64,000 nt of DNA from Pseudanabaena sp. PCC 7367 (GTDB lineage: Bacteria; Cyanobacteriota; Cyanobacteriia; Pseudanabaenales; Pseudanabaenaceae). The DNA lies in the NCBI RefSeq assembly GCF_000317065.1, contig NC_019701.1:1178001-1242000 (forward strand), in the 5' to 3' direction. Each line of letters begins with the position of its first letter. Positions within the stretch are counted from its first letter, which is position 1. Both the position numbers and the translations under genes were made by a program. A model generated the notes under the pieces. It did not search any database. It was not told the DNA's origin and was given only the letters and a program-made list of their open reading frames with translations. Shown one piece after another: positions 1 through 64,000 of the stretch.

Positions 1-36
1 ATTAGCAACATTACCTGATTACCTGATGCCAACAAC

Positions 37-867
37 TCAGCAGAGACCTTGGCTATAGCCCTCAGGGAAGCGGGTGCCATTGATTTTAGCCTTGGTTAAA
101 ACCACCCCCATTAAATTAGTGCGGCTCAAATCCGCCTGGGTCAGATCGGTCATGCTCAAATCCGCACCCATTAAATCTGCACCCATCAGATCAACTCCAT
201 GCAAATTAGCACCAATTAAGTTGGCACCGATCAAATTAACTCGATTTAAGTTTGCTTCACTCAGATTAGCGCCGGTCAAATTTGCACCGATTAAATCAGC
301 CCCCGCCAGGATTGTGATGCTTAAATTCGCTTTGCTTAAATCCACCTTGCCCATATTTGCCCGCCCTAAGTCAGCACCACTAAAGTTAGCTTCGCTGAGG
401 TTAGCGCGACTGAAATCGGCAGCAACTAGCTTAGCCTGACTCAGGTTTGCTTGATTCAGGTTGGCTAAACTAAACCGCGCCAGGGTGAGATTGGCATATT
501 TGAGATCGGCCTGGTTGAGTTTTGCGCCCCTTAGATCGGCACTCCTTAAATCAGCATCGTAGAGGTTGGCACCAATTAAGTTGGCCATGCTGAGAAAAGC
601 ATCACTAAGATCGGCTCCTTTTAGATCGGCAGCATGTAAATTAGTGCTACTGAGATCGGCTCCCTTTAATTTTGCCTTGCTCAAATTTGCTTCATGCAGG
701 TCTGCGCCACGCAGATTCGCCATACTTAGATCAATCTTGCGTAATTTAGCGCCACTTAAACTAGCCATGGTCAGATCTATGCCACGCAGCTCGGGATTGG
801 CTTCCCGCCAGTTATTCCAATCTTCTACCCCTCGTGCCAATAAAGCTAAATGTTGGTTATCTGCCAT
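37..867 (-). CDS. Pentapeptide-repeat protein
   Basis: A 276-residue protein made almost wholly of A(D/N)LXX pentapeptide repeats from about residue 25 to 265. Such repeats fold into a right-handed quadrilateral beta-helix. The short N-terminal part (residues 1-25, with a WNNW segment) is non-repetitive. There is no signal peptide and no recognisable catalytic or membrane domain, so a cytosolic scaffold or binding role is likely; the biochemical function of most cyanobacterial members is unknown. The ATG start is supported by GGAG about 10 nt upstream. The gene stands alone, and its repetitive DNA gives long meaningless open frames on the other strand. Confidence 0.93.
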   Translation of the reverse strand: MADNQHLALLARGVEDWNNWREANPELRGIDLTMASLSGAKLRKIDLSMANLRGADLHEANLSKAKLKGADLSSTNLHAADLKGADLSDAFLSMANLIGANLYDADLRSADLRGAKLNQADLKYANLTLARFSLANLNQANLSQAKLVAADFSRANLSEANFSGADLGRANMGKVDLSKANLSITILAGADLIGANLTGANLSEANLNRVNLIGANLIGANLHGVDLMGADLMGADLSMTDLTQADLSRTNLMGVVLTKAKINGTRFPEGYSQGLC

Positions 868-1303
868 GGTCTAATTTCTCCGATGGGCGCGAATTGGAGC
901 GATCGCATTGCTCTATCTTAGTCATATTATTGATCTAATTGGTCTAACTGCATCCGCAAAAACATAGTTGGTCAATGCTCAACCAGCAGATCAATCAATC
1001 AATTAATCAATCAATTAATTTAAATGTGATTGACGCAATAGAGATAACGTATTTATTCGATCGCAGCAATAACGATTATGCGGCAACAATTTCCTTGGTC
1101 AACCCATAGCCCAATAGTCAAAAAACCACCTACCAGATAACTAAGTAGGTGGCGATTGGATTTGGAGTTCTACTAATTCCAGGCTGGCAAATACTCCTAG
1201 AACCAGCGGGAAAAATAACATTAGGAGTAATGCTTAGCCAGAATTAGCTAGCACAGAAGATCACCTTAATTAGGCTCAGCTAAGCTTAGTAATGATCTAG
1301 AGA
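868..1303. other. Intergenic region
   Basis: About 430 bases without a gene. It holds the intrinsic terminator at 1120-1152 and an AT-rich TCAATCAAT-type run near 985-1020. Nothing else is recognised. Confidence 0.6.
1120..1152 (-). terminator. Rho-independent terminator of the 1304-1945 gene
   Basis: A perfect 8-bp stem, CCACCTAC (1126-1133) with GTAGGTGG (1145-1152) and an 11-nt loop. Read on the minus strand it is followed by a run of six T. It lies about 150 nt past the stop of the secreted-protein gene on that strand. Confidence 0.75.
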
Positions 1304-1945
1304 TCAAACGCATGCATCTGTAGTCCATTCTTGAGTCCCCCTGCCTTCATAACAGGTTTGCTGAACCCCAACCCAGACAAGTTGCCAGGTTTGGTCATCC
1401 ATTTGATCAAATTTGAGCATATAGCGTACGCCGCGCACCGAGTCATCGGCTAGACCAAGTTGAGTGATGGTGACTACGGCTTGGTCATCAACGATCTGGG
1501 AATCGATCTCTTCTTCAAAATTGCCCTCGGTTGGCTCGGTGTTGCCAAATAGCGCCACGGCGATCGCTTCTGGATCGGCACCATTTTGCTCGACCGCAGC
1601 GGGGAGTGAATTTAAATCGACTACGGCATAGTCTGCCTCAGCGGATGCATCTGATGTGTCTGGGGTGTCTGGGGTGTCTGAGAGTTCTGAGGATTCGGGC
1701 AATTCCAGCGGTTCTGGGGATGTGGGGAATTCAGATGGTGTTGCGGGTGGCACGCTGTCGCTGGGATCAATGTCATCTAAATCGCTCGATGTAGGATCGG
1801 GGCTGGTGTTTTGTTCCAATTCTGAGGGTTGTTCTGCTTGAGCCAGGGTACTGGTTGATGAATTGGCCTGGGAGCTAGCGGAAACAGAGTACATGCCAAA
1901 GATCAAGGCGATCGGCATAGTCAGAATAATTAGTTTTTTGATCAT
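1304..1945 (-). CDS. Secreted hypothetical protein with acidic Pro/Ser-rich linker
   Basis: A 213-residue protein with an N-terminal signal peptide (Lys-Lys followed by a hydrophobic stretch, residues 2-24, likely cleavage after an SxSA-type site). Residues about 35-110 form a low-complexity acidic Ser/Pro/Glu/Thr-rich linker. The compact C-terminal domain (about 110-213) has two cysteines near the end (TCYEG and DACV) that could form a disulfide. I do not recognise the family. The layout suggests an exported protein with a flexible tether. It stands alone and is followed by a good terminator on its own strand. Confidence 0.75.
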   Translation of the reverse strand: MIKKLIILTMPIALIFGMYSVSASSQANSSTSTLAQAEQPSELEQNTSPDPTSSDLDDIDPSDSVPPATPSEFPTSPEPLELPESSELSDTPDTPDTSDASAEADYAVVDLNSLPAAVEQNGADPEAIAVALFGNTEPTEGNFEEEIDSQIVDDQAVVTITQLGLADDSVRGVRYMLKFDQMDDQTWQLVWVGVQQTCYEGRGTQEWTTDACV

Positions 1946-2260
1946 AGTTAAACCTTCCGTTAAACCTACTTAATCGAATAAACAATTTGGCCGAGGAACA
2001 GAAAGCTTAAATTAAGCAACTCCTGATTTGATTGTTGCAGGAGCAAGTAACTTAGCTACTTGAATATGGCTTGACGAATGGGAGTTTAATTTGTTTCCAA
2101 TTTGGCAAATTTTTTTTTAATAAATTGAAAACCTATTTGCATAAATTAGCCAGATCCCTTGCTGGAATAGAACATCAAGGCTTGCTTGGCTTCGCAAAAA
2201 ATTTAGCTGGCCGATCGCAACTGATCGCCCTAAAATCTTGGGCGGCTCGACCGACCGATC

Positions 2261-2294
2261 AATACCTATCAATACCTATCAATACCTATCAATA
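2261..2294. repeat. 10-bp tandem repeat (3.4 copies)
   Basis: AATACCTATC occurs three times head to tail, followed by AATA. It is non-coding and abuts the terminator of the minus-strand channel gene. Confidence 0.9.
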
Positions 2295-2320
2295 AAAACA
2301 GACTAGCCGTTAGTAGTCTG
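2294..2320 (-). terminator. Terminator of the K+ channel operon
   Basis: A 7-bp perfect stem, CAGACTA (2299-2305) with TAGTCTG (2314-2320), followed on the minus strand by five T. It lies about 210 nt past the channel stop codon. Confidence 0.6.
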
Positions 2321-2529
2321 CCAGAATTGAATTGATCGACATTGTTTTGACACAACGATCGCCCAGTTGCCATAAAAATACTGCCAAATATAGCTGCTCG
2401 TGATCATAAATCTGATCCAGCCCTCAATAATTACAAGGATTAGAGGCTCCAAGCGATCGCCTTGCCCAACCTAATTTTGATTAATGCGATCAAAATGGCT
2501 TTGAGCTAACCAACTTAGTCACTTAGTCC

Positions 2530-3627
2530 CTATGATTTTTTCTTCCTGCCAAAATTAGGACTATCCCTGGCCATCACAATTAAACTATCGCTGTCTTTGA
2601 GCAAGTAAGCTTCATTGGGATTAGAAATCACTTCACCGCCAGGGCCGCCCTGATGCACCGCCAATACAATCCCTTCATGCTCACGTTTGATCTCGGTGAG
2701 AGCTTCCACAAAGGGGCGATCGACCATGGATTTTGGCACCGGCATTTTATAGAGACGATTGCCATAATGGGCATTGAGGATATCGCAAACCACCTTAGTT
2801 ATGCCATGATTCAAGGCAGCCTGAGAAATCAACCCACTACTAACAGTGCTACTGACAATAATTTCATCGGCATTAGCCCGCTCGCAATGCTTAATATAGG
2901 CATCGTTTACCAGCTCTACGATCGTATAGGCGCTGGGGTTCATGCTTTCGATCGTTAGGGTGGTGAGCACTACCTTGGCATCGCGGGGTGTATCTTCGAG
3001 GCGATCGTCACCCAGCACAATCACCGTTTTGGCCTTGCTCAGGTTGGCTCGCTCCAGGGTGGCATCATCCACCTGACCTTGGATAAAAAACAGGTTGTCA
3101 TCTTCAACGGGCTTGCGTTCCATGTCCGCGATCAAAACCATCGGCGTGAGCGCAGTGCGGTAGTCATAGCGGAACTCGTTCCAGATCGATCGCATCCGGT
3201 GGTTCCACTCACACAGCACAATATGATTTTCGTAGGTGCAATGACTCATGCCTAGTTCTTCTTTTAATTTTTTATCAACCAAAACGCTGGCGATCGTGGC
3301 GCTGAAGGTGGCCAGCAAGCCAATGCCCAAAAACATCAAAAAGATCGCAATCAATCGCCCCGCTGGTGTAGATGGCGAAATGTCACCATAACCAACCGTG
3401 GTCACAGTTACCACACTCCACCACCAGGCATCATGGATCGAAATTTCTGGCTCTACGATCGCTAGGGCAAAAGAGCTAATAATTACCAGCACCCCAATAA
3501 TACAAAGCAGCCTGAGAATATTTTCCCGCTCTAGGAACTTCCAGATTGCCGCAATTCGATAGCCCAGATATTGATCGCTTGCTTTTCTCTTTTTGGTAAA
3601 TGGTAGCGATCGGCTCTTTTTAGTCAT
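2530..3627 (-). CDS. Two-TM potassium channel with RCK/TrkA-N domain
   Basis: A 365-residue inner-membrane channel subunit of the MthK type. Residues about 40-58 and 91-117 are membrane helices. Between them lies the pore loop with the K+ selectivity filter TTVGYGD (about 76-82). A cytosolic RCK domain follows (TrkA-N Rossmann fold from about 130, TrkA-C from about 280), which in this family gates the pore in response to ligands or Ca2+. The gene follows the DUF3172 gene by 40 bp on the same strand, so the two are probably cotranscribed. The start lies in a tandem repeat with three earlier out-of-frame ATGs; ATG at 3627 is the only one that opens the channel frame. Confidence 0.92.
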   Translation of the reverse strand: MTKKSRSLPFTKKRKASDQYLGYRIAAIWKFLERENILRLLCIIGVLVIISSFALAIVEPEISIHDAWWWSVVTVTTVGYGDISPSTPAGRLIAIFLMFLGIGLLATFSATIASVLVDKKLKEELGMSHCTYENHIVLCEWNHRMRSIWNEFRYDYRTALTPMVLIADMERKPVEDDNLFFIQGQVDDATLERANLSKAKTVIVLGDDRLEDTPRDAKVVLTTLTIESMNPSAYTIVELVNDAYIKHCERANADEIIVSSTVSSGLISQAALNHGITKVVCDILNAHYGNRLYKMPVPKSMVDRPFVEALTEIKREHEGIVLAVHQGGPGGEVISNPNEAYLLKDSDSLIVMARDSPNFGRKKKS

Positions 3628-3647
3628 TTAGTCATTTAGTCATTCAT
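3625..3647 (-). repeat. Tandem 8-bp repeat duplicating the start codon
   Basis: On the minus strand ATGACTAA occurs three times head to tail, with ATGs at 3643, 3635 and 3627, preceded by a further ATG at 3647. The first two repeat copies read Met-Thr-Lys-stop, each TGA overlapping the next ATG. Only the third opens the channel gene. Confidence 0.9.
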
Positions 3648-3667
3648 TTCCAAGGTGACTGAAAGAA

Positions 3668-4213
3668 TTATTGCGATCGAGGTTGATTGGGGTCAGCATC
3701 CTGTAGCTCATACCCCTTGGTTAGTTGCTCTTGGGCATTCTTGCTTTCATATACACAGTCCACAGCTGTATCTTTGCCCAGGTTACCCGTAAACCCAAAC
3801 GTATTCATCCGGTTTTTGCACTCTCGAATATCTTGCTCGGTGATCGCGCCACGCCGCAGCAGGCCATTCCAGTTGTTGGGTAAAACCACACAGCCCGGTT
3901 CCGACTCAACCCGACTCACATAAACATCGTAGGGATTGAGGGTAATAAACACACGGCTGGAAACTACCATCGCCGAAGCACCGTAGTTATTACAAAAATC
4001 GCGGCTGGGTGCCAGGGCATCTAATCTAATTGCATCTACGGTTTGCTGGGTTGGATTGAGCGTCGAGAGGGCAACGCCAACGGCAATGCCGATCGCAAAA
4101 ATTGCCGCCGCGATCGCCAGTTTAAAGCCAGTGCCAGAGTTATTATTGTTGCCAGAATTATTACCAACAGAAGGAGCGCCATAGGACACACTGGCGGGTC
4201 TACGTCGAGCCAT
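3668..4213 (-). CDS. DUF3172 family membrane-anchored protein
   Basis: A 181-residue protein with an Asn/Ser/Gly-rich N-terminus, one membrane helix (about residues 30-50) and a C-terminal extracytoplasmic domain starting at the CNNYGASA segment and containing several cysteines. The order and motifs match the cyanobacteria-specific DUF3172 family, whose function is unknown. It is the first gene of a likely two-gene unit with the K+ channel, 40 bp downstream. A role near the channel is only suggested by position. Confidence 0.85.
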   Translation of the reverse strand: MARRRPASVSYGAPSVGNNSGNNNNSGTGFKLAIAAAIFAIGIAVGVALSTLNPTQQTVDAIRLDALAPSRDFCNNYGASAMVVSSRVFITLNPYDVYVSRVESEPGCVVLPNNWNGLLRRGAITEQDIRECKNRMNTFGFTGNLGKDTAVDCVYESKNAQEQLTKGYELQDADPNQPRSQ

Positions 4214-4800
4214 AGGAATTTAAAACCTCAAAATCCGCTAATTAGCAGCTAGATAATCTATTCAACAGCCGGACAATCTAGCATCTACTATTCTACCTAG
4301 CTAGATAGAACGTATTTATTCTACACATTTTGATTGATCAAAATCCCCCCACCAGATCTAGGTAGGGGGATCAAGATAATTTAATTGTAGAGGATTAATT
4401 TTTTTGATGGTTATTAATTTTAGTTAGGTTTTGAGCTAGGTTTTGATTTGGGGCGATCGCCAATCTTATACTTCACTGATCGGCAATGGCATCAAAAATC
4501 ACCTTTTCAATGCTTGTGGTGACTTTCAAAACAACCGGAGCAACCGTAAATCCTAAGTTATGTCTAACATACGTTTAAAGTATGGCTAAACCAGTTGGCG
4601 TAAGGAAAGGAACTGATGCTAAAAACTAAGTCTGAGAAATAATAACTAAGCTCCATCCATACTCAATCAATGAATTGAATATATAACTAGAGAGCCACAA
4701 TCAGGAGCCTGACTGGTTTACTTATCGATTTTACTTATCGATCGAGTTGATCGCTAGCACCTCCAGACGATCGAGCTGCCTGACCTAAATATCATGAATA
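4214..4800. other. Intergenic region with stem-loop
   Basis: About 590 bases without a gene. A GC-rich stem-loop lies at 4334-4374; otherwise the stretch is AT-rich. No small ORF or RNA gene was recognised. Confidence 0.5.
4334..4374 (-). terminator. Stem-loop, possible terminator of the 51-aa gene
   Basis: CCCCC plus ACC (4345-4353) pairs with GGT plus GGGGG (4361-4369) with one internal mismatch. TTGAT/ATCAA arms extend it further out. Only four T follow on the minus strand, so terminator activity is uncertain. Confidence 0.35.
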
Positions 4801-4956
4801 TCATTCACGTTCTTGCCACGAAGGATCGGGATGGGGATCACCGGTATATGGCTGTACCCCAGTTTTGGGGTAATCATCCTTGGCTGGGCCAAAAATCCTG
4901 GTGATCGCATCGCTAATGAAACTGGTTGCTTGGGCAAGATATTGAAACATTTTCAT
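4801..4956 (-). CDS. Small conserved-looking hypothetical protein (51 aa)
   Basis: A short protein beginning MKMFQYLAQ, with an N-terminal amphipathic or hydrophobic part and a charged C-terminal half containing YPKTGVQPYTGDPHPDP. A frame open to 5052 exists, but this start is preferred because AGAGG lies about 11 nt upstream and the extra N-terminal residues look non-coding. The Tyr-Pro-x-Thr-Gly-Val-Gln-Pro pattern resembles small cyanobacterial proteins I recall only vaguely, so no function is assigned. It is isolated. Confidence 0.6.
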   Translation of the reverse strand: MKMFQYLAQATSFISDAITRIFGPAKDDYPKTGVQPYTGDPHPDPSWQERE

Positions 4957-5369
4957 GGCCGTTACCTCTTGCTTGCTATCAATATAGAAATATAGAAATT
5001 TAGAAATTTGTGAATTCAATTTTTCACCGCAGGGAAATGGTATATACACCAAAATCCTTACAATTACAAATCCTTACAATTACATTCTATGGGCTGCTTT
5101 ACGATCGCAACGGAGCTTAAAGCAGGATGTAATAAATATTTGATTTGCTTAATAAAGTAATTACTCACATAACAATAACCAAACCCAAACTAAAAAAACA
5201 GTAGCAGCCGATCGCCACTACTGTTAATTCAACCTTATATAATCAAATCAATTCATTTGGCTAGCTAATGCCCATTTTTGAGCATTATGCCTAAATCAAA
5301 CCTATCAAACCTATTAGGAGTTTAGAAAGCTCTAACTACTAGAAATTAAGAAATTAGAAAGCTTAAAAT
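4957..5369. other. Intergenic region downstream of rbcS
   Basis: Holds the rbc operon terminator (5192-5224). The rest is AT-rich and carries no recognised feature. Confidence 0.5.
5192..5224 (-). terminator. Rho-independent terminator of the rbcLXS operon
   Basis: A perfect 7-bp stem, ACAGTAG (5198-5204) with CTACTGT (5218-5224), followed on the minus strand by seven T. It is the first good terminator after the rbcS stop codon. Confidence 0.75.
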
Positions 5370-5699
5370 CTAGAAACGGTTAGGCTTATGAACAATAAAG
5401 GATGTCACCTGGCACTGTCTGATGTTGTCAAAGGCCACAACGCGAATGTAGCAGTTGGAGAAAGCAGAGCGGCAGGCTTGGACTTCGCTGAGCACTTCTT
5501 GGGCGCTATTGGCGTTGAACAAAGGCAACTTCCACATCGTCCAGTAATATTCTTCTGGATTAGAGGTTTCGTTGAATTCCACACAGGGGAAGAAGCCCTG
5601 GTCGATCACATATTGGATCTGCTTAGAAATCTGCGCATCACTTAGGGGGGGCAGATAGGACAGAGTTTCAAACTTACGTTCTTTTGATACTACTTGCAT
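5370..5699 (-). CDS. rbcS: RuBisCO small subunit
   Basis: The 109-residue small subunit of form IB ribulose-1,5-bisphosphate carboxylase/oxygenase. It matches cyanobacterial family length and includes the [10 protein letters not shown] segment, the [10 protein letters not shown] segment and the C-terminal [10 protein letters not shown] core. It caps the L8 core to give L8S8 in the carboxysome. It is the third gene of the minus-strand rbcL-rbcX-rbcS order typical of beta-cyanobacteria, and a clear terminator follows. The ATG is preceded by a weak AGAG element. Confidence 0.98.
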
Positions 5700-5760
5700 G
5701 ATTTCTCTTGGTAATGCTGTTTATACAGTTGGAATAAATTAGAAGGCTTAATTGCTAACT

Positions 5761-5790
5761 AATTACTTGGAATTACTTGGAATTACTTGG
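5761..5790. repeat. 10-bp tandem repeat, 3 copies
   Basis: AATTACTTGG is repeated three times exactly in the rbcX-rbcS spacer, followed by the partial copy AATT. Confidence 0.9.
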
Positions 5791-5829
5791 AATTGCTAAA
5801 AATCACTAATCCGATGAACTACTAGCCAT

Positions 5830-6381
5830 TTATTCAAGGAGATTGTCTGACTGTGATTCTTGACCCTCGATCGCGGATGGTTCACCTGCATCGTCAATAT
5901 CGTCAATATTTTCAGTATCAACAATGTCAAGTTCATCCTGGCGATCGTTTTGGCGATCGTCAGCGATCGCCTGAGCCTCTTGGGTTTCAAGCAACTCTGC
6001 CGCCAATAAATCGGGGTCTAAATCAGGCAAATCCGCCGATGATTCATAGTTAACGATCTTCTCTAGGTGCTGGCAGCGTAGTTTTAAATTGGCTTCCTTC
6101 ACTCCGGTTAATGTCATTTCCGGTAAGAATTCAACCACTTCCTCGGCCAGATGGGCGCGAACTGTCATTAGCCGAAAGGCTAACTCCTGGTTTTCGCTCA
6201 ATAGCTCCTTGAGATACATTTCGCCATCCTGGAGCTTGCCAGTCGAAGAAAAACCACTCAGCCAGTGGGCTAGGGGCGGATTAGTTTGCTGGAGTTGCGA
6301 CACCACAGTCCGCATCGCTTGATAGGTTAAATAACTAATCAATACTTTGGACGTAGCTTTGGCAACACTCTTTAAATCCAT
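5830..6381 (-). CDS. rbcX: RuBisCO assembly chaperone RbcX with acidic tail
   Basis: RbcX binds the C-terminal peptide of RbcL and stabilises antiparallel L2 units during assembly of the L8 core. The start chosen (ATG at 6381, MDLKSVAKAT) matches the family N-terminus; an in-frame TTG at 6429 would add 16 atypical residues. The helical core (SYLTYQAMRTV, NPPLAHWL, LRCQHLEKI) covers about 115 residues. It is followed by roughly 65 extra residues that are strongly acidic (many Asp/Glu) and absent from typical RbcX of about 130 residues. Part of the tail is encoded by closely spaced GATCG/HIP1-like sequence. It lies between rbcL and rbcS. Confidence 0.93.
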   Translation of the reverse strand: MDLKSVAKATSKVLISYLTYQAMRTVVSQLQQTNPPLAHWLSGFSSTGKLQDGEMYLKELLSENQELAFRLMTVRAHLAEEVVEFLPEMTLTGVKEANLKLRCQHLEKIVNYESSADLPDLDPDLLAAELLETQEAQAIADDRQNDRQDELDIVDTENIDDIDDAGEPSAIEGQESQSDNLLE

Positions 6382-6483
6382 AGAACTGAGCCGGAAGGTG
6401 AACTGGGATTGGGGATCGCTGGCTAACAATTAAGATCGCAACTAGCTCCCCTTATCCTTTCGATTATTTCCGTTCAACTAGTT

Positions 6484-7896
6484 TTAGAGTGTATCGACGG
6501 TATCGAACTCAAACTTGATTTCCTTCCAGGTTTCACAGGCTACTGCCAATTCTGGTGACCATCTGGCGGCTTCACGAATGATGTCAGCACCCTCACGATT
6601 GAGGTTACGGCCTTCATTGCGAGCCTGAACACAAGCTTCAAGCGCAACCCGATTAGCCACTGCACCAGGTGCATTACCCCAGGGGTGACCGAGGGTACCG
6701 CCACCAAATTGCAGCACGGAGTCATCACCAAAGATTTCCACCAATGCGGGCATGTGCCAGACGTGGATACCACCGGAAGCAACCGCAAATACGCCGCCCA
6801 TGGAAGCCCAATCCTGGGTGAAGTAAATACCACGGGATTTGTCTTGCTCGACGTAGTTTTCACGGAGCAGGTCAACGAAGCCCAGAGTAGAGGCGCGATC
6901 GCCTTCTAGCTTACCAACCACCGTACCAGTGTGAATGTGGTCACCACCAGACATGCGCAAGCACTTGGCCAAGACCCGGAAGTGCATACCATGATTTTTC
7001 TGGCGATCGATGACGGCGTGCATGGCGCGGTGAATGTGCAACAACATACCATTGTTACGACACCACTTGGATAGGGTGGTGTTGGCGGTGAAACCAGCGG
7101 TGAGGAAGTCATGCATAACGATCGGCATTTCTAGCTCTTTGGCAAATTCAGCCCGCTTCATCATTTCTTCCACGGTGGCAGCGGTACAGTTGAGGTAGTG
7201 GCCTTTAATTTCGCCAGTTTCAGCTTGAGCCTTGTGGATCGCATCAGCTACAAACAGGAAGCGATCGCGCCAGCGCATGAAGGGCTGAGAGTTAATGTTT
7301 TCGTCATCCTTGGTGAAGTCCAAACCACCACGCAGGATTTCATAGCAAGCACGGCCATAGTTCTTGGCGGACAGACCTAGTTTGGGCTTAATCGTACAAC
7401 CCAACAGCGGACGACCATACTTGTTCAATTTGTCGCGCTCAACCACAATCCCATGGGGGGGGCCTTCAAAGGTTTTGAGGTAGGCAACCGGAATTCTAAG
7501 ATCTTCGAGGCGTAGGGCACGTAAGGCCTTAAACCCAAACACATTACCAACGATCGAGGTGAGCATGTTGGTAACCGAGCCTTCCTCAAACAAATCTAGA
7601 GGATAAGCCACATAAGCAATGTACTGGTTATCTTCACCGGGTACAGACTCAACATCGTAGCAACGACCTTTGTAACGATCGAGGTCGGTGAGTAGGTCAG
7701 TCCACACCGTAGTCCAAGTACCAGTGGAAGACTCTGCTGCCACAGCCGCACCCGCTTCTTCGGGAGGCACACCGGGCTGTGGGGTCATCCGGAAAGCAGC
7801 CAGGATATCAGTATCCTTGGGGGTGTAATCGGGGGTGTAATAAGTGAGTTTGTAATCCTTTACGCCGGCCTGAAAGCCTTTTGTTGTTGTAGCCAT
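6484..7896 (-). CDS. rbcL: RuBisCO large subunit (form IB)
   Basis: The 470-residue catalytic subunit of RuBisCO, which fixes CO2 onto ribulose-1,5-bisphosphate. The active-site loop [12 protein letters not shown] holds the lysine that is carbamylated together with the Mg2+ ligands Asp and Glu. [10 protein letters not shown] and the loop around HVWHMPAL are also intact. Length and sequence are those of cyanobacterial form IB enzymes. A strong AGGAG lies about 8-12 nt before the ATG. It is the first gene of rbcLXS, preceded by a leader of over 1.2 kb containing dyads that could bind LysR-type regulators. Confidence 0.99.
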
Positions 7897-9122
7897 TCTA
7901 AATCTCCTAATTGGTCAAACGAACTGCCCCTGGTATTAGCGATCGCGTGGTTATAGCCGCTGATCGCCATTTAGCTAAATTTTTTAATGTGTAATTTTAA
8001 TTCAACTAAGGAGCTTCGCGTTACATAGATAGTGAATGTCCCTACAATTAACCCGGCCAATTTCAAAGCACCCGATCGCCTAAGTATCACCTGCAGCTAG
8101 CTTAGAACATACATTCCAGCCGCAACCGATATTGCGATAGCTATGACTCAATCCAGAGTGGGGCAAACAGAAACAGTCAAAAAAATTTTGCTATGTTAGT
8201 TTCTGTAGTTATATTTACTTATTCACGCTACTTAATAGCTAGAATTATTAAGTAAACTAAATACACAATGAGTGGGCTATCTAGCTAAGCGATCGACAAA
8301 GTAGTTGCAAACCTACTTGATCTAAGGCTAAGGTAGCTTTTTTTATGGACTAGACAATAATTCCCATACAGATCGCTGCAAAGATTAATGCCTGGGTTTG
8401 TGTTGATAAAGCGTTGATAAAGCTTCGATCGCAGTGATGCTAACATCTCAATCAATCTCGATCAACAGGGTAGAGGGATAGCCGCTCTTTGGTTGGGCGG
8501 TCTCACCTATCTTGTAAAAATAATCTTAACAGCATAGAGTTTAATTTAAGTTTGGCATATGTTTATATTTATATAGGCAAAACTTATGTGTCCGCTCAAG
8601 ATAACCGTAACTTTTCTTAACTATCGATCGTAGGTTAGTTATTACTGCCGCAAATTAAACTAGCTTTGGCGATTGCCGTTGATTTAATTTAGGCTCAAAT
8701 GTCTCTCTGAGGAACAACTTGAGCATTTTATTTAACGTTAAGCTATTAAAAACAGCTAATCATTAACCACAACTCAACCAGGGGCAAATAGCCAGAGCGA
8801 TCGCCACAGACCCATCCTTGTCACCTAAATTTGGGATTCATAACTTTTGCTAGCGAAGCGTATCGAGATGTCAAGGAAGATCAGCAATAGATAGCGATCG
8901 GCTCAAGTCATTATGCTTGTAATCCAGGGATGGCAAGACATAAAGAGGGAAGCGATCGCTAAATCTGGCCTTCATGAAAGTAAAGACTTAGGTTATTGAT
9001 TAGCTAGAAGCAAGAATTCTTTACAAACGAAGCATTGGTTAGTTTCAACTTCATCCTTGAATATTCTTACTAATTTACGACTAATTCACCTAATTCAAGG
9101 CTAACAAGTTTAGATTAATGAA
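7897..9122. other. Long gene-free region upstream of rbcL
   Basis: About 1.2 kb without a supported gene, presumably the rbc promoter and leader plus the 3' flank of nothing obvious. Visible items are two inverted repeats at 8167-8206 and 8231-8252, an imperfect CTACTT/AAGGTAG hairpin followed by seven T near 8308-8343 on the plus strand, and a GATAGCCGC...GCGG...CTATC stem-loop at 8477-8511. No small protein was recognised in it. Confidence 0.5.
8167..8252 (-). promoter_or_regulatory. Candidate LysR-type regulator sites upstream of rbcL
   Basis: Two perfect dyads lie about 270-355 bp before the rbcL start: ACAGAAAC (8167-8174) with GTTTCTGT (8199-8206), and CTTAATA (8231-8237) with TATTAAG (8246-8252), arms 8 bp apart. 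LysR-type regulators of carbon fixation in cyanobacteria (CmpR, RbcR) bind AT-rich interrupted dyads. Assignment to such a protein is inference; the dyads themselves are seen. Confidence 0.3.
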
Positions 9123-9770
9123 CTAGATTAATGAAACTGACTTTTCGATTTTTGAAATCAAACCGTGGGAAATTGACCAACTCACATCAGCAATGTGCTT
9201 AAACTCATCCGGCTCATGGGTAACCACCAGCAAAGTCCAGTCTTTTTTGAGCTTGGCTAATAATTCAATTAATTGCTGCCGCATTGACCAATCCAAACCA
9301 GCGGTAGGTTCGTCTAGCAACAGTAAATAAGGCTGACGAATTAACTGCACCGCCAAGGCTAGCCGCCGTTGTTGGCCACCACTGAGCGACTGTGGCGAGA
9401 TATGCAGGGGCAAATGTTGTAAGCCCACTTCAGCCAGGGCAGCATCCACCCGATCGCGGTCTAGTTCAGGATGCCCTAGTCTTAATTCCTCCAGGATCGT
9501 GCTGCCACAAAAATGCCGCTCTGGGAATTGAAACACCAGACCCGATAATTGCTGCATATGCTCAACTTCTAGATCCTGCGATCGCCAAAAGATCGCCCCT
9601 TGATGCCACTGTACAAATCCAGCCAGGATTTCAAGCAGTGTACTTTTCCCAGAACCACTTGGCCCCACCACCACCCCCAACTGTTGAGGCTCAAGCTGCA
9701 ATTCAATATTTTGTAAAATTGGTGCAGCAGCAGCAGGCGGATGATAGGAAAGGTTTTGGATTTCTAGCAT
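9123..9770 (-). CDS. ABC transporter ATP-binding protein (EcfA/CbiO-like)
   Basis: A 215-residue single nucleotide-binding domain. Walker A is GPSGSGKST (about residues 37-45), the Q-loop lies in VFQFPERHF, the signature is LSGGQQRRLALA, Walker B is LLLLDEPTAG, and the switch histidine is in VVTHEPDEF. The Q-loop Phe-Pro-Glu and short length resemble energy-coupling-factor or cobalt-type ATPases. No permease or substrate-binding gene is adjacent, so the substrate is unknown and the partners are encoded elsewhere. The gene is monocistronic as far as can be seen. Confidence 0.88.
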   Translation of the reverse strand: MLEIQNLSYHPPAAAAPILQNIELQLEPQQLGVVVGPSGSGKSTLLEILAGFVQWHQGAIFWRSQDLEVEHMQQLSGLVFQFPERHFCGSTILEELRLGHPELDRDRVDAALAEVGLQHLPLHISPQSLSGGQQRRLALAVQLIRQPYLLLLDEPTAGLDWSMRQQLIELLAKLKKDWTLLVVTHEPDEFKHIADVSWSISHGLISKIEKSVSLI

Positions 9771-10254
9771 AGTTTAAGGATAAGTGAAAGCGATCGGAAC
9801 CATTTGCCCTAGCATACGTCAGACTAGACTGGATCTTACGGCATCCTGTCTCTATTTTCTCAACTTCAGAATTCCATCTGGATCTTTAATTCAGTCGGGG
9901 GTAGGTCTATACTTCAGATCACTTATATGCTAACTAATCAATCGATTAATATATAGAAATAGAAAGAAGAATAGAGGCAAGAATCTACTGTTAGGTTCAT
10001 CTCTTAAATTTTAGCCATTTTTAGGCATGGGGTATGAGTGGAATCAAGGTAAGTGATCGATCTGGATCTTTGGGAATCAGTTATTTTTGCAAAATTTCTT
10101 AATTGTGATGTCACGAGGAGAATCTTCGATCGCAATTTGTGGATTTGACAAACTATACAAAACTACAAGCCTGAGCCAGGATCATCAACTTAGTCACCAT
10201 CAACACAATCAACACAGAGCAATTAGATTAGTGAAGGTATTACCAAGAACTAGC
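9771..10254. other. Intergenic region
   Basis: Divergent promoter region between the ABC gene and the TPR gene. It is AT-rich with no recognised element. The upstream in-frame extension of the TPR gene (10087-10254) is treated here as probably untranslated. Confidence 0.45.
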
Positions 10255-11262
10255 ATGAAAGCCAGGAATAACCCCAACAAAATTTTCCGTATTAGTAATA
10301 AGCCCAGAATTAGCCTAGGCTATAAACCTCATAAACGAGGCTTTAGGAAGCTCAACAGGTTGATCGCCGCGATTCTGGCCGGAGTCATGTTTATGCCGAT
10401 CGCCTCACCGGTATTGGCGGGCGATCCATTCAGGACTGATAATCCCAGCGGCATTGGTGCAGAAACCGAAGCGGCCTTTGAGCTGATGTTTCGGGATGGC
10501 AATTTCCTGGAAGCTCAAGAAACGGTCGATCGCGCCTTTGCCACCGAAGCCGATGAGCCATTGCTCCATGCCATGAAAGCTTCGTTGTACTACATGAACA
10601 ACAAAGATGCTGGCGAAAATCTGGAATTCATGCGCGACTATGCAATCAGAACTCGCAAGGCTGCCCAAGCCCTAATGTCCGAAAATCCAATGCGAGGACA
10701 CCTCTATACTGGTGCGAGCTATTTACTTGAAGCGGGCTATGAAGTAACCAAGAAAGGGGTGGTGCGTGGTGCCGCCAGGGGTCTATCTCTGGTGCAACAA
10801 GCCCTTGATCAGATTGAGCTAGCGGCCGAAATTGCCCCCGATGACCCAGAACTAAATTTAATTAAAGGTTATATGGACATGCTGGTGGCTTCGGTGGTGC
10901 CATTGGCCGACCTCGAAGATGCTCTGGGTAGTTTGCGTAAGGCGGGTCCTGAATATTTGAAATGGCGGGGGATCGCCCTGGGCTATCGAGATGCCAAGTT
11001 ACCCAATGAAGCCCTGGCCGCGGTAGAAAAAGCCCTAGTGCATTCACCGGACAATCCAGAAATTGTTTACCTGAAAGGACAAATTTTGTGGATGAAGCGC
11101 GATCACGAAAAAGGATTGAGCGACTCCGAGAAAACCAAGCTTTCGCAGGATGCCGAGTTCTACTTCCGGCAAGCTTTGACTAAGCACGAGCAGATGGCTC
11201 CGGCAGTGGCCGAAGAGATCGCCGAGCAATGTAAGGGCTTAACTGGTGCCGATTGTATTTAG
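10255..11262 (+). CDS. Sll0314/Alr1548-type TPR-repeat secreted protein
   Basis: The frame is open from 10087. ATG at 10255 is preferred because it places a basic n-region and hydrophobic stretch (ILAGVMFMPIASPVLAG) as an ordinary signal peptide; the 56 extra upstream residues look non-coding. The mature protein (about 290 residues) is helical, with tetratricopeptide-like units (NEALAAVEKALVHSPDNPE and similar) over most of its length. It resembles a conserved cyanobacterial family of periplasmic TPR proteins that I recall as Sll0314/Alr1548-like. The precise role is unknown; TPRs imply protein-protein contacts. It is convergent with ilvD. Confidence 0.8.
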   Translation: MKARNNPNKIFRISNKPRISLGYKPHKRGFRKLNRLIAAILAGVMFMPIASPVLAGDPFRTDNPSGIGAETEAAFELMFRDGNFLEAQETVDRAFATEADEPLLHAMKASLYYMNNKDAGENLEFMRDYAIRTRKAAQALMSENPMRGHLYTGASYLLEAGYEVTKKGVVRGAARGLSLVQQALDQIELAAEIAPDDPELNLIKGYMDMLVASVVPLADLEDALGSLRKAGPEYLKWRGIALGYRDAKLPNEALAAVEKALVHSPDNPEIVYLKGQILWMKRDHEKGLSDSEKTKLSQDAEFYFRQALTKHEQMAPAVAEEIAEQCKGLTGADCI

Positions 11263-11278
11263 AATCTAGCCAACACCA

Positions 11279-11331
11279 TAAAAATAAGGCGATCGCCTCC
11301 TCCCTAGAGCCAGGGTAGTAAGAGCGATCGT
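11279..11331 (-). terminator. Probable ilvD terminator built from HIP1 arms
   Basis: On the minus strand CGATCGCTC pairs with GAG...GCGATCG around an inner CCCT/AGGG hairpin, followed by TTATTTTTA. The outer arms are HIP1-type octamers. It sits between convergent genes and may also slow plus-strand transcripts. Confidence 0.45.
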
Positions 11332-11365
11332 CTTAAATTTAATAATTCAATTTAACTCAATGACA

Positions 11366-13057
11366 TTAGCCCTCAAACAAATCCAGATCGGTAACTGCAC
11401 CAAAACAACTGGAAGAGACCAGCTTGGCATATTTGGCCAGCACCCCTTTGGTATATCTGGGTTGGGGTGGTTGCCAACTCGCGCGGCGTTTTTCTAACTC
11501 TTGATCCGAAACATGCAACTCCAGCAATCGCTGCCCCGCATCGATCGTAATCGAGTCGCCCTCCTGCACCAGGGCGATCGTGCCGCCGACAAAAGCTTCC
11601 GGAGCCACGTGTCCCACCACCAAACCATAGGTGCCACCGGAAAAACGACCATCGGTAATCAAACCAACGGAATCGCCTAAACCCGCACCAATGATCGCAC
11701 TGGTTGGCGCTAGCATCTCTCGCATCCCAGGGCCTCCCTTGGGGCCTTCATAGCGTACTACTACCACATCACCGGGCTTAATTTGCTTATCCAGGATCGC
11801 CTTCAGGCATTCTTCTTCCGATTCAAATACCCGCGCTGGCCCGGTAATATTGGCCTTCTTGATCCCAGTGATTTTAGCTACACCACCTTCGGTCGCCAGG
11901 TTACCCCGCAGGATCGCCAGGTGGCCTTGCTTATAAATTGGGTTATCCCAGGCATGAATTACAGGTTGGTCGGGACTGGGCGCATCGGGTACATTGGCTA
12001 AAACTTCCGCGATCGTCTGGCCAGTGATTGTCAGTGCATCGCCATGTAATACGCCATTGACCAGTAGCATTTTCATCACTTGAGGGATACCGCCAGCTTT
12101 GTGTAAGTCAGTGGCCACATACTTACCAGATGGCTTGAGATCGCAGAGTACAGGCACCTTAGCGCGGATTGTCTCAAAATCATCCAGACTCAGTTCTACG
12201 CCAGCAGCATTAGAAATTGCCAACAGGTGCAACACTGCATTAGTGGATCCACCCACCGCCATAATCACGGCGATCGCATTTTCAAACGCTTTACGGGTCA
12301 GGATTTGGCGCGGCAAAATTTGCTTGCGGATCGCATCTACTAATACTTCCGCTGACTTGGCGGTGCTATCGGCTTTTTCCTGGTCTTCAGCCGCCATGGT
12401 CGAGGAATAGATCAGGCTCATCCCCATTGCTTCAAAGGCCGAGGACATCGTATTGGCCGTGTACATACCACCGCAAGAACCAGCGCCAGGGCAAGCATTC
12501 CGCTCGATCGCCATTAATTCTTCATCGCCCATCTTGCCAGCGCTATGTTGTCCCACTGCCTCGAAGGCACTAACCACGGTCAGGTCTTGGCCATTGTAAT
12601 GACCAGGCTTGATCGTACCGCCATAGACAAAAATGGCCGGAATATTCATCCGCGCGATCGCTAGCATTGCCCCCGGCATGTTCTTGTCACAGCCACCGAT
12701 CGCCAATACTCCATCCATGCTCTGGCCATTGCAAGCGGTTTCGATCGAGTCGGCAATCACTTCCCGCGACACCAGCGAATATTTCATCCCCTCTGTGCCC
12801 ATGGAGATCCCATCGGAGATCGTAATGGTGCCAAACATCTGCGGCATTGCGCCCGATGCTTTGATTTGCGCTTCGGCTCTGAGAGCTAAAGCATTAATGC
12901 CCATATTGCAAGGGGTGATCGTGCTGTAGCCATTGGCCAGACCTACGATCGGCTTATTAAAATCATTGTCGCCAAAACCCACGGCGCGGAGCATGGCTCG
13001 GTTGGGCGATCGCGCTACGCCTGAGGTGATTACCTGACTTCTGCGGTTATCTGACAT
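11366..13057 (-). CDS. ilvD: Dihydroxy-acid dehydratase
   Basis: A 563-residue Fe-S enzyme that dehydrates 2,3-dihydroxy-3-methyl acids to 2-oxo acids in isoleucine and valine (and pantothenate) synthesis. The three cluster cysteines are visible in [18 protein letters not shown] and [14 protein letters not shown]. The C-terminal swivelling domain carries the [15 protein letters not shown] segment. It is full length and monocistronic here. AAGGTAGAG before the ATG is a reasonable ribosome site. Confidence 0.98.
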
Positions 13058-13715
13058 GGCTCTACCTTTAACTTAAAATTCAATAATTCAAAAATTCAAT
13101 AATTAACTCGATTCATTTGCACACAATACTTTGCACACAATACATAGTAGGCAAGAAATATTTAGCCCAAATGCATGTGCCATGCTTATTCAAAGCGCTC
13201 TATTTACTCCGTGCTATTTCAACATCCGTGCTATTTCAATAGAGGTGTTGGGCAAGATCGATATGTCTATTAACAATTGCACAGAATCAATCACTATGCT
13301 TGCAAAATGAGGTATCTAAGATCTGCGTTAGCACCCCACCTAAATAGATGCCAAATCTGTAGCTAAAATCCTGATTGACATTGCATCAGCTTGGACTTTA
13401 GGAAGAGATTTACACTTTGCTGAGAATGTCATTTTAAAAGCAAAAGAGATTTAAATTTCTATTTGAAACTCTATGTTACAGAAATATTCTATTGTCATTA
13501 TTAGCGATCGCCCAGTCGCCCAACTATAAAACCGCCAATCCCATATCTAGACTACAACAACACCAACTTAAAGCCTCGATTGTCTTATGTCTGATATTGG
13601 CTGGTTTTCTACGTGAATTGTCGTAAATCAGCGATCGCATATTTGTACTCCCAATTACATCTGTTATGATGCTTTGTCAGTAACCCGTTTAGGTTCTGGA
13701 TTTGGCTGCCCCGAA
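13058..13715. other. Intergenic region
   Basis: About 650 bases upstream of ilvD and of the plus-strand gene. It contains an exact 14-bp duplication (TTTGCACACAATAC at 13116-13143) and a near-tandem 15-bp duplication at 13208-13239. No gene was recognised. Confidence 0.5.
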
Positions 13716-14306
13716 ATGAATCACATTATCCGTGCTTGTAAGCACTTATATAGATATGCATACCAATATGTATATTTATATGTGTATCAATATGTATATC
13801 AATTCTGGTTAAACCGCTCGGCGAGGCGATCGCCCCAACCCTCTTTGCGATCGCTAGGCTCTCGGCATCAATGGCAACATTGGCGTTTGTGGCGATCATG
13901 GCGTAGGTATTTTGCCATTTTTATGGTTAGCCTGGCGGTGAGTTTGTTTAGTTATGGTTGTGGTGAAAGTAAGATTGCCCAATGCAATGAATTGATCACG
14001 ATCGCCAATAAGATCCATACGATCGATATATCCACTGATGCCGATGGATTGAATGATCTGGCTAATCAATTGGATCAAATTAAGGCGGAAATGCAAACTG
14101 CCGAAATTAGCGATCGGCAACTCCAGGAAATTCAAGAGCGGCTGGTGGATGTTTATACGGTGGCCAGTCAGGGGGAAAGGGATAGCAGTGCGGCAAAGCA
14201 AAGTGGCGATCCAGGTATGCTAGAGCGTGCCAGTGAACAAATTCAAGATGCGATCGCGCGGAGTGAATCGATCGCCACTGATGTTTCGGCCTATTGCTCT
14301 GAATAA
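13716..14306 (+). CDS. Probable lipoprotein or secreted helical protein
   Basis: The C-terminal 110 residues form a helical domain starting CNELITIANK and ending VSAYCSE, with a cysteine at each end. I associate this pattern with a conserved cyanobacterial exported family of unknown function. Just before it is a hydrophobic stretch ending SLFSYGCGES, a weak lipobox. The frame is open from 13674 (TTG). ATG at 13716 is the first ATG, but the stretch coding YVYQYVY repeats is AT-rich microsatellite-like DNA, and the real start may be ATG 13923. Its 3' end overlaps hpd by 16 bp on the opposite strand. Confidence 0.6.
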   Translation: MNHIIRACKHLYRYAYQYVYLYVYQYVYQFWLNRSARRSPQPSLRSLGSRHQWQHWRLWRSWRRYFAIFMVSLAVSLFSYGCGESKIAQCNELITIANKIHTIDISTDADGLNDLANQLDQIKAEMQTAEISDRQLQEIQERLVDVYTVASQGERDSSAAKQSGDPGMLERASEQIQDAIARSESIATDVSAYCSE

Positions 14307-15376
14307 TCAGAATAGAATGTCGATCGGAAGATTTGCTGTTGTTCGATCGCCTCAAACAAAGCTTGAAAATTACCTTCACCAAACCCTTGCGCCTGCGACC
14401 GGCGTTGAATTATTTCAAAGAAAAAGGTGGGTTCATCAAAAATCGGCTGAGTAAAGATTTGCAATAAAGCTTGCCCTGCTTCATGATCTTGCACATCGAT
14501 CAAAATCTCCGGCTCTGTCTCCAAGAACCTGACCCCTCTTTGTTTTAACCTGGACACGGTCTCAAAGATATTGTCAGTGTGCAAAGCAATATGCTGGATA
14601 CCTGCGCCGCGATTGTAGTCTAGAAATTCCTGGATCTGGGAATTCTGAGTGGATGGCTCGTTGATTGGCATTTGAACTGATCGATCGCTATTTCCTAGCA
14701 CCACGCTCCGCAAGGCCGATCGATCGGTGGCAATGTTAAACCGATCGCTAACCCGTAGCCCCAAATTCTGCTCATGCCAGTTCGCAGCCTGCCACATTTG
14801 ACCAGATGGCACATTTAGCACCAGATGATCGATGCCAGTGAATAGAGGCTTAGAGAGCGATCGCGGTGATTTAGCTGGCAATGCTTGAATCGGGCGATCG
14901 GTTTGCTGAAGCTGATGATCAACAAAGCGATAGGTCAAGTCCCCCCAGCCCTTCAGCACATTATTTGCATCTTGTTGCGGCTCAGGCCAATTAATCGCTG
15001 CATGTGCTAGCTCAACGTAGCGATCGGTTAATTGAGACGCTTGCGCTTGCGGATCAATTTGGAAGGCAATTTCCGCAATCCCAGGGGGATGATCGCGCAA
15101 AAAATAACTGACCCGATCGCTGTCTAGCTCTAATTGAGGTTCTGATTGAGACTCTACTCGCAGTGGTGCCGAGAGCCAGAACTGAATCGAGCCATGTTGC
15201 AAAATCTCGGTGTGGCAATGATTTTGAATCGTGGCGATCGCTTTAAAATCTAAACAATCCTCAAACCATTTACGCCATCGCTGCACATCTTGCACAAAAA
15301 AATGAACATGGTCAATACCAATCAGATTTGGTGGAGAGGGCTTAATCCGTCGTGGATCGATTGAATTACCAATCAT
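14291..15376 (-). CDS. hpd: 4-hydroxyphenylpyruvate dioxygenase
   Basis: A 361-residue non-haem Fe(II) enzyme that converts 4-hydroxyphenylpyruvate to homogentisate, the precursor of tocopherol in cyanobacteria. Two vicinal-oxygen-chelate halves are present. The iron ligands are visible in the C-terminal half: His in GIDHLVLNV (about 185), His in GIQHIAL (about 262) and Glu in FFFEIIQRR (about 321). The terminal helix with GFGEGNFQALF is also typical. It is full length, with a convergent 16-bp overlap with the preceding plus-strand gene. Confidence 0.95.
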   Translation of the reverse strand: MIGNSIDPRRIKPSPPNLIGIDHVHFFVQDVQRWRKWFEDCLDFKAIATIQNHCHTEILQHGSIQFWLSAPLRVESQSEPQLELDSDRVSYFLRDHPPGIAEIAFQIDPQAQASQLTDRYVELAHAAINWPEPQQDANNVLKGWGDLTYRFVDHQLQQTDRPIQALPAKSPRSLSKPLFTGIDHLVLNVPSGQMWQAANWHEQNLGLRVSDRFNIATDRSALRSVVLGNSDRSVQMPINEPSTQNSQIQEFLDYNRGAGIQHIALHTDNIFETVSRLKQRGVRFLETEPEILIDVQDHEAGQALLQIFTQPIFDEPTFFFEIIQRRSQAQGFGEGNFQALFEAIEQQQIFRSTFYSDYSEQ

Positions 15377-15531
15377 AGAGTTGTTAAGAAATTCAGGCTA
15401 TTCAGGCTGGTTCCCATTACTCCTAATCTATACCAGGAGATTTCTAAACTTGTCGTGCGCCTATAGTTCTAATCTCGATCTTGACAAAAAAGGATGAATT
15501 CTGTGCAAATCCCCTTGAATCAGTGAAGTTG

Positions 15532-15547
15532 CCCTTTTGCAAAAGGG
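15532..15547. repeat. 16-bp perfect palindrome
   Basis: CCCTTTTGCAAAAGGG is a perfect inverted repeat in the hpd/HAD spacer. Without a T-run on either side it is not a standard terminator. A copy of a dispersed repeat or a protein site is possible. Confidence 0.6.
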
Positions 15548-15670
15548 TGGCACACAAAATCCAAATCAATGTTTTTCACGAATTCAAGCTAGCAAATATT
15601 CATCTCAACATCTATTTGGGATCGCAAGCCCCCTTTGATCATCCATAGGCACCAACTTAGGTTATTTAAA

Positions 15671-16483
15671 CTAAGCCACAATCAAGTCAGTTAATTTAGT
15701 TACGGATTTGAGCGCCTGATGGTTTTCCGGCAGCCGATCGCCCCGATTAATCCAGATTGCTTCCAGGTTCGCGGCGATCGCCCCAGCATAATCCTCGCTC
15801 AGGCTATCGCCAATGTGCCAGATTGCTTTGGGTTCTGGATTTGAGTTATTTACCAGGCTATTAGCGATCGCCCCATAATCAGGGTATTTACGCAGTGCTT
15901 GCTTAAACACACCCGGATCTGGTTTCGCTGCCCCAGCCTCGGTGGAAATAGTCACGCTACTAAAAAAATCTGCTAGCCCCAATGCCGCCAACACTGGATA
16001 GAGTCTGGTATCGAAATTAGAAACCACCCCCAATTTAATCCCCTGGGCTTGCCAATGCTCTAGGGCGGGCATGGTATCAGGATAGACTTGCCAGGGATCT
16101 GCCCCAGCAAAAAATTGGTAGAGGCGATCGAAAAATTTGGCAAAGTCGGTAAATTGCGAATAGATGCCAGCTTCGGTAAAAGTATCGATCGCCAGCTCAA
16201 ACCACCATTGTTTTTCCAATGCCGGGATCTGGTTTGGTTCTGCCCCAGGGAACGCCATGCGCGGCGCAGCCCGAAAATATTTAACAAAGGCACGATCGAG
16301 ATCAGCAGCGATCGCATCCACGCCAAACTCACCAGCAACCAGGGCATAGTTCTGCCCCACACTGCCCTTAACCCCAAACAGAGTGCCCACCGCATCTAGG
16401 AAAATTATTGATGGCTGGCTCTGGACTGGGGATCGATCGCCTTGATTGCTTGGCTCAACTTCCTTAATCGGCTCTAACCGCAT
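15671..16483 (-). CDS. HAD-superfamily hydrolase (class IA, DREG-2-like)
   Basis: A 270-residue phosphatase-type protein. Motif I is FLDAVGTLFG, in which the nucleophile Asp is retained and the second acid is replaced by Gly-Thr, as in some DREG-2-like members. Motif II is GVVSNFD, motif III holds Lys in GAAKPDPGVF, and motif IV is HIGDSLSEDYAGA. A helical cap lies between motifs I and II. The substrate is unknown. The gene is single, with no cofactor or pathway neighbours that would narrow its role. Confidence 0.88.
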   Translation of the reverse strand: MRLEPIKEVEPSNQGDRSPVQSQPSIIFLDAVGTLFGVKGSVGQNYALVAGEFGVDAIAADLDRAFVKYFRAAPRMAFPGAEPNQIPALEKQWWFELAIDTFTEAGIYSQFTDFAKFFDRLYQFFAGADPWQVYPDTMPALEHWQAQGIKLGVVSNFDTRLYPVLAALGLADFFSSVTISTEAGAAKPDPGVFKQALRKYPDYGAIANSLVNNSNPEPKAIWHIGDSLSEDYAGAIAANLEAIWINRGDRLPENHQALKSVTKLTDLIVA

Positions 16484-16608
16484 TGTCTGGTAGTAGTAAA
16501 TAAGTTTTTAGCAAAAGGCTTGTTAGTTAGTCTCAAGCATATGCTCAAAGATTATTATGTATGCAGGATTATCCACCTTCCGATTGCCAATTATTCCCTC
16601 AAATTGAA

Positions 16609-17037
16609 CTACCACAAGGCCGGAACTGAAGCAAAGGTGTAAACATCATACTGACAAAAGTTGACATCAAAGTCTTCGATCGTAGCGCCATCGGCAAAGG
16701 TCGCCCGCAAATCATAATTGCACTGACCAGGATCAGCCTCATCTGTCAGGCTAATATCTACCGCATCACTGGTGGTAGGGCTGGCCAATAAATTGCTACC
16801 CCAATTTCTGGTATTGGGCGGTGCCACTTGCAATGAGGTTAACTCAGTGTTTGTATCATTCACAAAGGTGACATTTAGGCTAGTTGCATTCTGCGATCGC
16901 GCAATTGGCGCAACTGCCAGGGAGATCGGCATGGCGATCGTGGTGATGGCAATTATTTTCAGGTAGCGATTGAAATTAGGCAGTGACAGTCGCACAGGCG
17001 ATCGATCGGCAGAATCAGCAAAAGGTTGCTTTGTCAA
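16609..17037 (-). CDS. Secreted hypothetical protein
   Basis: A 142-residue protein with a signal peptide (hydrophobic about 28-48) and a small beta-rich mature domain. That domain contains NVTFVNDTNTELTSL, PPNTRNW, an acidic turn, and two cysteines (QCNYDL and NFCQYD) likely joined in the periplasm. The pattern resembles a conserved exported cyanobacterial family, function unknown. It stands alone between the HAD gene and the SLBB export gene, which lies on the other strand. Confidence 0.75.
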   Translation of the reverse strand: MTKQPFADSADRSPVRLSLPNFNRYLKIIAITTIAMPISLAVAPIARSQNATSLNVTFVNDTNTELTSLQVAPPNTRNWGSNLLASPTTSDAVDISLTDEADPGQCNYDLRATFADGATIEDFDVNFCQYDVYTFASVPALW

Positions 17038-17437
17038 AATTCCTCCTCACTCTTTTAACTAAATTAAGCAATTAGACTTAGATCTTATTAGATTTTATTA
17101 GAGATTTTATTAGATCTTAATTGAATATTGAATCTAGACTTGCAGTTGAGATCAAGTCGATCTAGCGATCCAATTTTTACACAAATCCTGGGCTGATCCC
17201 ATTAAGCAATTTAGTTGTCTTTTGATGCCAGACCTTGGCCAGTCATGGCTAAACAAGCCTAGCTTTAACCTGCTAAAATGCATTTGGGGTAGGCAAGTGT
17301 TTGTATGTGGTTGATTATTTTGAATTACCTGAAGTTACTTTAGATTTAAGTGATTAGATTTAAGTGATTGAAGTAGTTCAAGCAACGCTACGAAGTCCAT
17401 AACCAGCATTCAACAAACTTTTGCTCAAACTAGAAAT
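17038..17437. other. Intergenic region, divergent promoters
   Basis: About 400 AT-rich bases between divergent genes. It contains ATTTTATTAGA-type repeats near 17085-17120 and an exact 14-bp duplication (TAGATTTAAGTGAT) at 17341-17368. No gene is seen. Confidence 0.5.
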
Positions 17438-18997
17438 GTGGTGTCTCATATGAAGCATATGCAGCGATCGCAACTAATGCGACTAATCCGCCCCAAGGAG
17501 TTCAGCACCAAGATTTTGCCAGTCATGCTCGCCATTGCCTGGCTCATCGCTCCATCACCCACCCTGGCTCAGTTGCCTGGCATCGATCGACTGAATGGCG
17601 AAATTGATCCAGAGTCGGATTCAACCAATGCTCCGACTGTTGTTGATCCCAGTGCGATCGATAAAAGTCCCAGCACCCGCCTCGATAACTTTACTGGCCT
17701 ACAGGTAAGTCGGCCAATCAATTTAAGTGAATATCGACTTGGCCCACTCGATTCAATCCGGATCGATATTTTTAATGTGCCTGAACTGAGTGGCGAGCAA
17801 ACTGTCACCCCCAATGGTGATATTAATATTTCCCTGCTAGGGCCCGTGCGGGTAGCTGGTCTGACCCTAGGTGAAACAGCAGCATTACTAGAGCAAGAAC
17901 TAGCACCATTTTTAGTGCGCCGGATTATTAATGTATCGCTGCTTGCGCCTCGGCCACTAAATATTGCGGTGGTGGGCGAAGTAAATCGACCTGGCACGGT
18001 GGTAATGAATTATACAGGTACTGGCGGAACCGTATCTCTTGCCAGTGTGACCCAGGCTTTGCGCCGAGCTGGTGGCACCACTCAACGGGCAGACATTTCA
18101 AATGTACAGATTTCCCGAATCAGCACCGATGGCGTTCGTAGCGTGATTGATTTAGATCTGCTGGCACTGGTTGAAAGTGGTGATATTAGTCAGGATATTA
18201 TTTTGCAAGATGGTGACTCTATCTTTGTGCCCCGGATTGCTGATGCCAGACTTGCCCAGGCCAGACAGGTGCGCGATGCCTCATTTGCCTCAGAACAGTC
18301 AATTATTCAGGTAGTGCTGACGGGCGAAGTGAATCGAACTGGTCCCCAGACATTGTCCTTTACCAGAGGTGAGGGGCAAGAGGGTAATCCATTTGCCACT
18401 GTCACCCGTGCCATTCAACAAGCAAACGGGATTACGGAGCTGGCCGACATTCGCAATGTAGAGGTGCGGCGCATTAATGCTAATGGTACTCAGGATGTTT
18501 TGGTTGCTAATTTATGGTCATTGATTCAGGATGGCGATCTTGACCAAGATATTCAATTGGTGGATGGTGACTCGATCCATGTGCCAGAGGTGACCGATCC
18601 GGTTACGGCGGAATATGGTCAGATCGCTAAGGCTACCTTCTCGCCCGATACAATCACGGTGCGGATTATTGGTGAGGTGAATGGCCCTGGCAGTATTTCC
18701 CTGCGGCCAAATGCCCCATTTACTGAGGCGATCATTGCCGCTGGTGGGATTACCAATGATGGCGATTGGCGACGGGTGGAGCTATATCGAATTAGCCCCA
18801 GTGGCAAACTAACCCGGCGTAAGTTGAAGGCGGATTTAGATTTAGCACCTAATGAGGATACTAATCCTGGCCTACGCGATCGTGACTTCATTGTGGTGCG
18901 TTCTTCCTTTGGTGCAAATATCCTCAATACCGTTACCCGTACTTTGAGTGATATTGTTACCCCCATTACCTTACTTGAACGATTGATTGATGATTAG
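17438..18997 (+). CDS. Polysaccharide export protein (Wza-like, SLBB domains)
   Basis: A 519-residue exported protein. The signal peptide is at about 25-45. A polysaccharide-export domain beginning YRLGPLDSIRIDIFNVPEL follows (about 100-180). Three SLBB-type beta-grasp modules come next, marked by VVGEVNRPGTV, VLTGEVNRTGPQ and IIGEVNGPGS. This is the periplasmic or outer-membrane part of a capsule/exopolysaccharide exporter. GTG at 17438, ATG at 17450 and ATG at 17459 are all possible starts. Two nucleotide-sugar genes follow on the same strand, consistent with surface-polysaccharide synthesis. Confidence 0.92.
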   Translation: MVSHMKHMQRSQLMRLIRPKEFSTKILPVMLAIAWLIAPSPTLAQLPGIDRLNGEIDPESDSTNAPTVVDPSAIDKSPSTRLDNFTGLQVSRPINLSEYRLGPLDSIRIDIFNVPELSGEQTVTPNGDINISLLGPVRVAGLTLGETAALLEQELAPFLVRRIINVSLLAPRPLNIAVVGEVNRPGTVVMNYTGTGGTVSLASVTQALRRAGGTTQRADISNVQISRISTDGVRSVIDLDLLALVESGDISQDIILQDGDSIFVPRIADARLAQARQVRDASFASEQSIIQVVLTGEVNRTGPQTLSFTRGEGQEGNPFATVTRAIQQANGITELADIRNVEVRRINANGTQDVLVANLWSLIQDGDLDQDIQLVDGDSIHVPEVTDPVTAEYGQIAKATFSPDTITVRIIGEVNGPGSISLRPNAPFTEAIIAAGGITNDGDWRRVELYRISPSGKLTRRKLKADLDLAPNEDTNPGLRDRDFIVVRSSFGANILNTVTRTLSDIVTPITLLERLIDD

Positions 18998-19557
18998 TTG
19001 GCAACATCATTTGCTGGATTAATTGGATTCGATCGGCAGATTTTGAGATCAATATCTAGCTCTAGCTTGGCTGTAGTAGTTCACCACAAAGAATTTGATG
19101 TTTAATTTGCGATTGTGATAACTCTTTTGCAAGAGTGCGACCAATCATAATTAATGTGGTCGAGTAGTAGGGTAATCTCAAGTGAGGGATTGCGCTTGAT
19201 ATTGATATTGATACTGATACTGATACTGATATTGGCGTGGGCATGGGCATGTTTGAGTTAAGCTGAACTGTCCCCATAAGAAAGTGACTGGCAACGATAC
19301 TGGCTATATAGCCCCAATGAAGGCTGAGCCCGACAGACTTAGCAGGTGATTGCCGCTCACAAATTGGGTAAGTTAAAAACAGCGGTAAAAAACCTCAGCT
19401 AATGTTGCTGAGGGCGATCGCAACTAGCCTGAAGTTTAACTCGAATCTTGAACTGATGGTTTAATGGAAGCTAGCAACAAAAATAGCAACACAACTTCAG
19501 CAATAAATGCAAGCTGTACATCCAGTACATCAACCAGTACATAAATAAGTACAACTC
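18998..19557. other. Intergenic region
   Basis: About 560 bases. It includes a 6-bp GATATT/GATACT microsatellite at about 19197-19236. A 71-codon minus-strand frame through it (19062-19277) has a Ser-Val/Ser-Ile low-complexity start and is judged spurious. Confidence 0.5.
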
Positions 19558-20505
<948 letters not shown>

Positions 20506-21272
20506 TCAGCAATTCCTGCTAAATTAAATAGCAAGCCTAAGTAAATATACTTGCTATGTGCTGAAGCTAAGCTGATTCCCCGTCAAGCCTAAAATCACTG
20601 AAGCACTGGTTAATCTAACTGCTTGATCAATTTGAGCAATGAGCAAATCGCTAATCCTATGTCGTTGGTTTGCCCTGCAAAGATAAACAGTGTTCCCTTT
20701 TAGGTTTATTTAGGTCTAGCAATTTGGCGATCGCCAGCTCAAATCCTATCTATAATCTATATCGATCAAAAATGATCGCCATCGATCAAAAATGATCGCC
20801 ATACATTCATCGCAATCAGCAATCCGAACCGCGACTTTTTGATTAATTTTGATTAATAGGGTTCAGTTTGACTTGATCTAACTAAACCAGATCTAACTAA
20901 TCCAGCTCAATCGAATCCAGGCAATAATCATGCACAATGGCACATTCAAAACAATGAGATGTACGCATCATATCTTTCAACTCTTTCAACTTGATTACAT
21001 CACTGGTCTGGTAACTGGTAGATTATATCGATCGGTTGGTTAAATAATCGCTGAGGCTTGAGCAGATCTAGTTGGCCTGTTTTTGATTGTGGAGCTAAGG
21101 TGTAGAGCACAATTAATCCAGCAAATATCAGACAGTTAGTGGGCTAAGAGTGGCAAGTGTAAAATCTGAATATCTGAATCTAAATATCTGAATATTTAAT
21201 ACTTAGGGTTGGCAGGCAAAACATTTACAGTAAATATATTCACGCTTGAAGTAAATAAGGGTAGACAAAAGC
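20506..21272. other. Intergenic region with repeats
   Basis: About 770 bases without a gene. It holds a 7-bp inverted repeat TAGCAAG/CTTGCTA (20529-20556) just after the decarboxylase gene, and an exact 20-bp tandem duplication at 20761-20800 (unit ATCGATCAAAAATGATCGCC). The rest is AT-rich and may carry the promoter of ugd. Confidence 0.5.
20761..20800. repeat. 20-bp exact tandem duplication
   Basis: Two head-to-tail copies of ATCGATCAAAAATGATCGCC. Each unit has its own internal dyad (CGATCA/TGATCG). Confidence 0.9.
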
Positions 21273-22625
21273 ATGCGAGTTTGCGTAATTGGCACCGGAT
21301 ATGTTGGACTAGTCACAGGAGTCTGTCTAGCCCATATGGGGCACGATGTGGTTTGTATTGATAATAATCAAGCCAAGGTTGAATTGATGCGTTCTGGGCA
21401 ATCGCCAATCCACGAACCGGGATTACCAGAAACCATGCAGTCATCGATCGCTGCGGGCAAAGTGAGTTTCTCCACTGATTTGGCCGCTGGGGTTGAACAT
21501 GGCGAAATTTTGTTCATTGCCGTGGGCACACCTTCACTTCCCGATGGCAGTACCGACACCCGCTACATCGAAGCAGTGGCCAGGGGCATTGGCGCTAGCC
21601 TTACTCCCCAGAGTGGCTATAAGGTAATTGTGAATAAATCCACTGTGCCGATCGGTTCCGGTGACTGGGTGCGGATGATTATCCTTGATGGCATGGAAGC
21701 CAGCGGTAATGGCAAGTCGGCCAACTTTGATGTGGTCAGCAATCCAGAGTTCCTGCGGGAGGGATCGGCGGTTTTTGATACCTTTAATCCCGATCGGATT
21801 GTGCTAGGCAGTGCCAACCCCAAGGCGATCGCCATGATGGAGCAGCTTTATCAAGGCATCATCGATCGTAAATTTGCCGAAGATGCCAGTCTGCCAACCG
21901 TGCCTGTGGTCAAAACCGACCTCAACTCGGCAGAGATGATTAAATATGCCGCAAATGCCTTCCTGGCGGTAAAAATCAGCTTTATTAATGAGGTTGCCAA
22001 TATTTGCGATCGGGTCGGCGGTAATGTCAAAGAAGTGAGCCGAGGCATTGGCCTTGACAGCAGAATTGGCAACAAGTTCTTGCAGGCTGGTATCGGCTGG
22101 GGTGGCTCTTGCTTTGCCAAGGATGTTTCTTCGTTGATCCATACCGCCGGCGACTATGGCTATAATGCGGAGATTTTGCAATCCTGCGTGCATGTGAATA
22201 AGCAGCAGCGGGTTTTGGTGGTCGAGAAACTGCAACAGGTGCTCAAGGTACTCAAGGGCAAGACGATCGGCCTGTTGGGGCTCACCTTCAAGCCGGATAC
22301 CGATGATATGCGCGATGCCCCGGCGCTGACTTTAATCGATCAACTCGATCGCCTGGGAGCCAGGGTCAAAGCCTATGATCCGATCGTGTCGCAATCGGGC
22401 ATCCGGGATGGCCTCTCGAATGTGATGGTGGAAACCGATCCAGAGCGATTGGCCGATGGTTGCGATGCCTTGGTGTTGGTAACTGATTGGGCGCAGTTCA
22501 AAGACCTCGATTATGCCAGTATGGCTGGGTTCATGAACAACCCAGTGATAATTGATGCGCGTAATTTCCTTGATCCAGTAGCAATGACTAATGTCGGTTT
22601 TGACTATCGGGGGATGGGGATTTAG
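21273..22625 (+). CDS. ugd: UDP-glucose 6-dehydrogenase
   Basis: A 450-residue enzyme that oxidises UDP-glucose twice to UDP-glucuronate with NAD+. The N-terminal NAD motif is GTGYVGLVTG. The catalytic Cys is in GWGGSCFAKD (about residue 275), and the region before it carries the usual active-site Lys in ISFINE-type context. The C-terminal UDP-binding domain (GLTFKPDTDDMRDAP) is complete. It provides the substrate for the decarboxylase gene upstream, together feeding polysaccharide synthesis with UDP-GlcA and UDP-Xyl. Confidence 0.97.
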   Translation: MRVCVIGTGYVGLVTGVCLAHMGHDVVCIDNNQAKVELMRSGQSPIHEPGLPETMQSSIAAGKVSFSTDLAAGVEHGEILFIAVGTPSLPDGSTDTRYIEAVARGIGASLTPQSGYKVIVNKSTVPIGSGDWVRMIILDGMEASGNGKSANFDVVSNPEFLREGSAVFDTFNPDRIVLGSANPKAIAMMEQLYQGIIDRKFAEDASLPTVPVVKTDLNSAEMIKYAANAFLAVKISFINEVANICDRVGGNVKEVSRGIGLDSRIGNKFLQAGIGWGGSCFAKDVSSLIHTAGDYGYNAEILQSCVHVNKQQRVLVVEKLQQVLKVLKGKTIGLLGLTFKPDTDDMRDAPALTLIDQLDRLGARVKAYDPIVSQSGIRDGLSNVMVETDPERLADGCDALVLVTDWAQFKDLDYASMAGFMNNPVIIDARNFLDPVAMTNVGFDYRGMGI

Positions 22626-22754
22626 CAACTACCTGGCGATCGCAACTTTTGTCCGGTACGGAGATTAGGTATATGTTTGCTATTTTTTGATCGTGGCATT
22701 TTATCCCTGGATGCGGCAATGCCCAGTTTCCAGCGATCGCCCCAATCAACTAGA

Positions 22755-24266
22755 TCAACTAATTTGATTTTGATCGCCAGAAGAAGCAATCCGGGCTCGT
22801 CCTTGGGCGGCCCAATTTTTCATATAATTAATTTGCTCACGGGCAGTGCTGGCCAGGGGCACAGTGTCTTTGATCGCACCTTCAATGTCGGCCGTCACCA
22901 CATCCCGATTCTCATTAAAGGCACGATACATCCCTTCGATGATCGCCTGCTCGATCTCTGCGCCACTGAACTCCGCCGCAAGCTGGGCTAGATGCTCCAC
23001 ATCAAAATCCCGCAACGTGGCAGGGCGGAAACGCTGGAGATGCACCATAAAAATTTGCTCACGTTCTGCCTGGGAGGGCAAATTAATAAAAAAGATTTCA
23101 TCAAACCTGCCCTTGCGCAGCAGCTCCGGCGGCAGCGCATTGATATTATTGGCGGTCGCCACCACAAACACTGGCGAAGATTTTTCCTGCATCCAGGTAA
23201 GCAAAGTCCCAAACACCCGCTGCGAAGTGCCAGAATCGGTGGAAGTACCACCCATCCCTGCAAAGGCTTTGTCGATCTCATCCATCCACAAAATGCAGGG
23301 AGCCAGCGCTTCGGTAAGCTGAATTGTTTGCCTAGTACGACTTTCAGACTGGCCTACCAAACTACCAAACAATCGCCCCACATCTAATCGCAGCAGTGGT
23401 AAGCGCCACAGATGGGCGATCGCCTTGGCGCATAAGCTCTTACCCGTGCCCTGAATTCCCATCAGTAAAACACCCTTGGGATTGGGCAAGCCATAGGCTC
23501 TGGCCTCTTCCGAAAAAGCCCGTCGCCGCTGCATCAGCCATTCTTTTAGGTTATCCAATCCACCAATCCGATCGAGGGTTTCATCGGGGGCAAAAAATTC
23601 CAGGTATTCAGTTTGTTGAATCCGTTGCTGCTTTTCCTTCAGCACCAAATCAAGATCGGTTTCGCTAATATATTGCTTTTGCGCCAGCGGGCGAGCCAGC
23701 ACATTCTTAATCCGATCGAGGGTCAGCCCCATACAAGCGATCACCAGTTGATCGAGGCCAGTGGGGCTGAGTTTGAGTTGATGCAGGGGCACCATTTTGT
23801 GGATCGCGGTTTTAATATCTTCCGCATCGGGAAGGGGAAAATTGAGCACAGCGATTTGATCTTCTAGTTCCGGCGGAATTTCCAGGATCGGGCTGATTAG
23901 AACCAGGGTTTTACGAGACGATCGCAAATGCCGAAACAAATTCCGCAACTGTCGCACAATCATTTCATCGGTACGTTGCTTACCCAAGCGGCGATGCAGA
24001 TCGCGGAATATATAAACCAGGTGCAAATTGGTCGGCGCTTGCTCTACTACCTGCAATGCCTGTAATAAATTATTTTTGGCTTCATTATTGTGGGCAAACC
24101 CATGCACCAGATCGTAGTAAATCACCTCCCGCAGTGAATTATTAACCTTGATCGTTTGCTCGATCGTCGCCTCAGCTCGTTCCTCCTCTACGGTCACCAC
24201 ATAGATGATCGGATACTTAGCCCGAATTAACAGGTTAAATTCTTCGGCAAACTTAGCGCTACTCAA
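22755..24266 (-). CDS. ycf46: AAA-family ATPase, Ycf46-like
   Basis: A 503-residue AAA ATPase of the Ycf46 family shared by cyanobacteria and algal plastids. An N-terminal degenerate AAA-like half (residues 1-230) precedes the active module: Walker A GIQGTGKS, Walker B CILWMDEIDKA, sensor VVATANNINALP, and arginine-finger region RKGRFDEIFF. Published work links Ycf46 to control of photosynthesis and inorganic-carbon use; the mechanism is unclear. The start is TTG at 24266, with AAGGTG about 10 nt upstream. The cca gene ends 38 bp upstream on the same strand, suggesting cotranscription. Confidence 0.93.
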   Translation of the reverse strand: MSSAKFAEEFNLLIRAKYPIIYVVTVEEERAEATIEQTIKVNNSLREVIYYDLVHGFAHNNEAKNNLLQALQVVEQAPTNLHLVYIFRDLHRRLGKQRTDEMIVRQLRNLFRHLRSSRKTLVLISPILEIPPELEDQIAVLNFPLPDAEDIKTAIHKMVPLHQLKLSPTGLDQLVIACMGLTLDRIKNVLARPLAQKQYISETDLDLVLKEKQQRIQQTEYLEFFAPDETLDRIGGLDNLKEWLMQRRRAFSEEARAYGLPNPKGVLLMGIQGTGKSLCAKAIAHLWRLPLLRLDVGRLFGSLVGQSESRTRQTIQLTEALAPCILWMDEIDKAFAGMGGTSTDSGTSQRVFGTLLTWMQEKSSPVFVVATANNINALPPELLRKGRFDEIFFINLPSQAEREQIFMVHLQRFRPATLRDFDVEHLAQLAAEFSGAEIEQAIIEGMYRAFNENRDVVTADIEGAIKDTVPLASTAREQINYMKNWAAQGRARIASSGDQNQIS

Positions 24267-24304
24267 TCGTTGTGCCCACCTTTTTCGCTGCTGATTCGTT
24301 GGAG

Positions 24305-25864
24305 TTATTGACCGCTATTTTTCATTATTACTAATTTTTTAGCATAAGCGATCGCACCCGCATAGTTTTGCACAATACCTTCCACTTGGGCTAGTTTGAT
24401 CGCTGTCAATAATTCACCAATTTGGGGGCTGGCGGGCAAATTCAGCGCCTTGATCAAATCATTGCCACTGAGCAAATTAACCGGATGGGCGATCGGGTCT
24501 GCGGGAGCCAGCCAGCGCTCTAACCAGGGCGTAGCTTGTTTTAAGTTTGTGTCGAGATTTTGATTAAAATCAGCACGATGAGCCAGGGTCAAAGCAATCA
24601 CAGCGGGGAATGCATCACCGGTGGCCTGGAACAGATGATATTGCTCTTGGGCAGAAATATTAGCGATCGGTTGGCTAAGGTTCTCAACCATTGGCGGCAG
24701 GTAGCGCAGCAGCATAGTATAAAACTTTTGTTCTGCTTTGCTAAAGCCTAATGGTTCCAGGGCAGTAGCCGAATTGGTCAGCGCTGCTAGTTTGGTGGCG
24801 ATAGTTCTGGGGCGATCGCCAGCCAGGACTTGCTCAAAATAAGCCGTTAACTCTGGCCAGGTTTGGCATAGTTTTTCTAGAGTTGGCGTAATTTTGGCTA
24901 AGCGCTCCGGGCGCAGATGCTGAGTTGGCAGCCAATCGCGCAGGATCCCATCCTCAACGGCCAACCCGAACCAATCACTGCCACCAGGTGCATTCAGCAA
25001 ATAAACCAGCTCGGTTCTGATCCTTTCCGCCGCGATCGATCCCAGGCTAGTTTTTTTTCCGGCAACTTTTGGCTGAGCAGCTAATTCAACCAGGCAAGCA
25101 CGGGTTTTGGGTTCGATCGAAAAATTCAATTGTGCCACCTGGCGATAGGCGCGCAATATGCGCAGGGGATCATCGATCAAATTGGCGGGAGCCACCATCC
25201 GCACTATTTTTTGAGTCAAATCATTGCTACCGGATAGGGGATCAATCAATAACTTTGCCAGCTCAGGATCATTGAGGCAATGCTCTAATCGATCGTCTTC
25301 TGAAGCTCCTAAATCTCGATCGTCCCCATTGATAATTTTCCCATCATGATTAGCTTCATTAATAATATTCAGCTCTGGGGAGTCTGCCTCAAACTGATTT
25401 ACAGTATCTTGACCTTGACTAAGACTAATATTTTGTTGATCCCTAAACCGATGCTGATTCAGTTCAATTAACCGCTGGCAATCGACAGCGATCGCATTCA
25501 TGGTGTAGTCGCGCCGCCGTAAATCCGCTGTCAAGCTATCGCCCATTTGTTGGGCAAAATCCACCGTTGCCGTTTTAAACACTACCCTGGCGATCTGGCG
25601 ATCGGCATCTAGCACCACAAACCCAGCGCTGTGCTGTTTGGCGATTTTACGGGCTGTTTCCACCGCTTGTGCGGCCATGACAAAATCAAGATCGAGATAG
25701 GCAGCTTTGCGCCCCAACAGGCGATCGCGCACCCACCCGCCCACAATATAGGCTGGCTGGGGTAGCTGCGTTAGATCAAAGGGGAAATTACTGATATCAA
25801 AAATATCGCTCACCAAACTTTTATGACTCAGTTTTATGGGATCAGAACTCTTGCAAAGGTTCAA
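24305..25864 (-). CDS. cca: CCA-adding tRNA nucleotidyltransferase family protein
   Basis: A 519-residue class II tRNA nucleotidyltransferase. Head motifs are VGGWVRDRLLGR, the metal-binding pair in DLDFV, and RRRDYTMNAIAVD. The nucleotide-selecting neck has DDPLRILRAYR. About 55 acidic residues (roughly 150-205) are inserted before the conserved LIDPLSG segment. The enzyme adds C, C and A, or only part of that set, to tRNA 3' ends; cyanobacteria can split CC and A addition between two enzymes, and I cannot tell which this is. The start is an apparent TTG; an in-frame TTG or GTG about 16 codons later is possible. Confidence 0.9.
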   Translation of the reverse strand: MNLCKSSDPIKLSHKSLVSDIFDISNFPFDLTQLPQPAYIVGGWVRDRLLGRKAAYLDLDFVMAAQAVETARKIAKQHSAGFVVLDADRQIARVVFKTATVDFAQQMGDSLTADLRRRDYTMNAIAVDCQRLIELNQHRFRDQQNISLSQGQDTVNQFEADSPELNIINEANHDGKIINGDDRDLGASEDDRLEHCLNDPELAKLLIDPLSGSNDLTQKIVRMVAPANLIDDPLRILRAYRQVAQLNFSIEPKTRACLVELAAQPKVAGKKTSLGSIAAERIRTELVYLLNAPGGSDWFGLAVEDGILRDWLPTQHLRPERLAKITPTLEKLCQTWPELTAYFEQVLAGDRPRTIATKLAALTNSATALEPLGFSKAEQKFYTMLLRYLPPMVENLSQPIANISAQEQYHLFQATGDAFPAVIALTLAHRADFNQNLDTNLKQATPWLERWLAPADPIAHPVNLLSGNDLIKALNLPASPQIGELLTAIKLAQVEGIVQNYAGAIAYAKKLVIMKNSGQ

Positions 25865-26355
25865 TATTGCAACTATTACAACGGAATAATCAAGATTTCA
25901 TCGCTTATTTGAGTATTCTTGCAAAAAATTCATTCAGGTTCAGTGTGTCATAACTGGGTAATACTCGGCAATGCTAAACATATTAGGCTATTGAGCCAAT
26001 AGCTAAAAACAAACAAAGCCACAGACTTTTCCCCAATGTCTATGGCCGTTTGACTCAAGTTTTGATTTGGATTTGGATCTGGAAATTATATGCGGCGCAA
26101 TTCTCTATTAATATCAGCTACTCACAAGCGATCGATAAGCTACTAGATAGGACTCCCAGACGATCCTAATCATAAATTCAATGTGGCTAGATATCTGTTG
26201 AAATCGGCTTTTATTATGCTCTTAGCGTGGAGCGCGATCGCTGCTTGGGGCTAGATTAGCCAGATTATTTATCAAGCAGCCGCCGAGTTTTATTAGTCTG
26301 TTAAGCAAATGTTGAGCAAATTAGAATAGCAGCAATTAATTTGAGTTAACTTGCT
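25865..26355. other. Intergenic region with terminator
   Basis: About 490 bases. A minus-strand hairpin at 26004-26046 is the only clear feature. Confidence 0.5.
26004..26046 (-). terminator. Terminator-like hairpin after the 26356-26577 gene
   Basis: On the minus strand GCCATAGAC pairs with GTCTGTGGC (9 bp with one U-G), followed by TTTGTTTGTTTTT. It lies between the small membrane protein gene and cca and would separate their transcripts. Confidence 0.55.
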
Positions 26356-26577
26356 TTAGTTACCAATAGACAGAACGGCGATCGGCTGATTTTGGAGGCT
26401 GCTAACTGGTTGCAAATCAAGCTCTGCGGTACTACCATTCTCAGCCATTAATAATACTGGCAACAAAACTGTAGCGATCGAAATGCTCACGATCGAAACA
26501 ATGAACGAATGCGCGAACCATGATTCATGGTGATCGAGGCATAGTTCTTGATTGGATTGACGGGGTTGCTTAAACAT
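26356..26577 (-). CDS. Small predicted membrane protein (73 aa)
   Basis: A 73-residue protein with a polar N-terminus, one membrane segment (about 22-44, FIVSIVSISIATVLLPVLLMA) and a short C-terminal tail. There is no strong ribosome site and no recognised family. Support for a real gene is the membrane-like composition and the terminator-like hairpin downstream on the same strand. It could be spurious. Confidence 0.4.
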   Translation of the reverse strand: MFKQPRQSNQELCLDHHESWFAHSFIVSIVSISIATVLLPVLLMAENGSTAELDLQPVSSLQNQPIAVLSIGN

Positions 26578-27184
26578 GACTGTTATGTAGAACTCATTTA
26601 GACAATGCTCGAATGCAGTGGATTTATTTAACTCTTCATCTATTCTCTTTGACCGTCCCCTACTCTTATTGTTCCCTAGAATTCAGTTGAAATATATGAC
26701 TTGGGGCGGGTTCAGGTGTGATCTTGTCAGGATGTGGGGATGATCTTAATCACATAAGTTGGCCTTTCCTATTTTGATTTCAAGGAGATCCTAATGAGAT
26801 GTCCACTGAGCTAGATTGATTTGATGATCGCCCCATCTGGTCTATTTGTTTGTAACTAAGAAATTTGTAACTAAGAAATATGCCCTTATGCTCAGATTGT
26901 AGATCTGTTAGTCAAGCCCCACATCACCTAACAGAATCATGCGATTGTATGATTTGGATGATTGTTTAACACAAACGCCTAACATTAAGTGCCTGAATCA
27001 AAGGCAACCAGTCGATCGGCACAGCTAGTTTAGTAGGGGGCGAAGCAAGGAAATGTGCTGAGAGAACATTTTTGAAACAAAAAGCTCGCCATAAAAATTC
27101 CTGGCAAAAACTATTGCCCCAAGAACCACTTGCTCTAGCCTCGATCGCTAATCTAAGTCACTAATCTAAGCAAATATTAAGCGC
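26578..27184. other. Intergenic region
   Basis: About 600 bases with no gene. An exact 15-bp tandem duplication (TTGTAACTAAGAAAT) lies at 26850-26879. Confidence 0.5.
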
Positions 27185-27589
27185 TTACACATCTTCAAAC
27201 TTAAGTGAAGCTGAATTCATGCAATAGCGCTGGCCAGTGGGAGCCGGGCCATCTCGAAATACATGTCCCAGGTGGGCATCACACACAGCACACAACACCT
27301 CAGTACGGCGCATAAACAAGGCATTATCCTCTTCTGTGGCCACATGATCATCATCGATCGGTGCCCAGAAGCTTGGCCAGCCAGTACCGGATTCATATTT
27401 AGTATCCGAGCTAAATAATTCTGTGCCGCAGCAAATACATTTATATATGCCCTTGGCTTTGTTATCAAAATACTCATTGGCAAAGGGTCGCTCAGTGCCT
27501 TTTTGACGCGTGACTTTATATTGCAAGGGGGTAAGTTGCTCGCGCCACTCGGTATCGCTTTTTTGTACTTTCTGAATTTCCTTGGCCAT
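27185..27589 (-). CDS. msrB: Peptide-methionine (R)-S-oxide reductase
   Basis: A 134-residue MsrB that reduces methionine-R-sulfoxide in proteins. The structural zinc site is two CxxC pairs, CICC near residue 50 and CAVC near 100. The catalytic cysteine is in [11 protein letters not shown] near the C-terminus. [11 protein letters not shown] and [10 protein letters not shown] are family signatures. Length is normal and the gene is single. Confidence 0.97.
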
Positions 27590-27887
27590 GATAAATACTG
27601 ATTATTTATGTATATTAATTAAAGCTAGTTTTATGATTGACGATCGGTTCAGATCATAAAATAAGCCTTAGTTTGATTCTAGCTATACATTAATAACACT
27701 TTGATACTGACAAATTCATCAATCCCAAGGATCAACCTCAGCTAGCTTAAATTGCATAGTTAGTAGATTAGTAGAGTTGATAGAGCGAAAGATTTAAATG
27801 ATTTAAATGACGTTTAAGTCCTAAACATAATGCTCTTGTTTTGCGTTAGCCACGCTTGATATAAATCTGATATAAATCCGACATAAA

Positions 27888-29063
27888 TTAGTCTGGCAAT
27901 TGCTCTCGCAGAATTTGTTTAAAGGCTTGCACCGTATAGTCGATCTGAGTGCTACTGGTCGATCGCCCCAGCGTCATGCGAATTGCCCCCAACGCCTGCT
28001 GCTGGCTATAACCCATTGCCAATAGCACCGGACTCGCGGTAATGCTACCACTGCTACAGGCAGAACCAGAACTGATCCCGATTCCCACCTTGCTCATGGC
28101 TCGTACAAAACTACGCCCATTTAGGTGTGGATGGTAGAAGCTGGCATGGTGAGGTAATCGATCGCCACCGTTGTTTTGCCCACCCAGGCTTTGCGGTTGC
28201 GCACCAGTAAGCTCTATTCCTGGCAGGTTGGTGAGTTGGGTAATCAATCGATCGCGCAGGCTAATTAATCTGGCCGATTCATGGTCGAGATCCTCAGCCG
28301 CAATCACCGCAGCCAATCCAAACCCCGCGATCGCCGCGATCGGTTGAGTGCCGGGGCGCATGTTGCTCTCCTGGTTCCCCCCCAGCAGCAACGGCAATAG
28401 CTGAAATTCACTGGCAGTATGCGGCCGTACATATAATGCACCCACTCCCTGAGCCCCGTAGAGTTTGTGGCTGGAAATAGAAAGCATATCGATCGGCAAC
28501 TTTTGCACATCGATCGGCAATCGCCCCACCGCTTGCACCGCATCGGCATGGAAACAAATTCCCGCGCTGCGACAGATTTGACCCAGCTTCTCGATCGGCT
28601 GGATTGTCCCCACTTCATTTTGGGCATAGATAATTGAGACTAAAACTGTATTAGCTCTGATCGCTTGCTGGAGGTCAGCAGGATTGAGCCAGCCTTGGCT
28701 ATTTACGGCTAAGCGAGTAATTTCCCAACCGCATTGCTCCAACCAGGCAATCGGCTCAGCAATCGCCGCATGTTCGATCGCCGAGATGATCATATGCTGG
28801 GGCGCGTGGTACTTCTTGGCGATCCCCATTACCGCCAGATTATTCGCCTCCGTGCCACCGGAGGTAAAAACAATGCTTTCTGGGGTGGCGTTGAGCAACT
28901 CAGCCACTTGAATTCTGGCTCGCTCTAGCACCAACGCCGATCGCTCCCCCCAGGCATGAATACTAGAAGGATTCCCCCACTGTTCCAGCATAACCGCCTG
29001 CATCAGCCGGACTACCTCTGGATTGGGTGGAGTTGTGGCGCTGTGATCGAGATAAACTTGCAT
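27888..29063 (-). CDS. Cysteine desulfurase (NifS/IscS family)
   Basis: A 391-residue PLP enzyme that releases sulfur from cysteine for Fe-S clusters and other thio-cofactors. The N-terminus MQVYLDHSATTPP, the PLP-binding lysine in SISSHKLYGAQGVGAL, and the persulfide cysteine loop SSGSACSSGS are all intact. The short distance between the mobile loop and C-terminus resembles group I (NifS/IscS-like) enzymes. No scaffold gene is adjacent. Cyanobacteria usually have several paralogues, so a gene symbol is not chosen. Confidence 0.94.
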   Translation of the reverse strand: MQVYLDHSATTPPNPEVVRLMQAVMLEQWGNPSSIHAWGERSALVLERARIQVAELLNATPESIVFTSGGTEANNLAVMGIAKKYHAPQHMIISAIEHAAIAEPIAWLEQCGWEITRLAVNSQGWLNPADLQQAIRANTVLVSIIYAQNEVGTIQPIEKLGQICRSAGICFHADAVQAVGRLPIDVQKLPIDMLSISSHKLYGAQGVGALYVRPHTASEFQLLPLLLGGNQESNMRPGTQPIAAIAGFGLAAVIAAEDLDHESARLISLRDRLITQLTNLPGIELTGAQPQSLGGQNNGGDRLPHHASFYHPHLNGRSFVRAMSKVGIGISSGSACSSGSITASPVLLAMGYSQQQALGAIRMTLGRSTSSTQIDYTVQAFKQILREQLPD

Positions 29064-29452
29064 GGTCTTAACGAAGAGAACGGGTAAATAATTATGCCCT
29101 CTTTACTAATACTAACGACATACCAGCGATTAACTAGCCATGAGCGATTAAGTTAATTACTCAGCCAAGCTGGTCAAATTTCTGGTCAAATTTCTGGCCA
29201 AACTCAAGTATGCTGAAGACATCAATGGGACATATCTATCCGATCGGCTCAATACATATACTTTAGTCTATCTATAGCATCAGAACTTTCAAACAATTTG
29301 GGTAGTCATACCTATTACTGATGGGATAGATTTAATTTATTTAATCCATATGAGGGATGGTTGGCAATATTAAGAAAAGTAACGAAGTGTTATGATTAAG
29401 CAGTAGGTTTGAACTATAAATCTGCGTTCATGCACCCCGTTGGAGAAGCACT
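29064..29452. other. Intergenic region, divergent promoters
   Basis: About 390 AT-rich bases between divergent genes. An exact 12-bp tandem duplication (CTGGTCAAATTT) lies at 29170-29193. No gene was recognised. Confidence 0.5.
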
Positions 29453-29770
29453 ATGCCTGATCCTGAATCGCAAAACACTGAACTAATGCAACAGGTACTT
29501 GAGCCATTGCTTGAGGACTTTATCTATTGGTTCGATCGATCGATTTCAATGATTGAGAATGAGCGACTTAGCTTTATGACAGAAGCTGAGCAAGCCGAAC
29601 TCTTGAGCCGCGTTAAGGAAAAGCTAAGGGAGGTGCAATCTGCTAATTTACTCTTCAAAGCAACTGACAAGCAAGTTGGTGTGGATGTGAAGGCGATGGT
29701 ACCCTGGCATCAGTTGTTGATGGAATGTCAGGCGATCGCAATTCGTCATCGACGCAACAACGAAGGTTAG
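29453..29770 (+). CDS. DUF2605 family protein
   Basis: A 105-residue helical soluble protein matching the cyanobacterial DUF2605 family: VLEPLLEDFIYWFDRS, FMTEAEQAELLSRV and the C-terminal VPWHQLLMEC segment. Function is unknown. A DUF2973 gene follows 370 bp downstream on the same strand, a pairing I recall from other cyanobacteria, which suggests a shared role. Confidence 0.88.
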   Translation: MPDPESQNTELMQQVLEPLLEDFIYWFDRSISMIENERLSFMTEAEQAELLSRVKEKLREVQSANLLFKATDKQVGVDVKAMVPWHQLLMECQAIAIRHRRNNEG

Positions 29771-30140
29771 AATACTTTATATATTCCAGTTGAATTAGTT
29801 CTTTGTTAATTGTTAAGCTTAGTTAATGACGGTTCAGTCAGCGATCGATATTCAGGCTTGTTGATTATTGCAGTTTGAGTAGAGATAGATTAACGGCAGT
29901 AATAATTTCTAAGGTTTGCTTAGTTTTGATCATTTTTTAGTTTCGGATTTTAGTTTCGGACTGATTGCTGCTAACTTCAAATTGTTGCAAAAGCATTAGA
30001 TTAGAGCTATAAGCATATTTCTTAAGCAGTTCCTAACCATCACTAGATAGTTACTAGTAGGTAAGCTCCAGCAGTTAATAAAATCGGCTTAAAATTTTTA
30101 GTTATTTAGTTTTTTTAGTTATATTTCCTCAAGATAAACT
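29771..30140. other. Intergenic region
   Basis: An AT-rich spacer between the DUF2605 and DUF2973 genes; nothing recognised. Confidence 0.45.
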
Positions 30141-30443
30141 ATGTTACAAATCCTGTATATTACTGCCTTTACTGCCTTGTCTTTGCTAGCGGTGCGGAGT
30201 CTGTTCAAGAGCATGATTTCATTGGCTCAAAGTGAAGCGAGAGTGATCAGGAAACCGCGCTATCCCCACAACCAATATCAGTCTGTGACTGCGCCAAGGG
30301 CAATTCATCCAGAATTGTTGGATGAAGATGGCAATGTCACCGATGAGCCTTTATTGGTAATGCGATCGCTAAGTTTTGAGGATGCCCGCGATCGTCTCGA
30401 TCGTTTGTATGAGTCTTCGCCTGGCCACGACACAATTAAGTAA
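30141..30443 (+). CDS. DUF2973 family membrane protein
   Basis: A 100-residue protein with one N-terminal membrane segment (about 3-22) and a soluble tail bearing the family motif HPELLDEDGNVTDEPLLVM and the terminal ARDRLDRLYESSPG. This is the cyanobacterial DUF2973 family, function unknown. The N-terminal helix suggests a membrane-anchored protein with a cytoplasmic domain. Confidence 0.88.
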   Translation: MLQILYITAFTALSLLAVRSLFKSMISLAQSEARVIRKPRYPHNQYQSVTAPRAIHPELLDEDGNVTDEPLLVMRSLSFEDARDRLDRLYESSPGHDTIK

Positions 30444-30832
30444 GTTTTTATCAGTTAAGTAAGTAAGTCTTATAAGTCTTAGCAGTAAGCAGGCTTCACT
30501 TGCTGAGTTGCCCTTAGGTTTAGATGTTTGGGCAGTCTGCTTAGTTACCAACAATATTGCGATCTGGCTTTCAGGTAGCGATTGGATATGTTGGCTGCTA
30601 GATGGTTTTACAACAAAATTTTTGAATCAGAATTTATATATTAATATATTTGATATATTTAGCTTTTTCAGTCTGCTGTATTCATGCACAGAAATAATTA
30701 GCTGGGGAGGGGGTGACAAGCTCTCTCCTTTTGCTTTACTTTTGCTTCAGGTGCGATCGGGTGCGATCGGATCACCGGATCACCAAATAGTGGTAATTTA
30801 AGGGGCACCGAGCTATAGATTGAATAAACAAG
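30444..30832. other. Intergenic region upstream of menB
   Basis: About 390 bases. Two exact copies of GTGCGATCGG (30751-30770) are followed by ATCACCGG/ATCACCAA. A 97-codon plus-strand frame (30508-30801) has no coding character and is not called. Confidence 0.5.
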
Positions 30833-31669
30833 ATGACCGATTGGCAAGACTGCGCTGGGTTTAATTTTCAAGATATTACCTATCACAAAGCTGATGGCAT
30901 GGCGAAAATTACAATCAATCGCCCCCATGTCCGTAATGCCTTCCGCCCAGAGACAGTGACGGAAATGCTCCAGGCTTTCACTGATGCCAGGGAAGACACT
31001 ACGATCGGAGTGGTTCTGCTGACTGGGGCTGGCCCTGCCGCCGATGGGAAATATGCGTTTTGTGCCGGTGGCGATCAAAAAATTCGTGGCAATGCTGGTT
31101 ATATCTCTGGCACAGGCGTACCGAAATTAAATGTCTTAGACCTCCAGCGTTTGATTCGGACGATGCCCAAGCCGGTGATCGCGCTGGTGGCTGGCTATGC
31201 GATCGGTGGTGGTCATGTGTTGCATGTGGTTTGTGACCTGACAATCGCGGCTGAGAATGCAATCTTTGGCCAGACTGGGCCGAAGGTGGGTAGTTTTGAT
31301 GGTGGCTTTGGCGCTTCATATTTAGCCAGAATCGTTGGCCAGAAAAAAGCCCGCGAAATCTGGTATCTGTGCCGTCAATATAATGCCCAGGAAGCCCTGG
31401 ATATGGGTTTGGTGAATAAGGTGGTGCCGATCGAGCAACTGGAGGCCGAGGGGATCGCCTGGGCGCAGGAAATCCTGGAGAAAAGTCCGTTGGCAATCCG
31501 CTGTTTGAAGGCTGCTTTCAACGCCGATTGTGATGGTCAGGCTGGCATCCAAGAATTGGCGGGCAATGCAACGCTATTGTTTTATATGACCGAAGAAGCC
31601 CAAGAGGGTAAAAATGCTTTCCTAGAAAAGCGTCCGCCCAATTTCCGCGATTATCCTAAGTTGCCATAA
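30833..31669 (+). CDS. menB: 1,4-dihydroxy-2-naphthoyl-CoA synthase
   Basis: A 278-residue crotonase-fold enzyme that closes the naphthoquinone ring in phylloquinone (vitamin K1) synthesis for photosystem I. MenB hallmarks are [28 protein letters not shown] and [14 protein letters not shown], which set it apart from enoyl-CoA hydratases. It is full length with ATG start. It is convergent with pyrB, 33 bp away, with no obvious terminator between. Confidence 0.97.
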
Positions 31670-31702
31670 TTGCCATAATTCCTAAAAATTCAAACCTAAA
31701 AA

Positions 31703-32686
31703 TCAATATTTAGCAGTTGTCCCTGCCGTTCCCATCAAAAATAACAAGCTCATCCGGATCGCCACACCGCTACTAACCTGCCGATCGATCAGGCTGAGTC
31801 TAGGATCATCCATCAGATCAGAGCTAATCTCCACGCCCCGATTAACCGGGCCTGGGTGCAATACTTGCACTTGGGGCGCACACTTAGCCAGACGATCGCG
31901 GGTAATCCCAAACTGGCGGTGATATTCACGCAGGCTGGGAATCAGGTTTTGGTTCATGCGTTCTTTTTGCAATCTCAGCGTCATCACAAAATCAGCATCA
32001 AGTAGGGCTGGTTCAAGCTGGTGATGTACCTCTACGCCATATTCAGCAAATTCAGACGGCAGCAGCGTGGCTGGGGCGGCCAAATGGACGATCGCCCCAT
32101 TGGTGGTCAAGCTCCACAGATTTGACCGAGCTACACGGGAATGCAAAATATCGCCCACGATCGCCACCTTTTTACCTTTTATATCCTTGGCGCTGGGGTG
32201 CTCATTGTTGATATGGCTACAGAGCGTGAATAAATCCAATAATGCCTGGGTGGGATGGGCATGTTTACCATCGCCAGCATTCAAAACTGCCACCTTGCCG
32301 CCGAGCCGATCCATATCCTGGGCGATCGTAGCTGGTACTCCCGCCAATTGATGCCTGACCACCATAATATCTGTGCCCATCGCCAAAAAGGTACGAGCAG
32401 TATCCAGAATCGTTTCCCCTTTGCTCAGCGAAGAAGTGCCAGGGGCAAAATTCAGCGTATCCGCCGACAATCGCTTGGCGGCCAGTTCAAAGCTATTGCG
32501 GGTGCGGGTGGAGGGCTCAAAAAACAGATTGGCTACCACTTTACTTTGCAAGGTTGGTACTTTTTTATTACGGCGGGAAAGTACCTCACGAAAGCTGATT
32601 GCCGTTTGCATGACTAGCTCATAATCGAGGGGGGTAAAATCCTCCAACGAGATCACATGCCGCCGCTGCCAGGTCGGATCACTCAT
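31703..32686 (-). CDS. pyrB: Aspartate carbamoyltransferase catalytic subunit
   Basis: A 327-residue enzyme for the second step of pyrimidine synthesis. The carbamoyl-phosphate site [15 protein letters not shown] (about residues 53-67), the catalytic VVRHQLAG-type loop, and the C-terminal [13 protein letters not shown] motif are intact. No regulatory subunit gene is adjacent, as is usual in cyanobacteria. A 55-aa membrane protein gene lies 97 bp upstream on the same strand. Confidence 0.97.
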
Positions 32687-32783
32687 ACCAGTTTGGCCAG
32701 TTTGGGTTGATGGAATATTGATTGCGTATTTTCAGACTCTTGATAATTATTAATTATTACGGCTCATAATTATGATCAGGCGA

Positions 32784-32951
32784 TCAACCATTTAGCAGTT
32801 CAGAACTGGGGCTGATTAGGTTGAGGCTGCCGATCGGTGCTGGCGCGGTCATGTCATTGGGCAAAAAGGCACGGGAACTAACCAAGACCAGGGTAAAGAA
32901 GAAAACGGCAAAAATAATGATCGGGATCAGATATTGCTTAAGAAATGACAT
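32784..32951 (-). CDS. Single-span membrane miniprotein (55 aa)
   Basis: A 55-codon frame, ATG at 32951 to TGA at 32784. It begins MSFLKQYLIPIIIFAVFFF, has one membrane helix (about 8-25), then SSRAFLPNDMTAPAPIG and a short polar tail. A clean hydrophobic span followed by a conserved-looking Arg-x-Phe-Leu-Pro-x-Asp-Met-x-Ala-Pro-Ala-Pro pattern argues for a real gene. It resembles small thylakoid-type proteins of cyanobacteria, but I cannot name it. Transcription could continue into pyrB. Confidence 0.65.
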   Translation of the reverse strand: MSFLKQYLIPIIIFAVFFFTLVLVSSRAFLPNDMTAPAPIGSLNLISPSSELLNG

Positions 32952-33203
32952 GGGAACTATGGATTAGGATTAACTAGAATTACTTGATGACTAATCGATC
33001 AATTTAAACTATGAAGCATGGTGATATTAGGCAAAACACCTGACCCGATCGAATAATACTTAGCAATCAGGGCATTTTGAATCAACAGCGCTTAATAGGT
33101 TGAACTAAAAATTCAACTCTCTCCAGTCTAAAACCTTTAAGTCTTGTCGTGGAGGTAGCGATCGTTATTTGCAAAATTTTTATAGCCACCAAATCTTTAC
33201 TAG

Positions 33204-33572
33204 CTAGCTAGTTGCCTCAATATACTCATTCACATCCTCAACCAGCCGGCTTAGTTCTGCTTCGGTCGAAACCCGGATTCGATCGTCGCGGATTGTTAGC
33301 AGTACCTTGGCCGCAAATGGCGTAGCCCAGATATTGGGATTACAAAAAACTTCCAAGAACACCTCCCCCACATGTTGATGCTCCAGAGATGGCTGGGGTT
33401 CAGGTTTGGGTTGTGTCTCCCCCGCTGCGCTGGCTTTGGCGGATAGCACCTTCAGACTTTGCATCAAGCCATTAATACTTTCCTTCAGGGCTTGAGCGGC
33501 TGCCGGGGTGAAGGGAATCGAAACGTTGCCATCTTGCAGATTGATTTTTAACTTTGGTTCGGGGCGAGGCAT
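33204..33572 (-). CDS. Conserved cyanobacterial hypothetical protein
   Basis: A 122-residue soluble protein in two parts joined by a Pro/Gln/Glu linker. The N-terminal part begins MPRPEPKLKIN. The C-terminal part has CNPNIWATPFAAKVLLTIRDD followed by a helix with SRLVEDVNEYIE. I recall similar proteins across cyanobacteria without a known function. No domain with catalytic residues is visible. It is single, with a long gene-free region upstream. Confidence 0.72.
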   Translation of the reverse strand: MPRPEPKLKINLQDGNVSIPFTPAAAQALKESINGLMQSLKVLSAKASAAGETQPKPEPQPSLEHQHVGEVFLEVFCNPNIWATPFAAKVLLTIRDDRIRVSTEAELSRLVEDVNEYIEATS

Positions 33573-34682
33573 AGATTTATAGAGTATTTAAAGGGATTTG
33601 CAGGTCTTTGAAAAAATTTAAGCTGAGAATATGTAAACGATGTTTGCAGGTAGCAGCGATCGCCTACAACTAACTGCCTCAAATTTAAGATAATCAATTA
33701 TCTATTAAATCAGGATCTGTACCTAGATAATCAGCAATACATCGTAAACACTTATGCGTTATTCTCTATCTCATGATTGCAGCAATTAGGCAAGGAATCA
33801 CAACTAAAATTTAACTTGATTGAGCAACAACCCGATTGATATGAAATTTCGTAAAATAAGCTTGCATCTCAACTGGATCTTTAATAACCTTATATCAGAC
33901 ACAAGGAAAGAGAAAGCTTTATTAAGCAGTAACAAATAAAGCTAACTAAATTAATTATCGATCGATGGGTTGTGTCTCCTCCCTAAGATCACTTGTAGAG
34001 CCTTTGAGCTTGTAGTCCTTGTAGCGAAATGGTCTCAAGCTTCTAGCAATCGCAAATCACTAACACTAAATCTTAGTTTCTTTCATAACCTAACAACAGT
34101 TTATTTCTTGAGTTCAAACCTATTTGAGTGCTCAAGTGAAAGTGACTAATAAATTAGTTTATGGTTCTTGAAGTTAGTATGTGTTTATGTTCATAGTTGT
34201 GTTGAAAATAAGCTAACTTCATTCCTATAGATTTATCTTTCTGGCTTTTAAGCATAAAAAACAAGTGCAAACAATTTGGATTTGATTTGAAGTATTGCCA
34301 AGCCCAGATCGTGATTTTAGTGCAGGTTAAGCGTAATTGTTAGAAAGAAAGACAAACCACAAAGGTAATTGGAAATAAAAACAAGCAAATAGTTTGCCTG
34401 CAAGTAACTGTGTAAACCTCTTGTAAGAGTAATTTGTGAATCATATTTTTCTAACGTGAGTCTGGTAGCCGTCTGCCAGACTCGCTGAGTTTTTGGGCAA
34501 TATTTATATTTTGTTTGGCACGACACATTAGCAAGCTTAGTAGGCTGGTTGGGGAACGTAGAGTTACTAATAATTGCGGTGGATATTGCGTTGAGATTTT
34601 TGACTCTGACACGATTACCCCTACATCAGGCAATGTTGCCTCAATAGCCATACAAATATTTTGTTTTTTGGTTAAAAATACT
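33573..34682. other. Gene-free region
   Basis: About 1.1 kb without a supported protein gene. Visible: an 8-bp inverted repeat ATTATCTA/TAGATAAT near 33700, and a strong stem GAGTCTGG (34458-34465) with CCAGACTC (34476-34483) followed on the plus strand by GCTGAGTTTTT. Two minus-strand frames of 66-69 codons (34317-34526, 34451-34651) lack ribosome sites and recognised motifs. See the RNA candidate next to it. Confidence 0.5.
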
Positions 34683-35003
34683 TAAAAAGACCCGATCAAT
34701 TTGGGTCTCACTTCAAATTTTTACTTGTTCTGTGTTTGGAATAATTGATTATCTAAGCAATAGCTGTGAATCGGTAAGCAGGAGCCGAAAACGCAGGGAA
34801 GGTACGCCATACTACCAGCTTAGCCCTACGAAGGTAAGCAGAGTAGCTAAAATTAGGCTATTTAGCCGATGCTACTAGAATTTGGATATGGGAGTCTAAT
34901 AACAGCAACATAGATGTTTCGTTAAGCCCATCTACGGCGGGGTGCTTCACCAATTGGTGTTTGCCCTCGCTATTTTTTTGCTTTTGCATTCCTGCTCTAA
35001 CAA
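34683..35003 (-). ncRNA. Candidate structured non-coding RNA (about 320 nt)
   Basis: On the minus strand TTGATT (35032-35037) and TATACT (35010-35015) are 16 bp apart with a TG one base before the -10, predicting a start near 35003. About 320 nt downstream, AGACCC pairs with GGGTCT (34689-34707) and is followed by five T. Between them are nested stems: CACCAATTGGTG inside GCG/CGC arms, TAGATG/CATCTA, and AGTAGC/GCTACT around GGCTA/TAGCC. No tmRNA, RNase P or SRP signature was found. The plus strand also has a terminator here (34937-34978), so orientation is uncertain. Confidence 0.35.
34937..34978 (+). terminator. Strong plus-strand terminator-like hairpin
   Basis: GCG-GGG pairs with CCC-T-CGC around a 12-bp palindrome CACCAATTGGTG, followed by TA and seven T. 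No plus-strand gene lies within 1.3 kb upstream, so it implies an unrecognised plus transcript or is part of a minus-strand RNA. Confidence 0.5.
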
Positions 35004-35009
35004 AGCTCT

Positions 35010-35037
35010 AGTATAACAGAGCTGCCTAATAAATCAA
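35010..35037 (-). promoter_or_regulatory. Candidate sigma-70 promoter (extended -10)
   Basis: Minus strand: TTGATT, 16-bp spacer, TATACT with TG at the extended -10 position. It lies beyond the stop codon of the GTPase gene and points into the gene-free region. Confidence 0.4.
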
Positions 35038-35106
35038 CCCTTTCGGCTAAGATGAGCCAAATTGCTGGGGCGATCGATTGATCGATTAACTAATCCCAAA
35101 CACTTC

Positions 35107-36696
35107 TCAGGGCTGCGCTTCGTCGTCTTCGTTTTCAGGCGGTTGCCGGGATAATTGCGTGAACCGTTCAAATGCCTCTTGCACAAAGGCTTTAATAAAA
35201 TCATCCCGTTTGTTTAGCTGGAACTGTTTTTGCACCACCGCGGCAATCCCGCCATCACCCCAGTCTTGATCGCGGCTGAAATATTCAATAAAGCTATAGC
35301 CAGCGATCCGGGTCAGGTAGGCACCAGCGATCGATTGGACGGCTGCTCTGACAATGTAGCCAACCACCGTAACCGAAATGGCCGTACTGACTATTTCCAC
35401 CGTGCCCCGCACTACCCCCAGACTGGCCAGGGTTTTAGTGAGGGATGCGGCTAGTTCTTTACCCTTTTCACGATCGATTTGGCAACCATAGACCTTGGCG
35501 ATCGCCACTACCATCTGGGCATTGACCGCCGCTGCCGCCAACAGATCAACCACCGGCAAGGGCGTAGCTAGAATTGCACCCACCACAAACCATTGATATC
35601 GCTCAACCACTGCTTCGGCTTCTTTTTTGCGCTGTTCAGTCAGTGCCAGCTTGGCCGCATCACCTACCCCTTGCGATTGCAACAACACATTATCGGCAAC
35701 CAGGCTATCTCCTTCCTGATTAAGAATCACCGCCATCCGCTCGATCAATGGCGTTAGCTTGGGCTGAGCCACAACAGTTTCACCCGATGGCAGCTTAACT
35801 GGACTGGGACGAGCCGCGATCGCTACCACATCCTCTGGCGCAATGATTCCGATTACTCTCTGGCGCAGCCGTGCTAATAAAACCTGGCGATCGGCTTTAG
35901 GATAGCGATCGATTTTATTAAATGCCAGGATCGATCGTTTACCAATTTGAGCCAGGGCTTGCAGTGGTTCATATTCAGAGCGACTGAGATCGGCATCAAC
36001 TACAAATATAATCAGGTCAGCATCTGCCGCCAATTGTCTGGCCAGCTTTTCACGATCGGTGCCAGCCACACCCGCTTCCAGGATGCCGGGGCAATCGGTA
36101 ACCACGATCGGCAACTCTAAATCAGGCCATTGGATCGGCCCATATACTTCACCAATTTGAGTAGTGCCCATCGCTGCACCAACTGCGCCTAGCTGATCTA
36201 AATCAGGTTGGTCTGCATTTTTATTCCAATCATCCAACTGTATAGCCGTAATCATGGCATTGACCAGTGAGGTTTTACCAGCAGAGCCAACCCCAAAGAT
36301 AACCACCTTTAGCTCCTGTCTGGCGAGATCGGCTAACAGTTCAGTGGTGCGATCTTCTAGAGCCTTTCTGGCTACTTGATCCTGGATTTGTTGCACCAGC
36401 TTTTGCACTGCAGCCAGATTTTCGGTTGCGGCCTCCACCTTGTCAGTAGAGACTTTAGGTTCAATTTTGGGGCGCGATTGGCGCTGAAAAGTCTTGAGAT
36501 AGATCCAGCCAGCAATGCCTAAACCAACTAGGACAATCAATAAAATCAACACCACCAATCCGGCCAGCAGCGGCGAGGTTGGTGCTAGTAGGCGATAGAT
36601 TTGAATCAGCCGATCGATCAGTCCTAAGACCAGACCGCCAATCAAACCAACAGCAATGACAAGCAAGATTAAGCGGAGCCAGCCAGAACGAAACAT
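35107..36696 (-). CDS. Membrane-associated GTPase with DUF697 domain
   Basis: A 529-residue protein with two N-terminal membrane helices (about 8-28 and 40-66) and a Lys/Arg-rich linker. The Era/Der-like G domain follows: G1 GVGSAGKTS at about 135, G3 DCPG, G4 NKID. The C-terminal half has hydrophobic segments typical of DUF697 (YcjF-like). It probably acts at the inner or thylakoid membrane; its target is unknown. It is a common cyanobacterial protein type. It is single here. Confidence 0.88.
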   Translation of the reverse strand: MFRSGWLRLILLVIAVGLIGGLVLGLIDRLIQIYRLLAPTSPLLAGLVVLILLIVLVGLGIAGWIYLKTFQRQSRPKIEPKVSTDKVEAATENLAAVQKLVQQIQDQVARKALEDRTTELLADLARQELKVVIFGVGSAGKTSLVNAMITAIQLDDWNKNADQPDLDQLGAVGAAMGTTQIGEVYGPIQWPDLELPIVVTDCPGILEAGVAGTDREKLARQLAADADLIIFVVDADLSRSEYEPLQALAQIGKRSILAFNKIDRYPKADRQVLLARLRQRVIGIIAPEDVVAIAARPSPVKLPSGETVVAQPKLTPLIERMAVILNQEGDSLVADNVLLQSQGVGDAAKLALTEQRKKEAEAVVERYQWFVVGAILATPLPVVDLLAAAAVNAQMVVAIAKVYGCQIDREKGKELAASLTKTLASLGVVRGTVEIVSTAISVTVVGYIVRAAVQSIAGAYLTRIAGYSFIEYFSRDQDWGDGGIAAVVQKQFQLNKRDDFIKAFVQEAFERFTQLSRQPPENEDDEAQP

Positions 36697-37116
36697 GCGG
36701 TTAGAAAAATTGACCTTGGCTAATTGGGCAACGAGTTTAGTCTAGTTTAGGCTTTAATGCACGTTGCTGGCATTGAGATGGTTAGGCGATCGCCAAACTT
36801 GACATGATCGACAATCGAGCAAATCACAAACAATTTCTAGCCATACATTTGCAAGCATCATGCATTAATCGCATTAACTTGATGCACTAACAGCAGTGGA
36901 TTAGATGCGATCGAAAATCAAATTCGCTATACTTTTAGGATCAAAAGTATCAAATTCAACTTTTTAGGCGTTGTTTTCACGGCGATGGTTAACTAGCCGC
37001 GATCCAAATCTTAAGGGACATGGCTACATATCCTCAGAACTAATCTACCCAATCGTTCGTTAGATGAAATCTCCTCCTCAAAATTGCCATCCTTGAGATT
37101 TTAAGATCAAGCGCTT
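36697..37116. other. Intergenic region, divergent promoters
   Basis: About 420 bases between divergent genes; nothing recognised apart from HIP1-type octamers. Confidence 0.45.
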
Positions 37117-37644
37117 ATGAATCAATCATCTCAATCATCCGATCCCCCTCAATCCAATCACGCTTCAGCCGAACAATCGATGCAAGAGACTAAACCCCAC
37201 CAGGATCATACAGATAAAGTTGTGAACCAGCCGTCTGCTCCTGCTCAAAATAGCGATCGCCGTTCAGACAATCCCCCTGTTCGATCGGATGCCCCCGGCA
37301 CAATGGAGCCAGGTAAATCGGCTAAAGGCAAAAAAAAGATCAAAAAAATCAAAGTAGTACCCAATATCCTGGAAACCGCTGGCAATGATACGCTTTACGG
37401 TAGCTCTGGTCACGATATATTTGTATATCGCCCTGGTGATGGCCTATTGCGAATCGAGGATGCAGCGGGCGTTAATACCCTGGTGCTAAAGAACATTCAT
37501 CATGATCAAATCCGGGTTAACATTCGCCCCGATGGTTTTCTGGTGGTTACCTATTGCAAAAAAGCGATCGTGGAAATGCGGGGGATTGACTATATTCAAA
37601 CCAATGAGGGGGTATTTCCGGTTGAGGACTGGATTGTCATGTAG
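37117..37644 (+). CDS. Hypothetical protein with a single RTX-like unit
   Basis: A 175-residue protein. Residues 1-75 are polar and disordered (Ser/Gln/Asn/Pro), ending in a Lys-rich block. A C-terminal domain contains GNDTLYGSSGHDIFVYRPGDG, one Ca2+-binding haemolysin-type turn, then a beta-rich region resembling the segment that follows RTX repeats in bacterial exoproteins. No signal peptide is seen, as expected for type I secretion substrates, but no transporter is adjacent. Function is unknown. Confidence 0.65.
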   Translation: MNQSSQSSDPPQSNHASAEQSMQETKPHQDHTDKVVNQPSAPAQNSDRRSDNPPVRSDAPGTMEPGKSAKGKKKIKKIKVVPNILETAGNDTLYGSSGHDIFVYRPGDGLLRIEDAAGVNTLVLKNIHHDQIRVNIRPDGFLVVTYCKKAIVEMRGIDYIQTNEGVFPVEDWIVM

Positions 37645-37780
37645 TCGCCGTAAATCAACTTAGCTGTAATACCCAATCGATCTGGCCATTGACTAGATTG
37701 TTGACTAGATTTAGATCTACAGTTCTGCTATTAATGCAGGCGTTGTTCAAAATAAAGGCTCCAAAAGGATCAAAATAAAT

Positions 37781-38140
37781 ATGCTTGTCCGGAATCTAGA
37801 CCAATGCGATCAATTTGTGGCTGGCGATGGCACCTTGCTGCGGGAGTTGCTACATCCCGACAAACAACCAATCCAACTGCGCTATAGTCTGGCCCATGCG
37901 ATCTTACCTGCGGGTCAAACTTCTGATCCCCATTCCCTTACCACCTCAGAGGTTTACTATATTCTGAGCGGCGCAGGGGAGATGCACATTGATGATCAGG
38001 TGCAAACCGTTGGCACTGGCGATGCCATTTATATTCCCCCCAATGCCAGGCAATACATTAGCAGCATTGGCACCGAGCCATTAATTTTTCTATGTATTGT
38101 TGATCCGGCCTGGCGCAAAGAAGACGAGACAGTTTATTAA
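37781..38140 (+). CDS. Cupin-domain protein
   Basis: A 119-residue single-domain cupin. Motif 1 is PHSLTTSEVYYILSGAGEM, and motif 2 is the GDAIYIPPNARQYI region with the usual downstream strand. The His and Glu metal ligands of motif 1 are recognisable, while the second-motif His is not obvious. Substrate is unknown. AAAAGGAT lies about 10 nt before the ATG. It follows the RTX-like gene by 136 bp on the same strand. Confidence 0.88.
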   Translation: MLVRNLDQCDQFVAGDGTLLRELLHPDKQPIQLRYSLAHAILPAGQTSDPHSLTTSEVYYILSGAGEMHIDDQVQTVGTGDAIYIPPNARQYISSIGTEPLIFLCIVDPAWRKEDETVY

Positions 38141-39875
<1,735 letters not shown>

Positions 39876-40130
39876 TTATATTTATTTTATTTGTATCTGT
39901 ATTTTATTTGTATCTGTCAGGGATCGATTAGGTCTAGCTAGATATCTGACTTGAACAGGTGAAATCCTGACTACTAGCTTCAAACAAGCCAAATAAACAT
40001 TAGGCCAACCAAATCAATATATTAATGGGGAGTATTTTAGCTCCCTTTTTTATTTGCCTTAATTATTTGCCTTAATTTTGAGTAGCACTCAATTTAGAAC
40101 TAATTCCCTAAGTTATTGTCGAAGCACTAA
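39876..40130. other. Intergenic region after ahcY
   Basis: Contains an exact 17-bp tandem duplication (39884-39917), the ahcY terminator, and an exact 13-bp duplication (TTATTTGCCTTAA, 40050-40075). Confidence 0.5.
40027..40051 (+). terminator. Rho-independent terminator of ahcY
   Basis: GGGAG (40028-40032) pairs with CTCCC (40041-40045) across an 8-nt loop and is followed by six T on the plus strand, about 150 nt past the ahcY stop. Confidence 0.75.
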
Positions 40131-40298
40131 CATATTAATCGGCTTAATCGGCGCTATTTTTATGATCTGCTACAGCAAACATTACTCGAAGCAAGCCAAA
40201 AGCACCAAGATTGCAGCATTCTTCTGATTGATATCGATGCTTCAAGCATTGTCAATACTTATCAACACCCCAAATGGTCAAGCTTTGGCGATCGGTAA
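40131..40298 (+). pseudogene. Remnant of a GGDEF-domain gene
   Basis: A 55-codon open stretch without a start codon, between TAA at 40128 and TAA at 40296. It encodes RLNRRYFYDLLQQTLLEAS and SILLIDIDASSIVNTYQHP, which align with the first third of a GGDEF diguanylate cyclase domain (consensus LxNRRxF ... LIDIDxFKxxNDxYGH). The GGDEF signature itself and everything upstream are missing. One residue is deleted in the Asn-Asp-x-Tyr turn, and the Phe-Lys pair is lost. It overlaps the last bases of the UmuC-like gene on the other strand. Confidence 0.7.
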
Positions 40299-41633
40299 TT
40301 CGCTCCATGCAGTGGTGTAACGTTGCGATCGTTGTACCTCTTGGCGATCAGTTTGGTGGTTGATTTTTAAACCATCTGCTTTACTAGCCGATCGCAAATT
40401 TGGCTCTAGTTCTAGTTTGGCCTGCTCCACCATGCCAATCAACCTGTTTTCCCGCTGCTTAGTCGATCGCTGCGGCGATTGCCCTAAATCCCATCCCCAT
40501 CCATTGCTGGCAATTGGCTCCCACAGCTTGATGCTGATTTTTTTATAGGCTAAACCAGGCTGATAAACTGCTGTCAGAGCGGCGATCGCCTGCCTGGTCA
40601 AATCGCTCGCATCATTTGTAGGCTGCTCCAGTTTAATCTGGGTAGAGTTGCAATATTGGGGAAGGTGAGCAAGTTGATCGGTCGCTAGAGTGATCGAAAT
40701 GCCGGTAGTTAGTAGCTCTTGGGCATGTAATTTTTGAGCCAGGATTGCCACATAATTAGCCGTAACTTCTTTGAGAAGGGCGATCGAATCGACTGGTTCG
40801 GCAAACGCTCTAAACATTAAGGCCAATTGGCGATCACTGGCGATCGGTTGCAGCGGGTAATGTACCTGGCCATGTAGTTCATCGATCGTGCGGCTCATGC
40901 CAGGATCAAATAAGGCTTGAACTTTTTTCTCTGGCAGCATTCTAAGCTGAAGTGCATTGGTAATGCCGATCGCCTCTAGTTGTTGTGCATAGTAACTATC
41001 AATGCCCCAAATCTTGCCTACTGCGGTTGCGGCGAGGGCTTGTGCTTGCGACGATTTAGTCAAGAGCGAGGTAATCCCGCTGGCAGATTGTTGGGCGATT
41101 TGCTGTGCCACTTTGGCCAGAGTTTTGGTGGGAGCAATGCCGATCGAAATGGGAACTCCAATCCATTGGTTAATTTTGCGTCGTATTTCCTGCGCATAGT
41201 CACTAATCGAGATGGCATCAGGCATCAGCACTGGTTCACCAGTAAAATTGTCAGTTGTTTGAACCGGGGCGATCGTAAGCTCCAGCCATGCTGCATGTTG
41301 GTCATAGATTTCTAACTCTGGGCAAAATTGCTGGAGAGCAGACATCACCCGATTGGAAATATCAGCATAGAGCGATGAATTTGCCCCATGCACAATCACA
41401 TTATATTTTTCGCTATGTTTTTCACGTTGTTTTTGAATTATGGCTTCGACCTGGCTCAGGCACATACCTGGATTAATGCCAAGAGACTGCGCTGCTGGCG
41501 ATCGCGCTACCACCCAACCCCGATTACCTGAGATGATTACAACTGGTTTTCCCACTAAGGCCGGATTAAAAATTTGTTCGCAATTGATCAAAAAATTGTC
41601 ACAGTAAACTAAGGCAAATAGTTTCGCCATCAT
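40278..41633 (-). CDS. umuC: UmuC-family Y-polymerase homologue lacking catalytic residues
   Basis: A 451-residue UmuC homologue recognised by CDNFLINCEQIFNPALVGKPVV-type N-terminus, RVMSALQQFCPELEIY, SIGIAPTKTLAKVAQ, the little-finger region and the C-terminal RYTTAWSELPIAKA of DUF4113. Active-site positions are altered: the first metal-binding Asp is Tyr10, the Asp-Glu pair of the SIDE motif is His113-Ala114, and the aromatic steric-gate residue is Leu15. The clamp-binding QxxLF segment is not evident. The frame is intact, so polymerase activity is probably lost while a structural or regulatory role persists. It is downstream of the UmuD-like gene. Confidence 0.88.
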   Translation of the reverse strand: MMAKLFALVYCDNFLINCEQIFNPALVGKPVVIISGNRGWVVARSPAAQSLGINPGMCLSQVEAIIQKQREKHSEKYNVIVHGANSSLYADISNRVMSALQQFCPELEIYDQHAAWLELTIAPVQTTDNFTGEPVLMPDAISISDYAQEIRRKINQWIGVPISIGIAPTKTLAKVAQQIAQQSASGITSLLTKSSQAQALAATAVGKIWGIDSYYAQQLEAIGITNALQLRMLPEKKVQALFDPGMSRTIDELHGQVHYPLQPIASDRQLALMFRAFAEPVDSIALLKEVTANYVAILAQKLHAQELLTTGISITLATDQLAHLPQYCNSTQIKLEQPTNDASDLTRQAIAALTAVYQPGLAYKKISIKLWEPIASNGWGWDLGQSPQRSTKQRENRLIGMVEQAKLELEPNLRSASKADGLKINHQTDRQEVQRSQRYTTAWSELPIAKA

Positions 41634-42044
41634 TCCTAACCCTGATTTAATTACTACAAATTAATAATGTTGTGATGATTCAGATATTCAGTTTTGGGGC
41701 ACTTGCAAGTGGAGAAAGTTTAGCTATAGCAGGATTATGCGATCGCTCTAAACATAGCTAGCAATGACATAGGGGTATTTTATGGATGTTCTTTAAGCTA
41801 GTGATTCAAAATTAGATTCCATAAATTACATTCCATAACTGAACAGCTTAGCCCCAGATTTCAAGAAATCTTAGAACGAATAGCTAACTAGAGCAGGATT
41901 TTGCTTGGCATCTTGCTTGGCATTTTGTTCAGGCTGAGAATCAAGCGCAGGACGCTCTAGCACCAGATTGCGATCGGCACTGTAGCAGGAATTAAGAACA
42001 ACACTAAAACTCTTGCTGATTGCTAGAATACTGCGCTTCAGGCA
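41634..42044. other. Spacer between umuD-like and umuC-like genes
   Basis: About 410 bases. A frame in phase with umuD stays open for about 57 codons past its stop, but it lacks a start and a family match, so it is taken as chance. No terminator was found between the two genes. Confidence 0.45.
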
Positions 42045-42659
42045 TTAGAGCGAATGGATTACCTGAGTAACCACACCCCAAATATGGAAGTCCATTTCCT
42101 TAGTAATCTTGAGCGGCTCAAAGGATTCATTCTCTGGCATTAAGAAAATCTCGCCCTTATGCTGCTTCAACCGCTTCACGGTCAGTTCACGATCAACCAC
42201 CGCGATCACAATCTTGCCGTTTCTGGCCTCCTCAGCGCGATCGACAATTAAAATATCGTGGGGATGGATACCAGCATCAAGCATTGATTCACCAGCAACC
42301 CGCACCAGGAATGTGGCCGATGGATGCTTAATTAAATGCTCATTGAGATCGATCCGGTCTTCCACATAGTCTTCGGTTTGGGTGGGGAAGCCTGCTGCGA
42401 CTGGGTTCATAAACAGCGGCAATCGATATACATTCGCGGCTTCTTGTCGTTCCTCGCCCCTGGAAATGGGAACCACCTTTTGGCGATCGGCCTGGACTGG
42501 TGTACTACCGGTTAAGCTAGTGTTGGGGTGCGATCGCCGAATTAGAGATTCGATTTCGCCGAGCTTACTAATCGGCACCCGTACCGCCTTAGTCGGTTCG
42601 CCATATTTACCGCTGCCTTTGGGTCTGCCTGCGCCCTCACGTTTACCACCACGTGCCAT
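42045..42659 (-). CDS. umuD: UmuD-like S24 peptidase with N-terminal extension
   Basis: A 204-residue protein, about 65 longer than classical UmuD. The C-terminal S24 domain keeps Ser125 in VAGESMLDAG and Lys162 in ELTVKRL, with a probable self-cleavage site Ala89-Gly90 in PVAAGFPTQ. The N-terminal region starts RGGKREGAGRPKGSGKYG, an AT-hook-like basic motif, followed by a helix resembling short DNA-binding domains. That recalls LexA or UmuDAb-type self-cleaving regulators. GAGG lies about 8 nt before the ATG. The defective UmuC homologue follows on the same strand. Confidence 0.9.
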   Translation of the reverse strand: MARGGKREGAGRPKGSGKYGEPTKAVRVPISKLGEIESLIRRSHPNTSLTGSTPVQADRQKVVPISRGEERQEAANVYRLPLFMNPVAAGFPTQTEDYVEDRIDLNEHLIKHPSATFLVRVAGESMLDAGIHPHDILIVDRAEEARNGKIVIAVVDRELTVKRLKQHKGEIFLMPENESFEPLKITKEMDFHIWGVVTQVIHSL

Positions 42660-43490
42660 AATTTTCCTCTATTCCTACTTAATCCGATTACTTTACTAAC
42701 ATTGATGTTTAGTGTTCGATACCAATAACAGCTCTAGAAATACTGACTTTTGCGATGTTCATGAATTGGCTTATTTGCATATCATGAGAATTGCTATAAC
42801 CCATTCCTAATTGAGCCCTGATTGAATATTATTTATTGGTGTTTAGGCTACTTTAGTTAATTGCGATTATTCATCGATCGATGATTTCGGGCTCACTAAA
42901 ATTGATTTTATTGATTTTTAAGTTGATTAATATTTTAATCAGTTATGTTAATTTAGGATGTGATTAACGAATCATCGAAAGTAATCGAGGAGTTAGCAAC
43001 TTCAGAGCTACGCAAGAGCTATATAAGAGTTATGCAAGTTGAAGCCATCCAAACAACCTTGATATGCGAACACTAATCAATCAAATCATGGAATGGAAAA
43101 TTATGCAATCGGTTTATGTCCTAATTTAATTTAAATTTAGAGTATTTTGCTAACTGAAGTAGATTTTGGGATTTTATTAGCGTCAGTGCAATAATCAATG
43201 CGCTAAAAAATGATCGCTAAGACTGCAATCGGTTCTGTTCCTTGGGCGCTTCTTGATAACGACAAGTCTGGGTTATTAATATCTCTGTCAAAATCTCTGT
43301 CAAACTGAGATTGAGCAGGGGCAAGAACGATCGCAAAACATTGATAAATGTCGATTAAACGTCGATCGCCCTGGCAAATTACCTGCACATGTGACAAAAA
43401 TCACAACCACTGCCGCAACACATCACCGCCATAATCAAGCTCAAGCGCGATGATTAGATTATGGACAGGCAAGGATAAGGACTTTAAACC
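42660..43490. other. Intergenic region upstream of umuD
   Basis: About 830 AT-rich bases between divergent genes. An exact 12-bp tandem duplication (ATCTCTGTCAAA) is at 43281-43304. No good LexA-type box was identified by eye. A 64-codon minus frame (43203-43397) is not called. Confidence 0.45.
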
Positions 43491-43817
43491 ATGAAAGCTA
43501 GCAGAGTTGAAACGATCATCAGTGCAATTGTGATTACCGCCGCGATCGGCTTGGGCATTCCGGTTACCGCCGACCAAAGTAGTAATGTGCATAACCGCAG
43601 TGATACATTTGCACCACAAAACTTGGTGGCCATTTCCAATGTACCTAATGTTGAAGCACCTGAGCTTGACTTCATTGATTATCAAGTTCAGACTTTGGCT
43701 ACCCCAACCACAGTAGATAGCATTTTTACCCTCAGCCAACGCGATCAGATTGGTTGCTTTATCAGCAGCAGTTCGATCGATGGCATTGTTACCTGTGGTC
43801 AGATCGATAATTACTAA
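43491..43817 (+). CDS. Small secreted hypothetical protein
   Basis: A 108-residue protein with a signal peptide (about 1-27, cleavage near VTA-DQ). The mature chain is Thr/Ser/Asn-rich and carries two C-terminal cysteines (IGCFISS and VTCGQ) that probably form a disulfide loop. AAGGA about 10 nt before the ATG supports the start. I do not recognise the family. The next plus-strand gene also encodes a small secreted protein. Confidence 0.65.
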   Translation: MKASRVETIISAIVITAAIGLGIPVTADQSSNVHNRSDTFAPQNLVAISNVPNVEAPELDFIDYQVQTLATPTTVDSIFTLSQRDQIGCFISSSSIDGIVTCGQIDNY

Positions 43818-44180
43818 GTAATTGCTTAATTACTCAGGCTTAGTCACATTAAGTTAAGTAAGTTAAGTTAGTCACGCAGCTTCCCCGTTTCTTGGTTCTA
43901 ACTAGATTTAATTTATTTAACTTTCCCGTTTTCTAATGGTTGTGCAGCTTCATCACACTAACTAGGCTAAAACTGATACTGATAAAGATAAAGATAAATA
44001 AGCTTAGCAAGCGGCTAGGAACTTTTAGCTACAATTTTGAGTCGATCGCGCTAGGATCTCAATTACCAGCATTATAATTATTTGCTTATTTGCGATCCAT
44101 GCCCAGTTGCGGTTCAGGCTCGGTTAGTTAATCTTTGGTTGGATTAGCAACTGCCTGAGACTCAAAAAAATAAGGATTTT
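43818..44180. other. Intergenic region
   Basis: About 360 AT-rich bases. An inverted repeat AGTAATT/AATTACT lies immediately after the upstream stop codon (near 43816-43834), without a T-run. Confidence 0.45.
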
Positions 44181-44591
44181 ATGCGCACCAGACTTTCAGA
44201 TTCGATCGCCCCTGCTTCAATTACCTGTTTGGTCTCTTTGCTGATTAGTGCGGGAATTGCCGCCCCCTTGGCGATCGCTGCGCCAGAGGATTGCCCCGAT
44301 TATGTCCATGAAACAGTTGAGGCACTGGGGCAGGCCAAACTAGCGATCGAAGTGGCTCAATCGGATTTGGAACTGGCCAGTGAGCGGGTCGAACTATTCA
44401 CAATGCTGCTAGAGGAAGGAGCAGTATCTGAGTTGCAACATACTCAGGCAATTGAGAACCAAACCGCCGCGCAAATAAAACTAGATACAGCGATCGCCAC
44501 CAAACAAGCAGCAATGGTACAGCTAGAGACAATTATGGAACAAGAAGACTGTGCAGCGGATCTGGTGGCAAACGTATCTACTGCTGAATGA
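44181..44591 (+). CDS. Secreted stand-alone alpha-hairpin protein (HlyD/MFP-like)
   Basis: A 136-residue protein. A signal peptide (about 10-34) ends at AIAAP. The mature part is a helix-turn-helix hairpin, roughly 43-120, with tip LLEEGAVSELQ that closely resembles the alpha-hairpin tip of membrane-fusion (HlyD/AcrA-type) proteins. No lipoyl or beta-barrel domain is present. Cys38 and Cys124 flank the hairpin at equal distance from the tip (Ala81) and could be joined by a disulfide. AAGGA-type sequence precedes the ATG. Its last 14 bp overlap the convergent MerR gene. Confidence 0.72.
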   Translation: MRTRLSDSIAPASITCLVSLLISAGIAAPLAIAAPEDCPDYVHETVEALGQAKLAIEVAQSDLELASERVELFTMLLEEGAVSELQHTQAIENQTAAQIKLDTAIATKQAAMVQLETIMEQEDCAADLVANVSTAE

Positions 44592-45018
44592 TTGGGCAAA
44601 TAACTTCACGATCGCCCATGTTTTCATTATTGACAGTCAGCCCAGGATTATTCTGGTCAACCAATGACAATAGCTCGGTTTTGAGTTGTTGCAGTTGGGC
44701 AACTTTGCGATCGATCTCAGCCACCTTAATCGCAATCTTATGGCGCACCTCATGGCAGGGCATCTGGCCACGATCGTGAATATCCAGGATTTGCTTAATC
44801 TCTTGCAGTTTGAAACCCAAACTTTGCGATCGCTTAATAAAACTCAAGCGACCGATCACTTCGTGGTTAAACAGACGAAACCCACCCTCGGTGCGATCGC
44901 AAGCTTTAACTAAGCCCTGTTCTTCGTAGTAGCGAATTGTTTTGATCGATACACCACTCTGGGTTTGCACCTGACCGATCAATAGTTTTGGTTTTTTTTC
45001 TGGCTGAATTGCGACCAT
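44578..45018 (-). CDS. MerR-family metal-type transcription regulator
   Basis: A 146-residue dimeric regulator: winged helix-turn-helix (QSGVSIKTIRYYEEQGLV, about 20-37), a long dimerisation helix (about 85-120), and metal-site-type cysteines in MPCHEVRHKI and the terminal ICPIIQQ. The cysteine spacing resembles Zn/Cu/Cd-responsive members (ZntR, CueR, PbrR), so a soft metal is the likely signal; which one cannot be read. GGAG precedes the start. It is divergent from the 45107 gene with only about 60-90 bp between, which hold a MerR-type promoter. Confidence 0.9.
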   Translation of the reverse strand: MVAIQPEKKPKLLIGQVQTQSGVSIKTIRYYEEQGLVKACDRTEGGFRLFNHEVIGRLSFIKRSQSLGFKLQEIKQILDIHDRGQMPCHEVRHKIAIKVAEIDRKVAQLQQLKTELLSLVDQNNPGLTVNNENMGDREVICPIIQQ

Positions 45019-45032
45019 ATTTTTTGCTCCGC

Positions 45033-45064
45033 TTGACTCTCCCCTGGGCTGGAGGTTCTATAAT
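45033..45064 (+). promoter_or_regulatory. MerR-type promoter with 20-bp spacer and operator
   Basis: TTGACT (45033-45038) and TATAAT (45059-45064) are separated by 20 bp instead of 17. Between them is an imperfect dyad, ACTCTCC (45036-45042) with GGAGGTT (45051-45057). Over-long spacers with a central dyad are the hallmark of promoters that MerR proteins twist open. The merR gene starts 15 bp to the left on the opposite strand. Confidence 0.7.
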
Positions 45065-45106
45065 AACACCTTAACAATTATGCTCAGGTATTTTGGGAAT
45101 GGGGAT

Positions 45107-45550
45107 ATGACAAGAGCTATGCAATCCGATCGCCTTGGTTCAGGTATTCTACTAGGTGCGGGTTTGGCAATGATCCAGCAATCGCCATTACTAGCCCATG
45201 CTGGTCATTACAAAGATAAAGAGGCAGAGCCCGATAATTCAAACTCCCCTGAAAATTCTGAGCATTCTGAGCGGCCAGAGCCGATCGAGCAGCATGATCC
45301 TGAACAGATGGAGCAGGCAGAGAGCGCCCCAGATCAAGATCATACCAACCCTGAAGTAATCGAACCATCTCCCCAGGAACAGCAAAATCAAGTCGATCAA
45401 GATAATGCACCCAACGCGGTAGTATCTGAATCAGAGCAACCAGTCCAAGCAAATGTTAGCCCGTTGCTAGGTTTAGGTGAGGGGGTATTTTTGCTGGTGG
45501 CGATCGCGCCGATTTTGTTATTTACGCTCAAACGCAAGCTGCGTCACTAA
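45107..45550 (+). CDS. Predicted MerR-regulated membrane protein with His/acidic linker
   Basis: An N-terminal signal sequence (ILLGAGLAMIQQSPLLAHA) is followed by HAGHYKD, then a long Glu/Asp/Pro/Gln-rich linker with scattered His, and a C-terminal membrane helix (LLGLGEGVFLLVAIAPILLF) plus a basic stop. ATG 45107 is chosen because GGGAATGGGG precedes it and it leaves a normal leader after the MerR-type promoter; ATG 45080 is in frame too. His and acidic residues facing the periplasm could bind metal ions, which fits the regulator. Family unknown. Confidence 0.65.
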   Translation: MTRAMQSDRLGSGILLGAGLAMIQQSPLLAHAGHYKDKEAEPDNSNSPENSEHSERPEPIEQHDPEQMEQAESAPDQDHTNPEVIEPSPQEQQNQVDQDNAPNAVVSESEQPVQANVSPLLGLGEGVFLLVAIAPILLFTLKRKLRH

Positions 45551-45707
45551 CCAGGTAATTAAAAAATTTTGAGCCCTGCAGATGTGCGGATTTAATGATT
45601 TTTAGCTATAGGATCGAGGCTGGCTAAAAGACTTATGCTAAAGCTCCTTGTTTCGATCTCACGATCACCTCTTCATTGCCTGGATCGCTAGAGTAATCCC
45701 TTCCAAC

Positions 45708-45735
45708 CAAACACCTATGAACAAACACCTATGAA
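45708..45735 (+). repeat. 14-bp tandem duplication spanning a start codon
   Basis: CAAACACCTATGAA occurs twice in tandem. The first ATG (45717) reads Met-Asn-Lys-His-Leu-stop, and its TGA overlaps the real ATG at 45731. Confidence 0.85.
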
Positions 45736-45994
45736 CAGAGTCCAGATCCGCCGCCTGCATTCTTTGATCGCGCCATTTATGCTCCTGCCAATCCTGCTGA
45801 CCTTGCTGACAGGTACGGTATTTCAATTTGCGGTGATTACTGGCAATGCGGAGGGCTTTCTGTGGCTATTGGATTTGCATCGCGGTAAATTTGGCCAAAT
45901 TAACCTAGAGATGGTTTACCCATTTTTGAATGCGTTGGGGTTGTTGGTATTAGCGATCACAGGAATTAGTATGTGGTTACGATCGCCTCGATAG
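45731..45994 (+). CDS. Small PepSY-TM-like membrane protein
   Basis: An 87-residue protein with RIRRLHSLIAPFMLLPILLTLLTG-type first helix (about 8-35) and a second membrane helix near 64-80 ending WLRSPR. The Arg-Arg-x-His start and the Leu-Thr-Gly exit resemble the first transmembrane helix of PepSY-TM proteins. It follows the MerR-controlled gene by 180 bp on the same strand and may belong to the same unit. A 14-bp duplication places another ATG 14 nt upstream whose 5-codon frame stops on this start. Confidence 0.7.
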   Translation: MNRVQIRRLHSLIAPFMLLPILLTLLTGTVFQFAVITGNAEGFLWLLDLHRGKFGQINLEMVYPFLNALGLLVLAITGISMWLRSPR

Positions 45995-46182
45995 AAACCC
46001 GATAGAAACTTAGGCAGACAGGGCTGACCTAAAAACAAAAGTAATCGCTGGACAGCTAAGAATTTGCTTTAGAAAACCATAGCTAAAGACTGAGTTGGAT
46101 CATCTAATCAGTCTGCCCAATTTGGTAAGCAAGAACTTCTACTTTTGCGTAAGTCCTGCTCATATTCACTAAAACATAAAAT

Positions 46183-46210
46183 AAAAATAGGGCAAGTAAT
46201 ACCTGCCCTA
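46183..46210 (-). terminator. Rho-independent terminator of chlP
   Basis: TAGGGCA (46188-46194) pairs perfectly with TGCCCTA (46204-46210), followed on the minus strand by five T. It is about 50 nt past the chlP stop. Confidence 0.75.
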
Positions 46211-46256
46211 CTAGCTTTAAATATTTATGTGACTTAATCAATGATTCATAATGCGC

Positions 46257-47477
46257 TTAAGGAGCTAAGGCATTACCACGAATCAAGCTAGCGATCGTCT
46301 TGGCCGTGATTTTTAGCTGCGTGAACGGATTAGCTGGCACGACAGTTTTATATAGATAACTATCGAAAGTCAGCTTTTGCACATCCATGTCCGCACACAT
46401 TTCCACGAACGCTTCACGGCTAGCATTAGAGCTATAGAATACCCGTTGCAGGATATCTAATACCTTGTAGGTCATACCATAGGCCTTATCCCAACGCTTG
46501 AGATAGACCTTCAAATCAGCTTCAGTGGGAATGCGTTGGCCTTGCTGGGCAAATTCAACGATCGCCTCAGCACACATGCGTCCCGACTTGGCAGCAAAAT
46601 AAATGCCTTCGCCCGAAGACTTGGTCACATAGCCAGCAGCATCACCAACCAGAGCAACCCGGCCAACCACTCGGCGCGGTCTGGGATGTTCAGGGATTGG
46701 GTGCGCTTCAATTTTGATTACTTCGCCACCTTCAATCCGTTTTTCGGCTCTGGCGCGAATCCCAGCTTGCAGCTTTTTGATGTCTTTTTTATGCACCTTC
46801 ATCGTGCCAGTACCAACGGCCACGTGGTCATACTTGGGAAACACCCAGGCATAGAAATCGGTGGAGACATCGTCACCCACATACATCTCTGCTAACTCTT
46901 CATAGTATTTCATTTTGTCGGGTGGGATGCGAATGCGTTCCTGGAAGGCGATCGCATAGTTATAGTCACCCGCATTGATCGCTTCGGCTACAACCGAGTT
47001 TGCACCGTCAGCACCAACAATCAAATCTACTTCCAAGCTGCGTCTGACCCCTTGGGAGCCGCCAGCCGACATATCGTTATATTCGATTACATAAGGAGAT
47101 TTGCCCTTATCGGTAATCTTAATTTCGACCACGCGGCCATTGATCAATTCTGCACCTAGTTCATGGGCGCGATTGCGCATAAATCCATCTAGGATTTCAC
47201 GGCGACACATGCCGATATATTCATCGGTCTTGACTAAGGAAATGTCCACCTCACGATTGCTAGGTGAGATCATTTTCATTTTGCGCACCCGGCGATCGAT
47301 AATTTCCGGGGGCAGCTCAAACTCAGAAACCATGCAAAGTGGGATTGCACCACCACATGGTTTGGCATTATCAAGCTTCCGCTCAAATATATAAGTTTCA
47401 ATACCAGCTTTTGCTAAAACTTCAGCGGCACTCGAACCGGCGGGACCGCCACCAACAACAGCAACTCTTAGTGTCAA
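46257..47477 (-). CDS. chlP: Geranylgeranyl reductase
   Basis: A 406-residue FAD-dependent enzyme that reduces geranylgeranyl chains to phytyl for chlorophyll, tocopherol and phylloquinone. The N-terminal dinucleotide motif VAVVGGGPAGSSAAEVL, the IFERKLDNAKPCGGAIP segment, and DLIVGADGANSVVAEA with ALVGDAAGYVTKSSGEGI are diagnostic. The start is TTG at 47477, with AGGAG about 9 nt upstream; it matches the family N-terminus exactly. Confidence 0.97.
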   Translation of the reverse strand: MTLRVAVVGGGPAGSSAAEVLAKAGIETYIFERKLDNAKPCGGAIPLCMVSEFELPPEIIDRRVRKMKMISPSNREVDISLVKTDEYIGMCRREILDGFMRNRAHELGAELINGRVVEIKITDKGKSPYVIEYNDMSAGGSQGVRRSLEVDLIVGADGANSVVAEAINAGDYNYAIAFQERIRIPPDKMKYYEELAEMYVGDDVSTDFYAWVFPKYDHVAVGTGTMKVHKKDIKKLQAGIRARAEKRIEGGEVIKIEAHPIPEHPRPRRVVGRVALVGDAAGYVTKSSGEGIYFAAKSGRMCAEAIVEFAQQGQRIPTEADLKVYLKRWDKAYGMTYKVLDILQRVFYSSNASREAFVEMCADMDVQKLTFDSYLYKTVVPANPFTQLKITAKTIASLIRGNALAP

Positions 47478-47665
47478 AATTCCGCTCCTGGAGCAAACAA
47501 TAACTCATTACCTTTCGCATGGTAGCACCGAGCATTGTTAGGCTTCACTAGGCAGTGATGAATGTTAACAGTTACTACATATTGTGCGTTACAAACGTTA
47601 TGATCCTGAAGTTTTGGGCTTTGAATGAGTTTAGATCATGTTTATGACAGGGGGGGCACGATTTC

Positions 47666-50600
47666 CTAAGGGATCGCTTGAAAACAAACCCGCAGCGTCA
47701 TAATTTCAAATGGTTTAAATGAGATGGAAATTTGATTTTGGTCGTAGCAAAATTTTGAATCGGAATTGTCGATCGCCCGTTCGATTAAGTCACACTCGCT
47801 GGCCTGGGCAATTCTGGGCAAAAATTTAATTACCGCCTGGGTAGTCTGGCCGTTGCATTCATAAAAACGCAAAATCCACCCCTTACTATCTTCCGATCGC
47901 TTCAGTGCCGTCAACACAATATTGGCGCAGTTGTTTCCTGCCTGGTCATGCACTTGCAACAAGCTGAAATGATTTTGATTGGATAAACTGCTTGGATTTT
48001 TGCTGGTTAATGAATTAATACTGGGATAAGTGACGATCGGATTATTCAATTCCCAGCCTCGCTGTACAACATTCGCGGTTTGCCAACTGCGATCATGGGG
48101 AACCAGGCGATAGGTAAAGGTATGGCTACCACGATCGCTATCTGGGCAACACCAGACCGGACTGCGCAGCAAAGTTAAACGCAACTGATCCGGCTTAGCA
48201 TCATAGCCATATTTGCAGTCATTCAGCACCGCTAAGCCAATGTTTTCACCGCTGAGATCTGCCCAGAACTGGGCTGGCACTTCCCACTTAGCCCGATCGC
48301 GCTCTGTCTCTGCCAATGTGGAACGCTCGATCGCCCCCATTGGAATTTCATAGCTGGCCAAAGGCGATCGCCAATTTACCGGAAAAGCAACTTTGACTAA
48401 AGTATTTTCTTCTTGCCAATCTAACTGGTTTTTGACTGTGACATGGTTGCGATCGGCATCAAGTTGAATTTCCTGGTGGATCGAGGAGTTACGAAATTTG
48501 CGAATTACTGCCAGGCTGACTCGCAGGGCTCCTGATTCCTTGATTTTTAAATCAACTAATTCAGCCGCTTCAAGTTGCTTACTTTCGTAATCAGGGTCAA
48601 TGTTCCAGGCATCCCAATATTGCCCCCGATCGCTAAAAAACTGCCACTGCACAGGCGCTCTAAGAATTTTATTGCCACTGCGTTTGTCAATAATTTGGCT
48701 AATTTCACCGGTATGGGGATCGATCTCTACTTTGATCTTTTTGTTTTCCAGAGAATGGCTAGTGATACTTAGAGCAGAATCTTGCTTGTGAGTTGAGGTA
48801 ATTACAATCGGTTCTTGATTTGATTGATTGAAGTTATCAAATTGCGATCGCTCCTTAAACTGAATTTGCGTATTGCCTAAACTTGGGAAGTTATCGATCG
48901 CCACCAGATAAGCCTCTTTCGTTGCCTGGGTGCAATAGATCTGCTGGGTGAGAGGATTAATTGCTACTAAGTCAGGTACTAAGTCGGGCAGATTGGCATT
49001 GGCAGACTCATCAGCTTGATCATTGTGCAAATCAGAGCCAGTAATATTTTCAGCGATCATTTGGCGGGGAATTTCTACGATCGCCGATCGTGGCCAGTTT
49101 AAAAAATTCCACAATGTAATTAATGTAATTGAGGAATCATTAATTTTAGCTGGTTGCTTTGCGCTCAAATCGGCCATTAATTGATCATGAATCCGATCGA
49201 TTTCTTGCCATTCGAGATCGGCATCAACAAAAACTTCTGGGATCGCGGAACCGGGCAAAATATCATGAAATTCATTGACTAATAGGCTTTGCCAGGCTGT
49301 TGTTAGTTGCGCTTGAGTCTGGTCACTAATCGATTGGCAATCGGGGTTGAGGATGGCGGCGATCGCTAAATATTTTTCCAGATTGGTTAGTTTAAGCTCA
49401 GCACGGCGATGTTTTAGTTTTTGATCGGCTTTGGTGGTATAAACACCGCGATGTAGCTCCAGGTATAGTTCATCATTCCAGATCGGGATTGTTTGCTGTT
49501 GTTGAAGGATATTTGCTCGCAACTGCAAAACATAATCGGCGATCGTGCCAGGTATCAGCGTAAAGAAAAGTTCTGATTCTGCCCATTCTCGCCCCAGATC
49601 CAACATGTCGGCAGTGGGGCCACCACCATGATCGCCTACGCCATAGAGCCATAGGGTTTCAGGAATATGATGTTGCCTCTCGTGATCGGCAAGATGCTTG
49701 GCGATCGACTCCGGTTCAATGTCCTGGCCGATTTCATTGGGGAAGTAGGTAAAAATTTTGCTGCCGTCTAGGCCCTGCCACCAGAAAACCTTATCGATCG
49801 GCTTGTTGGTGTCATTCCAGGCCAGCTTTTGAGTAGTAAATGCCTCAAAGCCACTTTTAACTAAAATTTGCGGCAGTTGCCAATTAAAACCAAAACTATC
49901 CGGTAACCAGGCGATCTTGGCATCTTGATTAAACTTTTGCTGAAAATATTGTTTACCATATAAAATCTGCCGAATCAGCGACTCACCACCAGGCAAATTG
50001 CAATCGCTCTCTACCCACATGCCACCGATCGGCTCCCATTTCCCCTGCGCCACCGCTGCTTGAATTTGGGTAAACAGTTCTGGTTCGGCTTGCTCAATCC
50101 ATTGATAGGAGAGGGCAGTCGTTTGATTAAAAATCAATTCGGGATAGGTTTGCTGGAGCTTAAGCACCGAGGCAAAGGTACGCCTGGTAACATCTTTAGT
50201 TTCGGCGATCGGCCATAACCAGGCCACGTCAATGTGGGCATTGCCAACTAGATGAATTTTGCGCTGTTTCAGGAAAGGACTGAGCGGCAGTAGGCTCTGG
50301 CGGATTTTTGCTAGCTGATTACATAATTCATGGTTAACGGGCTGTTGGGCTAACTTGGCTAACTGCTCAACTGCTTTGGTGACCAGAGGCAGCAGATCGG
50401 GCGATCGCTTTTCAATCATTGTTAAATAGGCCGCAATCACCGCCAATTCATCGGCAAACTTACCTGGATCGCAAGGTTGGGCTGGGTATTCAAGTTGGAT
50501 CGTGCTGGCATGGAGTGCGCCGCGATCGTGACTGGGGGCGGTTAGCCGCAGCTCGAATTTAAATTCCTGTTCTGGTTGAGTATTTTTGGCCACTAGCAAA

Positions 50601-51013
50601 CGACAGCGCTGATCAAATAGATCGCCTTCCTGCGCTTGCTTACCGTCAATCGATGCCACTATTTCCGCCGCCCACCACAATAAATACAACCGGACTGTGG
50701 CTCCCTGGGTGGGCAGGCCATGAATCCGATTGGGCAATCGCCAGGTTTGCCTAAGCTGAATATTACTTGCACCGCGATCGAACAGGATAATCTGCCGTTC
50801 TGGGTCTAGCTCACAGGCTTTGAGATCGGTAGCTGATGTATTACTTGACTGGTTATTTGGAGCATTGCCTCGATCGCTTTGATCGCTCCAATCACTCTGA
50901 TCATTGCGTCTGTAGGCATAATCGCGCTGCCAGCCACCCAAAATCGGTAGGCGGCTAAATTGCCTCAACCAGGCGATCGTAGTTTTGAGCTGGGTGAATA
51001 TTGCTTGATTCAA
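47666..51013 (-). CDS. Glycoside hydrolase family 38 alpha-mannosidase
   Basis: A 1115-residue enzyme. An N-terminal ancillary beta region (1-245) precedes the GH38 catalytic barrel: zinc ligands in GNAHIDVAWLW (about 260), nucleophile Asp in WLPDSFGFNWQLPQ (about 370), and further ligands in VGDHGGGPT. The C-terminal half contains the mannosidase beta-sandwich domains. It would hydrolyse alpha-mannosides inside the cell, since no signal peptide is visible. No transporter or glycosyltransferase is adjacent. It is full length. Confidence 0.95.
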   Translation of the reverse strand: MNQAIFTQLKTTIAWLRQFSRLPILGGWQRDYAYRRNDQSDWSDQSDRGNAPNNQSSNTSATDLKACELDPERQIILFDRGASNIQLRQTWRLPNRIHGLPTQGATVRLYLLWWAAEIVASIDGKQAQEGDLFDQRCRLLVAKNTQPEQEFKFELRLTAPSHDRGALHASTIQLEYPAQPCDPGKFADELAVIAAYLTMIEKRSPDLLPLVTKAVEQLAKLAQQPVNHELCNQLAKIRQSLLPLSPFLKQRKIHLVGNAHIDVAWLWPIAETKDVTRRTFASVLKLQQTYPELIFNQTTALSYQWIEQAEPELFTQIQAAVAQGKWEPIGGMWVESDCNLPGGESLIRQILYGKQYFQQKFNQDAKIAWLPDSFGFNWQLPQILVKSGFEAFTTQKLAWNDTNKPIDKVFWWQGLDGSKIFTYFPNEIGQDIEPESIAKHLADHERQHHIPETLWLYGVGDHGGGPTADMLDLGREWAESELFFTLIPGTIADYVLQLRANILQQQQTIPIWNDELYLELHRGVYTTKADQKLKHRRAELKLTNLEKYLAIAAILNPDCQSISDQTQAQLTTAWQSLLVNEFHDILPGSAIPEVFVDADLEWQEIDRIHDQLMADLSAKQPAKINDSSITLITLWNFLNWPRSAIVEIPRQMIAENITGSDLHNDQADESANANLPDLVPDLVAINPLTQQIYCTQATKEAYLVAIDNFPSLGNTQIQFKERSQFDNFNQSNQEPIVITSTHKQDSALSITSHSLENKKIKVEIDPHTGEISQIIDKRSGNKILRAPVQWQFFSDRGQYWDAWNIDPDYESKQLEAAELVDLKIKESGALRVSLAVIRKFRNSSIHQEIQLDADRNHVTVKNQLDWQEENTLVKVAFPVNWRSPLASYEIPMGAIERSTLAETERDRAKWEVPAQFWADLSGENIGLAVLNDCKYGYDAKPDQLRLTLLRSPVWCCPDSDRGSHTFTYRLVPHDRSWQTANVVQRGWELNNPIVTYPSINSLTSKNPSSLSNQNHFSLLQVHDQAGNNCANIVLTALKRSEDSKGWILRFYECNGQTTQAVIKFLPRIAQASECDLIERAIDNSDSKFCYDQNQISISFKPFEIMTLRVCFQAIP

Positions 51014-51436
51014 CTTTATTTAATTCAACTTTATTTGCCTGCCAAATCCATATCCTATCCGCTGATAGTCTTAATTTTTAAATCAAAAAATCAAACTATT
51101 TCAAACCATTGGTGAATTAATCCTGTAGTCAATTGCTGGACAGTATTCCAGTAATTTTGTTGATTCCATTAGTATGTTTAAATATTCAATAAAATATTCA
51201 ATAAAAATAATCAGCAGTTGATCTAGCTACATGGTGCAGCAACTAATCTGGCCTGCGAGAGGATTGGTTAGGATAAATTTAGTATAAATATTGATTAGCT
51301 TTTGTAATCTTGATCCAAATTGCTCTTATTGATTGCTGATATTTTAACCATTCCTGTTGATATCTCCTTTACCATTACTCTTAGGCTAACTAACACCCAA
51401 ATAACTGTTTAGACGTACTGAGGCGATCGGACCGTA
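51014..51436. other. Intergenic region, divergent promoters
   Basis: About 420 AT-rich bases with an AATATTCAATAA near-tandem repeat around 51180-51206. No gene was recognised. Confidence 0.45.
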
Positions 51437-52387
51437 ATGAAAATTATTTCTTTTTTGAACCAGTGGCAAATCAAATCCAGGGCGATCGCCCCCATGCTGA
51501 CTCGCATCCGTGCTAAAGCGGCCAGGTCTGGCGTAATCCTAATCACCACAGCGGGGTTGGCGGCCTGTTCATTTTCGGTCGGTGGACTGCCTATGGGTGA
51601 ACTAGAAGGGTTGATCCAGGACGGTATCGAACAGCAGGTTGGAGTTAAAGTGGATGCTATGGATTGCCCTGCGAACAGAGACATCGAGGAGGGTGATGTT
51701 TTTGCATGTACGGCCACAACCGTAGATGGTGATGTGCTGACAGTTACAGTCACCCAAACCGACGATCAAGGTAATTTCACTTGGGAAGTAGCAAATGCAG
51801 TTCCCGGTGAATTGCCCAGTGATAGTCCTGATCGTCCGATCGCCACTGACAATAACTCTGACGACAGTAGCGCTGATGATAATAATGATGACCCGGTGAG
51901 TGATGCAACTACTCCACCTGCTCAAACCAATAATCCCGGCAACGATGGTAACACCCTGAATACTGGCAGATTGGTGGAGGCGATCGCCACTGGCATTACT
52001 CAGCAAACTGGCCTGGAAGTGCTATCGGTCGATTGCCCCAGTCGCCCCATTCAAGCTGGTGACACCTTTAACTGCGTTGCCAATGGCCAAAAAGATAGCA
52101 CCATGACCATTGCCGTGGTGCAAGAAGATGATCAAGGCAATATCAACTGGGAGATTACTGGTTCCACCCGCATTTTGGATCTCAGTGTGATGGAACAGCA
52201 ACTTGTATCTCAACTAACCGAGCAAACTGGAGTATCGGGAGTGGTCGATTGCGGTGGCGATCGCTACTTGGTGGCCGGAGCTGGCGATAGTTTTGAATGT
52301 AGCGGTAGGGATAATAATGGTAATGAAGGCGTGATCCTGATTACGGTTCAGGATGATGAGGGTAATTATCAGTGGGAAATCAATTAG
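51437..52387 (+). CDS. Putative lipoprotein with three DUF4333 domains
   Basis: A 316-residue exported protein. The signal region ends in TTAGLAACSF, a good lipobox with Cys at about residue 45. Three DUF4333-like repeats follow (about 58-118, 175-240, 250-316). Each has a Q-x-G helix, VDC(P) with a second Cys in FxC, and the DDQGNxxWE or DDEGNYQWE end. A Ser/Asp/Asn/Pro linker separates the first two. The paired cysteines presumably form one disulfide per domain. DUF4333 is best known from actinobacteria and its function is unknown. The TpsB gene follows on the same strand. Confidence 0.85.
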   Translation: MKIISFLNQWQIKSRAIAPMLTRIRAKAARSGVILITTAGLAACSFSVGGLPMGELEGLIQDGIEQQVGVKVDAMDCPANRDIEEGDVFACTATTVDGDVLTVTVTQTDDQGNFTWEVANAVPGELPSDSPDRPIATDNNSDDSSADDNNDDPVSDATTPPAQTNNPGNDGNTLNTGRLVEAIATGITQQTGLEVLSVDCPSRPIQAGDTFNCVANGQKDSTMTIAVVQEDDQGNINWEITGSTRILDLSVMEQQLVSQLTEQTGVSGVVDCGGDRYLVAGAGDSFECSGRDNNGNEGVILITVQDDEGNYQWEIN

Positions 52388-52599
52388 AAAATCTGGGTAG
52401 CTAGTTATCTATTTCGATTTACCAAGTTATTTCAATTTTTTTGATTGTGATTAGTTGCTAGCTCGATCGAATTATCTACATTCAGCCTTGGCAAGCCTTA
52501 TGGCGCAATTTGTTTAAGTATTAAGGTGAGTGCATTTATTTGGCTGCCGGATACGATAAACTATGGTGGATTATCTTTGGTGTGTAGAGGTTTGCGGTT

Positions 52600-54408
52600 G
52601 TGGTTCGATCGAGTCGGCTTATGCTCCAATCTACTCTGCTAGCAACAGGTGTAAGCATCGGCTGCTGTGGTCTGTCGGCGATCGCCAATCCATTGCCTTC
52701 CTCAGCAGAGACGATCGATACAATTGGTCAGATCACAACCAACATTTCTGTTCCTAGTAAAAGCAATAATCTGGCGCAGGTCACCTCACCACAGGTAAAC
52801 CCACCCCAGGAACCAGAACCGCTTCCCGATCGGCCGCTGGAAATACCAACCCCCGATCAGCTTCTGCCAGGTGAACCAGCAGAACCAACTGAGCCAACTG
52901 AGCCAGCAGATATTCCTGAAGTGCCAGGTACGATTGTGGTCACAGGTTTTGAGGTAGTTGGTAGTACGGTGTTTACGGCTGAGCAATTAGCAGCGGTGAC
53001 CCAACCTTTTACCGATCGGGAAATTACCTTTGCTGAACTATTACAAGCCCGCTCCGCGATTACCCAGCTCTATATCGACAATGGCTATATCACCACGGGA
53101 GCATTCATTCCGCCCCAAACCCTCAGCGATGGCATAGTGGAAATCAGGGTAGTGGAAGGCAGCCTGGAAGATATTGTGATTACTGGTACCCGCCGCCTCA
53201 ACCCAAATTATGTCCGATCGCGCCTGGCGATTGCCACTGAAAAACCAGTCAACCGCGATCGATTGCTAGAAGCCTTGCAACTACTCCAGTTAGACCCGTT
53301 GATCGAAAGTTTGTCGGCGGAACTTTCAGCCGGCACGCAACCGGGCGAAAATCTCCTATCAGTGGAAGTAGTGGAGGCGGATTCCTTTGATGTGAATTTG
53401 CTAGCCGATAATCGGCGATCGCCCAGTGTGGGTTCATTCCGTCGTCAAATTGAACTACTCGAAAGGAATCTGTTTGGTCAGGGCGATGCGATTAGCTTTG
53501 CATTCACAAATACCGATGGCAGTGGGCTGATTGACTTTAGCTACACCTATCCGATCAATCCCCGCAATGGCACGCTCACCTTTGCCTATAGCCGTAATAA
53601 TAGCCGCGTAGTAGAGGAGCCCTTCTCACCGCTCGATATTGTCGCTAATTCTGATTACTACGATTTCACCTGGCGACAACCACTCCTGCAAACCCCAGTC
53701 AAAGAGTTTGCGATCGGTGCTACGGCTTCCCATCGCCAGAGTCAGGCTTCGATTTTGGGAATTGCCAATAGCCTCTCACCAGGTGCAGGTCTGGATGGCC
53801 GCACGGAAGTAACCGCATTGCGATTGTTCCAGGAATATACCAAACGCAGCAATCGGGATGTGTTGGCATTTCGATCGCAATTTAGCCTGGGCTCTGCGCC
53901 CTTTGCAGTCACAGCCAATGACGAGCCAGAAGACCAGTTCTTCCTAGCCTGGCGGGGGCAAGGGCAATATGTGAACCTGCTAGCCCCAGATACTTTATTT
54001 ATTTTGCGAGCAGATTTGCAACTGAGCGATCGCGCCCTGGTGCCGATCGAACAATTTGGGATCGGTGGTCAGGATAGTGTGCGGGGCTATCGCCAGGATT
54101 TGCTACTTACTGACAATGGGCTGGTGGCTTCCGCCGAGGTGCGATTGCCGATTATGCGCATACCAGAAGTGGAAGGCTTGATGCAACTTACACCCTTCAT
54201 TGACTTTGGCACCGGCTGGAATAATTCAGGGCGGCGTAATCCTGATCCCAACGCTTTGCTTGGCCTTGGCCTAGGATTGCGCTGGCAACAGGGCGATTAT
54301 CTCACCTTCCGTCTGGACTATGGCTTCGATCTAACCGACGCGAATACAGAATCCAACAACCTGCAAGAAAATGGTTTATATTTCTCGCTGCGTTGGACTG
54401 CTTTTTAG
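52600..54408 (+). CDS. Two-partner secretion porin (TpsB; ShlB/FhaC/HecB family)
   Basis: A 602-residue outer-membrane protein. The signal peptide is near 10-40, followed by a Pro/Glu-rich linker (about 65-105). Two POTRA domains come next (VVTGFEVVGSTVF at about 110 and IRVVEGSLEDIVITGT at about 185). The transporter barrel includes VRGYRQDLL, the motif of barrel loop 6, and a C-terminal Trp-Thr-Ala-Phe end. These porins export a partner TpsA exoprotein, but none is adjacent. The start is GTG at 52600 or ATG at 52621. Confidence 0.93.
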   Translation: MVRSSRLMLQSTLLATGVSIGCCGLSAIANPLPSSAETIDTIGQITTNISVPSKSNNLAQVTSPQVNPPQEPEPLPDRPLEIPTPDQLLPGEPAEPTEPTEPADIPEVPGTIVVTGFEVVGSTVFTAEQLAAVTQPFTDREITFAELLQARSAITQLYIDNGYITTGAFIPPQTLSDGIVEIRVVEGSLEDIVITGTRRLNPNYVRSRLAIATEKPVNRDRLLEALQLLQLDPLIESLSAELSAGTQPGENLLSVEVVEADSFDVNLLADNRRSPSVGSFRRQIELLERNLFGQGDAISFAFTNTDGSGLIDFSYTYPINPRNGTLTFAYSRNNSRVVEEPFSPLDIVANSDYYDFTWRQPLLQTPVKEFAIGATASHRQSQASILGIANSLSPGAGLDGRTEVTALRLFQEYTKRSNRDVLAFRSQFSLGSAPFAVTANDEPEDQFFLAWRGQGQYVNLLAPDTLFILRADLQLSDRALVPIEQFGIGGQDSVRGYRQDLLLTDNGLVASAEVRLPIMRIPEVEGLMQLTPFIDFGTGWNNSGRRNPDPNALLGLGLGLRWQQGDYLTFRLDYGFDLTDANTESNNLQENGLYFSLRWTAF

Positions 54409-54425
54409 AAGGATGCGGCTATTTT

Positions 54426-56570
54426 TTAAGGATTAGTTGAACCGGATAAGCGATTAGGCAGTTTATACACCTTATCTTCTGGCTCGGTTTCCACCATGTC
54501 CGGCATTAGCTCTAGTACCCGCTGTTGGACTTGCAAGTGTCTTTCTAAGCCCTCATAGGCATAACGGTTATATTTCTTCTCATTGATGTAGCTGTTAATA
54601 TAGGCAACCCGATCGTTGGTTTCGGGGTGGGTAGACACCCAAGCGGGGGGACTTTGTTTTTGTTCTTTGCCCATGGTTACCATCAGGTTATAAAGCCCAT
54701 CGGCAGCATAGCCAGAGGAAGCTAAAATACGCGTGCCCAGTACATCGGCCTGGCGTTCCATCTCGCGGCTGTAGTCCAGCGTAAACAGGTTGGCCGCAGT
54801 GCCACCAAAGGGCAGAAACTGGAATAAATTGCTATTTAAGGCACTCTGGGTGACCAACTGGAAGCCGTGGGAAAGAACCGCATGGGAAATTTCATGGGCC
54901 AGCAGGCCAGCTAGCTCTGCTTCAGAATTGGTTTTGGCGATCGCCCCAGCATTAATAAAAATTTTGCCGCCAGGCATCGCAAAGGCATTGATTTCCTCTG
55001 CCGCGATCACATAGAACTCATAATTAAACTCATCCCGACCCGATACAGCGGCCAGCTTTTGGCCAACTTCCTGCACATATTCAGTCACCAGCGGATCATC
55101 AATTAATTCTAATCGGCGCTGGGCAGAAGTCGCCGCTTTTTCACCAACCACCACTTCACCCTGGGCGATCAGCGCCAAACTTTGCACCGAATTAAGCGGG
55201 CCAATCAAGCTGCCAGTAAGGGCATAGCCCGCCGCGCCAACGATCGCGCTGGTGATTGATTTCTCCCGTAGTTGCTTCCTAATATCATCTTTAAATCGAT
55301 CCAGGTTCTCATCTGCCACCGCCAGGAACTCCTCGGCATCTTCATGCTCAGGATTGAGCAGGGCAAACTCACGGGCAGCGATCGATGATTCTAGCCAATA
55401 GCCAGCTTCGCCCAATTTTTTGATCCGTGCCAACATCAACTTGGGTTCGTCAGGATAGATCAAACTTGCTTGCTCTAGGGCATCTAAGGCATCTTCCTGG
55501 CGATCGTATGCTTCCAGGGCTTCCGCATAGGCAATGTGCCCAGGAATAAATTCGGGATGTTGGGTAGAAAGCAACTGCAAAGGAACCAGGATACGGGTTT
55601 CCAAATTCTTTTCCAGTCCTGCCTGGTATTCGCGCCAATAGACCTGGACAGCGGGGGATGCTTCCGCCAGATCATAGATAGCAGTTGGTCTGGAGTTCGT
55701 TTGCTCCGGCTCAAGGGAATCCTCTGATTCTAGATCTGGTTCTATACCTGATTCAAGTGATTCAGATTCGCTCGTTACGTCGCTGTCATCGATCGATCGG
55801 GCGGCTAGTTTTGATTCCCTGCCTGTTTTTGCTTCCCGATATAACTGTTCGGCCTGTTCAATTTGGCCAGAACGATAGAGCCGATCGGCTTCAATCATTT
55901 TCTGTTGTCTGGCGTTTAGTTTCCCCTCAAGGACACCGCTGAACTCTGATAGATCAAGCTGCATAGAGTCTGGATCATCGCCAGCAGCGATCGCTTCATC
56001 AGCTTGATTAGATTCGTTGGCTTCTTTCGTTTCGTCAATTAAAGACTCTCGCTCAATTGGTTTGGGACGAGAAATCATCGTCGCATCATCACCCAGCAGA
56101 TCGATCGCTCTACCTTTCTTGCCTGTCGTTGTGCCTACGGTATTTTGATCGCGTTCCTCGCTCTCCCCTGCAATCGCTTCCACCGGAATCAGTTCACCTT
56201 CAAAGCCAGTGCGATCGCCAACTTCGTTAATTTCTGGTTCTGAGCTATCCGCATCAACGGGCTGAGAAGCATCATTCGCAGTTTCGATCTTAGTTTTAGT
56301 TTCGATCGCTTCTAGATCTAGCTCTAAACTATCCTCGTTATGCTCAAAGACTGGTAAGGAATCTCGATCGGCGGCTTGCGCTTGTACCTTTTCTATCACT
56401 AGTTCAGGGTCATGCTCTGCGGCCTTTTGATTGCTGGTAGTAGCAGAGACCGGAAATGAAGCAAGTAGTAATAACAAACCAAATGGCAAAGTTAACCAAT
56501 GCAATTTGGTTGATAATTTGGTCGATCGACGGCGTGATTTAGGGATCGGTGGGAGACTCATAGGGTTCAT
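54426..56570 (-). CDS. M48 metalloprotease with TPR and acidic N-terminus
   Basis: A 714-residue exported zinc protease of the BepA type. A signal peptide (about 22-44) is followed by about 200 acidic Asp/Glu-rich low-complexity residues, then TPR-like helices (about 205-405). The M48 catalytic domain has zinc motif LLAHEISHAVLSHG (about 560), and a third ligand probably lies in SREMERQADVLG. Related proteins act in outer-membrane protein quality control. It is convergent with the TpsB porin gene, 17 bp away, an attractive pairing but not proof of function. Confidence 0.92.
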   Translation of the reverse strand: MNPMSLPPIPKSRRRSTKLSTKLHWLTLPFGLLLLLASFPVSATTSNQKAAEHDPELVIEKVQAQAADRDSLPVFEHNEDSLELDLEAIETKTKIETANDASQPVDADSSEPEINEVGDRTGFEGELIPVEAIAGESEERDQNTVGTTTGKKGRAIDLLGDDATMISRPKPIERESLIDETKEANESNQADEAIAAGDDPDSMQLDLSEFSGVLEGKLNARQQKMIEADRLYRSGQIEQAEQLYREAKTGRESKLAARSIDDSDVTSESESLESGIEPDLESEDSLEPEQTNSRPTAIYDLAEASPAVQVYWREYQAGLEKNLETRILVPLQLLSTQHPEFIPGHIAYAEALEAYDRQEDALDALEQASLIYPDEPKLMLARIKKLGEAGYWLESSIAAREFALLNPEHEDAEEFLAVADENLDRFKDDIRKQLREKSITSAIVGAAGYALTGSLIGPLNSVQSLALIAQGEVVVGEKAATSAQRRLELIDDPLVTEYVQEVGQKLAAVSGRDEFNYEFYVIAAEEINAFAMPGGKIFINAGAIAKTNSEAELAGLLAHEISHAVLSHGFQLVTQSALNSNLFQFLPFGGTAANLFTLDYSREMERQADVLGTRILASSGYAADGLYNLMVTMGKEQKQSPPAWVSTHPETNDRVAYINSYINEKKYNRYAYEGLERHLQVQQRVLELMPDMVETEPEDKVYKLPNRLSGSTNP

Positions 56571-57428
56571 CTGTCTGCTCGCTCAAAACGATAATTATGA
56601 CGGTGTAGAACGATCGTCTTTGTTTGCGATCGCTCATTAAACTGCATCATGAGACCTGATCAAGTTTCATCAATCAGCCAGCTTACTAGCCAGCAAATTG
56701 CCACAAGCCAGGATGCGGGGAATAAATATCTAATCAGTATAAATACAAAATAAATACAAATACTTGAACCAGTTAGGAAAGTGCTACTCAAGCTCAAACT
56801 CACGCCAAAACAGCAATCTGGTCAGTTCAGTAATTCAGTAAAATAGATTCCTACGATCGCTTGGACAGCAAATATATGCAGCATGAACCGCCGTCCAGTT
56901 GAATCATTTAGCTAGCTTAAATTACACAGTAATTGCGCCGTAATTGCATGGTGGTTTCGATAAATTAGCGCTTCGTCACCTAGGCTTACTGATGCTTACC
57001 GATGCTTAATGATATAGACGAAATGCATAATCACGATCCAAACAATTAACTCCAAACTAATTAACAAAGTATGCTCAGAGCTATGTATGCAGAGGTCAGC
57101 CTACAACCTAAACCATTCCGTAACCATTCCGTTGAACTCCGGCTTACTCTGTTCATATTTCTAGCTCCAGACATATATGCCCCCTCAATCGATCGCAATT
57201 ATGAAACTAGCTATAGTTGAGGGAAAGGGAACAGTGGTCAAATCTAACTAGGACAATTCTGGCATAGATCTAATCCTCCTGGCAGCGTAGATGATGCAAT
57301 TTTGATTGCCCTTATGTGCCTTGGCAATTTCTCGATGCTTCAAGAGACAGTGAAATGTTAGTATCACGATCGAGCTAGAGCAACAAAGCCATTGCCCTGC
57401 GATCGCAACTTCATCTACTTCCTATTAT
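56571..57428. other. Gene-free region, divergent promoters
   Basis: About 860 bases. Near-tandem repeats GATGCTTAC/GATGCTTAA (about 56990-57008) and CCATTCCGTAA/CCATTCCGTTG (about 57113-57133) are visible. A 48-codon plus frame from 57071 has no supporting ribosome site and is not called. Confidence 0.45.
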
Positions 57429-58229
57429 ATGTCTTTACTTCCCTTGCCTAGTGCTGATTTTCTTAGTTCTCAACATCCTGGGCAAATTAGCCAACCGCTA
57501 GCCGCAGTGAAATTAATTGCCAGTGATGTGGATGGCACCTTAACCAGGGGCGGCAAATTTACGGCTGAATTGCCAGCGGCCTTAGATCGCTTAACAAACA
57601 AGGGGATCGCAGTTTTATTAGTAACTGGCCGATCGGCGGGTTGGGTGAGTGCCTTGCGTAATTATTTCCCAGTCGCAGGGGCGATCGCCGAAAATGGCGG
57701 TTTGTTTTTTGCCAGTGCCGATCAATTGCCACAGGTTTTAAGCCCGATCGGCGATCTTGTTGCCCATCGCCAAAAATTAGCTAGCACTTTTACAGAGCTG
57801 TGCCAACGGTTTCCACAACTGCAAGAATCCGTGGATAATGCCTATCGCATCACCGATTGGACCTTTGACGTGGCTGGCCTGAGCGATCGCAACTTGAGCG
57901 ATATTAACCAAATATGTACTGAAGCTGGTTGGGGCTTTACCTATAGCACGGTGCAATGCCACATTAAACCCATCGCGCAGGATAAAGCAACTGGGATTTT
58001 GGCGATCATTAGCCAGCATTTTGCTCACCTCACCACCCAGCAAATACTTACGATCGGCGATAGTCCTAATGATGAAGCAATGTTCGATCGCCAAAAGTTT
58101 CCGCTCTCGGTCGGCGTTGCCAATCTGCGTGAATATAGCGATCGGCTCACCCATCAGCCCACCTACATCACCAGCCAGCCAGAAGTAGCTGGATTTGGGG
58201 AACTAGTCGATCTGCTGGTGAGTCTGTGA
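57429..58229 (+). CDS. HAD-superfamily IIB phosphatase
   Basis: A 266-residue Cof-like HAD hydrolase. Motif I is ASDVDGTLT (about 32-40), motif II is LLVTGRSAGW, the cap runs about 90-185, and motif IV is TIGDSPNDEAMFD. Class IIB enzymes dephosphorylate sugar phosphates and similar metabolites; the substrate is not evident. The first 25 residues are a non-conserved lead. It is the first of two plus-strand genes with 139 bp between. Confidence 0.88.
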   Translation: MSLLPLPSADFLSSQHPGQISQPLAAVKLIASDVDGTLTRGGKFTAELPAALDRLTNKGIAVLLVTGRSAGWVSALRNYFPVAGAIAENGGLFFASADQLPQVLSPIGDLVAHRQKLASTFTELCQRFPQLQESVDNAYRITDWTFDVAGLSDRNLSDINQICTEAGWGFTYSTVQCHIKPIAQDKATGILAIISQHFAHLTTQQILTIGDSPNDEAMFDRQKFPLSVGVANLREYSDRLTHQPTYITSQPEVAGFGELVDLLVSL

Positions 58230-58368
58230 TCGCAATACCAACTATGAATATTTCTCGATCACGATCCTTGTAAACATAAGTGTTAAATGCGGTTAGTTCG
58301 ATCGCGGTAGGGTGAATATGAATGTTATGGTGGGGATAATTGCGATCGCCTGATTTGGGTCTAATCCG

Positions 58369-58914
58369 ATGAAAAAGCTGAGCCTCTTTGCCGCTTCGGT
58401 TGTTAGCTATGGTCTTTTTATTGCTGTGCCGCCGCCAAGCATAGCCCAGGAAAGTAACTGTGTGCTGATTACCACCAATGGGCAAGCAATGGATTTATCT
58501 AGCCTTTGTGGTGCCGCGCCGCCAGCATCGCAGTTGCAACAGGCCACGATTAAGCGCCGTGATGCTGGGGTTCCAGTGATCGATGTGTTGTTCACAGGCC
58601 AAAATGGCAGTAGCCAGATATTTGAAATGGCGGTAGATACGGGTGCTTCGGGGACAGCAATCACAGCAGAAATGGCCAGAGTCCTGGGGGTGGAGACGAT
58701 CGGCATTGCGCTCGTAAACACTGCCAGTGAGAATGAAGTTCCAGTAGAAGTGGGGCGGGTAGCCTTAATTCAGGTGAATGGCTTGGCGTTGCAAAATGTG
58801 CCGGTGGGGATTTTGCCGTCACTGGATGTGGGTTTGCTGGGGCAAGATTTCTTTGGTCGCTATGATCTGCTAATTCGCCAGGATGTGATTGAGTTTCTGC
58901 CTGCTAGTCAATAA
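58369..58914 (+). CDS. Secreted retropepsin-like aspartic protease
   Basis: A 181-residue protein with a signal peptide (about 1-26) and one aspartic-protease half-domain: catalytic VDTGASGTAITAEMARVLGV (about 91-110) and the downstream GLLGQDFFGRYDLLI segment. Single-domain clan AA proteases act as homodimers. This matches the TIGR02281-type group of bacterial retropepsins. Target proteins are unknown. A cysteine pair lies in the N-terminal linker. Confidence 0.88.
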   Translation: MKKLSLFAASVVSYGLFIAVPPPSIAQESNCVLITTNGQAMDLSSLCGAAPPASQLQQATIKRRDAGVPVIDVLFTGQNGSSQIFEMAVDTGASGTAITAEMARVLGVETIGIALVNTASENEVPVEVGRVALIQVNGLALQNVPVGILPSLDVGLLGQDFFGRYDLLIRQDVIEFLPASQ

Positions 58915-59002
58915 CTAGCGATCGAGGGTTTTGCCGCAATCAATAGTTTATTCTCATTCTCTCCACCCACCAACGATTTAGCCTTAACAGATCGCAAAAA
59001 AA

Positions 59003-59731
59003 TTAGTTAGCCCGCCTCACATCACTATCCCGCTGCACATTGCCATCACGCACTGTCGGCGAAGATGGGGGAGCAGGGCGATCGCGCTCCCTCCGAATCT
59101 CTATCTCAGTAACATCTTGGTCAACTGGCTCTGGCTCAAATTCTGGCGCAGGTTCAGATGCATTAGCTGGGGCGATCGATTGCTCAGCTTGCTCCCACTT
59201 AAATTCCTGATGCTGCCGCACATCATTAATTCCAGGAATATTATCCAGCTCGCCATTACAAGCCTCCACCAGCAAAGTGTAGTAAGTACCCAGGGCATTA
59301 TCCACCCCACCCACCAGCACATTCACCTCATAGGGGGCATTCTCAGGGCGAGAACTGGCCACGATCTTATACTGCTCCCCTTCCCGCAGGTCGATCGTGT
59401 GATCGAGAAACTTATCATTGGTGCGATTGCTATATTTAAGGTGCATTTCCATGCCATAGGTAACGTTGCCCTCTGGGGTGATCGTGGCAATGTAGTAATC
59501 AAACACCCTGCCCCCCGGCACGGAAAAGTCGGTATTCCAATTGTTATTGATGCTCACAAAGGGCACAAAGGGAATAAATGGCACACTGGGTACGCTGACT
59601 TCTTTGCGCTGGAGAGTGCCTTGGCCGCCAATTACCTTCAGGGGGATACAAGTTTCGGCGATCGCTCCTTCTGCCCAGGTAAGCGTGGCGATCGTGATGG
59701 CAACTAAGCCTAGTTTTTTTGGTAGTAACAT
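59003..59731 (-). CDS. Secreted hypothetical protein with disordered tail
   Basis: A 242-residue protein. A signal peptide (about 1-25) precedes a beta-rich mature domain (about 30-165, including PFIPFVPFV and YYIATITPEGNV), then a proline/acidic disordered tail with Arg-rich clusters (about 170-242). Two cysteines, ETCIPL and VEACNGEL, may pair. No family is recognised. It is convergent with the protease gene and lies next to the insertion sequence, which does not disrupt it. Confidence 0.7.
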   Translation of the reverse strand: MLLPKKLGLVAITIATLTWAEGAIAETCIPLKVIGGQGTLQRKEVSVPSVPFIPFVPFVSINNNWNTDFSVPGGRVFDYYIATITPEGNVTYGMEMHLKYSNRTNDKFLDHTIDLREGEQYKIVASSRPENAPYEVNVLVGGVDNALGTYYTLLVEACNGELDNIPGINDVRQHQEFKWEQAEQSIAPANASEPAPEFEPEPVDQDVTEIEIRRERDRPAPPSSPTVRDGNVQRDSDVRRAN

Positions 59732-59860
59732 GGTTCCGTTTTTCCTGCAATTAGCTTGATTTTGTAATTGCTGAGAATGTCCATAGCCGCAATGGCTACT
59801 ACCTTAATGTTAATCGGATCTGTAGTGATTAGCTGGCCATACGACGATGAACCCAATTAC

Positions 59861-59894
59861 TAGTGGATTGTCAGCTTTCAATTTGTGGGTAAAG
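59861..59894 (+). repeat. Left terminal inverted repeat of the IS630 element
   Basis: Begins TAGTGGATTGTCAGC. It matches the reverse complement of 61048-61081 at 23 of 34 positions, including the outer TAGTG and the TGTCA and TTTGTG blocks. Confidence 0.8.
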
Positions 59895-60602
59895 TCGCTT
59901 AAGGCGAATACGAGCATCTGCAGTTGTGAATTGCCAATCTACCGACTTCTGCAAATGATTACGCTCAATGAACCAAGCTGATGTTTCTTGTTCAAGAGTT
60001 TCTCGATCTGGGATCCGTCGATCCAGACATTGTCGGGTTAGTGCAGACAGCTCGATTTCGGCAATATTTAGCCAACTTCCATGTTTGGGCGTATGGTGAA
60101 TTTCTAGCCGTTCGACCAACCGACGCGCAGTGGACGGAGCAAAGGCCTGATAGAGCGAGGCAAGTTTGTGAATGTTCAAATTGTCACATACCAAAATGAC
60201 AGTCTCGCAATCGGCGTAGTCTTGTTCAAGTAAGCGTTGAATTTCGATCGCCCAATCAACTGAGGTTCTGCGTTCACTCACAACTGCTTTACGCCAACCG
60301 GCCAAAGGTTCTGTAAACAAGAAAATATTAGCGGTGCCATTGCGCTCATATTCATAATCTACCAACTCTGGTTGTCCTGATTTAGCCGGCAATGGAATGC
60401 GTGTTTGTTTAACCAATTGCACCGGTTTTTCATCCATGCAAATTACCGGATGCTTAGAATCATAGGGTTGGTGATAAATCTCTAGTACATCTTCCATATG
60501 AGCAACAAAATCGGCATTTTGCTCAGGTGGAATCACATACTGTTGACGTAGATGTGGTTTCAGTTCGTTTTTTTCAGCACTTGTCGCACGGTCTCGTGAC
60601 AA
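59871..60602 (-). CDS. IS630 transposase, catalytic half (orfB)
   Basis: The DDE half of an IS630/Tc1-type transposase. The catalytic acids are Asp in ICMDEKPVQ, Asp in ILVCDNLNIHK, and Glu in NIAEIELSAL. The C-terminal NHLQKSVDWQFTTADARIRL end is typical. It is translated by -1 frameshifting from orfA at a run of seven A (60568-60574, minus strand), giving a protein of about 383 residues; its own upstream start codons are unlikely to be used. The stop codon lies inside the terminal repeat. Confidence 0.93.
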   Translation of the reverse strand: MSRDRATSAEKNELKPHLRQQYVIPPEQNADFVAHMEDVLEIYHQPYDSKHPVICMDEKPVQLVKQTRIPLPAKSGQPELVDYEYERNGTANIFLFTEPLAGWRKAVVSERRTSVDWAIEIQRLLEQDYADCETVILVCDNLNIHKLASLYQAFAPSTARRLVERLEIHHTPKHGSWLNIAEIELSALTRQCLDRRIPDRETLEQETSAWFIERNHLQKSVDWQFTTADARIRLKRLYPQIES

Positions 60603-61024
60603 ATAGCTGGTACAATTTCTAACTCCACCGCTTTATCAGCAAGCAATCGCAATGTCCAGCGAGCATGACCAGCAGGTGGTTCGCTACAACGTAAGGCTAT
60701 TAGCTTTGCCTCCGACTCTCCATCACATACGTGTGGTCGTGGCGCACTTTGGCGAGGTTTGCGTGCCAAGGCCGACTCTAAACCTCCTTCAATCAATCGT
60801 TGACGCAGGTTGGCTACTGTATTGCGATGGCAACTAAAGGTGGCGGCGGCTTCCGCATCTGTCCAGTTCTGGCCATTTATATCGATATTTAACAGAATGT
60901 TGGCATGTTTGATTTTATAGGCGGCGGCCTTACCAGTAGACACAAGATTTTGCAGCTCTTCGCGCTCTTCCTTGCTCAAACGGACGATATAGCGTTTAGG
61001 CATAATATACTGCTCGGATAACAT
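60560..61024 (-). CDS. IS630 transposase, DNA-binding half (orfA)
   Basis: A 154-residue DNA-binding part. Helix-turn-helix segments lie at about 20-75 (WTDAEAAATFSCHRNTVANL) and 105-150, the latter resembling the paired-like fold that binds the terminal repeats. It ends VLKKTN in its own frame, while one base back the reading continues into orfB as KKNELKPHL. ATG at 61003 (MPKRYIVRL) is a likelier start than the first codon. Confidence 0.9.
   Translation of the reverse strand: MLSEQYIMPKRYIVRLSKEEREELQNLVSTGKAAAYKIKHANILLNIDINGQNWTDAEAAATFSCHRNTVANLRQRLIEGGLESALARKPRQSAPRPHVCDGESEAKLIALRCSEPPAGHARWTLRLLADKAVELEIVPAICHETVRQVLKKTN
60568..60574 (-). other. Programmed -1 frameshift site
   Basis: The minus strand reads CTG AAAAAAA CGAACTG. 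Slipping back one base within A-AAA-AAC turns Lys-Lys-Thr-Asn-stop into Lys-Lys-Asn-Glu-Leu and joins orfA to orfB, as in many IS630 elements. Confidence 0.8.
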
Positions 61025-61047
61025 AGGTATAGTTTATCCATCTTTCC

Positions 61048-61081
61048 CTTAACTCACAAACCCAAGATTGACAGAACACTA
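61048..61081 (-). repeat. Right terminal inverted repeat of the IS630 element
   Basis: Read on the minus strand it begins TAGTGTTCTGTCAATC. The outermost TA is the duplicated target and forms the first two bases of the neighbouring gene's stop codon. Confidence 0.8.
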
Positions 61082-61654
61082 GGTATTGATCACATCTAAA
61101 CCCAAGATTTTATTAACTTCAATCGCTACCTCTGGCAACGCCTGCACCGATAAACTTTGCCCAGATTTAAATACCTGGATATCCTGATAACCATCGATCG
61201 CAGGATTGCGATTCACTAGTACACATTCTTGATTGAGATCGACCAGCCAAGACTCGACAATGCCATGCTCCGCATATAAGGGCAACTTACTGGTTTGATC
61301 GATGCCAACGGTGCTATCTGCCACTTCGATCAATAGCAAAATATCTTCAGGGGTGGGGTGTTTTGCCAAATAGAAATCATCCTGCCACCGTAATAGGGAG
61401 ATATCCGGTTGTGGCTCGGATTCATTGCTCAACTCGATCGGATCTTGAACACCAATTATGATTCTACTCTTATAGATATTTTTGAAGAGATGATTTAAGC
61501 GCTTCACGCAGCTAGCATGTCTCCTGCCTACTGGTGACATCTGATAAATTTCTCCGCGCAATAGTTCGGTGCGATCGTCCTCGGTCAGGATGCCAGCCTC
61601 ATGCAGGCTATGGTACTCGGCGACAGTAAATCGCTTGTTTAGGAGCTGCATCAT
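61079..61654 (-). CDS. Uma2-family (DUF820) putative endonuclease
   Basis: A 191-residue protein of the large cyanobacterial DUF820/Uma2 family, with a PD-(D/E)xK-like restriction-endonuclease fold. FTVAEYHSLHEAG starts it. Candidate metal-binding residues are Asp in PQPDISLLRW, Glu in LLIEVADSTV and Lys in SKLPLYAEHGI. Biological role is unknown. It is full length, and its TAG stop shares its TA with the insertion-sequence target duplication. It is convergent with nothing and lies 165 bp from leuS on the same strand. Confidence 0.9.
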   Translation of the reverse strand: MMQLLNKRFTVAEYHSLHEAGILTEDDRTELLRGEIYQMSPVGRRHASCVKRLNHLFKNIYKSRIIIGVQDPIELSNESEPQPDISLLRWQDDFYLAKHPTPEDILLLIEVADSTVGIDQTSKLPLYAEHGIVESWLVDLNQECVLVNRNPAIDGYQDIQVFKSGQSLSVQALPEVAIEVNKILGLDVINT

Positions 61655-61819
61655 ACTCTTACCTCACTTTAATGAGCTTTAATGAGGGACAGTTACATTT
61701 TAGCTGTGCTTAAATTTGTCGAGAAAACTCTCTAAATATTGGTCAAGGGCTCAAAGGGATTTCAAGCACCAGACAAGTGCTCCAGGCTTTCAATCCCAGA
61801 TCCCAGGCAAGATAAACAA

Positions 61820-64000
61820 CTAAACCACAAAATTAACCAGCTTACCTGGCACTGCGATCGCCTTTTTGATCTCCTTGCCCTCCAGATATCTTTGCGCCGC
61901 TTCACAACCCTTGGCATATTCAATCAAAGCCTGGCGATCGGCATCGGCGGGCACCTGCATATTGCCGCGCACCTTACCATTCACCTGCACCACCAGGGTG
62001 ATTTCGCTCACCACCAGCGCAGTTGGATCAAGTTTTGGCCAGGATTGCAAATGCACCGATTGTTCATGCCCCAAACCATGCCACAATTCCTCGGCAATGT
62101 GGGGCGCAAACGGAGCCATTAACAATAGCAGGGTTTCGATCCCCTCCGCATAGGTGGCCGACTTGGTGTTTTTACTATCCTGCAAAGCATTACTGAGCTT
62201 CATCAACTCAGAGATCGCCGTATTGAGCTGATAATCGCCATCAAGATCCTCGCTCACCTCTTTGATCGCAATATGTATGGCGCGGCGTAAGTCTTTGTCT
62301 GGTTTACCTGTGGCTTGATTTGCACCACCTGCGGCAGTGAAACCATTCACCAAGCGCCAGACCCGCCCCAGAAAGCGCGATTGCCCTTCCACGTCCGCCG
62401 CATCCCACTCTAAGTCTTTCTCTGGTGGGGCTTTGAACAGGGTAAACATGCGCACCGTATCGCGGCCATATTTTTCGATTACCTCCACCGGAGATACCCC
62501 ATTGTGCTTTGACTTCGACATAGTTTCATAGCCAGCGGTGAGCCGATCGCCCGTTTCTGGATCGACTAAATTTTCGGGATCAATCAGATTAGCAGGCACT
62601 ACCTTGCCAGTCACTGCATTGCGGTAGGTCATCCCCTGCACCATGCCCTGGGTGAGCAAGCGTTGGAATGGCTCGTCGAATTTGAGCAAACCACGATCGC
62701 GCAACACCTTGGTAAAAAAGCGGGAATAGAGCAAATGCAAGATCGCATGTTCCACCCCACCCACATATTGATCGACGGGCATCCAGTCGTTTACCTTGTC
62801 CAAGTCAAAAATTGCTTTGTCATTTTTGGCATCGGTGAACCGCAGGAAATACCAGGATGAATCAATGAAAGTGTCCATCGTATCGGTTTCTCGCCGCGCC
62901 GCCGCACCACAACTGGGGCATTTGACCTGGAGCCAATCCTCTAGCTGGGTTAAAGGCGAAGCACCACGACCACTAAGTTGCACGTTTTCCGGTAATTCAA
63001 CCGGGAGATCGGCCGCTGGCACTGGCACTACGCCGCAATCGGGACAATGAATGATCGGGATCGGGCAACCCCAATAGCGCTGCCGTGAAATCAACCAATC
63101 GCGCAGGCGGTATTGAATCCGCGCCTTACCCCAGCCCTGTGCCTCTGCTTTGGCAATAATCTTGGTTTTCGCGGCAGGGGAATCTAAGCCGTCAAATTCA
63201 GCAGAATTAACCATCACACCTGGATCGGTATATGCCTCTGCCAAATCTGTTTGAGCTTCTTGCTCTTGGGGCACAATCACGGTTTGGATTGACAAATTAT
63301 ATTGTTGCGCAAAGGCAAAATCGCGCACATCATGGGCAGGTACACCCATCACTGCGCCAGTGCCATATTCATACAGCACGTAGTCGGCGATCCAGATTGG
63401 GATTTCTTTGCCCGTAAAGGGATTGAGCGCCATTGCACCGATCGCCATGCCCCGTTTGGGTTTATCCTCGGCGGTGCGATCGATTTCGCTCTGGGCAGCT
63501 ACTTCGGCGATAAATTTTTCTACGGCTGCCTGATGCTTATTACTGGTCAAATCCTTAACCAGGGGGTGTTCTGGTGCAAGCACCACATAGGAAACGCCAT
63601 AGACCGTGTCGGGGCGAGTGGTAAATACGGTAATTGCTATATCTTGAGCTGCGCCCACCACAGGGAAAGTCAATTCCGCCCCCACTGACTTACCGATCCA
63701 ATTGGCCTGCATTGTTTTGACCCGATCGGGCCAGTCGGTTAATTTATCCAGGTCATTCAAGAGTTGCTCAGCATAGTCAGTGATTTTAAAAAACCATTGC
63801 CGCAATTTCTTTTTCTCCACGATCGCGCCCGATCGCCAGGATTTCCCATCACTATCAACCTGTTCATTGGCTAAAACCGTGTGATCGATCGGGTCCCAAT
63901 TTACGGTTGCCTCTTTTTGGTAGGCCAAGCCCGCATCCCAGAACTGCAAAAAGAGCCACTGCGTCCAGTGGTAATAATCCGGTGCGCAGGTGGCCAGCTC
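61820..64000 (-). CDS. leuS: Leucyl-tRNA synthetase (C-terminal part, truncated by window edge)
   Basis: About 725 residues of a class I leucyl-tRNA synthetase; the N-terminus with the HIGH motif lies beyond the window, because the frame stays open to 64000. Visible are the CP1 editing domain ([21 protein letters not shown] and [16 protein letters not shown]), the zinc-finger region ([10 protein letters not shown]), the catalytic core with [17 protein letters not shown], the [10 protein letters not shown] loop corresponding to KMSKS, and the anticodon-binding and C-terminal domains. The apparent Met at 63949 is internal. Confidence 0.97.

Follow-up and report, generated by a model that had tools for sequence, protein, structure and literature searches.

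The window analysed here, a stretch of 64,000 nucleotides from Pseudanabaena sp. PCC 7367 (G000), carries a umuC-like gene and, adjoining it on the same strand, a gene for an S24 autoprotease (Table 1). The umuC-like frame is open across all of its codons with zero internal stops, and its product is a full-length UmuC-type sequence with Pfam IMS and IMS_C matches of 96 and 41 bits, respectively; a UmuC-type fold is also predicted. It is the only Y-family protein of the 4.89-Mb genome. The catalytic Asp and Asp-Glu carboxylates of UmuC are absent from this protein. In alignments with relatives from the same order and of 87 cyanobacterial sequences, Tyr10 takes the place of the catalytic Asp, His113-Ala114 that of the SIDE Asp-Glu and Leu15 that of the steric-gate residue, and the 87-sequence alignment places GNRG where the NNDG motif is expected. 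When the protein was aligned with solved structures of the Y family, Dbh among them, Tyr10 and His113-Ala114 mapped as before, which rules out that the carboxylates are masked by misalignment. The preliminary description of this DNA had claimed a full-length UmuC without catalytic residues, and domain matches, alignments and structure mapping agree with it; as for carboxylates elsewhere in the protein, the solved structures put Tyr, His and Ala at the catalytic positions themselves.

Table 1. Features of the umuC-like gene and its S24 neighbour (positions in the window)
Feature	Position	Strand	Remark
Catalytically dead umuC-like gene, 451 aa	40278-41633	(-)	sole PF00817 match of the genome
C-terminal putative UmuD'-binding tail, residues 433-451, ...RYTTAWSELPIAKA	40281-40337	(-)	79% identical to G001 UmuC
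Region replacing the clamp motif (QxxLF) and RecA-NT motif of intact UmuCs, residues 373-432	40338-40517	(-)	both motifs lost
His113-Ala114 codons, replacing the SIDE-motif Asp-Glu (IYDQHAAW)	41292-41297	(-)	alignments and structures
Leu15 codon, steric-gate position (Tyr/Phe in intact UmuCs)	41589-41591	(-)	alignments
Tyr10 codon, replacing the first catalytic Asp (ALVYCDNF)	41604-41606	(-)	alignments and structures
S24-umuC spacer, 411 nt	41634-42044	(-)	no minus-strand sigma-70-type promoter match (consensus scan)
S24 autoprotease, 204 aa	42045-42659	(-)	no other S24 protein detected in this genome

The changes in the window UmuC are concentrated in particular functional modules. Among 55 columns that are each at least 95% conserved among intact UmuCs, 35 are kept and 20 are altered, namely 7 of 8 in the active site, 6 of 7 in the clamp/RecA-NT region and 7 of the remaining 40 (Fisher p 3e-4 and 1e-3 for clustering of the losses, with columns grouped into modules after the alignment had been seen and the module definitions themselves taken from the literature). 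On these counts, the earlier statement that flanking residues are well conserved is correct only in part. At the position of the clamp motif GWGWDLG is found, and the conserved M, D, N, G and W columns of the RecA-NT motif are altered. Identity of this region to the intact UmuCs of the relatives G001 and G005 is 12-17%, compared with 43% between G001 and G005, and over the clamp/RecA-NT block it is 12% for the window-G001 pair versus 43-44% for intact pairs. The last 19 residues show the reverse, with 79% identity between window and G001 proteins versus 50-63% for intact pairs. UmuD' binding has been assigned to the last ~28 residues of UmuC, of which L418-K422 add a strand to UmuD', and RecA binding to the first part of DUF4113 (PMC6511836, PMC11791011). 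The Pfam DUF4113 match, nearly complete in the UmuCs of G001 and G005, is restricted in the window protein to positions 36-50 of 51, which correspond to the UmuD'-binding tail. The window UmuC thus retains a C-terminal tail with a putative UmuD'-binding function, as assigned in these papers, and the DUF4113-type end that had been described as kept is kept in this half; its RecA-NT half is missing, as is the clamp motif.

The S24 neighbour has a UmuD-like core in which the Ser (GESM), the Lys (TVKRL) and the Ala-Gly cleavage site are intact, and it carries a conserved basic N-terminal arm (MARGGKREGAGRPKGSGKYGEPTKAVRVP). Both arm and core match the stand-alone S24 protein of relatives, which is its orthologue and occurs even in G030, a genome with no Y-family match. 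The gene had been taken for umuD; it is instead the orthologue of the stand-alone N-arm protein, and a canonical umuDC operon is ruled out by the arm, which is that of the stand-alone paralogues. Because of this orthology, canonical umuD appears to have been lost from the window genome, in which a whole-genome search detected no LexA-type S24 protein and no S24 match other than the umuC neighbour. Stand-alone S24 proteins whose basic N-terminal arm is conserved (ARGGKR.GAGRPKGSGKYGE.TKAVR.P) are encoded by several Pseudanabaenaceae (L156-L161, in addition to the window copy) and are possibly DNA-binding regulators; their neighbours are conserved only between close relatives, and the stand-alone paralogues share no neighbourhood with the window.

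It is likely that the window umuC itself has been kept by selection, given its intact reading frame and predicted fold, normal codon usage, clustered losses and conserved tail. Codon usage lies within the normal range of the other window genes, at the low end. When neutral point mutation was simulated up to 36% changed residues, none of 1000 frames stayed free of stops, and neutral change of the size seen here would create ~9-10 stops; at 10% change, 6% of the simulated frames stay stop-free, and a recent loss following long functional divergence would be missed by this simulation. The protein is predicted to have an intact Y-family fold (AlphaFold pLDDT 84; target TM up to 0.87 for matches to Dpo4-DNA complexes). 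No close relatives of the window protein, and no orthologues sharing Tyr and His-Ala, were found in GTDB genome contigs, and in a plasmid search all matches stayed under 60% identity, with ~37% for the top one. As there is no close orthologue, dN/dS is unavailable for the window gene, and recent decay has to be weighed. In that case Pol V would have been lost and constraint relaxed, with the frame open by chance and the tail and fold as leftovers, which we regard as a serious but rather unlikely alternative. It would fit the very long branch of the window UmuC in quick trees (~2.2-2.5, or roughly 2.3, changes per site versus 0.2-0.5 for G001 and G005), which exceeds the genome-wide speed-up seen in DnaE (0.33 for G000 versus 0.13 for G001 and 0.08 for G005), as well as the loss of several functional modules and the non-detection of canonical umuD and LexA in the genome; changes at 20 of 55 otherwise invariant columns are also what a relaxed gene might show. 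However, 451 codons without a stop or shift contrast with the number of stops expected under neutral change, the changes are clustered and not spread, and the tail is conserved up to its end. Moreover, the only plainly decayed Y-family copy of the survey (G121) carries 7 stops, and a dead UmuC of related species is strongly selected.

Of 390 genomes of the class that were screened, 204 have a Y-family match. The best match is weak in the window genome, in the three related species G002-G004 and in a few genomes holding fragments or a stop-riddled copy; a widespread dead UmuC in cyanobacteria was rejected on these grounds, within a screen that would overlook dead copies in genomes that also have an intact UmuC. 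Direct inspection of ~80 cyanobacterial UmuCs, which included a sample of those of Prochlorococcus and Synechococcus read residue by residue, found the D and DE intact, and among inspected cyanobacterial UmuCs catalytic residues are lost only in the window genome and G002-G004. In the latter, the first Asp is replaced by Ala and the Asp-Glu by Gly-Arg or Asp-Arg, the RecA-NT motif is kept, and the clamp motif and UmuD tail are lost, with a DUF4113 match that covers only positions 4-33 in G003 and no match in G002. Between G003 and G004 the dead umuC has a dN/dS of 0.055 (0.012 in the RecA-NT part), which is approximate because dS is high (1.25); five genes nearby have ratios of 0.024-0.098, a span that includes this value. 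The dead UmuC of G003 and G004 is under strong purifying selection. The earlier suggestion that selection has kept a non-polymerase UmuC is therefore well supported for the G002-G004 lineage and likely for the window gene. No S24 (UmuD/LexA) protein was detected in the G002-G004 genomes, and RecA was found in all four genomes.

The DnaE phylogeny favours two separate catalytic losses, and the UmuC tree is compatible with one. In the DnaE tree, G000 groups with G001 and G005, both of which have an intact UmuC, and G002-G004 are set apart by a 100/100 branch, so that two losses are the simpler account. Alternatively, the window and G002-G004 proteins could share a single non-catalytic ancestor and form one ancient dead-UmuC subfamily, with which any function would fit. 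A quick UmuC tree that forces the two together is statistically acceptable (p-AU 0.237), but the DnaE topology, the differing replacement residues and the reciprocal retention of C-terminal motifs make a common origin improbable.

We hypothesize that the window UmuC is a former Pol V catalytic subunit that no longer polymerises and acts by binding a cleaved S24/UmuD' protein, a proposal for and against which we see the chances as evenly balanced. Upon DNA damage, the adjacent S24 protein would self-cleave at Ala-Gly, and the cleaved dimer would capture the dead UmuC via the conserved tail, with the UmuD' arm perhaps also lying in its palm/little-finger cleft. The complex could then hold primer ends or lesions without extension, or serve to titrate cleaved S24 protein; both outcomes would give a Pol V-like complex without mutagenic synthesis, closer to the UmuD2C checkpoint role than to translesion synthesis. 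That the sole S24 protein detected in the genome adjoins umuC on the same strand, with its protease residues intact, is counted in favour; counted against the putative binding of the two is that the neighbour is a non-canonical partner with an orthologue in the UmuC-less G030. In G002-G004 the partner would be RecA, as the separate dead UmuC there has kept RecA-NT. More broadly, we propose, with confidence falling slightly short of even, that Pol V was converted at least twice independently to selected non-polymerase proteins within one cyanobacterial family, with a different binding module in each case, a selectable non-synthesis function of UmuC and no DnaE2-type partner. Ever since the UmuD2C checkpoint became known, it has been proposed that UmuC does more than translesion synthesis. 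For E. coli, a function of UmuD2C apart from translesion synthesis has been described (PMC4045847); it sets a precedent for a role of this kind and is no proof for the window UmuC.

Inactive Y-family proteins are established, many of them tied to DnaE2, and in a 2026 census those without catalytic residues are dispersed or in diffuse groups (PMC12926913). An adaptor or decoy that directs another error-prone polymerase to the replication fork would have its precedent in ImuB and other inactive PolYs of DnaE2 complexes (PMC6511836, PMC12926913), but is a very doubtful reading here. No DnaE2, DinB or LexA was detected in the window genome, which makes such an adaptor unlikely, and a DnaE2/ImuB-like system was rejected since there is only one DnaE. 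In addition, adaptors of the ImuB type depend on their clamp and RecA-NT motifs, and the window protein has lost both, which also argues against an ImuB-type scaffold at the replication fork. For the earlier suggestion of a regulator of another polymerase there is no candidate, since the genome has a single Y-family protein, a single DnaE and, beyond these, only a PolB-like ORF that stays below threshold. This ORF (L191:843-2738(+), G000:C2 ~3991342-3993237) encodes a divergent B-family polymerase-like protein of 631 aa, has a Pfam DNA_pol_B match slightly under the cut-off and is possibly derived from a mobile element. That the window UmuC is still a polymerase, or another enzyme, with different metal ligands is hardly credible, as Asp12 (YCDNF) and Asp111 (IYDQHA) are nearby but out of register with the structure-mapped positions, which hold Tyr, His and Ala, and changes also affect NNDG and the steric gate.

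The window protein resembles E. coli Pol V UmuC in its full-length homology, its predicted palm/fingers/thumb/little-finger fold and its putative C-terminal UmuD'-binding tail, but has no catalytic carboxylates, aromatic steric gate, clamp motif or RecA-NT, and its gene neighbours a stand-alone-type S24 protein. Like ImuB/iPolY of DnaE2 mutasomes, it is a Y-family fold with a disrupted active site; in contrast to these, it is UmuC-type, no DnaE2 is seen, and the RecA-NT (ImuA/RecA-binding) and clamp motifs are lost. With the E. coli UmuD2C checkpoint complex, which is marked by UmuD binding and by a slowing of replication upon damage, it may share a UmuC function apart from translesion synthesis, via UmuD binding, although the UmuC of E. 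coli has catalytic competence and interacts with the clamp, whereas the window protein has no clamp motif. In the main text of open-access papers, no account of a dead cyanobacterial UmuC was found; the 2026 census may already list the protein as inactive. With natural lineages whose sole Y-family protein has no catalytic residues, one of which shows clear purifying selection, a non-synthesis role of UmuC becomes directly testable, and the reciprocal loss of RecA-NT and UmuD tail separates its two binding functions. A protein annotated as 'Y-family DNA polymerase' need not be a polymerase.

Other observations concern UmuD and DnaE of relatives. UmuD homologues adjoining an intact UmuC in G117 (L162:4307-4690(+)), G200 (L163:5849-6256(-)) and G043 (L164:6057-6410(-)) have an ATG right at the cleavage site (M-SFPAP) and no longer carry the Ser and Lys of the protease; from their sequences they look like genes encoding UmuD' directly, with upstream TTG/GTG starts as a possible alternative. 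In G014, the UmuD beside an intact UmuC (L067:7920-8369(-)) has kept the cleavage site, with the catalytic Ser replaced by Pro and the Lys by Arg. The DnaE domain match of G005 (G005:C5:463694-465742) is split by ~1.2 kb inside an open frame of 1591 aa, in an intein-like manner.
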